Source: a virus. Taken from it: 49,670 bases of DNA. The notes under the pieces are model-generated. The model searched no databases. It saw only the letters and a list, made by a program, of their open reading frames with translations, and was not told the DNA's origin. Every line of letters begins with the position of its first letter. Within the stretch, counting starts at the first letter, position 1. Positions 1 to 49,670 of this stretch are shown one piece after another. A program made the position numbers and the translations under genes. Location of the stretch: positions 1 through 49,670 of IMG/VR virus record IMGVR_UViG_3300030099_004235; one strand, 5' to 3'.

Positions 1-136
1 ATCATCTACTCCTGCTGTAAAAACTATATATGGTAATGGATGTCCTGTTAAACCTAGAGGTGTAGATAATTCTAAAGCTACATTAGCAGACCAAATAGGT
101 AGTGGGAGTGCAAGTTTTGATGGTGATGATGATTAT
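1..136. repeat. Left copy of terminal overlap
   Basis: Bases 1-136 match 49535-49670 with three substitutions (positions 79, 80 and 106) and no indels. The reading frame is the same in both copies and encodes the linker and first strand of a LamG module. Two changes are silent and one gives Thr to Ala. This is best read as the overlap of a circular or terminally redundant genome carrying a minor population variant; a duplicated LamG linker is the alternative. Confidence 0.85.
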
Positions 137-1264
137 ATAGATTGTGGACTTATAGATTTTGATACTAATGATGTTTCAATAGTAGCTTGGTATAAAGCAA
201 ATGCCTTTGATGACCCAAATGCAGCAATAGTAAATAATAGAGATAGTAATACAGGTACAGGTAAAAAAGGAATACAAATTAGAGTAGATAGTGGAGGAGA
301 TGACATAGAGTTATTTACAGATTGTGGCAGTACTACTTTTTCAACAAAAACTGATTCATTTGTTCCTGTTGTAGGAGTATGGACACATGTTGCAGCTACA
401 ATAGATAGAAGTGCATTGCAAAGCTTATATATTGATGGAGTATTACAAGCTACTACTGATATTTCAGGGCAATCATCTGCAGATATAACAAATGCTGATA
501 ATTTTGTAATAGGCAGAGATGAGGGTTCTAATTTTTTTAATGGCAATATAGCTCAAGTAGGTGTATGGGTAGGCAGAGTATTAACTCAAGAAGAAATACA
601 AGAAATAAGTCAAAAACAATATTCAGAATTAACAACATCAGAAAAAACTAATATTGTATCTTGGTGGGGATTAGATTCTTTGCATGGACAAAATGCAGTT
701 GAAGATAAAAATGGAACAGAATCTTTAGGTAGTGAAATAGTTGTCAATGGTGAATTTACAGGAACTTTTGATACTACTCAAGATTATAGTAGTGATTTTG
801 ATTTAGTTACAGGTTGGAGAGTTCACACAGCAGGTTCAGGTGGTTCCCCTCATACTGCAACAGAAGGTGATAATAATGGAAGTCAAGCTGTAAGAATAAT
901 TTCTACATCTAGTTTAGCTACTAATTATATTAATGTTAGAAGTAGAGTAGCTTTTGAACTTACAGCAGGTACTTTATATAAACTGACATTTGATGCTAAA
1001 AAAGAAAGCACCTCAACCTTTATGAGAATAAAAACAGCAATAGGCTCAAATATAGCTTATCAAGCTGTTGCAGGAGGATTAGATGCTGAAGTAACATTAA
1101 CAGATACTATGACTACATATACATATTACTTTATACCAACAGTAACAGATACAGATTCATATATAGCTTTTGGAAGAAAATCAGGTGACAGTGCATCTAA
1201 TTTTACAATAGATAATATTTCATTAAAAATTGTAACAGGTTCTAATGTAGGAGTTTTATTATAA
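2..1264 (+). CDS. LamG adhesin, 3' part (continues the gene at 48753)
   Basis: The frame is open from base 2 to the TAA at 1262-1264 and has no start in the window, because the gene begins at 48753 on the other side of the terminal overlap. Joined, the protein would be about 681 residues. This part holds a LamG/concanavalin-like domain (strand-like stretches FDGDDDYIDCG, VSIVAWYK, WTHVAATID, LYIDGVL), then a jelly-roll carbohydrate-binding-like module beginning near IVVNGEF and ending FTIDNISLKIV. Such modules bind glycans, and in phages sit on tail spikes or fibres. The next gene starts at its stop codon (TAATG), so translation is probably coupled. Receptor binding is inferred from the domains. 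Confidence 0.8.
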   Translation, partial: SSTPAVKTIYGNGCPVKPRGVDNSKATLADQIGSGSASFDGDDDYIDCGLIDFDTNDVSIVAWYKANAFDDPNAAIVNNRDSNTGTGKKGIQIRVDSGGDDIELFTDCGSTTFSTKTDSFVPVVGVWTHVAATIDRSALQSLYIDGVLQATTDISGQSSADITNADNFVIGRDEGSNFFNGNIAQVGVWVGRVLTQEEIQEISQKQYSELTTSEKTNIVSWWGLDSLHGQNAVEDKNGTESLGSEIVVNGEFTGTFDTTQDYSSDFDLVTGWRVHTAGSGGSPHTATEGDNNGSQAVRIISTSSLATNYINVRSRVAFELTAGTLYKLTFDAKKESTSTFMRIKTAIGSNIAYQAVAGGLDAEVTLTDTMTTYTYYFIPTVTDTDSYIAFGRKSGDSASNFTIDNISLKIVTGSNVGVLL

Positions 1265-4200
1265 TGGCAACATCAATAGTATCAAATAATACAGCAGCAA
1301 CATTTCATAACTCTCCACAAAAAACAGGAGAGCCTGTAGATAGATTAAGTATATATTCAGGTAAAGCATTAGAGTTTGATGGAGTAAGTGATTATTTAGA
1401 TACTAATTTTGAAATTAGTGCAGATGCAAATGCTACTCCAAATTTAGACCATACTATTGCTATATGGGTAAAATTAAATGCTGGTGATACTAATATGGCT
1501 TTATTTACTTCAAGAAAAACAGCAGGTAGTTCTAATGTTGGAACAGGATTAGAAGTAAAAAGTAATAACAAAGCCAAAATGGCTGTTCAAAGTGGAACTA
1601 GTAAGGCAGAAGTAGAAGGAACAACAAATTTTGCAGACCTTCAATGGCATAGAGTTGTAGGAGTATGTGATAGGTCAGCTGGTACAATAAAAATATATGT
1701 AGATGGAGCTTTAGAAGGAACAACTTCGTCTGTATTAGCAGGAAGTGAAAGTCATTATAATAATAGAGAAATGGGTATAGGGGTTTTTGATGTTACTTTA
1801 GTGTCTGGTTTGTCTGGTTATTTTAATGGACTTTTATGTGATGCACAATTATGGCATAAATGTTGGAGTGAAGATGATGTAAGATATGATTATTTAAATC
1901 CTGAAAAATTAATAACAGACAATGCATCGGTAACAACAGGCATCACTGCTTCTGACTTAAAACTTTGGTATCCTATGAATGATACAGGAATAACTAATCC
2001 ACAAACAGTTGTATTTGATGGTGCTAATACAGGTGGATTAGAATCAACTATAACTCCACATTTAAATGATGATGGTAATTTTAATGGCAATAATTGGAGT
2101 ATTACAGCAGGTGATACAGGAGATTGGACAGGTCATACTTCTTCACAAACATCTATGACATTAACTAAAAATGGTACAGATACAGGTGATTTAAGATTAA
2201 ATTTGCAATCATCTATAAATTCAGGGATGTCATCAGATTTACAAGCAGGGGCATATTATAAATTTACACATACTGTCTCTACAACATCTAGTTTGCCAAG
2301 TTGGCAATTTAGGATAAATCATGGAAGTGGAACTACTACAAGAATATATGAAGGTACAAATAATGTTATATATTTTACAGCAGAATCAGCTAGTGTTTAT
2401 ATACAAGTTAGAAGTAATACTGATGGAGAAAACTTTACATTAAGCAATATAAGTTTAGCAAAAGTTAAACAGCCTTTTCATGCTACTACTACTTTTTTAG
2501 GTGATGAATTAGCTGTAAATGGAGATTTTGAATCTTCTATAGCATTTGCAAATGCTGATGATTCTTGGTATGATAAATCTGTAAATTCAGACCAAAACTT
2601 AACAGGTTCTGCTGATACATCAGACCAAAGAAATGGTTCACAATGTTTAAAATTAACTTTAGATGGTTCAACTTCAGGACATATTGCTTATTTTAGAGAT
2701 GATTATGAAGTTGGAAAAACTTACAAAGTATTATTTTTTATGAAAAAAGCTACTTCTGGAACTGTAAGAATAGGAGCTTCTACACTTTTAAGAAGTTTTA
2801 CTGTAGGAGATACAGGTAGTCAAACAATAACATCATCTTATACAGAATTTAGTACAACATTTACAGCAACCAATGAATCAATGAGAGTTAATATTAATAT
2901 TGCTGCTACTGATGGTGATGTAACTTTTATGGATGATTTTTCTATTAAAGAGGTAGGTATAGCAACAGGATGGACAGATGCAGACCAACAACAATATATA
3001 CCACAAACAGCATTTATGGATGGTTGTGTTAAGTTATTAGGACCAACAATTATTACAGCCAATACATCTCCTCATTATACATTAGATAGCACAGGAACAA
3101 CTACAAGTGGTACTGCATATTCAGTTTCTGCTTGGTTAATGAGAACTACAACACCAGGAGCTACAGATAATTATTTAATAGGTCATCTTGCTGCAGATAG
3201 AATATATTTTGCTAGTTCTACACAAGTATTTTGGAAAACAGATGATACAGGAACTACTATAAATCTTGGAGTTACATTAGAAGCTAATGTTTGGGAGTTT
3301 TGGACATTTGTTAGTGATGGTGGCACAAAAAGAATATATAGAAATGCTCAAGAATTAGTTACATCATCTCAATCTCCTAGCAATGGTTTTGATTATAGTC
3401 GCATAGGTGTTAGATTAGGACAAGAATCAGCTACTGGCTTTGAAGGTATAATAGATGAATTAGCTGTATGGGATACAGTTTTATCTCCCACAGAAGTAAC
3501 AGAATTGTACAATAATGGATTGCCATTAAATGCTACTAAACATTCTAAATACACAACAAGTGCATCAAATTTAAAAGCATATTGGAAAAACAATCATTTA
3601 AATAGTGAAGGTAAAATGAAAGACCAAGTTGGCAGTAATCATGCTACTATAACTGAAACAGGAGATAGTTTTGAAAAAATATTCTTTCAACAAGGAGTAA
3701 CAGCTAATCTATGCACACAAGGTTATTCTAATAATATAGTTCATCCTAGTAAAGGTGCTATACATTTCTTAGGACAAGAATATGCACAATTTCCAGGAGA
3801 AAGAATTATTAATCTAGATGGTGATTTTACTATAGAATTTTGGTTTAAAAAAACAGAAATACATGGGGCTGAATTAACTGATGGTATGTTATTTAGGTCA
3901 GGCAACAATCAAATAAGAATACCTACAGGTGTTTCAAGTGGTAAGATGAGTAGTATAAAATATCGTGATGCTAGTTCAGGTAGTGTAACTATGGCTATAC
4001 ATTCTGATAATAGGAAATCTATATATGAATGGAGTCATATTGCATTTGTAAGAGAATCAGGAACTTTAAAAATATATATAGATACAGCTACTACAGGTAA
4101 TGATACTTTATCTACTACAGGTCAAATGCAGATAAGTTTAATTGGTGCATATAGTATATCTGCAGGTCAAGTATATAAAGGTTTTTTAGATGATTTAAGA

Positions 4201-4275
4201 GTTTATGATAAAGCATTGTCAGCTAAAGAAATAACAAAAAATTATAAAAATGGCAAAAGCCAACATAAAAATTAG
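1264..4275 (+). CDS. Large multi-LamG/CBM-like adhesin or tail fibre protein
   Basis: A 1003-residue protein starting at the TAATG overlap with the preceding adhesin gene. It is built from repeated sugar-binding-like folds: a LamG domain near residues 30-215, two jelly-roll carbohydrate-binding-like modules (about 255-400 and 415-570, each ending in a motif like NISLAKV or FSIKEV), a second LamG near 610-770 (RIYRNAQEL, FEGIIDELAVWD) and a third near 850-1000 (FTIEFWFKK, LKIYIDTATTG, GFLDDLRVYD). There are no transmembrane segments and few charged or cysteine residues. It probably forms part of the host-recognition apparatus together with its neighbour. It ends in TAG, and the next gene follows after a good ribosome site. 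Confidence 0.75.
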   Translation: MATSIVSNNTAATFHNSPQKTGEPVDRLSIYSGKALEFDGVSDYLDTNFEISADANATPNLDHTIAIWVKLNAGDTNMALFTSRKTAGSSNVGTGLEVKSNNKAKMAVQSGTSKAEVEGTTNFADLQWHRVVGVCDRSAGTIKIYVDGALEGTTSSVLAGSESHYNNREMGIGVFDVTLVSGLSGYFNGLLCDAQLWHKCWSEDDVRYDYLNPEKLITDNASVTTGITASDLKLWYPMNDTGITNPQTVVFDGANTGGLESTITPHLNDDGNFNGNNWSITAGDTGDWTGHTSSQTSMTLTKNGTDTGDLRLNLQSSINSGMSSDLQAGAYYKFTHTVSTTSSLPSWQFRINHGSGTTTRIYEGTNNVIYFTAESASVYIQVRSNTDGENFTLSNISLAKVKQPFHATTTFLGDELAVNGDFESSIAFANADDSWYDKSVNSDQNLTGSADTSDQRNGSQCLKLTLDGSTSGHIAYFRDDYEVGKTYKVLFFMKKATSGTVRIGASTLLRSFTVGDTGSQTITSSYTEFSTTFTATNESMRVNINIAATDGDVTFMDDFSIKEVGIATGWTDADQQQYIPQTAFMDGCVKLLGPTIITANTSPHYTLDSTGTTTSGTAYSVSAWLMRTTTPGATDNYLIGHLAADRIYFASSTQVFWKTDDTGTTINLGVTLEANVWEFWTFVSDGGTKRIYRNAQELVTSSQSPSNGFDYSRIGVRLGQESATGFEGIIDELAVWDTVLSPTEVTELYNNGLPLNATKHSKYTTSASNLKAYWKNNHLNSEGKMKDQVGSNHATITETGDSFEKIFFQQGVTANLCTQGYSNNIVHPSKGAIHFLGQEYAQFPGERIINLDGDFTIEFWFKKTEIHGAELTDGMLFRSGNNQIRIPTGVSSGKMSSIKYRDASSGSVTMAIHSDNRKSIYEWSHIAFVRESGTLKIYIDTATTGNDTLSTTGQMQISLIGAYSISAGQVYKGFLDDLRVYDKALSAKEITKNYKNGKSQHKN

Positions 4276-4283
4276 GAGTATAA

Positions 4284-4643
4284 ATGGCACATTATGAAAT
4301 GTATATATGTTTAAACAAAGCAACTTATGAAAGTGCAATACCAAGTGTATTACAGCCTAAACTAGGTTGGAATAATTATACATACACAGATGATGGTGAG
4401 ATAGATACAACTACAGCTTATACTCCAACTTGGAAAGAAGCTACATTTAAAGGTAAGCTTGGTGCACCTAGAGAGTCTCATGATGGAGCATATATCATTG
4501 TTAAAGGAGAGTTTTCTATGTTAACAGGAGAACTATCAGCTATAACAAATTTAGGTGCTAGTTTAGCATATCCTAATAACTCAGTATTAACTAAAACAGA
4601 AGCACAAACATTAGCAAACTCATCAACATTTACTGGAGAATAA
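4284..4643 (+). CDS. Hypothetical late protein, 119 aa
   Basis: Starts 8 bases after the adhesin gene, with TAGGAG just upstream of the ATG. The product is soluble, rich in Thr, Tyr and Ala, and has no recognised motif (it begins MAHYEMYICLNKA). Its place between the adhesins and the membrane/lysis genes suggests a small virion or tail accessory protein, but no function is assigned. Confidence 0.65.
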   Translation: MAHYEMYICLNKATYESAIPSVLQPKLGWNNYTYTDDGEIDTTTAYTPTWKEATFKGKLGAPRESHDGAYIIVKGEFSMLTGELSAITNLGASLAYPNNSVLTKTEAQTLANSSTFTGE

Positions 4644-4644
4644 A

Positions 4645-5088
4645 ATGGCTTTAAGTAAAGAAGAAATATTAAAAAAGAAAAAAGAGAGGGCTGCAGCCAA
4701 AAGGCTTATGATAGATAAGCTTAGATTTTGGGTTGGTGTATTTTCTGTGCCTACTATACTTATTATGGCTTGTATGCTTATAGCAGCAGCCTATTATTTA
4801 GGTGAATCACAATTAGCTGTTGTGACTGGACTTATTTCTACTATTACAATAGGTTTAATTAATGTTCTTAATGGAATGGTAGTGCCACCTGCACCTGAAG
4901 ATCCATTGGCTGTTGTAGCTAAAGATCTAGTACATCATTTGCAAGACCAAGCTAATAAAGATATGGAAGTATCTATGGATAGAAATAAAATTAAAATTGG
5001 TGGTAATGGTGTAAAAATGGAGTCACAAACCCCTGAAAGTCCTTTGTGGGGAGATGATAAACCTATAAAAAAAAGAGGTAGAAAGTAA
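4645..5088 (+). CDS. Small membrane protein, holin-like
   Basis: 147 residues. A basic N-terminus (KKKKERAAAKR) is followed by two hydrophobic segments near residues 31-53 and 56-80, then a charged soluble tail ending KKRGRK. It starts 2 bases after the preceding stop and overlaps the next gene by one base (TAATG). Lying upstream of the endolysin with other small membrane peptides, it may be a holin or other lysis-related membrane protein. The long cytoplasmic tail is unusual for a simple holin. Confidence 0.55.
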   Translation: MALSKEEILKKKKERAAAKRLMIDKLRFWVGVFSVPTILIMACMLIAAAYYLGESQLAVVTGLISTITIGLINVLNGMVVPPAPEDPLAVVAKDLVHHLQDQANKDMEVSMDRNKIKIGGNGVKMESQTPESPLWGDDKPIKKRGRK

Positions 5089-5321
5089 TGTTATTTTTAG
5101 GATGGCTTTCATTGGTTAGTTTTACAGTTGGTGTAGGTGAATATTATAATTGTAAATATCCTAGAGTAGATGAAACTTATAGTAGTGAAGGATTTTTTTG
5201 TAACTGGGAAGATAGAGATTTTTATAAAGAAAATGGTAAGTGGATACTTACTCCTATAGACTCTACAGACAACTGTTTTGAAAAACAAGCTAGAAAAAAA
5301 TATTGGGAAAAAAGAAAGTGA
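5088..5321 (+). CDS. Small secreted or membrane-anchored Cys-containing protein
   Basis: 77 residues. It begins with a hydrophobic signal-like stretch (LFLGWLSLVSFTVGVG) followed by a polar domain with three cysteines and a basic C-terminus. The start overlaps the previous stop (TAATG) and the TGA stop overlaps the next gene (GTGA). A spanin-like or periplasmic role is possible from position and signal peptide; no family was recognised. Confidence 0.55.
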   Translation: MLFLGWLSLVSFTVGVGEYYNCKYPRVDETYSSEGFFCNWEDRDFYKENGKWILTPIDSTDNCFEKQARKKYWEKRK

Positions 5322-5428
5322 CTTTACTGATAGTTTTTGTTAAGAGTATTTTTTTAGCTATACCTATATTTTTAATATATATTGCAATAAAAATAAAATG
5401 GAAAGAGTGGTACAATGAAAAGATATAG
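5318..5428 (+). CDS. 36-aa single-pass membrane peptide
   Basis: A GTG start overlaps the preceding TGA stop by four bases (GTGA). The peptide is almost entirely hydrophobic (LLIVFVKSIFLAIPIFLIYI) and ends with a charged tail (KWKEWYNEKI), so it is a single-span inner-membrane peptide. It sits in the lysis cassette and may be a holin, antiholin or inner-membrane spanin-like component. Confidence 0.5.
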   Translation: MTLLIVFVKSIFLAIPIFLIYIAIKIKWKEWYNEKI

Positions 5429-5543
5429 TATATCAATGACATCTATGCCTTGTTTTTATATATCATCAGCTGTTAAATATGTTTTTAAAAAGGAGGAGAA
5501 AGATGATAGGTCATCTAACAAAGTTCAATCAGATAATAGATAA
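5415..5543 (+). CDS. Possible overlapping 42-aa ORF
   Basis: ATG at 5415 overlaps the end of the 36-aa peptide, and the frame runs into the start of the endolysin gene in another frame. The product begins MKRYSISMTS and has a charged C-terminal half. The strong AAGGAGGAG inside it is the ribosome site of the endolysin. Coding is uncertain; the stretch may only be a spacer. Confidence 0.25.
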   Translation: MKRYSISMTSMPCFYISSAVKYVFKKEEKDDRSSNKVQSDNR

Positions 5544-5991
5544 AGTTTTAAATCATGAAGGTGGATATGTAAATGATCCTACTGATCCTGGTGGTGAAAC
5601 AAAATATGGTATAAGTAAAAAAGCTTATCCAGATGTTAATATTAAAGACTTAACATTAGAAGATGCTAAAGCTATATATAAAAAAGATTATTGGGACAAG
5701 ACTAAAGTTGACTCTATACCTGATCAATTAAAGTACATTTATTTTGATATGTGCATTAATATGGGGCAAAGAACAGCTGTAAGAGTATTGCAAAATGCTG
5801 CTAATAATAAAAATTCTAAAGATATTGAAGTTGATGGATATATAGGTCCAAACACATTAAAAGCTATAGAAAAAGTAGAACATAAGAGAGCACAGTCTTA
5901 TAGAGTTATGTATTATGCTACATTAATAAAAAAGAAACCTAGCCTAGAAAAGTATTGGTATGGCTGGTTTAAAAGGTCTTTGGAGGTCTAA
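5503..5991 (+). CDS. Endolysin, GH108-type muramidase
   Basis: 162 residues from the ATG at 5503, chosen because AAGGAGGAG lies 5-6 bases upstream; the same frame is open further upstream but has no ribosome site there. The N-terminus has the GH108 signature around residues 17-38, with catalytic Glu19 in HEGGYVNDP and the following DPGGETKYGIS. The C-terminal half fits the peptidoglycan-binding domain usual for this family (VDGYIGPNTL). It cleaves the glycan strands of peptidoglycan at the end of infection. There is no signal peptide, so release should depend on a holin; a holin-like peptide begins at its stop codon (TAATG). Confidence 0.92.
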   Translation: MIGHLTKFNQIIDKVLNHEGGYVNDPTDPGGETKYGISKKAYPDVNIKDLTLEDAKAIYKKDYWDKTKVDSIPDQLKYIYFDMCINMGQRTAVRVLQNAANNKNSKDIEVDGYIGPNTLKAIEKVEHKRAQSYRVMYYATLIKKKPSLEKYWYGWFKRSLEV

Positions 5992-6137
5992 TGTTAGATA
6001 CATTAAAAACAGCAGGAGTTGGTATTGCAGGGAGTGCATTGCATTGGACAGAATATGTACCTCCTATTATGAGTGCACTGGCAGCTTTTGCTACCTTAGT
6101 ATATATGTTAATTAAAATAAATAAGGAACTTAAATGA
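5991..6137 (+). CDS. Holin-like 48-aa membrane peptide
   Basis: The ATG overlaps the endolysin stop (TAATG) and the TGA stop overlaps the next start (ATGA). It has a short amphipathic N-terminus, one central transmembrane segment (PPIMSALAAFATLVYMLIKI) and a short basic C-terminus, the plan of small class II/III phage holins. The position directly after the endolysin supports the call. It is the best holin candidate in the window. Confidence 0.65.
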   Translation: MLDTLKTAGVGIAGSALHWTEYVPPIMSALAAFATLVYMLIKINKELK

Positions 6138-6349
6138 TACAAGCAGTCTTAGTAAAAACATTGCTATCAAAGCTTTTGCCTTTGGTATTGAAAGAGATGA
6201 GTAAATCTATTAAACCTATGCAGGATTATGTATATAAGCCTAATGATGCAGATAAAAGAATTGACAAGTTAGAAATAGATAACTTTCAACTTAGAGAAAG
6301 AATAAATGAACTAGAAAAAAATGTATATCAAAACAAGGAGACAAAATGA
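6134..6349 (+). CDS. 71-aa protein with hydrophobic N-terminus and coiled coil
   Basis: Starts in an ATGA overlap. The first 20 residues are hydrophobic or amphipathic (AVLVKTLLSKLLPLVL), and residues about 40-66 form a heptad-rich coiled coil (RIDKLEIDNFQLRERINELE). This resembles an inner-membrane spanin subunit in layout, but no outer-membrane lipoprotein partner with a lipobox was found. It ends ATGA, overlapping the next gene. Confidence 0.5.
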   Translation: MIQAVLVKTLLSKLLPLVLKEMSKSIKPMQDYVYKPNDADKRIDKLEIDNFQLRERINELEKNVYQNKETK

Positions 6350-6555
6350 GTTTTTTAAAAAGTATGATAGCTGACAATAAAGAAGAAATTATTAACAAAA
6401 TATTTGATGATAAGTTGCAGAAAAAAATTGTTGATAAATTAAATGAAAATCATGACATTCCTTTTATATCAGAAAAAACAGAAGAAAAAGTATTAAATGC
6501 TATTTATGACTCTATTGAAGATGTTGTAAAAAATGCAATGATAGAAAAGCTTTAA
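6346..6555 (+). CDS. 69-aa charged hypothetical protein
   Basis: Coupled on both sides: it starts inside the previous stop (ATGA) and ends at TAATG of the next gene. A mostly helical acidic and lysine-rich protein (DNKEEIINKIFDDKLQKKI) without cysteines or membrane segments. No family recognised. Confidence 0.55.
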   Translation: MSFLKSMIADNKEEIINKIFDDKLQKKIVDKLNENHDIPFISEKTEEKVLNAIYDSIEDVVKNAMIEKL

Positions 6556-9500
6556 TGCCAACAAGAGTTTATACTATATCCAACTTTAGTGGTGGGGCTA
6601 ACAGCAAAGCAGATCCATCTGCAATAGAAGAAAATGAAGCTGCAAGTTTAGTTTCTTTTCTTCCTAGTAGGAAAGGGAAGTTAAAACTTGCAGGTCGTTT
6701 TATTAATGCTAATGTTATAGGTGATGTTGACTTGCCTGCTGATGGTAGTGATGTTTCAGAAAGTGCTACTTTTACAAATAATGATGGAATAAAATTAGAA
6801 GCTGCATCTGATACATTGCAAAATTCTGGCTATGGATTATATTATTTTAATCATGAAAAAACATCAATTTCATCTACTAATGTCTTAGAGGTTAATGGTG
6901 TTCCAACACAAGTTGATGGTGGTATAAACTATTGGGTAGTACAAGATAATAGATATGTTAAAATATATGATGGACATAATAACAAATGGCTACAAACACG
7001 AATAGATATAGGTGCTGGAGATAGTAGTTATCCTTATGTGAAGCCAATATATTTCTTTGCTGAAAATGCTTTAAGGGCAACATCAGCACCTATATTTGAT
7101 ACAACATTTCAAAGAAGATTTTTTGGCTATATTGAAAGAAAACTATTTGGCTATACTGGTACAAATACAGATTTTTGGATTAATCATAAAAGATGGTATA
7201 TAGATACAGCTAAAATATTAACTCCTTCAGCATCTACTTACAGTCAAACTTTAGGATCTGAAGCTCCAGGAAAAGTTGTCATGGAGACTATTGACACAGA
7301 TAGTGTTACAGCTCCTGGCTTAGATGGAACAGATGGAATTGAATTTACAGTAGGTATAGATACAGGGACAGGCACATGGTTAGCTCAAGATTATACTTTT
7401 TATATATCTTATATATATGATGGTAGTCAAGAATCAAATGTTTATAATATGGGAACTGTAACTATAAATGATGATAAAACAATTTTATATACTTGTTTAT
7501 ATATTGTTTATTCTGATGCAGATGATGCCAATGATGATAATACAGGTATTGATGTTTCTGCAGATGGTGCAAAAATGAATCCTAGAATAACAGGTGGTAG
7601 AATTTATTTTTCTGATCCAGAAGATGGAAATGGAATATTGTATCATTTAATGGACTTTGATTATTCTGAAGGTTGCAGAAAATCAGGAGAAGAAGCTTTT
7701 ACTTCTTGGACACAAATTACAGCAGGTAGAAAATTTAAATGCCCAAATGTAAGCAATATAACAACAGATGGATTTTCTTTTGATGATCCTCCTAAGTTTT
7801 TAACATATGAAGACATTAATGGATACAAACCATTTGAATCATTAGATGCTAGTTATTCTACTATGGCTATAGTTGGTAAAAGAGCATATATAGGAAATGT
7901 AATAGTTAATGGTGTTAGACATAATGATAGAATCATGAGATCACCTATAAATTTAGATGGCAAACCTCAATATGATACATTTCCTGAATCACATTTTATA
8001 GATATTGGTGCAGATGATGGTGATGCTATAGTTAAGCTTTTGGCAGCTGGTGACAAGCTAATGGTTTATAAAACAGCCTCTACATCTGTATATAATGTAG
8101 GAAAATTTGGTGGTGAGTTTGTAGAACATGTATATTATTATAATGGTATAAAACATCCAACACAAGCTACAAATACATCATTTGGACCTGTATGGGTCAA
8201 TCCTGATGGCTGTTGGATATATTTAAATGGAGAGTTAAGAAATTTAATAGAAGATAAATTAGTTTCATCAGATGATGTATCTTCTTATGCATCAAGAATG
8301 AAATGGGTTATAGATGACAATGACCCTAAGTCTATCCCTTCAATTGGTTATTTGCCTAGATATAGACAGCTTATTGTAGGATTAAATATACATCATGAAT
8401 CAACAGTTAATAATGATTGTTGGATATATTCATTTGATACAAATTCTTGGAGTTTAGGAGTTAATTCTTTACAAACAAGATCACATACTAGTAACTTTAT
8501 TAATTCTAGATCAGGACAATTATATGCTTTAAGTTCAGCTTATAATTTTACAAATGGAGGGTCTGAAGTTATATATGATGGTTCTGCTAGTGCACCAGCT
8601 GATACTGGAGGAAATAAGCTTGGAGCTAAGCAATTATTTATATGGGATGGAACTCCATGCAAAAAAGCTGAAGCTGCATTAGTTACAAAAGAAATAAATT
8701 TTGGAGATCCAAATGTAGTTAAAAAAGTTTACAAGGTAGGATTAACATTTAAAACTGATTCTGCAACTAATTTAAAAGCATATTATGCTATAAATGGAAA
8801 TGATACAATAGGAGAAACTTTTGAAAATAACAAAGGTCTAAATAATAGTAGTGGTATAATTGAGGCAGATAGTGATGCAATGGTTACTCAAAAGGCTGTT
8901 AGCTATGCTCCAGGATATTGGACTCCTAAATATAATGGCACTTCTTATGTTACACATATTCCTCAAACTTTATTATCTGACAGTACATTTTCTTCTGGAT
9001 GGACAGTTGCTGGTGATGCAAGTATAGATAGTAATCAAATATTTTATGATTTTAGTGCTGAGTCTCCAACCTTTGGCTCAGCTGCATATACTATAGGTTC
9101 AAATACTATAATAGCAGGACAAGAGTATACATTGGCTTTTGATGTAAGTGTTAATACTGCTACAATAATTATAAAAGATAGTACAGGTAGCACTACTTTT
9201 GTCAATGCAGCAAGTTACACAACAGGATCTAAAAGTGCAACATTTACTCCTACAGCCAATGCTAATGGTATTATGATTTATTTTACAACTGGAGGAGCAG
9301 CAGATACTAGAGTTGATAATGTTGTTTTAAGTGGTCCTGTAGGAATATTGGTTGGAATGTGGAATAATTCTAGTAGTTTGCAATTGTTAAAATTGCCAAA
9401 TGGCATTATTACACATATAGCAGGATTTAAAACTGATACATTTCAACCTCCAAACAATAATAAAGTTTTAATAAAGTTTAATTCTTTAATTAGAAATGGA

Positions 9501-9983
9501 GGTGGGGGAAAAGTTAGATTGCTATCTCTAGGGGGTAGTGCAAGCACAGCAGTAGATGTTACAGCTATGAGCACATATGATAGCAATGATACTACTACCT
9601 TTCCAACATCTATGCCCTTAAAGGGCCTAGGTGCAGGTGAAGTGTCATCTGATTCTATAGAAATATTTGAAGGCATTTCTTATGAAATAGAAACAGTAAA
9701 TACATTAAGCACTTTACAACATTATGTTTTAGTTTTTGTAGTTAATGAGCTTGATACATCTAGTTTTTCAGGCTTTGGAATATCAGCTCTTAGCATAACT
9801 GATGCAGGTAATTATCAATCTGGTTTACTGCAACCAGCTAGTCCTATATCTTGCAAATCTATTCAATTAAAACTAGAAGGAACAGCAACTCAAGATAGTG
9901 CTGCAGATGTGCCATCTAATTTTGAACTAAGAGATGTTCAAATATATTATAGGCCACTAAGACCAAAAATAGTTAAAGAATAA
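6555..9983 (+). CDS. Large structural protein, propeller-like tail/stabilisation protein
   Basis: 1142 residues. The N-terminus (ISNFSGGANSKADPSAIEENEA) is of the type found in podophage tail-tube or tail-stabilisation proteins, which begin with a similar GG-N-DP-I-NE pattern followed by a beta-propeller-like body. Repeated strands such as GKRAYIGN, DKLMVYKTAS and WIYSFDTNSWSLGV (about 430-620) fit propeller blades. A jelly-roll carbohydrate-binding-like insert lies near residues 810-930 (SDSTFSSGWTVAGD to VDNVVLSG). It probably forms the neck or tail tube with an added surface binding module. It is tightly coupled upstream and downstream (TAATG). Confidence 0.65.
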   Translation: MPTRVYTISNFSGGANSKADPSAIEENEAASLVSFLPSRKGKLKLAGRFINANVIGDVDLPADGSDVSESATFTNNDGIKLEAASDTLQNSGYGLYYFNHEKTSISSTNVLEVNGVPTQVDGGINYWVVQDNRYVKIYDGHNNKWLQTRIDIGAGDSSYPYVKPIYFFAENALRATSAPIFDTTFQRRFFGYIERKLFGYTGTNTDFWINHKRWYIDTAKILTPSASTYSQTLGSEAPGKVVMETIDTDSVTAPGLDGTDGIEFTVGIDTGTGTWLAQDYTFYISYIYDGSQESNVYNMGTVTINDDKTILYTCLYIVYSDADDANDDNTGIDVSADGAKMNPRITGGRIYFSDPEDGNGILYHLMDFDYSEGCRKSGEEAFTSWTQITAGRKFKCPNVSNITTDGFSFDDPPKFLTYEDINGYKPFESLDASYSTMAIVGKRAYIGNVIVNGVRHNDRIMRSPINLDGKPQYDTFPESHFIDIGADDGDAIVKLLAAGDKLMVYKTASTSVYNVGKFGGEFVEHVYYYNGIKHPTQATNTSFGPVWVNPDGCWIYLNGELRNLIEDKLVSSDDVSSYASRMKWVIDDNDPKSIPSIGYLPRYRQLIVGLNIHHESTVNNDCWIYSFDTNSWSLGVNSLQTRSHTSNFINSRSGQLYALSSAYNFTNGGSEVIYDGSASAPADTGGNKLGAKQLFIWDGTPCKKAEAALVTKEINFGDPNVVKKVYKVGLTFKTDSATNLKAYYAINGNDTIGETFENNKGLNNSSGIIEADSDAMVTQKAVSYAPGYWTPKYNGTSYVTHIPQTLLSDSTFSSGWTVAGDASIDSNQIFYDFSAESPTFGSAAYTIGSNTIIAGQEYTLAFDVSVNTATIIIKDSTGSTTFVNAASYTTGSKSATFTPTANANGIMIYFTTGGAADTRVDNVVLSGPVGILVGMWNNSSSLQLLKLPNGIITHIAGFKTDTFQPPNNNKVLIKFNSLIRNGGGGKVRLLSLGGSASTAVDVTAMSTYDSNDTTTFPTSMPLKGLGAGEVSSDSIEIFEGISYEIETVNTLSTLQHYVLVFVVNELDTSSFSGFGISALSITDAGNYQSGLLQPASPISCKSIQLKLEGTATQDSAADVPSNFELRDVQIYYRPLRPKIVKE

Positions 9984-10198
9984 TGGCTATATCAACTGAA
10001 GATAGAATATATAAAAGATTGTCTAATGAAAAAATGGACAAGATGAAAATTAAGCATGGTCCTCCTATGCCATCTGAAGGAGAAGAAGGAGAAATGACTG
10101 TTAGATCTACTAATGTTGGATTAAGATTATATGTTAAACATAAAAGTAAATGGCATGGAGTTACTTTAGGAGATGAAGGTATTGAGGTTATTTTTTAA
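9983..10198 (+). CDS. 71-aa hypothetical structural protein
   Basis: Starts and ends in TAATG overlaps between two structural genes. Short, mixed-charge (MAISTEDRIYKRLSNEKM), with a likely beta-rich C-terminal half (VGLRLYVKHKSKWHGVTLG). Similar small proteins precede fibre genes in related marine phages and may be adaptors, but no family is assigned here. Confidence 0.55.
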   Translation: MAISTEDRIYKRLSNEKMDKMKIKHGPPMPSEGEEGEMTVRSTNVGLRLYVKHKSKWHGVTLGDEGIEVIF

Positions 10199-11487
10199 TG
10201 GCAAGAATTAGAAATGTAAAAATATTAGATTTAAGTGGATTAACAGTTTCAAAAACAAGAGAAGGCAGAGTTAGTGTGTCTTTAGATTCTACAAGTCTTG
10301 TATCTCAATTATCTGCTATATCAGGAAATTTTAATATAGGAAACGATACAAATGCTATAATTACTTTGCTAGGTCAATTAATAGCAGATGGAACAATTAG
10401 TTTAAATAATAACACTTTAAGTTTTGATGGGTCACATTCATATGTTACTATAAATCCAAGAACAGGTACTAATTTAGCAGGATATAGGCTAATATTAGAA
10501 GGTGGTCAAGGCACAGGCACAGCAGTAGGTGGAAGCATATATTTAAGAACTACATTGGCAGGTGGATCATCAAATTCTACAGCTAACTCATATATAGATG
10601 TATTTGGAATACATGGTACAGGAGATGCAGCTTTAAGAGCTACATCTAAACTTCTTTTTGACAATGCTGCTGGTGGAGGTCATACTTATATACAAGAGTC
10701 TTCTGATGATGTATTAGATATGTATGTTGGTGGTGACAAAATGTTGACATTAGATGAAGCAGGAGATAGAATTTCTACAGCTAAAGATGTAAATCTTACA
10801 ACACAAAATGCAATAATATTCAATACTTATGATAATGTTGATAAAATATATTCTGATGGTAATGATTTAATATTTGTAAAAGATGATAGTGATGTTTTTT
10901 TTATTAAAGACAGTGAATTAACAAGTGATTTGCCTATTAAAATTAAAGAGTCTGCAAATGCTGTATCTGACTCTTCTTCATATGGTCAAATATGGATTAA
11001 AAATAGTACACCTAATAAATTAATGTTTACAAATGATGCAGGTACTGATGTTAGTGTAAATGGTCAGTTTTTTGTAGATTGTGGTTGGTATCAAGGTAGT
11101 AGTGCTGCAAGATATATGCCATTGGTATCTGGTCAAAATGAAGCATCTTCATTAATAGATTTTAGTAACGATGATGTATTTTTTATAGTACCATATGATT
11201 TAAAAATAACAACTGTATATATGAATATGACCAGAACAACCAATACTGCAGTACATCCAGGCAATACAGATATTAGACTAGCTAAAAATGGTAGTTTTAT
11301 ATCTAATGCAGTTACAGTCAATGTAAATGATACAGGATATGATACAACTAATTTATACAATGTTTATACTTGGGACTTTAGTGGTGAAACAAATAGTTAT
11401 TCAGCAGGTGAAATATTGCAAATTTATTTTGACCCAACAAATGCTGTATATTATTGCTCAGCTACAGTAGTCGGATATTACACATAA
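10198..11487 (+). CDS. Tail fibre-like protein, 429 aa
   Basis: Beta-rich and Gly/Ser/Thr/Asn-rich. The N-terminal 60 residues may be the attachment part (MARIRNVKILDLSGLTVSK). The middle has fibre-type repeats (LLFDNAAGGGHTYIQ, DVLDMYVGGDKMLTLDEAGD) typical of trimeric fibre shafts, and the C-terminus is a beta-rich tip (about residues 280-429). The frame starts at TAATG of the small gene before it. A 59-base gap follows it. Confidence 0.6.
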   Translation: MARIRNVKILDLSGLTVSKTREGRVSVSLDSTSLVSQLSAISGNFNIGNDTNAIITLLGQLIADGTISLNNNTLSFDGSHSYVTINPRTGTNLAGYRLILEGGQGTGTAVGGSIYLRTTLAGGSSNSTANSYIDVFGIHGTGDAALRATSKLLFDNAAGGGHTYIQESSDDVLDMYVGGDKMLTLDEAGDRISTAKDVNLTTQNAIIFNTYDNVDKIYSDGNDLIFVKDDSDVFFIKDSELTSDLPIKIKESANAVSDSSSYGQIWIKNSTPNKLMFTNDAGTDVSVNGQFFVDCGWYQGSSAARYMPLVSGQNEASSLIDFSNDDVFFIVPYDLKITTVYMNMTRTTNTAVHPGNTDIRLAKNGSFISNAVTVNVNDTGYDTTNLYNVYTWDFSGETNSYSAGEILQIYFDPTNAVYYCSATVVGYYT

Positions 11488-11546
11488 AATTCAATTGTAT
11501 ATACTTATAACATATAGTATTTTAATATTGATGCAAAGGAGAGAAA
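11488..11546 (+). promoter_or_regulatory. AT-rich gap, possible internal late promoter
   Basis: One of the longest gaps in this otherwise gapless stretch. It holds an imperfect inverted repeat around TATACTTATAACATATAGTA and ends with the ribosome site GCAAAGGAGAG before the next ATG. A promoter or processing site is possible; no clear consensus elements are visible. Confidence 0.25.
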
Positions 11547-12257
11547 ATGTCTAGTTTAGGACAGCTGTATTTAAAAAAACATTTAAAAGAAGAGCAAGCA
11601 CAGTTAGAAGAGGCTGCACGAGAAGCAGAAGAATCACAAAAGAAAAAAGGTTTGTTTTCTGCTATAGGTGGATTTTTAGGTGAATATGCAGCACCAATAT
11701 TGTTTGGATCTATGTTTGGGCCAGCTGGCTTAGTAGGTGTAAAAATGCTTACAGGTTATGCAGGAAGAGAAATAGGTGAAGCTTTGGCAGGTGATAGCGA
11801 TGCTGGTAATGTTGATTTAAAATATGGATTAATGACAAAAGAAAAAGATCAATTGTTAGATAGTATTTCACAAGCAGACAAAGCTTTAAATCAACAGCAA
11901 TTTATAAGCTCTATAGCTAATCCTGTTATAAAATTTGGAACAAAAAAATTAGGTGATATGGTAGGAGAAAAACTTGCAGATACAACTATAGGAAAAAATA
12001 TTACTGAATTAATTGAAGGTGAAGGTCTTGTAGGAAAAGCAGTAGATAAATATAGAGAAAACAATATAAAATTTGAATTAGATCCAGATTCAGGAGAATT
12101 AGTACCTATAAATAATTTTAATTTCCCACAATTTAATTTTAAAATAAATCCATTTACAGGAAGATTAACCTCTGAAAGTCCAACTTACAATCCATTTACA
12201 GGTGAGATTTTAAAGTCAGGTGAATTTGATCCAATGACAGGAAAGTTAACATCTTAA
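11547..12257 (+). CDS. Internal virion-type protein with C-terminal repeats
   Basis: 236 residues. A charged coiled-coil N-terminus (residues 8-34) is followed by a glycine-rich hydrophobic stretch near 38-78 (GLFSAIGGFLGEY, GPAGLVGVKMLTGYAG) that could interact with membrane. The last 45 residues hold three short repeats, NPFTGRLTS, NPFTGEILKS and DPMTGKLTS. It lies at the head of the block leading to the giant ejection-type proteins, so a role inside the particle or in DNA ejection is a fair inference. No named family recognised. Confidence 0.5.
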   Translation: MSSLGQLYLKKHLKEEQAQLEEAAREAEESQKKKGLFSAIGGFLGEYAAPILFGSMFGPAGLVGVKMLTGYAGREIGEALAGDSDAGNVDLKYGLMTKEKDQLLDSISQADKALNQQQFISSIANPVIKFGTKKLGDMVGEKLADTTIGKNITELIEGEGLVGKAVDKYRENNIKFELDPDSGELVPINNFNFPQFNFKINPFTGRLTSESPTYNPFTGEILKSGEFDPMTGKLTS

Positions 12258-12258
12258 T

Positions 12259-13308
12259 ATGAAAAATTTATTTAAAACATTAAAAATAAAAAAATTAGCT
12301 AATGGAGGTCCTATAACACCAGATGACATAAATAATCTTTTCCCAGATGAAGGATTCCAATTTACTCCTTATAGTGGTCAAGATGAAAATTTAAACAATT
12401 TATTAATAGAATTTTTTGGAACAAACTATCAAAAAGCATTTCCTTATTTATCTGAATATGATACTACATCTGAAGAGTTAGCTGGTCTACAAAGACAACA
12501 ATCAGACTTTGAATCAGGCCAACAATTAGATAGAGGTATATCAAGTGCTCAAAGTCAAATAGGATCTAGTTTAGCTAATATGTATGCACAAGGCAGATCA
12601 GGCCAGTCAGGCTTTGGAGGAACCACATTGCCTGATGTAATTAGAAGAAATTTAATGTCAGGATATGGAGATATAAGATCAGGGTTAGAAGAGGATTATC
12701 AAACAGCTTTAACAGATTCAGCATTAGCAGAAGCTACATCTATTCAATCTGCTAGAGATAGATATCAAAGTGATATTACAAGTATGTTAACTGTTTTGCA
12801 AGATATTATAGAATATAGTGAAGAAAGTTGTGAAGATTTAGATGGAAATGATATATGTGATGATGAAGAAAGTTATGGTGGAGGTAATTGTACTGATATA
12901 AGTGGAGCCAGTGTAGATTGTAATAGTGCTGCTGCTTATTATGATTCAGATGGAAACCCTCTTTCTGAAACAGGTGGGGATACAGGTGGCAATACTAATG
13001 CTGATTGTGAAGCATTAGGCATGGAAACAGATGTAAATGGCAATTGTTATATTCCAGTAAATACAGATTACAATCCAGGTAATTGGGGTTCATCTGATGT
13101 TAAATTAAAAAAGAATGTAGTTAAAGTAGGAAAATCTAAATCAGGATTAAATATATATGAGTTTGACTATATTAATAAAAAATATGGTGAAGGTAGATAT
13201 AGAGGTGTTATGGCTCAAGAAGTGCCACATGCAGCTATATTAGACAATAATGGATATTACATGGTAGATTATAATAAAGTAGATGTAAACTTTGAAAGAA
13301 TAGCTTAA
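12259..13308 (+). CDS. Protein with C-terminal S74 intramolecular chaperone
   Basis: 349 residues. The C-terminal 70 residues are a compact Peptidase_S74 domain: WGSSDVKLKKNVVKV at about 275-290 includes the Ser-Asp-Lys-Leu-Lys signature and the Ser/Lys pair for self-cleavage, followed by GLNIYEFDY and YRGVMAQEVP. S74 domains trimerise fibres or spikes and then cut themselves off. The N-terminal part is helical and Gln/Ser-rich, followed by a Cys- and Asp-rich segment at about 190-265 with calcium-loop-like stretches (DLDGNDICDDEE). The likely substrate is its own N-terminal fibre or internal virion part. The end is coupled to the next gene (TAATG). Confidence 0.75.
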   Translation: MKNLFKTLKIKKLANGGPITPDDINNLFPDEGFQFTPYSGQDENLNNLLIEFFGTNYQKAFPYLSEYDTTSEELAGLQRQQSDFESGQQLDRGISSAQSQIGSSLANMYAQGRSGQSGFGGTTLPDVIRRNLMSGYGDIRSGLEEDYQTALTDSALAEATSIQSARDRYQSDITSMLTVLQDIIEYSEESCEDLDGNDICDDEESYGGGNCTDISGASVDCNSAAAYYDSDGNPLSETGGDTGGNTNADCEALGMETDVNGNCYIPVNTDYNPGNWGSSDVKLKKNVVKVGKSKSGLNIYEFDYINKKYGEGRYRGVMAQEVPHAAILDNNGYYMVDYNKVDVNFERIA

Positions 13309-14987
13309 TGAAGAATATGGATCCTATAGCAATGTTTTTAGAATATCAGTTGCCACAAATGGTAGCTAGAGCCAATGAAGCTAAAAAAAATAGACTGCAT
13401 GAGTTAGATGTGTTAGAAAAAAAGGCTAAAATAAATAAAGAATCTCAAGAGTATGCAAGTTTATTAAAGCTATCAACTGATAAAATAAGTAATTTAGATA
13501 CTCAAATAGCTAACAAATCAAAAATTTTAACAGATGCAAATATTGGGTTTAATTTAGCTGACAATATAAATGAACTAGAAAAGACAAGTGGCAAAGATGC
13601 TTTAATGAATGACTATATTAATAAAGTTAATAGCTCAAGAAATACTGACATTGATGAGTATAATAAAGAATTAGACTTAATGGGAGCATTAACTAATGAA
13701 ATAAATTTAAGACAAAGCCAAAATGCTGAATTAGATAAATTGCTTGTTGGGATGCAAACAGGAAGATCAAGGTCTAAAGAAGTAACAGATTTAAATAATG
13801 ATGGCATTAAAAGTATAGCAGACTTTAATTTGTTTTTAGAAAAAATGGAAAATCCATATCAGGTAGGATCAGCAGAACATGCTGGCTTTATTTCAATGGC
13901 ACCTGGTGAAAAAGAAGTTTTAGAATTAAAAAAATCTTTACTAGATATTAAAAAAACAGAAGCAAGTATAAATAAAATAAATATGGAAACAGCTGAAATT
14001 TTTGGAAAAATGGCTTCAGAAACTAATCAGTATGCTGTAGGTAGCAAAAAATATAATGAAGGTGTAACTAGTGAAATAAGAGATTTCTATACTAGATTAG
14101 GTTCAATAGAAAGCACTTTAGGAGGAACAAAAGAAGGTAGAGAATTTTTAAGTCAATATTCTTTTGATTATAGTACTGGCAAGCCTGCTGCTGAAGCTAT
14201 GAACTTAAACACTGAAGAAGGTGTAAAACAATTTTTAAGAAGAAAAAATGATATTGAAAATAATATTATATCTTTAGTTGAATATCACATAGATGAAGAT
14301 TTTTTTATGGCTGAAGCACCTGCTCTTAATAAAAATATTAAAGCTTATAATAATGCATCATCTGTTTCAGGTAATAAACAAAAGTATTTTAATAATATTT
14401 TAAAAGAATTAAGGAAAGAAAGTGTTCAAAATAAGCTTGATTTTGGAGGATCTGAAAAATCAGGAGTTGATTTAATGTTAGTACAAATAGAGCTTTATGA
14501 CAGAATGAATAGTATTAAATCTGATTTAATAAATAAAAATTCTAAAACACAAACAGGGAAAGGTATAGGTGGATTAGGATTAGATTTATCTTCTAAGCCA
14601 ACAATGAATCAAACTGAAGACAATATTGAAGAAAATCAAAGAAAAATAACAAATATATTAGACAACCAATTTGCAAAAAGAAATTTACAAGAGGGAGACA
14701 ATGCTCCTTTAACAGTTTTGTCTAATATAGATTCAAATCCAATGTCAGCAGTTGAAAGCTTAGGGTTTGGTTTGCAAACACCTTTAGAAGTTTCTCAATT
14801 ATTTACAACAAAAGAAGGGCCAAAGCCTGATTTTCCTGTAAAATTTGCACAACAATTTAGAGATCAATCAAGTCCAGTAGATTTACAAGATTTAATTACT
14901 AGTACAAAGTTGCCTAGAATTGGTGAAACTATGGATGAAATGAATAATAGAATTATAAAAGATTTATTATTAGGCCTGCAAGAATAG
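13308..14987 (+). CDS. Helical internal virion-like protein, 559 aa
   Basis: Almost entirely helical and charged, with extended coiled-coil character at about 15-160 and 205-240. There is no membrane segment and no catalytic motif I recognise. It starts in a TAATG overlap and ends (TAG) 9 bases before the 2143-residue gene. In podoviruses, long helical proteins in this place are inner-core or ejection proteins; that role is inferred from position. Confidence 0.5.
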   Translation: MKNMDPIAMFLEYQLPQMVARANEAKKNRLHELDVLEKKAKINKESQEYASLLKLSTDKISNLDTQIANKSKILTDANIGFNLADNINELEKTSGKDALMNDYINKVNSSRNTDIDEYNKELDLMGALTNEINLRQSQNAELDKLLVGMQTGRSRSKEVTDLNNDGIKSIADFNLFLEKMENPYQVGSAEHAGFISMAPGEKEVLELKKSLLDIKKTEASINKINMETAEIFGKMASETNQYAVGSKKYNEGVTSEIRDFYTRLGSIESTLGGTKEGREFLSQYSFDYSTGKPAAEAMNLNTEEGVKQFLRRKNDIENNIISLVEYHIDEDFFMAEAPALNKNIKAYNNASSVSGNKQKYFNNILKELRKESVQNKLDFGGSEKSGVDLMLVQIELYDRMNSIKSDLINKNSKTQTGKGIGGLGLDLSSKPTMNQTEDNIEENQRKITNILDNQFAKRNLQEGDNAPLTVLSNIDSNPMSAVESLGFGLQTPLEVSQLFTTKEGPKPDFPVKFAQQFRDQSSPVDLQDLITSTKLPRIGETMDEMNNRIIKDLLLGLQE

Positions 14988-14996
14988 GACATTTAT

Positions 14997-17900
14997 ATGT
15001 CAAGCTTTACAAGGAATGAATTTGCAAATATAGTAAGGCAAAAATATCCTGATACATATGCATCATATGATGATAATGAATTAGTTGATAAAGTACTTAC
15101 AGATTATCCTGAATATCAACCTTATGTTGAATCTCCAAAACCAGATTTTAACCCAGACTTTTCAGATCATTTAAACAAAACTTGGTTTAATATGAAGTCT
15201 ATGGGTGTAGAAATTCCTCAAGCAGCAATAGGTGTAGCTTCTAGTTTTATGATGCCAGATGATCAAAAGGTTGTAATGGGATGGTCAGAAGGTTTAAGAG
15301 ATTGGTCAAAACAAAAACAAGATGAATGGATAGAAGAAGATCCAGGAATACAAGCTTATCTTCAATGGCAGCAAGATACTCCAATGTCTATTGATAATAT
15401 TTGGAATTTTGATATGATGATGAGAGGTGTAACAGATTTAGCACCATCTGTTGCAGCCATGATGGGGACAGGATTTGGAGCAGGTGCATTTCTTAAAGCA
15501 GCAGGAATGTCAGCAAGAGCAATAGGAATGGGTTCTCAAGCTATGGGAATTACAGCTATGGGTGCAATGGAAGGCTCTGGTGCATATGCTGAAGCTATGC
15601 AATATTTAGTTGATGAAAAAGGTATAGAACCTTATAAAGCTGTAGATACTGCAGCAAATACAGCTATAGCTACAGCTGTTGGTAATGGATTATTGGAATA
15701 TTATGGTATTAATAAATTATTAAAAGTAGCTGGAGTTAAAGAAGGTGCTGAAAAGTTATTAATTCCAAGATTAGCAAATAAATTTATTGACAATGCTATT
15801 GTAACAGGAACTGCAAAAGTTAGTTCTGTAGCTGTAACAGAAGCACTTACAGAGGCAACACAATCTATTAATCAAGAGTTATTAGCTAATGTATATAAAA
15901 AATATGATGGAGATCCTGAAAAAGCCTTTAGTAGTTTTTTAAATGATTTTATAGAATCAGCTGGTTCACCTGAAACAAAAGAAAGTGCTTTATCTGCATT
16001 AGCTGGAACTATTTTAACAGGTGGTGTAGGTGTCTTAGGTGGTGGTATATTAAATGCTGCAAGGTCTAAAAGGTTGCTAAATAATTATAAAGAAAAAGAA
16101 TTAAACAGACAAATAATAGAAGATACAGTTGTAGAAAAAGAAGACAAAACTCCAGCAAGAGATAGAGATGTTGTAAGTATTAGTGAGCTTGTTTATGGAA
16201 ACAAAGGTGTTGCTCAAAATGAAAAGAAAGTTATTGAAAATATTTATGATAATGATGGTGGTACTCCTAAAAGAATTAATTATCATGTAAATAAAATTAT
16301 AAATGAAGGTGTTGATGCATTGCATGGTGTTGATCCTGAGCAGTTTGTTAAAAAAGTAGAAGCTTTTAGAGATGAAACTTTAACTGATGATATATTAAAT
16401 CAATTAAAAGATGTTGTTAAACAAGAAGTATTAACCGATAAAGATATAGAAGCAGATGATGTTATTTTATCTGATATTGAAGGTCAAGGCATAGAAAGTG
16501 CTGAAGTTAATCAAAGTGCTTCAATTGATGAAATTATAAATAATGAAAATGTAGAAGTTGTTAATGAAGAAATAATTGAAATAAAAGATCAAGAAGATTT
16601 AAATGATGTTATAGAACAAAATCCTGATTTAATAGATGATACAGCAGAGCCTGTTCAAGCTAAAGAAGGTACACAGCAACAAGCTAAATTTATTAAAGAT
16701 AAACCTGAAATAAAAGTTGGAGATACAGTTCAATGGACAACAGAAGGTGTAGATCAATTTAAAGTTCCTAGAAAAATTACTGGATTATATGATGGATATG
16801 TAACAGTTGAAGGATCTAAAACTGGTATTCCTATAAATCAAATTTCAAAAATCAAAATTAAAGATAAATCTGGGCAACAGAAACAATTATCTCCTGATGA
16901 AATTAAGTATAATGAAATACAAGCTAGAATAAAAGATATAGACAAGGAGTTAAAAGAAAATAAAGAAATTCAAGATCATTTGAAAAAAGAATATCCAGGT
17001 TTTAAACCTGATGCAAAAAGAAATAGGGAAATAAAAAATTTAAAAGAAGAAAAATCTATATTGCAAGAACAAGCATCTGCAATGGAGGCAGTTTTAGATG
17101 AACGAAAAGCTGAAAGAAAAGTTGAAGATACAGTTGAAAAACCAAAAAAGAAGAAAGTAATAACAGAAAAATTATCAGATTGGGAAAAAGGTGATTCTTG
17201 GGGAATGAGGGCTAGAGCCCAAGCTGTAAAGGCATTAGCTAAAACAGGTTTATTAAATTTAAGAAAAGATTTAGAAGAGCCTAAAGTTGATTATAGATAT
17301 GCTAGAAGCAATATAATTGCAGATAGGTTAGAAGAAAGAGGAATTATTAAGCCTTACCGAGACAAAGATAATAAATATGTAGGAGGCAAATTTGTTATAA
17401 CAGATAAGTTTAAAGGAAAAACTGCTGAAGAAATTTTTCAAGCCACTTTTAAAGATAACGAAATAGTTTATAAGTATCAGCAAGCTAAAAAAGGAGAGTT
17501 ATTATCAGATAATAAAGAGCTATCTGAAAGACTACAAAAAAGATTAGGTAAAAAGTTTAGATATGTAAAAGCCAAAGGACTACAACAAGTATTTGATGAA
17601 GATGGTAGAGAAGTTGCAGGAAGAGCCTTTGGCAATGCTGTAGAATGGTCTAAGGGTAAGGCTACTATAGATACTATACCTCATGAATATGGGCATATAT
17701 ATATTAAAATAATGAAAGATAGTAGATCAGTTAAAGAAGGTATAAAAAGATTTGGTAGTGAAGAAAAGTTAGTGCAATACATGGGTGAGTATTATGCTAA
17801 TAAAATGAAAGATAAAAGTTTAAAATCAAAGTTTAAAACATGGCTTAGAAAATTTAAAAATGAATTAAAAAGATTTTTTAAAGTAGCTATGACTGATAAA

Positions 17901-20900
17901 GAGGTTGCAGATCTTATATCTGAAAGATTCTATAGTTATGAGATGAAAGAATCTGATTTAAAAAGATTAAAGAATGTTAGTAAGCCTGAGTATCAACAGG
18001 TAGATATAGATGAAAAATCTATATTACAAGAAAACTCTGAACAAGCTGATGCAATTAGAGATAATGATGTAGCTATTGATGATACTGAGGTAGATGCAAG
18101 AGAAAGCATACAAAGAGCTATAGATAGAAGTTTAAACTTATTAGGTGTCCCTATTAGCATAAAGGAAAGAAACTCACTATTAAAAGCCATTACTACTAAT
18201 GATTATAATACTTGGTATTCAAATCATGCATTGCCTTTAATACAGTCTAAAAATAATAAATTAAATGTTAAACCTGATAATATTAATTTAAATAATCTTT
18301 ATTCATTTATTGTAAGTCAAGTTTCTACTAATAGAGATGATGAAAATAATGCAATAACAGATGTGTCATTAGTTAAGCATCAAGGCAAATATACATTAAA
18401 GAAAATTAAATCTGAGTCTATGACTTATAGTACAAAGTCTACATCAGGATTCAAGAAAAGTAAAAAACAAAATACTGTAGGATTTATATCTCATAATAAT
18501 GAAGATATATCTAAAGCATTAGAAGATATATTATTTATTAATGATTCAGACTTTTTTGTTCAATCAAATTTTGATAGCAATAATAATCCAGTAGCTAAAA
18601 AATCATATAGCTTTTTAAATTTAGCAGACTTAACTGCTTTAACCAGAAAGACAATAAAACATAAAGGTAAAAATGTTAAAGTTGTACCTTTATTTAGCAG
18701 AGGTGATTCAGGAAAAATTGCATTAGGTGTTATTAATGATAGACATATTAAACTAGCAAGTAATGACAAATCATATAACAATGCATTTAAATCATTTTAT
18801 GATTTAGGATATTTAGGAAAAGGTAAAGAGGCTGAAAAGCTATTACAACAATATCAAACAATAACTAAAAAAGAATTAAGAGAAAATGCATTAGCTACAT
18901 TTGATTATTTAAATAAATTTATACCAGGTTGGATTACTTATGACTTTGCAGAAGTTTTAAAAAGAATTAAAGTTCCACTCACACCTACATTTAGAAGAAC
19001 AGAAACTCCAGATGCAAAAGCTAGATTTATAAATATAAAAGACAGTAAGGGTGATTTAATGTCTAATAGTATTAATTTTAGATTTAATGGTAAAAAAGTT
19101 AATGGTATTAGAAATATTAAAGACTTAGGTAGTACACATATTGGAGACGGAAATACTCTTACAAGTAGAAGCTATGTTAGAAAAATTGCAAAGATATATG
19201 GACTTGATCCTGAGATAGGTAAAATTAAATCTGTTATGTATCATGTTGGAAATCAAATACAGAACAATAAAAGACTACCACTACAAGATGTTGATATGAT
19301 AATGTTAAAGCATCAACATAGTGTACCTGAAGCTGGTCTTGAAATATATGAAGGCAATGAGTTTGTAGCTAAAGTAGATCAAAATGGAGACATGATAGAT
19401 AAGAATGGTCAAGTTATAGATATGATTATGACAAATGATGAAGCTAAAATGGCAAGTGGTCAGTTTAATAATAAAGAGTTTGTTATTCCTGGCTCAGCAT
19501 TTGGTTTAGTAAAAATGTCTACAAAGAAACGAACTAATGTTAAGTTTCCATTACAATGGATGAATCATGTAGTAGATACTGATTTTATCAATAAGCTTGT
19601 AGATCAATATGCTGGACCTAAAAGTAAATCATATGGATTAATCAGAACTTTTATAAATGCAACTAAAAATCCTGAGACTTTAAAAAAGTTTACTAATGTT
19701 CTTGTTAAAGATTATGGCGAAGAAATGAGCCCTGCTTTAAATAAGAATGTTCAAATAGGTGGAGGATTGCATCCACAAAATATAGGTCCATTAGAAATAA
19801 TAGCTAAAGGTAAAATACTTAGCCCTGCATTTAATTTAGCAGGTCAGCCAGGTGCAATATTAGACTTTGCTCCTAATTATGCAGGTGACTTAGATGTAAA
19901 TGAAATAGCTGTAGACAAAGACTTTATTTTAAATAAGATAAAAGGTGCTGGCTTTAATAAAAATACTCCAATAAAAACTATTAATGACTATTTAAAGACT
20001 AAAGATATAAGAGTGCTGGGTTATAGAAGCCCTGTTGCATATTCTGGTGGTTCTAATTATTTAAGAATTAAAAGAGTACATGATGTAAAAGGTACAGTAC
20101 AACTGCATCACAGTATGACTTTTAGAAACATGGAAGGTGACTATGATGGAGATAGTTTTATATTAGTCAATGTTCCAACAGAATTAGATCAAGACTTTAA
20201 AGATTACTTTTCATCTAGAGAGTATCAAAAAAATATACAAGGTCTTGACTTAAAAAAGTATATTAAAAAGAAAAAGATTAATAAAGCTCATCCATTAGAT
20301 AGAAATCAAATAATAGAAGCTATGGTTTATTCTAATACAGCTATTGGTGAAATAGCTAGCACACAAACAGTTTATGGGTTAATGAAAAATAGTATAAATA
20401 GTTTTATAGTTGATGGTGTTAGTTATAGTATAAATGATAAAGTTAATTTTTTTGGTGAAGAAATGAGTGTTGATAGATTGCTTAGAATATATCTTCAAGC
20501 TGCTGTAGACAATCCTAAATTTTTATTATTAAAAGAATGGAAATACAATATAAACAATTTAAGATCAGTTTTATACAAAGAAACTGCTACTGGTGTTCCT
20601 TTGTCATTAAGATTTAAGCAAAGCAAACAAAAAAGAATATTTAGTTTTTCACCTTATAAAGCAATAAATAGTGAAATTTATAAAAAGTACAAAGGTGCTG
20701 TTCAAATAAGGGACATTACAGATGGAGATGCAAGATTAGATGTAGAAGCATTATTAAATGCAAGTGGATTTTATAATGATTTTATTGCAGATAGAAAAAA
20801 ATATTTTGATGATAAAGCAAATATATTAGGTAATTTTAAAGATAATGTAGGTTTATTAGAAGAAGTTGTAACTTTACCTAACAAAATATTTTATAAATAT

Positions 20901-21428
20901 CAGTCTAATATTAATAGTGATTCAAGAGTTACTCCTACAAAATTTACAGTTCATGAATATAAAGCTGCTCACAATCAAGCATTAGACAAATTAAAATATG
21001 ATGATAGGCTTCAAGAACTAAAAGATAAGATGGGTAATAAATTCAATTCTGCATATACATATGCTCAAGCTGTAGTAAAAGCAACAGAGAGTGCTTTAAT
21101 GACTGATAAGTTAAACACAAGACCAATTCAACCTATGAGTTGGGAGGCTAATGAAAAGTTAGTAGACATAAGGGTTAAAGCTTTGCCTGGACAAAAGATT
21201 GCTGGTTTAGAATCTGTTAAAAATGCTAGTAAAGAAGGATTAGAAGTGTTTACATTATCTGTGTTAAAACATACAACTAAGCTTGATCAACTAATACCAT
21301 CTGAATATTTACATCAACCTACAATTAAAAAGTATTATAATGCATTTACTGAACAACTTACAGGAAAGCCAACAGATAAAGAAATGAAAGATTTAGCTTT
21401 AGATCAAACAAAAGAAAGGCTTTGTTAA
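14997..21428 (+). CDS. Giant polyvalent virion protein with RNA polymerase-like and zinc-protease-like domains
   Basis: 2143 residues. In order: a short N-terminal domain (FTRNEFANIVRQKYPDTYA); small-residue-rich hydrophobic segments at about 145-200 and 330-355; an acidic linker (about 470-560); a coiled coil (about 620-720); a zincin motif HEYGH at 896-900; a lysine-rich helical part; a beta-barrel-like region with GDG near 1383-1385; and DYDGD at 1715-1719. The surroundings of DYDGD (QLHH, then GDYDGDSF, then NVP) parallel the beta-prime catalytic loop (QLHP, ADFDGDQM, HVP), whose three aspartates bind the catalytic magnesium. Known single-chain two-barrel enzymes (YonO, crAss-like phage virion polymerase) share this motif type. 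I infer an ejected virion RNA polymerase for early genes. The next gene starts in its stop (TAATG). Confidence 0.7.
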   Translation: MSSFTRNEFANIVRQKYPDTYASYDDNELVDKVLTDYPEYQPYVESPKPDFNPDFSDHLNKTWFNMKSMGVEIPQAAIGVASSFMMPDDQKVVMGWSEGLRDWSKQKQDEWIEEDPGIQAYLQWQQDTPMSIDNIWNFDMMMRGVTDLAPSVAAMMGTGFGAGAFLKAAGMSARAIGMGSQAMGITAMGAMEGSGAYAEAMQYLVDEKGIEPYKAVDTAANTAIATAVGNGLLEYYGINKLLKVAGVKEGAEKLLIPRLANKFIDNAIVTGTAKVSSVAVTEALTEATQSINQELLANVYKKYDGDPEKAFSSFLNDFIESAGSPETKESALSALAGTILTGGVGVLGGGILNAARSKRLLNNYKEKELNRQIIEDTVVEKEDKTPARDRDVVSISELVYGNKGVAQNEKKVIENIYDNDGGTPKRINYHVNKIINEGVDALHGVDPEQFVKKVEAFRDETLTDDILNQLKDVVKQEVLTDKDIEADDVILSDIEGQGIESAEVNQSASIDEIINNENVEVVNEEIIEIKDQEDLNDVIEQNPDLIDDTAEPVQAKEGTQQQAKFIKDKPEIKVGDTVQWTTEGVDQFKVPRKITGLYDGYVTVEGSKTGIPINQISKIKIKDKSGQQKQLSPDEIKYNEIQARIKDIDKELKENKEIQDHLKKEYPGFKPDAKRNREIKNLKEEKSILQEQASAMEAVLDERKAERKVEDTVEKPKKKKVITEKLSDWEKGDSWGMRARAQAVKALAKTGLLNLRKDLEEPKVDYRYARSNIIADRLEERGIIKPYRDKDNKYVGGKFVITDKFKGKTAEEIFQATFKDNEIVYKYQQAKKGELLSDNKELSERLQKRLGKKFRYVKAKGLQQVFDEDGREVAGRAFGNAVEWSKGKATIDTIPHEYGHIYIKIMKDSRSVKEGIKRFGSEEKLVQYMGEYYANKMKDKSLKSKFKTWLRKFKNELKRFFKVAMTDKEVADLISERFYSYEMKESDLKRLKNVSKPEYQQVDIDEKSILQENSEQADAIRDNDVAIDDTEVDARESIQRAIDRSLNLLGVPISIKERNSLLKAITTNDYNTWYSNHALPLIQSKNNKLNVKPDNINLNNLYSFIVSQVSTNRDDENNAITDVSLVKHQGKYTLKKIKSESMTYSTKSTSGFKKSKKQNTVGFISHNNEDISKALEDILFINDSDFFVQSNFDSNNNPVAKKSYSFLNLADLTALTRKTIKHKGKNVKVVPLFSRGDSGKIALGVINDRHIKLASNDKSYNNAFKSFYDLGYLGKGKEAEKLLQQYQTITKKELRENALATFDYLNKFIPGWITYDFAEVLKRIKVPLTPTFRRTETPDAKARFINIKDSKGDLMSNSINFRFNGKKVNGIRNIKDLGSTHIGDGNTLTSRSYVRKIAKIYGLDPEIGKIKSVMYHVGNQIQNNKRLPLQDVDMIMLKHQHSVPEAGLEIYEGNEFVAKVDQNGDMIDKNGQVIDMIMTNDEAKMASGQFNNKEFVIPGSAFGLVKMSTKKRTNVKFPLQWMNHVVDTDFINKLVDQYAGPKSKSYGLIRTFINATKNPETLKKFTNVLVKDYGEEMSPALNKNVQIGGGLHPQNIGPLEIIAKGKILSPAFNLAGQPGAILDFAPNYAGDLDVNEIAVDKDFILNKIKGAGFNKNTPIKTINDYLKTKDIRVLGYRSPVAYSGGSNYLRIKRVHDVKGTVQLHHSMTFRNMEGDYDGDSFILVNVPTELDQDFKDYFSSREYQKNIQGLDLKKYIKKKKINKAHPLDRNQIIEAMVYSNTAIGEIASTQTVYGLMKNSINSFIVDGVSYSINDKVNFFGEEMSVDRLLRIYLQAAVDNPKFLLLKEWKYNINNLRSVLYKETATGVPLSLRFKQSKQKRIFSFSPYKAINSEIYKKYKGAVQIRDITDGDARLDVEALLNASGFYNDFIADRKKYFDDKANILGNFKDNVGLLEEVVTLPNKIFYKYQSNINSDSRVTPTKFTVHEYKAAHNQALDKLKYDDRLQELKDKMGNKFNSAYTYAQAVVKATESALMTDKLNTRPIQPMSWEANEKLVDIRVKALPGQKIAGLESVKNASKEGLEVFTLSVLKHTTKLDQLIPSEYLHQPTIKKYYNAFTEQLTGKPTDKEMKDLALDQTKERLC

Positions 21429-24400
21429 TGATATATAAAGCATGTAAAGCAATTAATGATACAATTAAAGGTGAGTCAAGTGATTCTATAAATACTAATT
21501 TTGTTATTAAAGATACTATAAATACTAAGTTTCCTGTAACAAAAGATGTAAAAAAAGTATTCCAAAATATAGCAGATGAAATAGTAAAACAATATGGCAA
21601 GACTGCTATCCCAGAAAAAGAACTAGATAAGTTGCTTAATCAAAAGCTTAAAGGTCAAAAAGAGCCAAAGAAATTAGCTACAATATTTAAAATACAAACA
21701 CTTCTTAATAATAAGCTTATATTAGAAATATTTTCTAAAGACTTTAAATATGAAGGCATATCAGCTAGTACAAAAGGAATTAAAGGTAATTATAATGGTA
21801 ATATATTTTTAGACACATTACCTATCAATACTATAGGCAAATTTTATCACAAGTTAATAGCATTTGAAAATGCAAAAGTTAAGGAAAACTTTACAGGATC
21901 TTTTGGCAATGCTATGGTTAGTTTATCTACACCAAGAAATATGAGATGGAAAGATAGAACTGGAGCTATAGCAGTTATTGTTAATGCAGTAGAAACATTT
22001 TTAGTATCTGTTAATCAACACATATCTAAATATATGGGTAATCCTACAAATAAAAAGATGAGTGATATTTATCAACAAGTCCAGAATATAGCTGGAGTTC
22101 CTGGTCAAGATGATGAAAATAGATTAAAAGCTGTTAAGTTATTTAGTAGAATAATGAGTGGTTGGATGTCAATAGAAAATGGAACAATAATGATTAACTC
22201 TTCTGTTGGAATAAGTTCAGATCCTAATGATAAGAGATATACTAATTCTGAGTATTATACTTTTGATAAAGAGTATAATGTATGGAGATATACATCTACT
22301 AATGACAAAGTTAAAGACTTTCAAAACAAAGTATTGTTTTCAGATTATGTTTTAGGTAAAACATTAAATAAAACAGATAAAGCATTTTTCAATAAGATAA
22401 AGAAAGATCCTGAAGCTGTTAAAAGATTTTTAAGTTATGGTAAAACAAATAAAGAAGTTAAGTTTGTATTGCAAGCTATAGAATTAAATAAGTTAAAATT
22501 ATCAGCTGAAAAAATTAAAGTATTGCAAGAACAAATAACTAGGGCTAGAAAGATACATAGCTCTGTATTTAATAATGTTAAAAGTGAATTTGAAAAGCTA
22601 GATTCAGAGCTTAGAACAGAGCTTACTACATGGCTACCTAAGATAAAAGATCCTAAAGTTTACAAATCTTTAACAATAGCTTTTATTACAGGGGATTTTA
22701 ATGCTGTAAATAATAAAGGTGAGTATTGGATTAAAGATCCTAATGATAGAAGAATAGGTAAGTACTTACATGACAAGTTTGGCAAGACAGTTATTTTAAA
22801 TGTATTTGAAAATGGTCTTGTTAATTTAAAAGAAAGAAAAAATAGTTTCCCTACTATTTATCAGAATGAAGATTTAAGATTTCACTATGATGAAATGATT
22901 AATGATAATAAAGAATTAATAAATAATTATGAAGACAAGATTAAAAATACTCCTGTCAAAGATAGAAAGCCACTGCTTGAAGAATTTGATGAAGCTAAGG
23001 CTAATTTAGCTAGACTAGAAAATACATTAGGCAAGTTAGATGAAGCTATGGAAGATCCTATATGGCATAGAAAAATATATAGTAGTAATGATGCTAAAAG
23101 TTTTAGAAGAATTACAAACTCTATTGACATTAGAGAATCAAGAGATGATGTTTCATTGTATCGTGATTACTTAACTAATTTATATTCTACACTAGAAAGA
23201 GGTAAGCTAGCAAGGAAAGCTATTAGAGCTGTAAGACAAGCTGATCCTAATTTAGATGGTAGCAATAAAGAAGTGGTTGATTATATATTAGGTTTATATG
23301 ATACTACTTTGCACAAACCAGAGGCAAGAGCTAATGTGTTTGGTGCTGATTTAAGTTTAAGAAATGTTTATGAAGGATTTTTTAAAAAATTACCATTTAA
23401 AGTTGATGAGTATAAATTAGATAGATATGTAAGAACAATAAGTGCAGCTATTACAGGTAGATATTTAGGTGGTTACAGTACAGCTGTATTAAATAAAACA
23501 GCTACATTGCAAAAAGCTATACATGTAGGATGGAAAAGATATTCTCAAGCATCTGACAATTTAAATTCTTATAAAGAAGGTTTAGATTCTATAATTCAGG
23601 ACTCAGGTATATTAGACTTTGGTGATTTCTTTTCTAATAGTTTAGTTCAAGATTTAACTCAAAGAGATAATATATCTTTAGAAAATGCTTTAGCTATAAC
23701 TGAATTACAGTTTGAATATTGGAACAATATTAATAAAGGTATGTCTAAAAAAGCTGCTGAAAAAATATTTAGAGATAAATGTTATATTAATGCTAAGAAC
23801 ATACCAGCCTATAAAGATTTAAAGACTAGAAAAAGAACATTAAGAGAAAAAAAGTTAAAGAAAATAGTTGATAGATGGGCTAACTGGGCTATAACTAAAG
23901 AGTATCAAGCTTATCCTATAAGAGATATTACAGAGGATCAATATAAATTATTTAAACAAGCTATAAGAAAAATAAATAGTTTGCCTGCCAAAACATTTGA
24001 AAGCATAAATAAAACTATGTTAGATGTTTTAGGAACTACATTTACAATGAGTGGATCTGAAAAAGAATTAAGATCCCATAGTTTTGTTATAGGTATTGAT
24101 TTAGCTATTAATGCTGGCATTTTAGATAAAGACTTTTATTTTAAATTGCAAAACAATCAATTGACAAATGAAGACAAAATACAAGCTATAGAAATAGGTA
24201 GAGAGATGACTAGAGTTTTAGACTTTGGATTATCTAATCAAGATATAGGTGAAATAGGTAGGTTTGCAGGTGGTATAAACACAAAGTTTACCATATGGGC
24301 ACAACAAAAATTTGGTTATGATTCAAGATTGTTTAGAGATGCCTACAGATCAATGAAGATTAAAGAAGGCAATCCTTTATTTAATACAATGAAAGAACTA

Positions 24401-24901
24401 CGATCATCTATGTCATTAACCAATCCATCTAAAGCTTGGGAAAAAAATGCTGACATAGCTAGACTTAGAAATTTTATCTTGATGCAAGGACCTTTGACTT
24501 TAATTATGGATTTAGTTTTGTTTAGTCCTATTGGAGGCCCTTTTTTAAGAAGACTACCTATTATCAGAAATACTTTTGCTATTAAAATAATGTCAGGAAT
24601 AAGTTCTGATTTATTATCTTTAACAGTTAGTACTCCACTATACATATTAATGGCTATGATGTCAGATTGGGATGAAGAAGATGTTCAAGAAGATTTATTT
24701 TATAAGTTTAAAAAGATACCATTTTTAGGATATGGTTATGGATTTGCATTAGATACAATGTATTTATTATTAGGTATTGCTACAGACATGGAAGAAGAAG
24801 ATGCACTGAAGAAGGCAAATAAATTGGTAGGACCATTTATTCCATTGCCTCCTCCAGCTGCAATCGCTGTAGAAGAAGCTGTAGATATGATTGCTGATTA
24901 A
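21428..24901 (+). CDS. Giant companion ejection-type protein, 1157 aa
   Basis: The ATG at 21428 overlaps the stop of the giant RNA polymerase-like gene; an in-frame TTG six bases earlier is less likely. Mostly helical and lysine-rich, with a coiled coil near 495-540. The C-terminal region contains GRFAGGINTKFTIWAQQKFG, which resembles the PLxRFG-type end of polyvalent phage proteins, followed by hydrophobic segments near residues 1020-1095 (LILMDLVLF-like and LTVSTPLYILMAMM). It may extend the ejected polyprotein or form a membrane channel with it. The stop TAA at 24899-24901 shares bases with the stop of the convergent leftward gene, and no terminator lies between. Confidence 0.6.
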   Translation: MIYKACKAINDTIKGESSDSINTNFVIKDTINTKFPVTKDVKKVFQNIADEIVKQYGKTAIPEKELDKLLNQKLKGQKEPKKLATIFKIQTLLNNKLILEIFSKDFKYEGISASTKGIKGNYNGNIFLDTLPINTIGKFYHKLIAFENAKVKENFTGSFGNAMVSLSTPRNMRWKDRTGAIAVIVNAVETFLVSVNQHISKYMGNPTNKKMSDIYQQVQNIAGVPGQDDENRLKAVKLFSRIMSGWMSIENGTIMINSSVGISSDPNDKRYTNSEYYTFDKEYNVWRYTSTNDKVKDFQNKVLFSDYVLGKTLNKTDKAFFNKIKKDPEAVKRFLSYGKTNKEVKFVLQAIELNKLKLSAEKIKVLQEQITRARKIHSSVFNNVKSEFEKLDSELRTELTTWLPKIKDPKVYKSLTIAFITGDFNAVNNKGEYWIKDPNDRRIGKYLHDKFGKTVILNVFENGLVNLKERKNSFPTIYQNEDLRFHYDEMINDNKELINNYEDKIKNTPVKDRKPLLEEFDEAKANLARLENTLGKLDEAMEDPIWHRKIYSSNDAKSFRRITNSIDIRESRDDVSLYRDYLTNLYSTLERGKLARKAIRAVRQADPNLDGSNKEVVDYILGLYDTTLHKPEARANVFGADLSLRNVYEGFFKKLPFKVDEYKLDRYVRTISAAITGRYLGGYSTAVLNKTATLQKAIHVGWKRYSQASDNLNSYKEGLDSIIQDSGILDFGDFFSNSLVQDLTQRDNISLENALAITELQFEYWNNINKGMSKKAAEKIFRDKCYINAKNIPAYKDLKTRKRTLREKKLKKIVDRWANWAITKEYQAYPIRDITEDQYKLFKQAIRKINSLPAKTFESINKTMLDVLGTTFTMSGSEKELRSHSFVIGIDLAINAGILDKDFYFKLQNNQLTNEDKIQAIEIGREMTRVLDFGLSNQDIGEIGRFAGGINTKFTIWAQQKFGYDSRLFRDAYRSMKIKEGNPLFNTMKELRSSMSLTNPSKAWEKNADIARLRNFILMQGPLTLIMDLVLFSPIGGPFLRRLPIIRNTFAIKIMSGISSDLLSLTVSTPLYILMAMMSDWDEEDVQEDLFYKFKKIPFLGYGYGFALDTMYLLLGIATDMEEEDALKKANKLVGPFIPLPPPAAIAVEEAVDMIAD

Positions 24902-25065
24902 TCTTTAAGCTTTATCTGTTTATTTCTATTGTGCAATCTTTTGATTAAAGAATCAAACATTTTATCTTTAACTTCTTTTTTGACATAAGGACTATCTAAC
25001 TTAAATAAGATATACATAAACTCTTCTACATCTTTATTAGTCTTTATCCACTCTTGATTTGTCAT
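24898..25065 (-). CDS. 55-aa hypothetical protein, last gene of leftward unit
   Basis: ATG at 25065 with AAGGAAG five bases upstream. The charged helical product (MTNQEWIKTNKDVEEFMYIL...) has no known motif. It overlaps the nuclease gene by 29 bases, and its stop (24898-24900) overlaps the stop of the convergent giant gene. Confidence 0.6.
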   Translation of the reverse strand: MTNQEWIKTNKDVEEFMYILFKLDSPYVKKEVKDKMFDSLIKRLHNRNKQIKLKD

Positions 25066-25408
25066 ACAACTTCCTTATCATTGTGATAAAAGTTTCAATA
25101 GGTATGCATGCATAAGGATTTTTTCTGTTCTTCTTAACTATAAGTACTGGGGTGAGCTCTTCTTTGCAATTGACTTCACATTGTTCTACTGATGACCAGA
25201 ATTGTAATCTTTCTACATTCTTACATTCAAAACTATAAGGTATTAACTTTCTAGCTGCAGGTGATAAAACAATATCTTCTCCTGTCATACCCATAGTTTG
25301 TGATTTTATATCATCTTCTTCAAGTGAAGGAAATGCATCTCTCAATGCATCCCTTACCATATTTTGTAACTTTCTTCCTTTTGCCTTACTACTTTTAGGA
25401 CTGCCCAT
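25037..25408 (-). CDS. PD-(D/E)XK-type nuclease
   Basis: 123 residues. A basic N-terminus (KSSKAKGRKLQNMVRDAL) and a helix are followed by GEDIVLSP (Asp45) and FECKN (Glu61 to Lys63), the D...ExK arrangement of PD-(D/E)XK nucleases, then a strand PVLIVKK. The size and layout fit small phage Holliday-junction-resolvase or VRR-like endonucleases. It probably trims or resolves branched replicated DNA before packaging. The start abuts the stop of the 88-aa gene (a few bases shared). It lies at the far end of the replication/recombination operon. Confidence 0.65.
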   Translation of the reverse strand: MGSPKSSKAKGRKLQNMVRDALRDAFPSLEEDDIKSQTMGMTGEDIVLSPAARKLIPYSFECKNVERLQFWSSVEQCEVNCKEELTPVLIVKKNRKNPYACIPIETFITMIRKLYDKSRVDKD

Positions 25409-25674
25409 TATTTAAACAAGTCTTCTAACGATACTTCCTTTGCTTTTTCTATATCATTTTTTAATGAGCTGTTTACTTCTTCAGTAAAGCTAATAAAGAC
25501 TGATTGATCTTCTTTTCCATATTTTCCTTGTTTTATCCAGCCAGTCATTAGCATTTCTTTACCTTCTATTGTTGCAGTCCCTTTGAAGAAAGGACTATTC
25601 TTACCATTAGGATCATGTTTTTTCCATCTATTTAACCAACCTGTTCCTAGGTCTTTCCATCTACTTCCTGCCAT
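25408..25674 (-). CDS. 88-aa hypothetical protein
   Basis: Starts with a good AAGGAG ribosome site. The sequence (SRWKDLGTGWLNRWKKHDPNGK, then TGWIKQGKYGKEDQSVFISF) looks beta-rich and could be a small OB-fold-like nucleic-acid binder, but no family is recognised. Its place next to the nuclease suggests a DNA-related role. Confidence 0.55.
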   Translation of the reverse strand: MAGSRWKDLGTGWLNRWKKHDPNGKNSPFFKGTATIEGKEMLMTGWIKQGKYGKEDQSVFISFTEEVNSSLKNDIEKAKEVSLEDLFK

Positions 25675-25693
25675 CTTGTTCTCCTTATTTTAA

Positions 25694-25709
25694 ACCCTAA
25701 CACAAAAAG
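25694..25709 (-). promoter_or_regulatory. Copy 5 of repeated intergenic motif
   Basis: On the minus strand CTTTTTGTGTTAGGGT directly follows the stop of the 58-aa gene and precedes the ribosome site of the 88-aa gene. It is the most diverged of five related copies, but it shares the following GTTTAAA...AGGAGAACA context with copy 3. CCTAAC/GTTAGG here can also form a 6-bp hairpin. Confidence 0.4.
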
Positions 25710-25886
25710 TTAGGATTGCTTCTTTATTTTATTTGGATACATTTTTAAGTAAGCTTCTATCCACCAGCAATTGCCAGAAGCTTTTTTAGCTATTGATAAT
25801 CTTCTTTGATGAGATGTTTTTGAGTCTTTATATATGCTGTTTGATTTTCTTTTCTTCTGTATCTTTCTTTCTGGAAACTTTGACAT
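25710..25886 (-). CDS. 58-aa basic hypothetical protein
   Basis: ATG at 25886, stop at 25710. Very basic (FPERKIQKKRKSNSIYKDS), with a WW pair near residue 41. The start lies inside the frame that follows the in-frame TGA of the upstream zinc-ribbon ORF. A small nucleic-acid-binding protein is possible. Confidence 0.45.
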   Translation of the reverse strand: MSKFPERKIQKKRKSNSIYKDSKTSHQRRLSIAKKASGNCWWIEAYLKMYPNKIKKQS

Positions 25887-25938
25887 TTACTATTTCTCTT
25901 TCATTTTGATCAACCTGATCAATGTCTTGTCCCTCTTC

Positions 25939-26031
25939 TCAATTCATGGTATAACCACAATTTTGACATTGATAATGACAGTTTAATATATAAACATTTT
26001 CATTACATATCATACAGTTACCTATTTTCAT
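25939..26031 (-). CDS. 30-aa zinc-ribbon ORF with readable frame beyond its TGA
   Basis: ATG at 26031 overlaps the end of the HNH gene by 14 bases. The peptide has two Cys pairs, CMIC and CQNC, as in a zinc ribbon. It stops at TGA (25939-25941), but the same frame continues with an acidic tail (EEGQDIDQVDQNERE) to a TAA near 25830. Small phage zinc-ribbon proteins commonly have such an acidic tail, so the TGA may be a nonsense change, a readthrough site or the true end. Confidence 0.45.
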   Translation of the reverse strand: MKIGNCMICNENVYILNCHYQCQNCGYTMN

Positions 26032-26332
26032 ATTCTGTTTTCCATTTCCAATATTTTATGTATATTTTTTTACACAGCTTACAAGCATCACATCTACAAC
26101 CCATGCTATATGAAACATAGCTAGGATGATTATTTATTGATGTTGCTGCTTTAGCTGAATTGCATGACAAATGTGAGTAAGCAATATTGTCTATATCCCA
26201 AAACAAATCATTAGAATTATCAAGCCAAGATTCTATGTGGTCAATAGATAAATCTTTGTAGTTATCTATTTTTTCATCACATCTTAAACAATAGTTTAAT
26301 TCTAGTTTTTGAACCAAACTAAAGAACAACAT
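26018..26332 (-). CDS. HNH endonuclease-like protein
   Basis: 104 residues from the ATG at 26332. It has the HNH layout: CLRC, then LSIDHIESWL with the DH pair, then IAYSHLSCNSAKA, and a second Cys cluster (CRCDACKLCKK). Upstream of the ATG the frame stays open to 26410 and encodes a helix-turn-helix-like stretch (SKQLGISYSTASNRLKK), which is common in front of phage HNH domains, but there is no ATG, GTG or TTG in it. The true product may be longer through an unusual start or a frameshift from the overlapping 75-aa ORF. Possible roles are a homing-type or DNA-processing nuclease. Confidence 0.65.
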   Translation of the reverse strand: MLFFSLVQKLELNYCLRCDEKIDNYKDLSIDHIESWLDNSNDLFWDIDNIAYSHLSCNSAKAATSINNHPSYVSYSMGCRCDACKLCKKIYIKYWKWKTEYENR

Positions 26333-26370
26333 TTTTTTTAATCTATTAGATGCTGTACTGTAAGATATCC

Positions 26371-26598
26371 CTAACTGCTTACTTTTCTTTTTGTTGCTGT
26401 TTTTGCTGATTTAGGTTTTCTCTCTTTCTTTATGTAAGCCATAAACCTTTTTTCATCTTTTTTAAATCTAACATATTTTATGAAATTATCACCAACCATA
26501 TCAACCATTTCTTGTAGAACCATTAATTGTTGCATTAATACATTAGTTCTTTCTTCTAATTGTCTTACAGTTAATTTTTTGTTAAAATTTTTTTTCAT
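26371..26598 (-). CDS. 75-aa coiled-coil protein
   Basis: ATG at 26598 with AAGGAGT upstream. A predicted helix (LTVRQLEERTNVLMQQLMVL) and a basic C-terminus rich in Lys, Thr and Ser. It ends with TAG inside the open frame that leads into the HNH protein, so the two frames overlap over about 40 bases. No family recognised. Confidence 0.5.
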   Translation of the reverse strand: MKKNFNKKLTVRQLEERTNVLMQQLMVLQEMVDMVGDNFIKYVRFKKDEKRFMAYIKKERKPKSAKTATKRKVSS

Positions 26599-26610
26599 TT
26601 ACTCCTTTCA

Positions 26611-26677
26611 ATAGATGGAGGCTGGTATATCTTAAAATGTTCATCGATAAACAGGAGGAGTTACCAGCCCCCTCTAT
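26611..26677 (-). other. Intergenic hairpin below the DUF932-like gene
   Basis: In the 100-base gap 26599-26698 an eight-pair core (GGCTGGTA with TACCAGCC) extends outward with small internal loops to ATAG/CTAT. The loop is about 34 bases. No U-run follows on the minus strand. It may be an attenuator, a processing site or a stabilising 3' structure. Confidence 0.5.
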
Positions 26678-26698
26678 AGTTTTAGACTAACTATTGAT

Positions 26699-27547
26699 TT
26701 AGTTTCTTTCTAATCTATCAAAAAAGTTATCTTCTTGTAATGTTTTTGCATAATTCAAGAAACCAGTAGTAAGATAATCATTGTTATTGTAATCTGCTAC
26801 TGTTTGCTTTTCTTTATGCCATAAAACATGTGTACCAGCATTAAGAAGATCCCATGATGTTATATTCTGATTTTCAGTATAATATTCATCATTATAGATT
26901 TGATCTACTATTTTACCAAAAGTTGATGTTGCAATCTTTGGAATAAATTTATTTCTAATACTACCCATATCATTAATAGTAATATTATCAGTTGTCAATT
27001 TACTACAAGTTGTTGCAAAATCCTTAACATTAGTACCAGCATGTTTAATTATTTCAGCTGCAGATTCCATTTCTTCTGCCCAGTTTTCATTACCATGAGT
27101 ATGCTTGAATCTGTAACTTTGAAACAAATTCTTTGACATCATGCCATTTTTACATAATAATCTATAGGCAAATATAGAAAACTTACCTGCAGTTGAACCA
27201 TCATAACTGTTGTTAATCATAATGCCTACACCAAGATTATCTCCTACAGTTACTTCTGCATCAATCTCATCTACAGCTTTGTAGCATCTGATAAACTGTT
27301 TTCCATTGAAAAATGTTTTATCTAAGCTAAAATCTATATCTGAATAATCTATAACTTTTTCTACCATATCAGTAATTTCTTTATTGTTAACTAACATATA
27401 GTCATTACTTACTATGCCTACTTCATTCCATGGCTTTTCATAATTCAATGAATCTTCTATATGTATTGAGTATGCAGAAGATTTTACATTATCTCCAAAC
27501 AATGGAACTTTTTTTATTCTTGCAAATGGGTCATTTAATTGTTTCAT
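26699..27547 (-). CDS. DUF932-family protein
   Basis: 282 residues. It shows the conserved run of the DUF932 phage/plasmid family around residues 105-145 (LGVGIMINNSYDGSTAGKF, then YRLLCKNGMM). The family is widespread in phages and is often encoded near recombination and replication genes; its function is not established. The start overlaps the Gp157-like stop (TAATG), so the two are translationally coupled. A hairpin lies just downstream. Confidence 0.8.
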   Translation of the reverse strand: MKQLNDPFARIKKVPLFGDNVKSSAYSIHIEDSLNYEKPWNEVGIVSNDYMLVNNKEITDMVEKVIDYSDIDFSLDKTFFNGKQFIRCYKAVDEIDAEVTVGDNLGVGIMINNSYDGSTAGKFSIFAYRLLCKNGMMSKNLFQSYRFKHTHGNENWAEEMESAAEIIKHAGTNVKDFATTCSKLTTDNITINDMGSIRNKFIPKIATSTFGKIVDQIYNDEYYTENQNITSWDLLNAGTHVLWHKEKQTVADYNNNDYLTTGFLNYAKTLQEDNFFDRLERN

Positions 27548-28038
27548 TACTTTAATCCTTTCACATAAGGGTTCTTCTTTAATTCTACTCCTTCTATTTT
27601 TTTACCTTTCTTTAGGTCTTTGAGTAGATTCTTTTTGTCTAGCTTTACTACTCTGTGTTCTACCCAATATTCTTGTGGTATTACAGATTCATCTACTATA
27701 TTAACAGATGTTGATTCCATAATCTTTATTGGATTAAAATCAGAGTATTTAGGCATTTTATCAACAGAAATATTTGCTTCTATAACTAGTTCTTTTAGAT
27801 TTTTTTGAGCTGTCTGTCTTTTCTTTATTTCTTCTTCTATCTTTTCTTTATATTCTTTAGCAAGCTCAATATCTTTATCTAGTTTTTTATAGAACCAATA
27901 TACACCATCTTCTTTTCTAGCAAGTTCAGTATATAAACCTGCTAATTTTTCTTTTATCTCTTGATCTGTAAGGCTAAAGTCATCTTTAGCCATTACTATA
28001 TCAGTTGTTATATCTATAAAACTTCTTTTCTTTGACAT
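27547..28038 (-). CDS. Siphovirus Gp157-like protein
   Basis: 163 residues. A long charged coiled coil (about 20-95) is followed by the C-terminal Gp157 signature: ESVIPQEYWVEHRVVKLDKK, then DLKKGKKIEGVEL. Gp157-family proteins lie in phage recombination/replication operons; an early report linked one to phage resistance in Streptococcus, but the biochemical role is unclear. It is joined by TAATG overlaps to the primase-helicase gene upstream and the DUF932 gene downstream, forming one translational block. Confidence 0.75.
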   Translation of the reverse strand: MSKKRSFIDITTDIVMAKDDFSLTDQEIKEKLAGLYTELARKEDGVYWFYKKLDKDIELAKEYKEKIEEEIKKRQTAQKNLKELVIEANISVDKMPKYSDFNPIKIMESTSVNIVDESVIPQEYWVEHRVVKLDKKNLLKDLKKGKKIEGVELKKNPYVKGLK

Positions 28039-29792
28039 TAATATCCTTCCTGTATCATGTTTAGACCATTTAGCCTAAGATTAAGATTTAGTTGTTCTTT
28101 TTCTCTGTTAGCTACAGTCTTAACTCTTATTCTTTTTATTCTATTACCATCCATTTTATCTCTATCAGCATGCAGTGATAGTATTTTGTTTGCAGAATAT
28201 GCAATTCTAAAGCTACCTCTTGAAGCAGATATGTCATTTACATTGCCTTCTCTGATAGCACCTTTGCTAATTTCTGAAACAGTTATTACTACTACATTTT
28301 GTCTAATAGCTAGTGTTCTTAGACCTTCTGATATTTCTTCCATTTTCATATTAGCATCTTTATGATTAGTATTAAGCAGACCCATATGATCTACTACTAC
28401 AATCTCAGGTTTTTGTGCTAATGATGATATTCTTTTTTCTATTTCAAATGGATGACAGTTATTAGTATCAAATGTAAGCCACTGAAAATCTTTGTGCAGA
28501 CCATTCTTTTTATTTCTATAATAGTCAAGTATTTCTTGTTCTGACATACCTGTTTGTATTTGTAGAAATCTCATGTATATTTGTCTTGAACTCATTTCTA
28601 ATTCAAGAAAATATGTTGGTCTTTTAAGTTGACAAAGCCAGTTTTGTATTAACATTGTCTTCATTGATTTAGGTGGTGCTTGTATAACTAGTACCTCTCC
28701 TGGATAAATAGGAAAGTCTTGATTATATAGTTGGCCAATGTTGATAGGTTCTACATTAGAGTCAAGAAAGTCAATTAGCAAGTCTTCCATATTTTCTGCA
28801 GTTATTGCTTTTTGACTTTTCTTTGAACTATATAATGTACAACTAGAATTGCAGAAATGATCCATAACTGAATCACCACATCCATATCTATATCCTTTAC
28901 CATTATGTCCTGTATAACAATTCTCTACAATAGTATCCATTTCTTTTTTTAGAAATGGTTTATCAGGCATGTCTACTCTTTGTCTAAAGTCTTCCATTAC
29001 AACTCTTACAACATGTTCTGGATATCTATCTTTTAGCCATGCAGCAATTCTTAGTGATACATTGTGTCTTGATCCATATGGTGTGCCTTCTAACATCTTT
29101 TGTATGCAAGGATAATAAAAAGAATCACCTGTTCTGCTTGTTGTAACTATTGGTGCAGAAGATGCTACTTTTATTCTTTTCATTATATCAAAGACTGGTG
29201 TCTCTTCCTCATTTTCTACTAGATACCAATCAGGCAATCTCATTTTAGTAGCAAGTTCTTTAATATTTTCTATGTCTGTATGTAATTCAGATTCAGATAT
29301 AGGAATTTTAAACAAATTAGATTTACTATTCTTTGTATTAGTAAGTCTAATAATTCTTGTTTTATCTACTACTGAGCTATCTGCAAAATCAAATATACCA
29401 TTAGATGTAAGACAATCTTTCATTCTTAGATGTAAGTCTTTAGATGGTTCCCATTTGAATATACCTTGTGATACACCTACATGGAAGCCAGTTCCTGAAA
29501 AATATAATCTGTACATTACATCAAAGTCTTTCAAAAATTCACATAGACCTATTGTAAGTTGTCTTGCTCTTTCTGAACTATCACCATCTACATCAAAGTA
29601 AAATTCTTTTGGCATATAAATTTTACCATCATAACCTGCAAGTGTTTGATTCTTTTTGTAGTATTCTTGAACATAGTCATCATAACTGTATAGACTAGCA
29701 TAGGTATCTTTAGTGCCTTTCCATTTACCTAATTCATCTTCAGATATAAAATGATGTCTGTTTGCAATACCAAATGCAACTTCTTTTATCAT
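28038..29792 (-). CDS. Primase-helicase fusion (AEP-type primase plus RecA-fold helicase)
   Basis: 584 residues. The N-terminal half has archaeo-eukaryotic primase motifs: DVDGD at 67-71 (metal-binding Asp pair), SGTGFHVGVS near 99-108, and VVDKTRIIRL near 143-152. A Cys/His cluster (YGCGD to HFCNSSC) lies between the halves and may bind zinc or iron-sulphur. The C-terminal half is a DnaB/RepA-like ATPase: degenerate Walker A APPKSMKT with Lys378, Walker B IVVVDHMGLL. It should make primers and unwind DNA at the phage fork. No DNA polymerase is recognisable in the window, so a host polymerase is probably used. The Walker A lacks the usual first and last glycines. Confidence 0.8.
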   Translation of the reverse strand: MIKEVAFGIANRHHFISEDELGKWKGTKDTYASLYSYDDYVQEYYKKNQTLAGYDGKIYMPKEFYFDVDGDSSERARQLTIGLCEFLKDFDVMYRLYFSGTGFHVGVSQGIFKWEPSKDLHLRMKDCLTSNGIFDFADSSVVDKTRIIRLTNTKNSKSNLFKIPISESELHTDIENIKELATKMRLPDWYLVENEEETPVFDIMKRIKVASSAPIVTTSRTGDSFYYPCIQKMLEGTPYGSRHNVSLRIAAWLKDRYPEHVVRVVMEDFRQRVDMPDKPFLKKEMDTIVENCYTGHNGKGYRYGCGDSVMDHFCNSSCTLYSSKKSQKAITAENMEDLLIDFLDSNVEPINIGQLYNQDFPIYPGEVLVIQAPPKSMKTMLIQNWLCQLKRPTYFLELEMSSRQIYMRFLQIQTGMSEQEILDYYRNKKNGLHKDFQWLTFDTNNCHPFEIEKRISSLAQKPEIVVVDHMGLLNTNHKDANMKMEEISEGLRTLAIRQNVVVITVSEISKGAIREGNVNDISASRGSFRIAYSANKILSLHADRDKMDGNRIKRIRVKTVANREKEQLNLNLRLNGLNMIQEGY

Positions 29793-29810
29793 GGTTACTC
29801 CTAAATGGTA

Positions 29811-29840
29811 GAGAGAGGAGTTGGCGACTCTCCCCTCTCT
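29811..29840. other. GC-rich intergenic hairpin upstream of primase-helicase
   Basis: In the 64-base gap between the SSB-like and primase-helicase genes, GAGAGAGGAG pairs with CTCCCCTCTCT around a short loop, with an alternative GAGT/ACTC inner pairing. It lies just ahead of the AGGAGTAACC ribosome site of the primase gene, so it could set translation or stop part of the transcription. No U-run follows. Confidence 0.45.
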
Positions 29841-29856
29841 TTTGGTTCATCTTATC

Positions 29857-30372
29857 TTAATCCCAAGGATCTGGGTTGCTTTTTGAGGAAGGACTATTGT
29901 TAAGATATTTCTTTATTCTTTCTTCACAAGATTGCTTCATTCTATTTACACCTGCTTCATCAAACTCTTCCAAGTCATTCTTGAATACAGAAGGAGCTAT
30001 TATTTCTGAAACATTAGTATAGCCTTGATCATTTTTGTAGAAATAAACATTCATTTTATTTCCTACTAAGTTTTCAGGTTGATCATCTATTCCTATGGTA
30101 GTATTGCCATCACTACCTTCTAAGACTTCTTTTATTCCTGAATTAGAGAATCTAAATAAGTTTAATACTGCAAACTCTTCTTTAGTTTCTTTATTATACT
30201 TTTCATGTATTCTAAGTTTTAAGCTATCAGGATAGCCATCAAAGAATATATCTAAATATTTAGTGCCTTCTCCTGTATTGTATTTACCAGGAACAGCTTT
30301 AGACATAGTTACTTCATGCCAACCTTCTCCAAAGGATACTCCTGTAGTCTTCTTTATAGTTAATGTTTTCAT
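29857..30372 (-). CDS. Single-stranded DNA-binding-like protein
   Basis: 171 residues. A beta-rich N-terminal core of about 115 residues (SFGEGWHEVTMSKAVPGKY, LKLRIHEKY, MNVYFYKND) is followed by a helix and a Ser/Asn linker ending in an acidic tip, SNPDPWD. An acidic tail of the DPWD kind is typical of SSB proteins, which use it to recruit partner enzymes. It sits between the Sak4-like ATPase and the primase-helicase, exactly where a phage SSB is expected. The start overlaps the ATPase stop by one base. The fold is inferred, not proven. Confidence 0.65.
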   Translation of the reverse strand: MKTLTIKKTTGVSFGEGWHEVTMSKAVPGKYNTGEGTKYLDIFFDGYPDSLKLRIHEKYNKETKEEFAVLNLFRFSNSGIKEVLEGSDGNTTIGIDDQPENLVGNKMNVYFYKNDQGYTNVSEIIAPSVFKNDLEEFDEAGVNRMKQSCEERIKKYLNNSPSSKSNPDPWD

Positions 30373-31115
30373 TAAGATTCCTTCCTTATTGTTTTAAGAC
30401 TATATGTTTTACCTGAACCTGGTGCACCAATGATTAATATCTTTGCACCATTCCAGCCTTTCTTTTTAACTGCATCAATTACTAATCTATAATCCTGTGG
30501 TATTTCTGCATCTAGTAATTGAGTTCTATCTTTAGCATTGTCATATCTTTCTGTTCTTTGTGTTCTCCACATAAATGTACTGTTACCTTTTAAGTCTGTA
30601 ACAGATTTAGTATAGAATACAAAGTCAAACCATTTAGATATGTCTTCTTTGCTTGATCCATCTATATATGGTATGAGTTTAGTAGTGCCATCATCCATAT
30701 GTTGTGTTTTGCTATGACAATTCATAATCACAATGCCTGGTATCTTTGTTAGCATATCAAGCATTTTATCTAGATTATTTTTTAGTTTGCCCCACTCTTT
30801 TAGTTTCATTGTACCATCTTCAAGAGTAAGAGACCTTTGGTATTTTTTAGATAATTCAGAAACTGTATCTACTATTATCCCTGATATTTCTGTGTTATTA
30901 GCAGGTTTAATTTCTGTTTTTTCTTGTTTAACAACTGTATTGCCAATCTTCACTTCTTCTACTACTTTGAATGGTTTATACAATTGTTTTATAGTTGTAG
31001 CAAACTCTTTCCAACTACTTGATTCTAGCATAGGGTAGCCAAATAATTTCTGTACATCTTTGGGGCCACCAAGTGTTTTAGACCCATGCTCTAGGTCAAA
31101 GTATAATAACTTCAT
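30372..31115 (-). CDS. Sak4/AAA_24-like recombination ATPase with C-terminal Walker A
   Basis: 247 residues. Family members normally begin with a P-loop, then LFIDTE-like, Walker B and sensor strands. Here the protein starts directly with LLYFDLEHGSKT (3-14), continues with Walker B GIIVDTVSEL (Asp83), sensor GIVIMNCHSK (His134) and GSSKEDISKWFDFVFYT, and only at the end has ILIIGAPGSGKT (Lys236, Thr237) followed by ten residues and the stop. This order is what a circular permutation of the RecA-like fold would give. A DNA-strand-annealing or recombinase role is inferred from family and from the adjacent SSB-like gene. The start has AAGGAG upstream. Confidence 0.75.
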   Translation of the reverse strand: MKLLYFDLEHGSKTLGGPKDVQKLFGYPMLESSSWKEFATTIKQLYKPFKVVEEVKIGNTVVKQEKTEIKPANNTEISGIIVDTVSELSKKYQRSLTLEDGTMKLKEWGKLKNNLDKMLDMLTKIPGIVIMNCHSKTQHMDDGTTKLIPYIDGSSKEDISKWFDFVFYTKSVTDLKGNSTFMWRTQRTERYDNAKDRTQLLDAEIPQDYRLVIDAVKKKGWNGAKILIIGAPGSGKTYSLKTIRKES

Positions 31116-31137
31116 TTATTCTCCTTTTGATAAGACG

Positions 31138-31167
31138 AGAAAGGACTGCAATACGCAGCCCTTTTCT
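31138..31167. other. Hairpin in the leader of the Sak4-like gene
   Basis: In the gene-free gap 31116-31225, AGAAAGGACTGC pairs with GCAGCCCTTTTCT (one internal mismatch) around the loop AATAC. On the minus strand it lies between motif copy 4 and the ribosome site of the ATPase gene. It could be a terminator-like, regulatory or RNA-processing structure. Confidence 0.5.
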
Positions 31168-31190
31168 GCCTGATAATTTAGTATAAAATT

Positions 31191-31206
31191 ACCCAAAAAC
31201 ACAAGG
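31191..31206 (-). promoter_or_regulatory. Copy 4 of repeated intergenic motif
   Basis: Minus-strand CCTTGTGTTTTTGGGT, with AATTTTATACTAAATT downstream, in the gap ahead of the Sak4-like ATPase gene. It would drive or mark the start of the ATPase/SSB/primase block. One mismatch to the consensus of copies 2 and 3. Confidence 0.5.
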
Positions 31207-31225
31207 CTTTATATGTCAAAACTCA

Positions 31226-31438
31226 TTAGTCTTCTCCTCTTAGTTTCTTTTCTAGTTCATCTATTGCAAATTCAAGATCATGCAATGCTGAGTTAGCAGA
31301 GTCTAATTCATTTCTACATCTTGATATTTCTGAGCTAACATTTATGCTTGGCTGTTGATATGTTTTAAGATTTCTTATTACAGATGAAAGTGTTTCGGTT
31401 GTTCTGTTTAATTTATCTATATCACTATTGAAAGACAT
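31226..31438 (-). CDS. 70-aa coiled-coil hypothetical protein
   Basis: ATG at 31438, one base before the stop of the upstream 172-aa gene, with AGGAGC as ribosome site. Strong heptad pattern (ISRCRNELDSANSALHDLE). No family recognised. It is the last gene before the gap holding motif copy 4. Confidence 0.55.
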   Translation of the reverse strand: MSFNSDIDKLNRTTETLSSVIRNLKTYQQPSINVSSEISRCRNELDSANSALHDLEFAIDELEKKLRGED

Positions 31439-31439
31439 A

Positions 31440-31958
31440 TTAAGCTCCTAGTTGTGGTACACCTGCACCAGTTAATATTTTATTGACTTCAGTTGTTAGT
31501 CCATCAAGTTCATTAATACCATGAAGAAGATCTGTTGCTGCTCTTTTCTGTCTTTCTAGTTCTTCTATTTCTTTTCCTATGTCATTACCTTTACTGTTTT
31601 GCAGTGCAACTTCTTCACAAGCTTTTCTATATGCTGAATTTATAGTTTCATAACTTGATCCATTGTATATAGTAGGCCAGTCACTATTGTAACCTTTTAC
31701 ATCTAAAGCCTTTTTAATATTTTCATAGATTTGTTTTAAAGTACTACAAAGTGTATCAGCTTCATGTTTTATTACATTAAATCTCATTAATTTATCAAAT
31801 ACATCTATTTCTTTGAGATAGTTTTCATATTGTTTATTACCTAGATCAGTTACTTTAGATGCATTTTTATGTTTAAGAACTGATATCTTAGCATCTATAG
31901 CTTCTTCTATTCTTTGAGTAAAATACTTTCTTTGTTGAACACTTATTTTATTTGACAT
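31440..31958 (-). CDS. 172-aa helical hypothetical protein
   Basis: Good ribosome site (AAGGAGACAAAC). Helical, with charged N-terminal and C-terminal coiled coils (IGKEIEELERQKRAATDLL). The middle segment WPTIYNGSSYETINSAYRKA is not recognised. Its small coiled-coil neighbour may be its partner. Confidence 0.55.
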   Translation of the reverse strand: MSNKISVQQRKYFTQRIEEAIDAKISVLKHKNASKVTDLGNKQYENYLKEIDVFDKLMRFNVIKHEADTLCSTLKQIYENIKKALDVKGYNSDWPTIYNGSSYETINSAYRKACEEVALQNSKGNDIGKEIEELERQKRAATDLLHGINELDGLTTEVNKILTGAGVPQLGA

Positions 31959-31980
31959 GTTTGTCTCCTTCTTTTATTAT

Positions 31981-32265
31981 TTATAATACTGGCATTATTT
32001 CTGTTTTTAAATACTTCTGTCCTTGTATTTCTACTGTTTGCCCTGGAAACTCTGCTTTAAGCACACCACCATCATTACCTTCATCATCCATTTGTGCTAT
32101 TATTACTACTCCATTGTCCAAAGTAAAAGTTATAGGTCTTTTATGCCAACCAAAGTCTTCTTCTGCTTCTGTCTTTGTTAAGTAGGCTACTTCTGTTATT
32201 GTTCTGCCTACTAATATATCTGAAGCTACTTTAGTCCACTTTTTTATTATATCTGCTTCTAACAT
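31981..32265 (-). CDS. 94-aa conserved phage hypothetical protein
   Basis: The sequence VGRTITEVAYLTKTEAEEDF, then GWHKRPITFTLDNGVVI and MDDEGNDGG, has the pattern of a small phage protein family I remember as common but uncharacterised. Beta-rich and acidic, with no cysteines. The ATG overlaps the stop of the 49-aa gene (TAATG). Confidence 0.6.
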   Translation of the reverse strand: MLEADIIKKWTKVASDILVGRTITEVAYLTKTEAEEDFGWHKRPITFTLDNGVVIIAQMDDEGNDGGVLKAEFPGQTVEIQGQKYLKTEIMPVL

Positions 32266-32414
32266 TATGTTTTCCTTCTTATTAATTTATATTTTCCATA
32301 ATAGACATTGTCCCAAGCTTTTATCATTGCTTGTTCATTAGTTAGTTCTCCATCTTGAAACAAGTCTTCATCAGGCACTTCTTCCCAGTTATTAAGATAT
32401 ATATATTTGTACAT
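32265..32414 (-). CDS. 49-aa hypothetical protein
   Basis: ATG at 32414 preceded by AAGGAGATAA. Acidic and aromatic (YIYLNNWEEVPDEDLFQDGE). It ends in TAATG with the next gene. The ribosome site and the coupled stop make it a credible gene despite its size. Confidence 0.55.
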   Translation of the reverse strand: MYKYIYLNNWEEVPDEDLFQDGELTNEQAMIKAWDNVYYGKYKLIRRKT

Positions 32415-32682
32415 TTATCTCCTTAAAGTTATCCCTGCCATAGTCTTTGTGTCAGAAAGATAATATCTATCACCAACTTTATCCAAAAGCTTATGATTCT
32501 ATTTACTATGACAGGGAATTTTAATGTTGAGGCTGGGCATGCTGGGATGTTCATGCATGCTATGTAAGAGGAGCTACCTCTCCTTCCCACTCAGCCTGTT
32601 GGTTACCAATTAATGAAAGGGACACAGGTAGAAAGAGAGGTACCTATGTCCCTAATAGCTTCCACACACATATGTTAGCTAT
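32415..32682. other. Gene-free region with three stacked hairpin structures
   Basis: No credible ORF in about 270 bases. Three structures are visible. CCCTGCCATAGT (32423-32434) pairs with ACTATGACAGGG (32505-32516) apart from one mismatch. A branched element at about 32529-32601 has an outer AGGCTG/CAGCCT stem and inner AGAGG/CCTCT and GCATG/CATGC stems. AGGGACACAGGTA (32618-32630) pairs with TACCTATGTCCCT (32641-32653). It is notably GC-richer than its surroundings. Candidates are a non-coding RNA, a regulatory leader or part of a replication origin. Confidence 0.6.
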
Positions 32683-32823
32683 TTAATTTATTTCAGTTTT
32701 TTTTCTAAAGTCTATATTCTTTGTTACAATATAGTCTACAAAGTAGTCAAGCTCATCTTGTGTAAACAGATGTAGATGAGCTTTTATAAACTCTATTAAT
32801 ATGTCTCTTTCTTTTTGTTGCAT
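32683..32823 (-). CDS. 46-aa hypothetical protein
   Basis: ATG at 32823 shares bases with the upstream TGA (TGATG). Helical, rich in His, Asp and Glu (LIEFIKAHLHLFTQDELDYF). No family recognised. Confidence 0.5.
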   Translation of the reverse strand: MQQKERDILIEFIKAHLHLFTQDELDYFVDYIVTKNIDFRKKTEIN

Positions 32824-32987
32824 CAGACCTCTCTGGGATGATACTGCCTGAAAGTAATACCTCCAGGCATGTATGCTGTAGTGTGATATTTAGTTGTCTT
32901 TATTTTAGTAATAAAGCCTAATTTACTACAGCTTGTTAGAAATGCACAGATTATTTTTGAAAACATTGATTCTTTTTCTTTACTCAT
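32823..32987 (-). CDS. 54-aa hypothetical protein
   Basis: ATG at 32987 lies 8 bases inside the end of the 44-aa zinc-ribbon-like gene, and GAGGAAGA provides a ribosome site. The basic product (FSKIICAFLTSCSKLGFITK) ends at TGA in a TGATG overlap, which shows that TGA is a working stop codon here. Confidence 0.5.
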   Translation of the reverse strand: MSKEKESMFSKIICAFLTSCSKLGFITKIKTTKYHTTAYMPGGITFRQYHPREV

Positions 32988-33114
32988 CTTCTTCCTCGTC
33001 TTTCTTTATTGCTTTTACTCTTATTAAATAACAAGTTACACATAGTTCATCTTTATGATGATCTATCATTACTGCATCTTGTTCTTCACAATCTACACAG
33101 CTACCTCTTTCCAT
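32980..33114 (-). CDS. 44-aa zinc-ribbon-like protein
   Basis: Two Cys pairs (CVDC and CVTC) separated by an acidic/His segment, then an acidic tail (KKDEEEDE). It starts 14 bases inside the upstream gene. Probably a small zinc-binding protein; target unknown. Confidence 0.55.
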   Translation of the reverse strand: MERGSCVDCEEQDAVMIDHHKDELCVTCYLIRVKAIKKDEEEDE

Positions 33115-33367
33115 AATGCTTAGCCATTTCTTTCATGTCTATTTCAAATTGCAATATAGTTTCTTCAGCTGTATTGATTTGTTCTTGTAGTTTTGTTAAG
33201 CATTGCTGTATAGCTTCTGGATTAGCTTTAATACCAAGCAAAGCTTGTGCTTCTTTCATTACTCTTACTGTTTCTATTAGATACAACTCTTGCTCTACAT
33301 CATTCATTGTAGGCATTGTATCAAATATATCTTCTTTATCTTTATGATGTTCATATATTTTTGACAT
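33101..33367 (-). CDS. 88-aa helical hypothetical protein
   Basis: The ATG at 33367 is chosen because AAGGAGAACAG lies immediately upstream; a longer frame reaches 33400 but would start inside the motif/leader. Helical and acidic (NDVEQELYLIETVRVMKEAQ). It ends with TAG, overlapping the zinc-ribbon-like gene. Confidence 0.55.
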   Translation of the reverse strand: MSKIYEHHKDKEDIFDTMPTMNDVEQELYLIETVRVMKEAQALLGIKANPEAIQQCLTKLQEQINTAEETILQFEIDMKEMAKHYGKR

Positions 33368-33388
33368 CTGTTCTCCTTCTTTGTTTAA

Positions 33389-33404
33389 ACCCAAAAACAC
33401 AAAG
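33389..33404 (-). promoter_or_regulatory. Copy 3 of repeated intergenic motif
   Basis: Minus-strand CTTTGTGTTTTTGGGT immediately follows the TAA of the 89-aa gene and is followed by TTAAACAAAG, which can pair with CTTTGT, and then by the AAGGAG of the next gene. The gap is only 37 bases, so the motif fills it. Confidence 0.5.
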
Positions 33405-33674
33405 TTATTTGTATTTAGTTTTATATTGTTCTATTTTATTAAATATATAATCTGGGTTACTATCTTTGGTTATGCTGTTTAATATATCTTCAGCATCTTG
33501 TAGTTGTTCAGGATGGCAAAGCTCTCCATTAGCTAGTATAGCCATAGCTTTGTTGTCTAGCTTTATATGTTTAACAAACTTGTTGTCTTTATATTCACTT
33601 ACCATCTTTACAGTTATATTGTTACCATATTTATCAGGTGTTAAACTGATTTGCTTTAGTCTATATGTCTTCAC
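33405..33674 (-). CDS. 89-aa hypothetical protein
   Basis: GTG start at 33674 with GAGG upstream, overlapping the previous gene by 14 bases. Beta-rich N-terminal half (YRLKQISLTPDKYGNNITVK) and helical C-terminus. No family recognised. Confidence 0.5.
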   Translation of the reverse strand: MKTYRLKQISLTPDKYGNNITVKMVSEYKDNKFVKHIKLDNKAMAILANGELCHPEQLQDAEDILNSITKDSNPDYIFNKIEQYKTKYK

Positions 33675-33927
33675 TCTGAACCTCTTTTATTTTATTTTTA
33701 TAATGAGAAATCTGTCCTTCTTTATCTTCTGGTATCCATTCTTTTTCTGCAGCATTAAGGACATTGGCTATATCATTTATGTTTCCATAAGTATGAGATA
33801 TATGTGTAAGAATATCTCCAAGCATTTCTTTTATTTGTTTTATTTCTTTGTTGTGTTCTTTGACTTTTTGTACTGTTTGTTCAAGGGTAATTGGAACAGT
33901 TTGTTGTGAGTTAGTTGTTGTTTTCAT
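33661..33927 (-). CDS. 88-aa helical hypothetical protein
   Basis: ATG at 33927 with AAGGAGT upstream, overlapping the membrane-protein gene by 17 bases. A long amphipathic helix (LEQTVQKVKEHNKEIKQIKE) followed by an acidic-basic tail. No family recognised. Confidence 0.5.
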   Translation of the reverse strand: MKTTTNSQQTVPITLEQTVQKVKEHNKEIKQIKEMLGDILTHISHTYGNINDIANVLNAAEKEWIPEDKEGQISHYKNKIKEVQSEDI

Positions 33928-34189
33928 AGTACTCCTTCCAGCTAAAGACTACAAGCAAGAAAGATATAGCTAGCACTATAAAGAAAGGCTTGTATATCAT
34001 ATTATTTACATAAGCATATGTTGTATAAATAGTAGACAGTATAGTAGCAAAGCTAGCTAGCATTATATCTACAGCAGTAGCAGGCTTTATTTCTGGACTT
34101 TCTTTTATTGATTCAATTAAAGGTGGTTTCTTTTTAACTTTAGGTTTAGCTTTCTTAGTTACTTTAGTTTTTTTATTTATTTTAATCAT
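33911..34189 (-). CDS. 92-aa two-span membrane protein
   Basis: A very basic N-terminus of about 22 residues (KKTKVTKKAKPKVKKK) is followed by hydrophobic segments at about 38-62 (VDIMLASFATILSTIYTTYA) and 66-86 (KPFFIVLAISFLLVVF). An early-expressed inner-membrane protein; superinfection exclusion or membrane remodelling is possible, but nothing specific shows it. It overlaps the next upstream gene by 8 bases. Confidence 0.55.
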   Translation of the reverse strand: MIKINKKTKVTKKAKPKVKKKPPLIESIKESPEIKPATAVDIMLASFATILSTIYTTYAYVNNMIYKPFFIVLAISFLLVVFSWKEYYENNN

Positions 34190-34367
34190 TATTACCTCTA
34201 TGGCTTGTTATAAAAAGATGTGTTTCTTCCATTAATTTTAATTTATCTGCAGGTATATCTTCTAATGGTTCTTCTATTAAATTCATCCATGACATTAAAA
34301 GTATCTCTGCATGCAGTACCCTGTCTCCAAGATACTGCATATTATCTATCATTTCTTTTTTAGTCAT
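34182..34367 (-). CDS. 61-aa acidic hypothetical protein
   Basis: The ATG at 34367 is preferred because GGAGGT lies 5 bases upstream; an in-frame ATG at 34379 would contain that ribosome site. Acidic helical product (LIEEPLEDIPADKLKLMEE). It overlaps the neighbours on both sides. Confidence 0.5.
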   Translation of the reverse strand: MTKKEMIDNMQYLGDRVLHAEILLMSWMNLIEEPLEDIPADKLKLMEETHLFITSHRGNND

Positions 34368-34506
34368 AGCTACCTCCATAGTAATGCTCTCCTAATAATG
34401 CTTCTGATATTTCTTTTGACCAGCCAAGGCTCATATTATATTCTATTATTTTATAATCATTGACCATACAAGTACAGCTTGCATCATTACATGCATCTTT
34501 TATCAT
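34360..34506 (-). CDS. 48-aa Cys-containing hypothetical protein
   Basis: ATG at 34506 with AAGGAGAG upstream, overlapping the previous small gene by 20 bases. The N-terminus has Cys6, Cys11 and Cys13 (KDACNDASCTCMV). No family recognised. Confidence 0.45.
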   Translation of the reverse strand: MIKDACNDASCTCMVNDYKIIEYNMSLGWSKEISEALLGEHYYGGSYD

Positions 34507-34630
34507 TTGCTCTCCTTAATTTTTTTATTTCAAATTTTAAAGATGAAATCTTTTCAGTTAAAGCTTTTATTACTATCTTTTCATTAGTATCAAGCTTTCT
34601 ATTAATTCTATATTTTTCTATTTCATTCAT
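34487..34630 (-). CDS. 47-aa basic coiled-coil protein
   Basis: ATG at 34630 overlaps the TGA stop of the previous ORF by 8 bases. Heptad pattern and a basic C-terminus (KISSLKFEIKKLRRANDKR). No family recognised. Confidence 0.45.
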   Translation of the reverse strand: MNEIEKYRINRKLDTNEKIVIKALTEKISSLKFEIKKLRRANDKRCM

Positions 34631-34784
34631 TAAAATATCTTCCTTTTATTATGCAACCAGTGCAGTCACATGATACATATGTTTTATCAAAAGCTAGTTT
34701 GGCTTTTTTGCCATTAACATATGTCTTCCATTTACTATAATCATAGAATGTGACATAGTATGTACATTTTTCTATCTGATTCAT
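34623..34784 (-). CDS. 53-aa Cys-rich hypothetical protein
   Basis: ATG at 34784, with AGGAGAAAT upstream, starts directly after the TAA of the 50-aa gene. Beta-rich, with a CDCTGC cluster near residues 39-44 that could bind a metal. It ends at TGA overlapping the next start. Confidence 0.5.
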   Translation of the reverse strand: MNQIEKCTYYVTFYDYSKWKTYVNGKKAKLAFDKTYVSCDCTGCIIKGRYFNE

Positions 34785-34937
34785 TTATTTCTCCTGTTTC
34801 TTTATTACAGACATTCTTACAGCAAATAATCTAGCTTTAGACCATTTGTTAAACTTGTGTCTAGGTTCTTTAAAATAAGTAGCAGCCCAGTCAACGAGCT
34901 GCCACTTCTGCATATAAGGTTGTTTAGCATTATACAT
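34785..34937 (-). CDS. 50-aa basic hypothetical protein
   Basis: ATG at 34937 overlaps the end of the 88-aa gene by 8 bases; stop at 34785 directly before the next ATG. Basic and aromatic (QKWQLVDWAATYFKEPRHKF). No family recognised. Confidence 0.45.
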   Translation of the reverse strand: MYNAKQPYMQKWQLVDWAATYFKEPRHKFNKWSKARLFAVRMSVIKKQEK

Positions 34938-35196
34938 AGCCTAGCTTAACCTTTATTATTTCTATGATAGACATATGTCTTACATCATATTTCTTAGCTG
35001 ATTTTAGTAGTTGTTTAGCTTTTAACAATTGATTGTACCTATCTGCTCTGCCATTATATAATCTTATAATGGCTTGTTCATCTTTTGTTAGGCTGTCAAA
35101 AGCTTTTGTTACAGGCTTGTTAGCTTTAGTTAAGCTATCAGCTAGCCTCATATATTTAACATATCTTTTGTGTATGTATTGTTCTATTCTATCCAT
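34930..35196 (-). CDS. 88-aa basic helical hypothetical protein
   Basis: ATG at 35196 with AGAGAG upstream. Lys/Arg-rich helices (RYVKYMRLADSLTKANKPVT) may bind nucleic acid. It is the first gene after the structured gap at 35197-35495. Confidence 0.5.
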   Translation of the reverse strand: MDRIEQYIHKRYVKYMRLADSLTKANKPVTKAFDSLTKDEQAIIRLYNGRADRYNQLLKAKQLLKSAKKYDVRHMSIIEIIKVKLGYV

Positions 35197-35460
35197 TAGA
35201 CTCTCTTTCTTTATTTAGATTTAAAATTTAAACAGTAAGCAACTTTATCAGCAACCATTTTATCAGCCACCAATGACAGCTATGAATACAACTGCAGTAT
35301 TGGTCAGCTCTGCTGACACCTTTTTAAGGAGTTATAGGGAGTGCTGTACATTTGGCCCTGTTTAGTTTAAACCAAACACTCCCTATTCCTGATATAGATC
35401 CCAATGCCTTTTTGGCAAAACTGTCTATATCTTATACAGGGATCAATATTTAGAGGTAAA
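35197..35460. other. Gene-free region with several perfect stems
   Basis: Nothing coding is visible. GTCAGC/GCTGAC (35303-35317) is a perfect 6-bp stem with a 3-base loop (TCT on plus, AGA on minus), followed on the plus strand by ACCTTTTT, a terminator-like tail. ATAGGGAGTG (35334-35343) pairs perfectly with CACTCCCTAT (35377-35386). GATATAGAT (35391-35399) pairs with GTCTATATC (35426-35434) around TGCC/GGCA. The set may terminate antisense transcription or act as promoter or processing hairpins. Confidence 0.55.
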
Positions 35461-35476
35461 GGGGGCATAAGCCCCC
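35461..35476 (-). terminator. GGGGGC/GCCCCC hairpin after the SSB-like leftward gene
   Basis: A perfect 6-bp G/C stem with the loop ATAA (TTAT on the minus strand), 20 bases past the stop of the 118-aa leftward gene. On the minus strand it is followed by TTTACCTCT, a weak U-rich tail. Likely a partial terminator or 3' stabiliser. Confidence 0.5.
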
Positions 35477-35495
35477 CTATGTTGTGGAGGAATAG

Positions 35496-35852
35496 TTAGA
35501 AAGGTGCTTGTTCTGTAGATGATTCTTGTTTGGTATCAGGTTGAACAGGCTGTGTAGATGCAACTTGTTTAGCATAAGTTTCATCATCAACAAGATCTCC
35601 ACCAATAAAGCCCCAAGCTTTTTCAGGCAGATCATCAATATGAACCTCAGGATCATTAAGAAACCATATGTGCTGTTTCTCTCCTGATGCATTGTTGCCA
35701 AGTTGATATCTTGATTTGAAGCCAAACATTGTTACAACATTTGATACAAGATTAGTGTAGTAACATCCTGCTTTTGGGGATGTTCTTTTGTAAACCCTTA
35801 CTGCTTTTTTAGGTTGAGAGTTTACAACTGTTTCATTTGATTCATTTTGCAT
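35496..35852 (-). CDS. 118-aa hypothetical early protein with disordered acidic tail
   Basis: The ATG at 35852 is chosen for its upstream AGAAAGGA; the open frame reaches 35933 but that extension covers the motif-copy-2 hairpin. The core (YKRTSPKAGCYYTNLVSNV, then HIWFLNDPEVHIDDLP) is followed by a Gln/Thr/Ser-rich tail ending EQAPF. The tail resembles the flexible end of SSB-like proteins, but the core is not recognised. It is the second gene of the leftward unit, so it is probably made very early. Confidence 0.5.
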   Translation of the reverse strand: MQNESNETVVNSQPKKAVRVYKRTSPKAGCYYTNLVSNVVTMFGFKSRYQLGNNASGEKQHIWFLNDPEVHIDDLPEKAWGFIGGDLVDDETYAKQVASTQPVQPDTKQESSTEQAPF

Positions 35853-35921
35853 TGAAATAAATCCTTTCTTCTTAATGATAGTCACAATAAATATAAGGGT
35901 AGTGACGACTATCTTGCCACT

Positions 35922-35937
35922 ACCCAAAAACATAAAG
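35922..35937 (-). promoter_or_regulatory. Copy 2 of repeated intergenic motif, overlapping a hairpin
   Basis: Minus-strand CTTTATGTTTTTGGGT lies 4 bases past the stop of the 42-aa membrane peptide. Its GGGT begins a perfect stem, GGGTAGTG with CACTACCC, around a 13-base loop (35906-35926 region and downstream). It stands in the leader of the 118-aa gene. Confidence 0.5.
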
Positions 35938-35940
35938 CTG

Positions 35941-36069
35941 TTAGAATATAGATAGAAGTCTTAACAACAGCTTTACAACTACAATAATACAAGTGACACA
36001 AGTTAGATGAAGTAATATCATCAAGTAAACAGCAAGTGTCCATTCAGGTTCTATAAGTTTCTTTAACAT
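35941..36069 (-). CDS. 42-aa membrane peptide, first leftward gene
   Basis: ATG at 36069 with AGGAGAAC upstream. After a short charged N-terminus (LKKLIEPEW) almost all remaining residues are hydrophobic, forming one transmembrane span with two Cys (TCVTC). As the first product of the leftward unit it would appear at once after infection; a membrane-directed takeover or exclusion role is possible but unproven. Confidence 0.5.
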   Translation of the reverse strand: MLKKLIEPEWTLAVYLMILLHLTCVTCIIVVVKLLLRLLSIF

Positions 36070-36125
36070 TAGTTCTCCTATAAGTTTAAGTATAAGTCCT
36101 AATAATATATAGTATGTACATACAT

Positions 36126-36141
36126 ACCCAAATACAGAAAG
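36126..36141 (-). promoter_or_regulatory. Copy 1 of repeated motif, candidate main leftward promoter
   Basis: Minus-strand CTTTCTGTATTTGGGT followed by ATGTATGTACATAC and ATATATTATTAGG, about 57 bases upstream of the first leftward ATG. TTGGGT and TATTAT are 18 bases apart, so a sigma-70-like reading is also possible. Confidence 0.5.
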
Positions 36142-36445
36142 AAAGCATTAACACTGCTACAAACTATGCAACAACAATAACTACATTAAACAATATGTTA
36201 CAACAAATGATACGGTCTGCACCTGCTGCAGTCTGAAAGACTGTACAGATGGGCAGACACCTTGCAGTTGAATTAAAATTGAAATGCAACTTGAAATGTA
36301 ACTGAATTTTAATTCAGAAAAGCTAATTGAAGTGGGGGTAGTATAGTAAATAAGGCAAGCATTAAAATGCCCCAATTTTTTGGATTGGCTTCCCAAACTG
36401 TTTTAGATTGCAACTAAAACCTATTTTCTGATAGAAACATAAGCC

Positions 36446-36475
36446 TTGATTTATATGCTTAACACTATGTAATAT
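36446..36475 (+). promoter_or_regulatory. Possible rightward sigma-70-like promoter
   Basis: TTGATT and TAATAT are separated by 18 bases, about 90 bases before the start of the small-terminase gene. It is a fair but not strong match to -35/-10 boxes. Confidence 0.3.
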
Positions 36476-36543
36476 TGTGTGTGATAAAACTAATTTAATA
36501 AAATTACTTTGTTACATCAGTTGTTACTACTAGTTAAAACATA

Positions 36544-36560
36544 GGCACCTTGAGGGTGCC
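36544..36560 (+). promoter_or_regulatory. Hairpin just upstream of the small-terminase start
   Basis: GGCACC pairs perfectly with GGTGCC around TTGAG. The GAGG that could act as the ribosome site lies in the loop and 3' arm, so folding could limit translation of the first rightward gene. Confidence 0.45.
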
Positions 36561-36567
36561 AGTACTT

Positions 36568-37293
36568 ATGAGAGAATATACTATATCAAAGCAGAAACAT
36601 CTTGTATATGATGATGTAACAGAGTTGCCTCAAGACTTAAACTATCTGCAGAACTGGAGAGATGCTAATATTGGAGATTGGGTTCAAGCTGATGATGGGT
36701 CAATAGTTCAGGTATTAAGATCTGGCATAATGAGAAAGAGAAGAGGTAAGGTTAAAGAGGTTAAATACTTAGGAACCTGCACTGGTACTTTCTCAACTGC
36801 AAAATCAACTAAATTGCATACCAATCCTTTTGATAACATTTATTCATTTTCAGGCAAGAAGTACCAGCAGGGTTCATTAAGAGATAGAAAAGACCCTACT
36901 ACCAATGAGGTTCTATTTGCTCAATATGTTTCAAAAGGCATAAGTCCAGAAGAAGCATATTTAAAAGTATATAAGACTAAAAATAGAAGACATGCTTATA
37001 CATCTGCTGGAATATTAATTAAAACAGAGAGGATTAAAAAGTTAATGAGAGAAGATTTAAAACCTGTATTAAAGAATTTAGGTATAGATATGGAGTTAGT
37101 ATTGTCAGGGATTAGAGATATAGCTACTACTGCTGAAAAAGACTCTGACAGACTAAAAGCTTTAATAGAGCTTGAAGATATATTAGAAATAAAAGAAACA
37201 TCTAAAGTGCAAGAGGTTACTGGTGCATTGTTTCAAGGATTTCAACCTGCACAGCTAGAAGCTGCAGTTAAACCAAAAGAATTAAAGGAGTAA
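36568..37293 (+). CDS. Terminase small subunit-like protein
   Basis: The ATG at 36568 is preferred over an in-frame TTG at 36550 that lies in a hairpin. About 241 residues. The central part LFAQYVSKGISPEEAYLKVY, then RRHAYTSAGILIKTERIKKLM, follows the small-terminase/HTH pattern of a DNA-binding helix-turn-helix with an adjacent helical oligomerisation part. It is the first gene of the rightward unit, two genes upstream of the large terminase. It would recognise the packaging site and recruit the motor. Confidence 0.65.
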   Translation: MREYTISKQKHLVYDDVTELPQDLNYLQNWRDANIGDWVQADDGSIVQVLRSGIMRKRRGKVKEVKYLGTCTGTFSTAKSTKLHTNPFDNIYSFSGKKYQQGSLRDRKDPTTNEVLFAQYVSKGISPEEAYLKVYKTKNRRHAYTSAGILIKTERIKKLMREDLKPVLKNLGIDMELVLSGIRDIATTAEKDSDRLKALIELEDILEIKETSKVQEVTGALFQGFQPAQLEAAVKPKELKE

Positions 37294-37297
37294 TATT

Positions 37298-37768
37298 ATG
37301 CCATTAGTAGGTAAAAAACATTTTCCATACACAGTTAAAGGCATGCAAGATGCTTTAAATCATGCAATTAAAACTGGTCAAAAAGTAAAAGTAGATAAAA
37401 AAGGTATGAAGAAAATGATGGAAGGTGGAAGTGTAGATGATTTAAAACAGATATCTAAAGAATTAAAGAAAGCATCTAAGATGCATGCTAGTCAAGCTAA
37501 AAGAGTAAAGAAACATGCTGATAGTATGCAAAAAGGTGGCCTCTTAAAAGGCCCTAGTCACAAAGAAGGTGGTATACTTACACAAGTAGGTAACAAACCT
37601 ATTGAAATGGAGGGTGGTGAATATGTAATAAAAAAATCATCTGCAGATGCATTAGGAAAAGAAACTTTAGATTACATTAATAAAAAAGGTGCATTGCCTA
37701 AAATGATGCAAGGTGGCAAGGTAGATCCTGAAATTCAAAATTTATTTAAATTAATGAAGAAGAAATAA
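37298..37768 (+). CDS. 156-aa basic protein with GPSHKEGG motif
   Basis: Lys/Met/Gly-rich, with a helical basic middle (KQISKELKKASKMHASQAKR) and the conserved-looking stretch GPSHKEGGILTQ, then EMEGGEYVIKK, which recurs in proteins of many marine and gut phages. The function of that motif is unknown to me. It lies between the terminase subunits and is coupled to the next gene (TAATG). It may bind DNA or act in the particle. Confidence 0.5.
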   Translation: MPLVGKKHFPYTVKGMQDALNHAIKTGQKVKVDKKGMKKMMEGGSVDDLKQISKELKKASKMHASQAKRVKKHADSMQKGGLLKGPSHKEGGILTQVGNKPIEMEGGEYVIKKSSADALGKETLDYINKKGALPKMMQGGKVDPEIQNLFKLMKKK

Positions 37769-37971
37769 TGGCTGAAAAAACTAAAAAACCTACTTTAAAT
37801 GCAAGAGTAGCAGATATTGAAAATTGCATGGACCAAATATTAAATAGCTTAGAAACTCTATTAGAAAGAACTGAGTTTATAGAGTCAGAACTAGAAGCTC
37901 TAAAGGCAGAAAACATGAGATTAAATGCAGAGGTAGCATATATAAAACCTAGACTAGGCCTTCCTGTATAG
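37768..37971 (+). CDS. 67-aa coiled-coil protein
   Basis: Between TAATG and the TAG that overlaps the terminase GTG. Strong heptads (LLERTEFIESELEALKAENM). A small oligomeric partner of the terminase is a possible role from position only. Confidence 0.55.
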   Translation: MAEKTKKPTLNARVADIENCMDQILNSLETLLERTEFIESELEALKAENMRLNAEVAYIKPRLGLPV

Positions 37972-39560
37972 TGGCTAATATTAACTTTCATAATGTTTCT
38001 AAAGAAGAAGAAGCTTTAAGAATGGCTTATAATGATTTAATAGCTTTTGGTAAATTATTCTTACCTGATGACTTTTTAAGATCAGAAACACCTTGGTTTC
38101 ATTATGATGTAGCAGATTCAATCAATGATCAAAATATTAAGCAATTAGCTATTATAATGCCTAGAGGACATGGCAAAACAGTATTAACCAAAGCAGACCT
38201 TATGAGGTCTTTTTGTTTTAATCAGAAAGATTTTGAATGGGGATTTGTAGATAAAAAACCAGATCCTTTGTTTTATGGCTGGGTATCAGCTACAGCTAAG
38301 CTTGCTACTGGTAATATGGATTATATTAAATCTCATATAGAAATTAATGAAAAGATACAATATTATTTTGGGGATCTTAGAGGCAAAAAGTGGACTGAGG
38401 TAGATATTGAAATGGCTAATGGTTGTAAACTAATATCTAAATCTAATATATCAGGTATAAGAGGAGGGGCAAAGCTACATAAAAGATATGATCTTATTGT
38501 ATTGGATGACTTTGAAGATGAAAACAACACAATTACTCCAGAAGCTAGAAACAAAAATTCCAACCTTATTACTGCTGTGGTATTCCCTGCTCTTGAGCCC
38601 CATACTGGTCGTCTTAGGATTAATGGTACTCCTGTACATTTTGATAGCTTTATTAACAATCTTATTGTTAACTATCAAAAAGCTGAAAAGAAAAATAAAA
38701 AGTTTTCTTGGAATGTGAAGATGTTTCAAGCAGAACAATCTGATGGTACAGCATTGTGGGGTAGCTGGTTTGGAAAAAAAGAATTAGAAAGAAAGAAAAA
38801 GTTTTATGCTGACTCAGGTCAGCCTCATAAATATTATCAAGAATATATGATGCAAGTTCAATCTGAAGAAGATTCAATGTGGACTAGAAGTCATATAAAA
38901 GAATATGAAGCTACATATATGTATGAACCAGAAGCAGGTATTGGATTTTTAACTTTTCCCAATGGAGATGTTAAACCAGTTAATGTATTTGCAGGTGTAG
39001 ATCCAGCTACAGATTCTACCAGAAGAGATGCAGATTTCTCAGTTATTTTGTTTGTAGCAGTAGATGAGTTAAATAATATATACATATTAGATTATACTAG
39101 AAAAAGATCTTTGCCTGTTCTTGGAATACCAGGTGAAGATAAAAAAGGCATAGTAGATTATATGTTTGATATGCAACATATATACCATTCTAATTTAATG
39201 GTTATAGAAGATACATCTATGTCAAAGCCTGTAATACAATCAGTTATGTCTGAAATGAAAAGAAGAAATAATTTTTCAATTAAATTTAAAGCAGAGAAGC
39301 CTGGAACTAGAATGTCTAAAAGAGACAGAATACAAGAAGTATTAGCAGCTAGATTTTCTGTAGGTCAAATATATTTAAAGCCTGAGCATTATGATTTATA
39401 TCAAGAGATACTTACATTTGGTCCAAGGATGTCACATGATGATACTATTGATGCTTTAGCATATGCTTGTAAATATTCTTTTCCTGTTAAAGGAGTGACT
39501 GAAAATAAAGGTTCATATTCAAAGAAAAAACCCAAAGCTAAATCTTGGGTAGTAGCTTAA
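37971..39560 (+). CDS. terL: Terminase large subunit
   Basis: 529 residues with a GTG start inside the preceding TAG. The N-terminal ATPase has Walker A MPRGHGKT (63-70) and Walker B LIVLDDFEDE (175-184, with the catalytic Glu following the Asp pair). The C-terminal RNase H-like nuclease has FAGVDPATDSTRRDADFS (Asp344), LMVIEDTS and HDDTIDALAYA, giving the three acidic sites. The length is normal. It packages DNA into proheads and cuts it. The identification is certain; the packaging type (headful or specific ends) cannot be read from this alone. Confidence 0.95.
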   Translation: MANINFHNVSKEEEALRMAYNDLIAFGKLFLPDDFLRSETPWFHYDVADSINDQNIKQLAIIMPRGHGKTVLTKADLMRSFCFNQKDFEWGFVDKKPDPLFYGWVSATAKLATGNMDYIKSHIEINEKIQYYFGDLRGKKWTEVDIEMANGCKLISKSNISGIRGGAKLHKRYDLIVLDDFEDENNTITPEARNKNSNLITAVVFPALEPHTGRLRINGTPVHFDSFINNLIVNYQKAEKKNKKFSWNVKMFQAEQSDGTALWGSWFGKKELERKKKFYADSGQPHKYYQEYMMQVQSEEDSMWTRSHIKEYEATYMYEPEAGIGFLTFPNGDVKPVNVFAGVDPATDSTRRDADFSVILFVAVDELNNIYILDYTRKRSLPVLGIPGEDKKGIVDYMFDMQHIYHSNLMVIEDTSMSKPVIQSVMSEMKRRNNFSIKFKAEKPGTRMSKRDRIQEVLAARFSVGQIYLKPEHYDLYQEILTFGPRMSHDDTIDALAYACKYSFPVKGVTENKGSYSKKKPKAKSWVVA

Positions 39561-39609
39561 TATGCAACATGTGTTATATTTAGGGCAAAGAAAGTGATAG
39601 GTAAACATT

Positions 39610-40770
39610 ATGTCTAAAAGTACAGTTAATAAGGCTGGTAACTATACTAAGCCTACTATGAGAAAAAATTTATTTAGTAGAATCAAAGCAGGGGGAAAAG
39701 GAGGACCTCCTGGTGTTTGGTCTGCTAGAAAAGCACAAATGCTAGCTAAGTCTTATAAAGCTAAAGGTGGAGGTTATAAAGAGCTTGGTGGATTTATTGA
39801 AACTATGGCTAATGGTGGAATGGCATCTTCTCAAAAGTCTTTAAAGAATTGGACTGATGCTGATTGGGATTATATATCTAAAGGTGATGAAAAGAAGCCT
39901 AAATCTCAAAGAGGAAGATACCTTCCAAAATCAGTAAGGCAATCTTTAACACCTGGTCAGAAAGCTAGTGAAAATAAAAAAAAGAGATCTGCATCATCTA
40001 AAGGAAAAGTAAAAGCTAAATATTCAAAAGATGTTGCTAAAAAAGTTACAGCAGCTAGTAAGTTTTCAAAAGGTGGAAGCACTGCTGCATGGCAAAGAAA
40101 AGAAGGTAAAAATCCTTCAGGTGGTTTAAATAAAAAAGGAGTTGCATCTTATAGAGCAGCTAATCCTGGATCTAAATTGAAAACAGCTGTAACTACTAAG
40201 CCTAGCAAATTAAAGCCAGGTAGCAAGGCTGCAAATAGAAGAAAGTCTTTTTGTGCTAGAATGGGAGGGATGAAAAAGAAACTAACTTCTTCTAAAACAG
40301 CTAATGATCCTAATTCAAGAATTAATAAGTCACTTCGCAAATGGAATTGTGAGGATGGTGGCTATGTACAAACAAAAAAACAAGGGGGTAGAGTTATGCC
40401 AATGGGCAAAGGAACATATGGGTCACAAGTAGGAAGACCTAAGAAAAAAATGAAAATGGGTGGGAAAGCACCTATGAAGAAAAAAATGGCAGACATGATG
40501 GATAAATTATCTATGATGTATGGTGGTAGCATGCCAATGGGTAAAAAGAAAATGGAAATGGGTGGTAAAATGCCAATGATGAAGAAGAAAATGAAAAAAG
40601 GTGGAATGATGAAAGTTGATTCTTCCAAAAACCCAGGTCTTGCTAAATTACCTAAGCCTGTTAGAAATAAAATGGGTTATATGCACAAGGGAGGTGGTGT
40701 TGCACATAGTAAATCAGTTGGTGATCCAATTGCAAGCTATAGCAATGGCAACTACAAAGAAGGACAGTAA
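39610..40770 (+). CDS. Lys/Met/Gly-rich protein with DUF5872- and DUF6321-like parts
   Basis: 386 residues, extremely basic. The N-terminal half has a DUF5872-like stretch (NWTDADWDYISKGDEKKPKS to LPKSVRQSLTPGQKAS). The middle matches the DUF6321 pattern (GLNKKGVASYRAANPGSKL, then FCARMGGMKKKL and INKSLRKWNC). The last 130 residues are low-complexity repeats of PMGKKKMEMGGK and PMMKKKMKKGG type. These families are common next to terminase and portal genes in marine phages; function unknown. The charge suggests DNA binding or packing inside the capsid. Confidence 0.65.
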   Translation: MSKSTVNKAGNYTKPTMRKNLFSRIKAGGKGGPPGVWSARKAQMLAKSYKAKGGGYKELGGFIETMANGGMASSQKSLKNWTDADWDYISKGDEKKPKSQRGRYLPKSVRQSLTPGQKASENKKKRSASSKGKVKAKYSKDVAKKVTAASKFSKGGSTAAWQRKEGKNPSGGLNKKGVASYRAANPGSKLKTAVTTKPSKLKPGSKAANRRKSFCARMGGMKKKLTSSKTANDPNSRINKSLRKWNCEDGGYVQTKKQGGRVMPMGKGTYGSQVGRPKKKMKMGGKAPMKKKMADMMDKLSMMYGGSMPMGKKKMEMGGKMPMMKKKMKKGGMMKVDSSKNPGLAKLPKPVRNKMGYMHKGGGVAHSKSVGDPIASYSNGNYKEGQ

Positions 40771-40910
40771 TGAAACAAGGTTACCATACTTGACCAGATG
40801 ATCCAAACCCACATCCAGTTGGAACGGTTCATAAAAAGAAAAAGCCTATGGCTTATGATAATATCAATAACTTAATGAGTTTACTTGATATATTAGATAA
40901 AGGGAAGTAA
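40770..40910 (+). pseudogene. 46-codon ORF interrupted by an in-frame TGA
   Basis: The ATG overlaps the upstream stop (TAATG) and the final TAA overlaps the portal start (TAATG), so gene spacing says this frame is a gene. The eighth codon is TGA (40791-40793): MKQGYHT, stop, then PDDPNPHPVGTVHKKKKP and a helical end (NLMSLLDILDKGK). TGA differs by one base from TGG (Trp). It may be a recent nonsense mutation, a sequencing error or a readthrough site. Confidence 0.55.
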
Positions 40911-43213
40911 TGTCTAGAAAAAAATACAAAGATAAAAAAGTACAGAGAATAAAGAATCTATACAATAGGTTAAACACTGAACACAGAGATCAATGGCTTT
41001 CTATTAATCAAAGAGGGTATGATTTTTCTAATGATAATCAAATTTCAGATAATGAAAAAGCTGTATTAGAAGAATCAGGTATGCCTACATTCACTATTAA
41101 TAGAATTACCCCTGTTGTAGAAATGTTAAACTATTATGCAACTGCAAATCAACCTAGATGGCAAGCTATTGGTGCTGAAGGTAGTGATGCTAATGTAGCA
41201 GCAGTATTCTCTGATATAGCAGATTATATTTGGTATAATTCAAATGGACAAACTTTATTATCTAATGCAGTTAATGATGCAATTACTAAATCAATTGGTT
41301 ATTTAATGGTAACTGTAGACAAAGATATGGATCAAGGCATGGGTGAGGTTATACTTCACCAGCCTGATCCTTTTGATGTTTATATAGATCCTAAGTCTAG
41401 AGATATGTTGTTTAGAGATGCAGCTTATGTTATGGTTAGAAAGATGTTGCCTAAGACTCATTTAAAACAATTATTTCCAAACTTAGCTAAAAAAATTAAT
41501 TCTATAAGTTCACAATATGAATCAGAAAGATCTTTGACAAGTAAAGCTATAGATAGAGATCAAAAAGATATATTGCAAACAGATATAGATTATGGTATTA
41601 ACAATGAGGGTGAAGATGATCCACTTATAGATTATTTAGAAACATATGAAAAAGTGAAGATAGCATATGTTAATGTATTTTACAGGGCTCCATTAACTCC
41701 AGAACAATTAAAAGAATCTAAGAAAGTAGTTCAAATTAAGTTGTCTGAAATGCAAAAAAATATGGAAGTTGATTTCTTAGAGCAAAAAAGACAAATGGAA
41801 GCAGCTGTTCAGTCAGGTCAAATGATGCCTGAAAGATATGAGCTTGAAATGGAAAAAGCTGCAACTATGATGCAAAATCAATTACAATCTGCTCAAATAG
41901 AATTTACATCAAAAATACAAGATGAAATGTCTAAAGTAGAAAATAAAGTTGTTAGTAAGAAAGAATATAGAATTTTAACTAAAAATAAAGATTTTGCTGA
42001 CAATATAATAGATACTGTAGATTTTTATGATAATAGAATAAAACTTACCTGTATAGCTGGAGATCAATTTTTATATGAAAAAGTTCTTCCAGAAAAAATA
42101 AAAGATTATCCTTTAATACCTATACACTACAAATGGATTGGTACACCCTATCCTATTTCAGCTGTATCTCCACTTGTAGGAAAACAACAAGAATTAAATA
42201 AAGCACATCAACTTATGGTTCATAATGCTAGTCTAGGCTCTTCACTTAGATATATGTATTATGAGGGTAGTATTGATGCAGATATATGGGAACAATATTC
42301 ATCTAGTCCAGGAGCTTTGTTGCCTGTAAATCATGGCTATGATCCACCTACTGCAGTTATGCCTGCACAATTATCTAATGCATTTTTTGGCATAGTGAAT
42401 AGTGGTAAAAATGATATGGAATATCTAGCTGGTATATATTCAGCACAACAAGGAGATACATCAGCTACACAAGATATGCCTTATAGAGGTATGTTAGCTA
42501 TGGATGAGTATGGTACTAGAAGAGTAAAGTATTGGCTTAAACATTCAATAGAGCCATCTCTAAAGCATGTTGGTGAAGTTGTAAAACAATTTTCTCAATC
42601 AGTTTATAGTGCTCACAAAACATTTAGAATAGTTCAACCTTCTTCATTGCAAGAACAAAAAGAAGTTGAAATAAATAGACCTATATACAATGATCTTGGT
42701 AAAGCTATTGGTAAATTTCATGATTATGGTTCTGCAAAATTTGATATAAGAATAATTGCTGGCTCTACATTGCCTGTTAATAGATGGGCATATTTAGAAG
42801 AATTAAAACAATTACTAAATGCAGGTGTAGTTGACAGGCAAGCAGTTCTTGCAGAAACAGATATTAGAAATAAAGAAAAAATACAAGAAAGAATTGGTGA
42901 AATGCAACAAATGCAATCACAGATACAACAATTGCAAGAAACTATCAAAGATAAGGAAGGCACTATTGAAACACTTGAAAGACAAGTTGTTCAAGCTGGT
43001 ATCAAAGATAAGGTTAGACAAGCACAAATGGATATCAACAATGATCAGCAGAGATATAGAAATAAAACAGAAAAAGAATATTATGAAACACAGGCACAAC
43101 AAAAGCTTATGAGAAATAATTTGGCTAGTGAAACTAACTATAAAAAGAAAGAATTAAATAATTTGTTAAAAGATTTTCAAAAAAGTTTAGATAAAAATAA
43201 CAACAAACAATAA
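40910..43213 (+). CDS. Portal protein, P22-like
   Basis: 767 residues. The N-terminus (RIKNLYNRLNTEHRDQWLSI), FTINRITPVVEMLNYYATAN and HQPDPFDVYIDPKSRD are characteristic of P22-type podophage portals. A Gln/Lys-rich coiled coil at about 270-345 and a long C-terminal helical tail (about 650-767, QMQSQIQQLQETIKDKEGTIE) fit the portal crown or barrel. It forms the dodecameric DNA channel at one capsid vertex. It is joined by TAATG to the interrupted ORF upstream; the scaffold-like gene follows 14 bases downstream. Confidence 0.88.
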   Translation: MSRKKYKDKKVQRIKNLYNRLNTEHRDQWLSINQRGYDFSNDNQISDNEKAVLEESGMPTFTINRITPVVEMLNYYATANQPRWQAIGAEGSDANVAAVFSDIADYIWYNSNGQTLLSNAVNDAITKSIGYLMVTVDKDMDQGMGEVILHQPDPFDVYIDPKSRDMLFRDAAYVMVRKMLPKTHLKQLFPNLAKKINSISSQYESERSLTSKAIDRDQKDILQTDIDYGINNEGEDDPLIDYLETYEKVKIAYVNVFYRAPLTPEQLKESKKVVQIKLSEMQKNMEVDFLEQKRQMEAAVQSGQMMPERYELEMEKAATMMQNQLQSAQIEFTSKIQDEMSKVENKVVSKKEYRILTKNKDFADNIIDTVDFYDNRIKLTCIAGDQFLYEKVLPEKIKDYPLIPIHYKWIGTPYPISAVSPLVGKQQELNKAHQLMVHNASLGSSLRYMYYEGSIDADIWEQYSSSPGALLPVNHGYDPPTAVMPAQLSNAFFGIVNSGKNDMEYLAGIYSAQQGDTSATQDMPYRGMLAMDEYGTRRVKYWLKHSIEPSLKHVGEVVKQFSQSVYSAHKTFRIVQPSSLQEQKEVEINRPIYNDLGKAIGKFHDYGSAKFDIRIIAGSTLPVNRWAYLEELKQLLNAGVVDRQAVLAETDIRNKEKIQERIGEMQQMQSQIQQLQETIKDKEGTIETLERQVVQAGIKDKVRQAQMDINNDQQRYRNKTEKEYYETQAQQKLMRNNLASETNYKKKELNNLLKDFQKSLDKNNNKQ

Positions 43214-43227
43214 GTTAAGGAGAAAAT

Positions 43228-44115
43228 ATGTCTAAAAAAGATAATAGTAACCCTAGCGTAGAGGATGTTCTTCAAGGAGATACAGAGGAATCTACAGCAG
43301 GCTCTAGTGATTTTTTTGACAACTTAGAAGCACAAGTTAATGGTGCAATAAGTGATGATATACCACAACCAGAAACAGAACAGGCAACTCAGGAAGCTGA
43401 CCCTGGAGACACTGGCAATGAGGTGCAAACGGATTGGAAAGCCAAAGCTGAAAACTTAGAAAAAAGATATGGCGATTCAACCAGAGAAGCTCAAAGATTA
43501 AAAGCTGAAAATGATAACTTGGCAGAGTTGTCAAAATTCAGACCTTTAATTGAGCATCTGAAAAATAGTCCTGATGCAGTTCAGGCACTTAGAGATAGTA
43601 TAGGAGGTAAAAATCCTAGGTCTTTGACAGAAAGGTTTGGTGAAGATTTTGTGTTTGATGCTCATGAAGCAATGTCAAATCCAGAATCTGATTCAGGCAA
43701 GGTACTGAATGAGTATATAGCAAATACTGCACAACAGCAAGCATCTGCTATAATCAATCAAGAAAAACAACAATTTGCACAGCAAGAACAACAAGCAAAC
43801 ATCAAGGCTGAAGCTGAAGAATTTAAAAAGAGAACTGGAATGTCTGATGCAGAATTTAATGAGTTGCAAGCTAGAGCAAATGAACATGTTTTAACATTGG
43901 ATGATATATACTATTTATTAAATAGAGACAAAGTATCAAAAAATGTTGCAGATAATACCAAAACTGATATGCTAAATCAAATGAAACAAGTTAGAGATAT
44001 ACCTCAAAGTGCTAGTAATGCTAATAGTCCAGGAAGAGAAGCTCAAAGTCAAGACGACAAGATGTTTGACATCTTAAAAGGTCTAGATGAGGGCACTGAT
44101 AACTTGTTCGGTTAG
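43228..44115 (+). CDS. Scaffolding-like protein
   Basis: 295 residues, acidic and Gln-rich, with no Trp-rich core and strong coiled-coil stretches (KAENLEKRYGDSTREAQRLK and about 165-200). Between portal and major capsid genes, such a protein is normally the assembly scaffold. It starts with AAGGAGAAA and ends with TAG, 57 bases before the capsid gene. Confidence 0.75.
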   Translation: MSKKDNSNPSVEDVLQGDTEESTAGSSDFFDNLEAQVNGAISDDIPQPETEQATQEADPGDTGNEVQTDWKAKAENLEKRYGDSTREAQRLKAENDNLAELSKFRPLIEHLKNSPDAVQALRDSIGGKNPRSLTERFGEDFVFDAHEAMSNPESDSGKVLNEYIANTAQQQASAIINQEKQQFAQQEQQANIKAEAEEFKKRTGMSDAEFNELQARANEHVLTLDDIYYLLNRDKVSKNVADNTKTDMLNQMKQVRDIPQSASNANSPGREAQSQDDKMFDILKGLDEGTDNLFG

Positions 44116-44172
44116 AGGTAAAAATTTAAACCTTAATTGAACTTAAATAAAATAAACACATAGGAGACAGTT

Positions 44173-45672
44173 ATGTCAGATTATATAAGTGCAATAAATC
44201 CAAGCACTAATTTAAATGTTTCTGATACTGCAACTTGGTCTGATGGCACTAGTAAAGATACTGGTGATCTGAGACGAAAGTTTAATTTTGGTGACAAAGT
44301 TAGTGAATTGGCAATAGCTCAAGATCCTTTTTTTAGATTTGTATCACAAGTAGCAAAAACACCTACTGATGATCCAGCATTTAAATTTACTGAAAAAAGA
44401 AATTCTTGGCACAAAAGATATGTATACCCTGTAAGTCATGCAGCAACAAGTGCTGTGGGAACTACAGATCCAACTATTGCAGCAACAGCTGTTGAGGCAG
44501 GTAAAACATATTATATTAAAGTTGGTACAGATTATAAAAATACAGGTAATGTTGGAGTTGTTTATAATAATTCTAATGCTACTAATTTCCAAGTAGGAGA
44601 TTCAAATACAAAGCCAAACTTTTTATTTCAAGATCAATTAATAAAGTTTAATTATAGAGCAGCAGGAGAAGCTACAAATTTCTATGCTGTAGTAGACTAT
44701 TTAGTTGGTAGAATTAAAAGTGTAACTCCTTCAGGTGAATATCAAATTCTTGAGCTTGAAATAGTAAAAGGAACTGCAGATTCTGTTGATCTTATTGGAT
44801 CATCTGCAACAGTTCTTTGGACAACTAGTACAAACACTCATGATAAATTGATATCTTCACAATTAGAAGCAGCTAGAGCTTATATAGTAGGTACTGCACA
44901 TGCTGAAGGATCTGGATACCCTGAAACTTGGTTTGATCAGCCATATTCAACAGGATTTGGTTTAACTCAAATATTTAAAACATCATGTGCTATGACTAAT
45001 ACTGCAAGAGCAACTGTTCTTAAATATGAGCCAAATGAATGGGCAAGAGTATGGAAAGATAAGTTAATTGAACATAAGTATGATATTGAACAAACTTTGT
45101 TATTTGGTAAACAACAAGAGCTAAATGGTGTTCAATATACTCAGGGTGCTGTTGACTTTTTAACAAGTTATGCTAATACATTTAGTTTAGACTCTAATAC
45201 TAAAACAACAGATGATTTCTTGGATGATATGTCACAATATCTAGATCCAAGATTTAATAATTCTAATGCTACAGTATTTTTCTGTTCTACAGCTATTTAT
45301 AACTGGTTGCATAAATTAGGTGGATACTTCAAAAATAATATGGAAATATCAACTAACTTTAGTGCTGACTTAGCTGTTACTGGCAGAAAGAAAGTATTAG
45401 GATTAGATACTACTACAATATCTACAGTATATGGTGATATGAATGTTGTAAGAAATATTCATTTAGATGGAACTGCTGTTAAGATTCTAGGTATTAACAT
45501 GAAACATGTTAAATATAGACCACTTGTAGGTAATGGGGTAAATAGGGACACATCAGTATATGTTGGAGTCCAAACACTTGAGAACTCTGGTGTTGATAGA
45601 AGAGTTGATTTAATCTTAACAGAAGCTGGGATGGAGTTTTCAATGCCTGAATCCCATGCTATCTGGACTTAA
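44173..45672 (+). CDS. Major capsid protein
   Basis: 499 residues with a strong ribosome site (TAGGAGACAG). Its size and position after portal and scaffold, and stretches such as DKVSELAIAQDPFFRFVSQV, WARVWKDKLIEHKYDIEQTL (a spine-helix-like stretch) and RRVDLILTEAGMEFSMPESH, fit the HK97-fold capsid proteins of marine podoviruses. It should build the icosahedral shell. Two small surface-like genes follow directly. Confidence 0.88.
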   Translation: MSDYISAINPSTNLNVSDTATWSDGTSKDTGDLRRKFNFGDKVSELAIAQDPFFRFVSQVAKTPTDDPAFKFTEKRNSWHKRYVYPVSHAATSAVGTTDPTIAATAVEAGKTYYIKVGTDYKNTGNVGVVYNNSNATNFQVGDSNTKPNFLFQDQLIKFNYRAAGEATNFYAVVDYLVGRIKSVTPSGEYQILELEIVKGTADSVDLIGSSATVLWTTSTNTHDKLISSQLEAARAYIVGTAHAEGSGYPETWFDQPYSTGFGLTQIFKTSCAMTNTARATVLKYEPNEWARVWKDKLIEHKYDIEQTLLFGKQQELNGVQYTQGAVDFLTSYANTFSLDSNTKTTDDFLDDMSQYLDPRFNNSNATVFFCSTAIYNWLHKLGGYFKNNMEISTNFSADLAVTGRKKVLGLDTTTISTVYGDMNVVRNIHLDGTAVKILGINMKHVKYRPLVGNGVNRDTSVYVGVQTLENSGVDRRVDLILTEAGMEFSMPESHAIWT

Positions 45673-45689
45673 AGGAAAGGAGATAAATT

Positions 45690-46145
45690 ATGGCTAATCC
45701 AAATTATGGACAAAATAAGTCTGATTTTAATATTCAAGATGTAGTTGATCTTTTTAGACCTGATCAAATTGGTCAAGTTGAAGGAAAAGGATTTATAGCT
45801 AAAAAAGGTACAGTCTCTTTTTCTGGTGGTGATACTACTACAACCAAAGAAATAATATCTTTTGGTACAAATACCTCTGTATGGGGTGGATTTGTTAGAG
45901 TAGAAGGAATTGGAAACAACAGTGGATCTCTTGATTTTGATCTTGGATTAACAGCTGGAGCATCAGATTTTGGTGCTGCTTATGGAGATAGTGGCGATGG
46001 TGTATATGCAATCAAAGCACATGACTTCATAGCAGTTGCATCTGAAGATTGTCACTTTTCAATTGATGCTAATACCATACCATCATCTGCTACAATAAAA
46101 GTAACAGTTGTTTTAATTACAGCTGTTGCACCAGCATCATCATAA
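45690..46145 (+). CDS. Capsid decoration-like protein, 151 aa
   Basis: Starts 17 bases after the capsid gene with AAAGGAG. A short helical N-terminus is followed by beta strands (GFIAKKGTVSFSGGDTTTTK, ATIKVTVVLITAVAP), rich in Gly, Ser, Thr and Asp with no cysteine. A head-decoration or minor head protein from position and composition. Confidence 0.55.
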   Translation: MANPNYGQNKSDFNIQDVVDLFRPDQIGQVEGKGFIAKKGTVSFSGGDTTTTKEIISFGTNTSVWGGFVRVEGIGNNSGSLDFDLGLTAGASDFGAAYGDSGDGVYAIKAHDFIAVASEDCHFSIDANTIPSSATIKVTVVLITAVAPASS

Positions 46146-46157
46146 AGGGGGTAGCAA

Positions 46158-46478
46158 ATGCCAGGTAAATACTTTTTTGCAAATAACCCAGATGGTAGAG
46201 TCTTGGCAGGGTCAGCAACAGTTGACTTTGGAAATATTACTGATGGTAATGAATTGGCTACAGACATTACTGTAACAGGAGCTGCTTTAGGCGACATTGT
46301 TATGGTAAGTCATAGTCTTGATGTGTTAGACTTACAACTTACTGCAGATGTTACTGCAGCTAATACTGTTTCAGTAGTAGCTAGTAGTAGTGGTGATGAT
46401 GTAAATCTAGATTCAGGGACTGTAAGAGTCTTGGTAATACCTTCAGGAGCTGTAGATGATATCATAGCTGATATGTAA
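46158..46478 (+). CDS. Capsid decoration-like protein, 106 aa
   Basis: AAGGGGGT upstream of the ATG. Beta-rich and acidic (GSATVDFGNITDGNELATDI, LQLTADVTAANTVSVVAS), related in style to the 151-aa neighbour. Probably a second small head protein. A strong hairpin follows it. Confidence 0.55.
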   Translation: MPGKYFFANNPDGRVLAGSATVDFGNITDGNELATDITVTGAALGDIVMVSHSLDVLDLQLTADVTAANTVSVVASSSGDDVNLDSGTVRVLVIPSGAVDDIIADM

Positions 46479-46494
46479 ATAAAAACAAAGATAT

Positions 46495-46512
46495 GGGAGG
46501 GGCAACCCTCCC
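46495..46512 (+). terminator. Hairpin with GCAA loop after the head genes
   Basis: GGGAGGG pairs perfectly with CCCTCCC around GCAA, a GNRA-type tetraloop, and is followed by TGTCTTAC rather than a U-run. It lies 17 bases past the second decoration-like gene and would lower expression of the connector genes relative to capsid genes, or protect the capsid mRNA 3' end. Confidence 0.65.
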
Positions 46513-46564
46513 TGTCTTACAACAATCTCATTCATGCTTAGTCAAGGCTTAGAGAGGAGGAAAT

Positions 46565-47452
46565 TTGGCATCATTTGAAGCACAAGTAGAAGCTTTAACA
46601 GGTTTAACAATAGAAAGCTCAGGTAGCAATCCTACACAAGCACAATTAGAACAATATCTTAATGATGGTGTTATAGATGTTACTAATAGATGCCTTTTGG
46701 CCAATCCAGGTGAAAAAGATAATTTTACAAGATTAAGTGCAGAGCAGACATCTAATGGATTTAATCCAGGATCTGATAATATAATTTCAGTTGTAAGAGA
46801 AAATGGCACTAACAATCAATGGATGCCTTGCACAAAACAAAATATAGCTTTAGAGTATAAAGTTACAGATAAAGATAGTTTATATTATGCATCTGCATTT
46901 AACCCTGTATATATGATAACACAAAATAGAAATGTTCATGTATATCCTGAACCTTCTGCAGGAGGTGCAAATAGTTTTAAAGTTTTATATGTTAATTATA
47001 GTCCACAAGACTCTGATGGTGGAGCTGTTGATAAAGATAGTACAGGACTAAAATGGTTTCCACAAAATAAAGAATATTTAGTTTTAATTTATGCAGCTAT
47101 TAAATCTTTAGAAACAGCATTAGCTGCTAAAAATATACCTACAGTAGCAGGTTCTAGTGAAGAGTTGACTGGAACTATAACAAGTGGTACAATTGGCACT
47201 GATGCAGATTTTGCAGATTTTAGTGATTGGTTTGAAACTTTAGGTCATATGGTAGAAGATGAAGAAGATTTAGAAATGGCTCAAGTTCAAATACAAAAGA
47301 TTGCAACTTATTTGAATACTTGGCAAACACAGCTTCAGGGCAATACAACAGATTATAATTGGATGCAAGGTAGGCATCAACTACTTTCAAGACAATATGA
47401 TACTGCATTTGTATTGATGAAGCCTCCACAGCCACAAGAAGGAGGTAGATAA
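46565..47452 (+). CDS. Head-tail connector or minor structural protein
   Basis: 295 residues from a TTG start supported by AGAGGAGGAAA directly upstream; no ATG is available nearby. The N-terminus (SFEAQVEALTGLTIESS, then PTQAQLEQYLNDGVIDVTNR) and a later PVYMITQNRNVHVYPEPSAG are typical of a connector-region protein found after capsid genes in marine phages. Helical C-terminus (EDLEMAQVQIQKIATYLNTW). It probably joins portal and tail. It is coupled to the next gene (TAATG). Confidence 0.65.
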   Translation: MASFEAQVEALTGLTIESSGSNPTQAQLEQYLNDGVIDVTNRCLLANPGEKDNFTRLSAEQTSNGFNPGSDNIISVVRENGTNNQWMPCTKQNIALEYKVTDKDSLYYASAFNPVYMITQNRNVHVYPEPSAGGANSFKVLYVNYSPQDSDGGAVDKDSTGLKWFPQNKEYLVLIYAAIKSLETALAAKNIPTVAGSSEELTGTITSGTIGTDADFADFSDWFETLGHMVEDEEDLEMAQVQIQKIATYLNTWQTQLQGNTTDYNWMQGRHQLLSRQYDTAFVLMKPPQPQEGGR

Positions 47453-47739
47453 TGAAAGTTCAAGAATTAATGGAAAGAGTTGGAATAACTCAAACAGGTA
47501 GAGCTATTGCATATATAAAAGATGCTTTAGAAGAAATTAATATGATATCTGAAACAAATATAACTACTGAAAGATTTGATTTAGTTAAGGATAAAAGGTT
47601 TTATGATATTCCTAATGATGTTATTAAAATTACAAGTGTAAGAGCTAAAAATCATCTAAATACCAAAGATGAATATAGAAAAATACCTAGAATGATAGGT
47701 GAGCCTTATACAGAAGATGCTGATCAGGAGTTAATATAA
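47452..47739 (+). CDS. Small connector-region protein, 95 aa
   Basis: Starts in TAATG. A helix (IAYIKDALEEINMISETNIT) followed by strands (RFYDIPNDVIKITSVRA) is the plan of small head-tail adaptor proteins. It ends immediately before the next ATG. Tail-adaptor role inferred from position. Confidence 0.55.
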   Translation: MKVQELMERVGITQTGRAIAYIKDALEEINMISETNITTERFDLVKDKRFYDIPNDVIKITSVRAKNHLNTKDEYRKIPRMIGEPYTEDADQELI

Positions 47740-48390
47740 ATGGCTAATCTTAGACAGTATGCATATTATTTAAAAGGAAATAGACTAGCTATAGTAGAAA
47801 ATGATATTACTCCAGAGAATGATCCAACTAGTAGAGATTATGGTCCAGACTCTAGAGTTATAAGATATAAAAGTCCTACACAAACAATAACTGATGGGCT
47901 AGAAATAGAATATGCTTATAGTCCTAAATATCATATTAATGATGTTTCAGATACTTTAGCTATTAGTGCATACTCAGAAAGTTCAGGATTATTACAACTA
48001 ACTATTCCTTCATCAAGTTTTACTGCAGGATCTTTTATTGTAATAAGAGGATCACAAAAATTTAATGGACTACACGAAGTTAATACTACTACATCTAGTA
48101 GTACATCATTAGTTTTAAAAACTAAATACAATGGAGATGCTGTTACTGAATCATCCACTCTATATTTTGATGTAGATGTTTTAAATGATGAATCAGATAC
48201 AATACATATTCCAGATTATTTGTCTAAAGCTATTGTCTATTATGTAAAAGCAAAAGTAGCTGAAGATAGAGCAGATATTCAAATGAAAGAATATTTTATG
48301 AAAGAATTTAAAAAAATGGTTGAAAAGAAACAATCAGCTAATATCTGGGGACCAAGAGTAATAGTTCCTGGAAAAGGATCAATTAGATAA
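47740..48390 (+). CDS. Connector-region or tail protein, 216 aa
   Basis: Starts directly after the previous stop. The N-terminus (LRQYAYYLKGNRLAIVEND, then IEYAYSPKYHIND) and a helical C-terminus (SKAIVYYVKAKVAEDRADI) flank a Ser/Thr-rich insert (about 75-135) that looks like a small beta domain. The outer parts continue the adaptor-like pattern of the preceding gene; the two together may have arisen from one longer adaptor. Confidence 0.55.
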   Translation: MANLRQYAYYLKGNRLAIVENDITPENDPTSRDYGPDSRVIRYKSPTQTITDGLEIEYAYSPKYHINDVSDTLAISAYSESSGLLQLTIPSSSFTAGSFIVIRGSQKFNGLHEVNTTTSSSTSLVLKTKYNGDAVTESSTLYFDVDVLNDESDTIHIPDYLSKAIVYYVKAKVAEDRADIQMKEYFMKEFKKMVEKKQSANIWGPRVIVPGKGSIR

Positions 48391-48400
48391 GGAGAGCAAT

Positions 48401-48748
48401 ATGGCAAGCAAAGGTATATATCAATATACAGTACAAGAATCAAACAATGCAGGACTAGGTCAAGGTGGTTCTGTATATCTTAATACAAATGCTAAAACAT
48501 TTACACCAACTAATGGGGTTATAGTTGCAATACAAGTTTTAGGCGAAGAAGTTAAGTTAGATGTATTGACTGCTGAAGATTCTTCTAAATTTATAGGTAT
48601 TGGAGGAACAGGTTATGAATCAGCTGGAGATACATTTGATTCTGATGTAATATTACCTGCAAGTTCTACAATATTTGGTAGATTTACAAGTGTATCTTTA
48701 GCAGCAGATCAATCAGATAACAATGGCATAATTTGTTATATAGGATAA
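48401..48748 (+). CDS. 115-aa beta-rich structural protein
   Basis: AAGGAGAGC upstream. Gly/Ser/Thr/Val-rich (GIYQYTVQESNNAGLGQGGS) with no cysteine except near the C-terminus, like small phage surface or fibre-base proteins. It directly precedes the LamG adhesin. Confidence 0.55.
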   Translation: MASKGIYQYTVQESNNAGLGQGGSVYLNTNAKTFTPTNGVIVAIQVLGEEVKLDVLTAEDSSKFIGIGGTGYESAGDTFDSDVILPASSTIFGRFTSVSLAADQSDNNGIICYIG

Positions 48749-48752
48749 TATA

Positions 48753-49670
48753 ATGAGATTTGGAATAGGACCAACAATAGCTAAAGCAGCTACTACTATG
48801 AGAACTTTTGGTGTTCAGTTTTTAAAAGATAACCTTAAACTATTCTTTGATTTTCAAAATACAGACCTTGAGCATGTAGGTACAGGTAGTCTTGATTTTG
48901 ATGATGACGATGAACAAGTTGTAAGAACAGGCATAACTAATACTAATTTTGGCAAAGCTATTACTATATCTGCTTGGGTTACATTTGGATCTGCTCAGGG
49001 AAATAGAAAAGGATTATTTGGAAGTAAATATTATGCAAATAACGAATTTTCTATTATACAGCACGACCAAAGTTCTAATGAATTTTATCTGATACTTACA
49101 ACAAAAAATGGTAGTACAGCAACTTTTACTAATGTAGTAGATACAGAAGATAAATGGATTCATTTAACTTTTGTTGTTGATCAAAATATAGGAACTACTA
49201 ATAATTGTAAACTTTATAAAAATGGTGTATTAAGTTCAACGACTCACACTGGTTCTTCAGGAGATATTGAATGTACACAAGAAGTGGCTATAGGAATGAT
49301 TAATTATACTGCTTTTCAAACTACAGGCAATGCATGGGATGGCAAAATAGCTAAAGTAGGATTTTGGACAAGAGCATTAAATGCATCAGAAGTACAAAAT
49401 ATAGTATATAAATCATATTCAGATTTAAAAGGTAGTGAAAAAACACATTTAAGAAATTGGTGGGATTTAGATGATATTAGTAGTACTACAGCACCTGATA
49501 GTCATGGTAGTGACAATGGCACATTACAAGGAACATCATCTACTCCTGCTGTAAAAACTATATATGGTAATGGATGTCCTGTTAAACCTAGAGGTGTAGA
49601 TAATTCTAAAGCAGCATTAGCAGACCAAATAGGTAGTGGTAGTGCAAGTTTTGATGGTGATGATGATTAT
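48753..49670 (+). CDS. LamG adhesin, 5' part (runs off the right end)
   Basis: 306 codons from the ATG at 48753 without a stop before the end of the window; it continues in frame into 137-1264 across the terminal overlap. After a 30-residue leader (FGIGPTIAKAATTMRTFGVQ) comes a LamG domain at about 40-200 (GSLDFDDDDEQVVRTG, KAITISAWVTFG, WIHLTFVVDQN, WDGKIAKVGFWTRALN), then a linker with SEKTHLRNWWDLDD and the start of the second LamG. A sugar-binding tail adhesin is the likely role. Confidence 0.8.
   Translation, partial: MRFGIGPTIAKAATTMRTFGVQFLKDNLKLFFDFQNTDLEHVGTGSLDFDDDDEQVVRTGITNTNFGKAITISAWVTFGSAQGNRKGLFGSKYYANNEFSIIQHDQSSNEFYLILTTKNGSTATFTNVVDTEDKWIHLTFVVDQNIGTTNNCKLYKNGVLSSTTHTGSSGDIECTQEVAIGMINYTAFQTTGNAWDGKIAKVGFWTRALNASEVQNIVYKSYSDLKGSEKTHLRNWWDLDDISSTTAPDSHGSDNGTLQGTSSTPAVKTIYGNGCPVKPRGVDNSKAALADQIGSGSASFDGDDDY
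49535..49670. repeat. Right copy of terminal overlap
   Basis: Matches bases 1-136 with 3 substitutions and no indels. Joining the two gives a molecule of about 49,534 bases with one continuous LamG adhesin gene. Confidence 0.85.

Follow-up and report, generated by a model that had tools for sequence, protein, structure and literature searches.

Virion two-barrel RNA polymerases are established in the crAss-like phages of about 100 kb, in jumbo phages, and in Thermus phage P23-45. The virion RNA polymerase (vRNAP) of the crAss-like phages is a component of the virion that is delivered together with the DNA and transcribes the early genes (PMC7886860), and a model for the storage and ejection of such cargo has been presented (PMC10172136). 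In P23-45, the virion RNA polymerase is fused to the tape measure protein (PMC10770324).

The stretch of DNA analysed here, which we will refer to as the window, is a virus record of 49,670 bases, and it encodes a giant late protein that is most likely a divergent, single-chain, virion-borne two-barrel RNA polymerase. As in the vRNAP of phi14:2 (KC821624 AGO48955, 2180 aa) and those of other Crassvirales, the enzyme would consist of a single chain in which barrel B precedes barrel A, an R-x-P is present upstream of a DxDxD motif, and the giant late protein is part of a run of large structural genes; the DxDID variant of this motif is common to the Crassvirales enzymes and to most of the window's relatives. 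In contrast to the Crassvirales proteins, the window protein has DYDGD as well as a HEYGH motif in its N-terminal half, and its genome is about 50 kb rather than about 100 kb in size. Similar to the enzyme proposed here, the P23-45 protein gp96 is a virion two-barrel RNA polymerase carried on a giant virion protein (PMC10770324), but P23-45 is long-tailed, its polymerase is N-terminal in the tape measure protein whereas the polymerase region is C-terminal here, and it has a second, non-virion RNA polymerase, whereas none was recognised among the window ORFs that were scanned.

Genomic setting and motifs of the giant protein

The window is probably slightly incomplete, because its first and last ORFs overrun its ends. 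The giant gene, which is read from an ATG, is part of a plus-strand late block and lies downstream of genes for tail-type proteins and a peptidase-S74 protein. The genes for the terminase, a P22-type portal and an SU10-type major capsid protein (the latter two types assigned by Pfam) are also present on the plus strand. The opposite strand carries a replication block, which encodes a DnaB-type helicase with a primase-like N terminus and the Sak4, Gp157/Gam-like, DUF932, HNH, and PDDEXK proteins; no DNA polymerase was recognised among the window ORFs scanned. The coordinates of the different features are given in Table 1.

Table 1. Coordinates of the giant gene, its inferred domains and motifs, neighbouring genes and candidate promoters in the window.
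Feature	Position	Strand	Remarks
559-aa late protein	13308..14987	+	upstream neighbour in same operon
Giant late protein, 2143 aa	14997..21428	+	C-terminal half polymerase-like
Gly/Ala-rich N-terminal segment	15414..16076	+	by composition
HEYGH, aa 896-900	17682..17696	+	N-terminal half; zinc-metallopeptidase-like motif
Two-barrel RNA polymerase core (predicted), aa 1265-1985	18789..20951	+	as aligned in A13
Inferred DPBB-B (beta-like barrel), aa ~1384-1510	19146..19526	+	contains K1411, K1438, K1484
Inferred DPBB-A (beta-prime-like barrel), aa ~1595-1735	19779..20201	+	boundaries approximate
R-S-P, aa 1677-1679	20025..20033	+	equivalent of R-x-P upstream of catalytic loop
DYDGD, aa 1715-1719	20139..20153	+	predicted Mg2+-binding aspartate triad; invariant, 24/24 relatives
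Inferred bridge helix, aa ~1768-1806	20298..20414	+	aligned to 38-residue helix 551-588 of relative's model
LQAAVDNPK, aa 1833-1841	20493..20519	+	past bridge helix; highly conserved
Downstream giant protein, 1159 aa	21422..24901	+	start codon uncertain
Candidate phage promoter motif CTTTTTGTGTTAGGGT	25694..25709	-
Candidate phage promoter motif CCTTGTGTTTTTGGGT	31191..31206	-
Candidate phage promoter motif CTTTGTGTTTTTGGGT	33389..33404	-
Candidate phage promoter motif CTTTATGTTTTTGGGT	35922..35937	-
Candidate phage promoter motif CTTTCTGTATTTGGGT	36126..36141	-

The motifs that were listed in a preliminary description of this DNA are all present in the ORF translation at the residues given there, viz. 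GDG (1383-1385), RSP, GGSNYLRIK (1684-1692), QLHH (1702-1705), GDYDGDSF (1714-1721), and NVP (1725-1727). The conserved LQAAVDNPK sequence probably corresponds to the trigger-loop region. In the N-terminal half, the HEYGH motif is retained among the relatives as HEYGH, HEFFH or HEFAH, and the composition of the Gly/Ala-rich segment suggests a likeness to ejection proteins.

Conservation of the core and its similarity to known polymerases

Searches of the Pfam, PHROG, and PDB databases with the single 2143-aa sequence gave nothing informative, the only Pfam match being a sub-threshold one to DUF2606. The conservation of the polymerase region was assessed in a core alignment of 24 members (A13). 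The only invariant columns in this alignment are the three aspartates of DxDxD, D1715, D1717, and D1719. P1679 is aligned to P in all 23 members that cover this position and R1677 to R in 20 of these 23. K1411 and K1484, which were equated with the lysines of the beta subunit through alignment to the crAss vRNAP, are kept in every member covering them, and the equivalent of K1438 is less uniform. Position 1704, which is H in the window, is mostly N in the family. The members form two subgroups, one with DxDGD, which includes the window, and the other with DYDID, DFDLD, and similar sequences; L164 and L165 are intermediate between them. The two subgroups are linked by profile comparison (probability 95, E 2.5e-8), with the significance residing mainly around the catalytic barrel.

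Two of the motifs proposed earlier did not prove to be useful markers. NVP had been read as the counterpart of the HVP in the beta-prime subunit, but relatives show SMP, LGD, and other sequences at this place; the match is coincidental, and NVP was rejected as a marker of homology. The GDG segment, together with nearby strands, had been suggested as the possible second barrel. D1384 and G1385 are kept only in the window's own subgroup, and GDG, which stands just ahead of the invariant lysine of the first barrel, is not a known catalytic motif, so it was rejected as a diagnostic motif.

Matches to known polymerases were obtained with family profiles. The top PDB matches of the profile A10 were to the beta-prime subunit of the AR9 nvRNAP (7S00/7S01), with an E value of 5e-4, and they were aligned on R-x-P and GDYDGD in the catalytic barrel; unlike the single chain of the window, the enzyme of this jumbo phage is multisubunit. 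PHROG 2987, annotated as "RNA polymerase beta subunit", was matched by two of nine members (best E 0.003). In the phi14:2 crAss vRNAP and eight homologues, the R-x-P is followed by DFDID, DFDVD, DLDVD or DYDID, and in hhalign comparisons with the crAss vRNAP all three family profiles landed on this R-x-P/DxDxD motif. Their scores were 46-56, whereas column-shuffled controls scored no higher than 20.5 and reversed ones no higher than 20.4. Subgroup 2 was aligned to the crAss vRNAP across 371 columns, including both barrels (E 5.8e-5). Taken alone, however, the sequence evidence argues with moderate strength for a polymerase, because the broader A13 profile did not find any RNA polymerase in the PDB.

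The results of structure prediction differed between the window protein and a relative. The AlphaFold2 (AF2) model of the window's own core, based upon nine alignment rows, was poor (pLDDT 42), a Foldseek search with it gave nothing significant, and due to its low confidence it was dropped as evidence. In contrast, the core of the relative L117, modelled with a 24-row alignment, gave a pLDDT of 77 and a pTM of 0.76. The top PDB match of this model was 6VR4, the phi14:2 virion RNA polymerase (E 2.1e-9, probability 1.00), followed by QDE-1, the RDR2 proteins of maize and Arabidopsis, and the largest subunits of RNA polymerases I and II, and all 20 of its matches at E<=1e-3 were two-barrel RNA polymerases. 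QDE-1 and the plant RDR2 (E 2e-7 to 7e-5), which are RNA polymerases of RNAi, are single-chain two-barrel enzymes like that considered here, but they are eukaryotic, have RNA-templated roles and share only about 9-14% identity. The P23-45 polymerase was absent among the Foldseek matches listed for the L117 model.

The TM-scores of the L117 model against solved single-chain polymerases are low (0.24-0.33), which is to be expected when divergent enzymes match only in part. BFVD contains an independently made model of the identical protein, which superposes on it with a TM-score of 0.92, and crAss RNA polymerases are the next matches there. The two-barrel architecture of the L117 model is thus seen as an overall similarity to two-barrel RNA polymerases, and the model also has a bridge helix (551-588) past the catalytic barrel, to which a segment of the window protein is aligned. 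DPBB-B was placed on the window by way of A13, from strands of the relative's model, and its boundaries are approximate. Since the window's own sequence was modelled poorly, the fold predicted for it is based upon homology to the modelled relative. The family-wide catalytic residues, the AR9 and crAss profile matches and the L117 model all support the two-barrel polymerase reading put forward in the preliminary description.

Candidate promoters, proposed role and alternative readings

A 16-nt motif, picked post hoc after inspection, is a candidate for the cognate promoter of the phage polymerase, with a core of about TGTTTTTGGGT. With up to three mismatches, CTTTGTGTTTTTGGGT occurs five times in the window, always on the early strand, versus an expected number of 0.72, and five occurrences were reached in none of 100 shuffles. 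The sites stand ahead of Shine-Dalgarno-like sequences and start codons of early genes. When a matrix made from the five window cores was applied to the relative G052, its top four matches were intergenic, on the early strand and next to matching flanking genes; four such syntenic sites were reached in 0 of 100 shuffles. However, an unbiased search for 14-mers in the window and the distant relative G001 revealed no convincing excess over shuffles and the motif does not stand out in it, nor was the motif found in G001. Sigma-70-like sites in the early block were no commoner than in shuffled sequences. DNA carrying the candidate promoter could serve directly as a template on which to test the purified enzyme.

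Based upon these observations, we consider it probable that the giant protein is a two-barrel polymerase that is made late, packaged, ejected, and used to transcribe the early block from phage-specific promoters. The enzyme would be produced from the structural operon, packaged together with the adjoining giant proteins, and ejected along with the genome into the next cell, where it would transcribe the early/replication block on the opposite strand from promoters of the above kind. Packaging and ejection are suggested by the late position in the structural operon and by the crAss and P23-45 precedents, and catalytic activity of the window protein is predicted from its sequence. A polymerase that is made late can serve the early block only if it is carried into the next cell, with which the virion-borne reading is consistent.

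An active two-barrel polymerase that is not injected, but acts in the producing cell upon late genes or as a maker of RNA primers for replication, would be in accordance with the lack of any recognised DNA polymerase or other RNA polymerase among the ORFs scanned. This alternative is unlikely, however, as the polymerase shares its chain with an N-terminal region of over 1000 residues and is located amid giant late proteins of the structural operon, as in the crAss virion RNA polymerases, and an enzyme of the late block would be made too late to initiate transcription of the early block. Still less probable is that the fold has been kept in a catalytically dead protein with a structural or ejection role. 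Although the sequences are extremely divergent and the G of DxDGD is substituted in many relatives, the three aspartates and two lysines are kept across members sharing about 15-20% identity, and the crAss vRNAPs also have DFDID or DFDVD in place of DxDGD. That DYDGD arose by chance or convergence, as an acidic loop in a giant structural protein of unrelated origin, might be suggested by the uninformative single-sequence searches. This is hardly credible, as it is contradicted by the family alignment and the controls of the profile comparison, and by the structural similarity to 6VR4, QDE-1, and RDR2.

Relatives of the window and placement of the lineage

A tblastn search of 50,697 phage records with the giant protein gave a sole match, to the HEYGH region in one unannotated record; no match to these records was obtained with a relative's core, and one scan of genome contigs recovered no relative. 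In IMG/VR, relatives of the giant protein were found at 99%, 77%, and about 44-47% identity, together with L018, a very distant relative with a protein of 2704 aa that retains GDFDGD and AVDNPK. The terminase is far better conserved, with 57% identity between the window and the phage of L018. Between the window and L005, identity peaks in the N-terminal part, the HEYGH region and the polymerase core. An iterative profile search added the member L107 (E 6e-108).

A TerL-guided walk through IMG/VR yielded more than 480 terminase relatives, of which 80 were kept, and 37 of the longer terminase-sharing records were searched with the profiles A10 and A11. The polymerase region was present in all 15 searched records of at least 38 kb, and the shorter searched records lacking it are fragments. 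The relatives with the domain have genomes mostly of 39-58 kb (one record is 104 kb), which agrees with the earlier proposal that this type of enzyme extends to phages of about 50 kb. Their giant ORF usually spans 2.8-3.3 thousand residues and, where the region was read, an ORF of some 800-1300 aa follows it. Thus, a large lineage without cultured members, no description of which was found in the literature searched, has the polymerase in common, and self-transcribing phages probably extend beyond the crAss group of about 100 kb. That the domain was present in each of the longer records examined, in a lineage that is unrelated and half the size, suggests that early transcription independent of the host, carried out by an injected enzyme, is much more common, and that such polymerases are missed in public databases because single-sequence searches fail.

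We do not place the phage in the Crassvirales, on the basis of its terminase, its portal (P22-type), its major capsid protein (SU10-type) and the neighbouring giant proteins. No crAss-like phage was present among the terminase matches listed, the nearest named group being the Zobellviridae at about 25% identity; the portal search gave a single weak, non-crAss match, and no similarity was detectable between the downstream protein and gp076, gp078 or gp079 of phi14:2. The Zobellviridae, as suggested by the terminase, were also rejected, since the internal virion proteins of ICP2, CRP-5, and MEP401 lack DxDxD. We lean slightly towards the view that a large lineage of tailed phages of about 40-58 kb is founded upon a fast-evolving, injected single-chain polymerase that has early promoters of its own, and that this use of a virion polymerase predates the Crassvirales or is more mobile than they are. 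A spread beyond the Crassvirales has precedent, because a crAss-type homologue is carried by Fpv1, a Flavobacterium phage of 89 kb whose taxonomy line names no crAss order.

Domains carried by the giant proteins

In the giant protein of the relative locus L104, the region ahead of the polymerase-like part contains a GHKL-type ATPase domain as well as a weak match to the WLM metallopeptidase family, the latter spanning the sequence HEFAH. The protein of the window has a metallopeptidase-like motif, HEYGH, which was not matched by any Pfam family. An AlkB-like domain is embedded within the giant protein of a very distant relative (L018), which suggests that the putatively injected cargo may include a nucleic acid repair function.

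Domains and motifs in the giant proteins of the window and its relatives
Feature	Protein	Position	Remarks
GHKL-type ATPase domain (PF13589)	L104	residues ~1340-1430	
WLM match	L104	residues ~1852-1960	weak
HEYGH, metallopeptidase-like motif	window	17682-17696	kept in several relatives
AlkB-like 2OG-Fe(II) oxygenase domain (PF13532)	L018 (2704 aa)	4999-5388; residues ~998-1127	E 2e-12

Record ends and sizes

The first and last ORFs of the window (1-1264 and 48753-49670) are open at the record ends, and they are out of frame with each other when these ends are joined; hence, a short stretch is probably missing from this record. Another IMG/VR record (G025; 104,488 bases), which shares its terminase with the window and also encodes a giant polymerase-like protein, is about twice the usual size for records sharing this terminase.

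Homologues of the crAss-like phage RNA polymerase

Public labels on homologues of the crAss-like phage virion RNA polymerase (MT774375 (cr50_1), NC_055891 (cr60_1) and similar records) include 'DNA helicase', 'nuclear pore complex protein-like' and 'DUF1768', which are probably misannotations. A crAss-type RNA polymerase motif (R-x-P ... DYDID) is present in a virion structural protein of 4.4 thousand residues from Flavobacterium phage Fpv1 (NC_031914, locus L173), an 89 kb phage whose taxonomy line does not include the crAss order.
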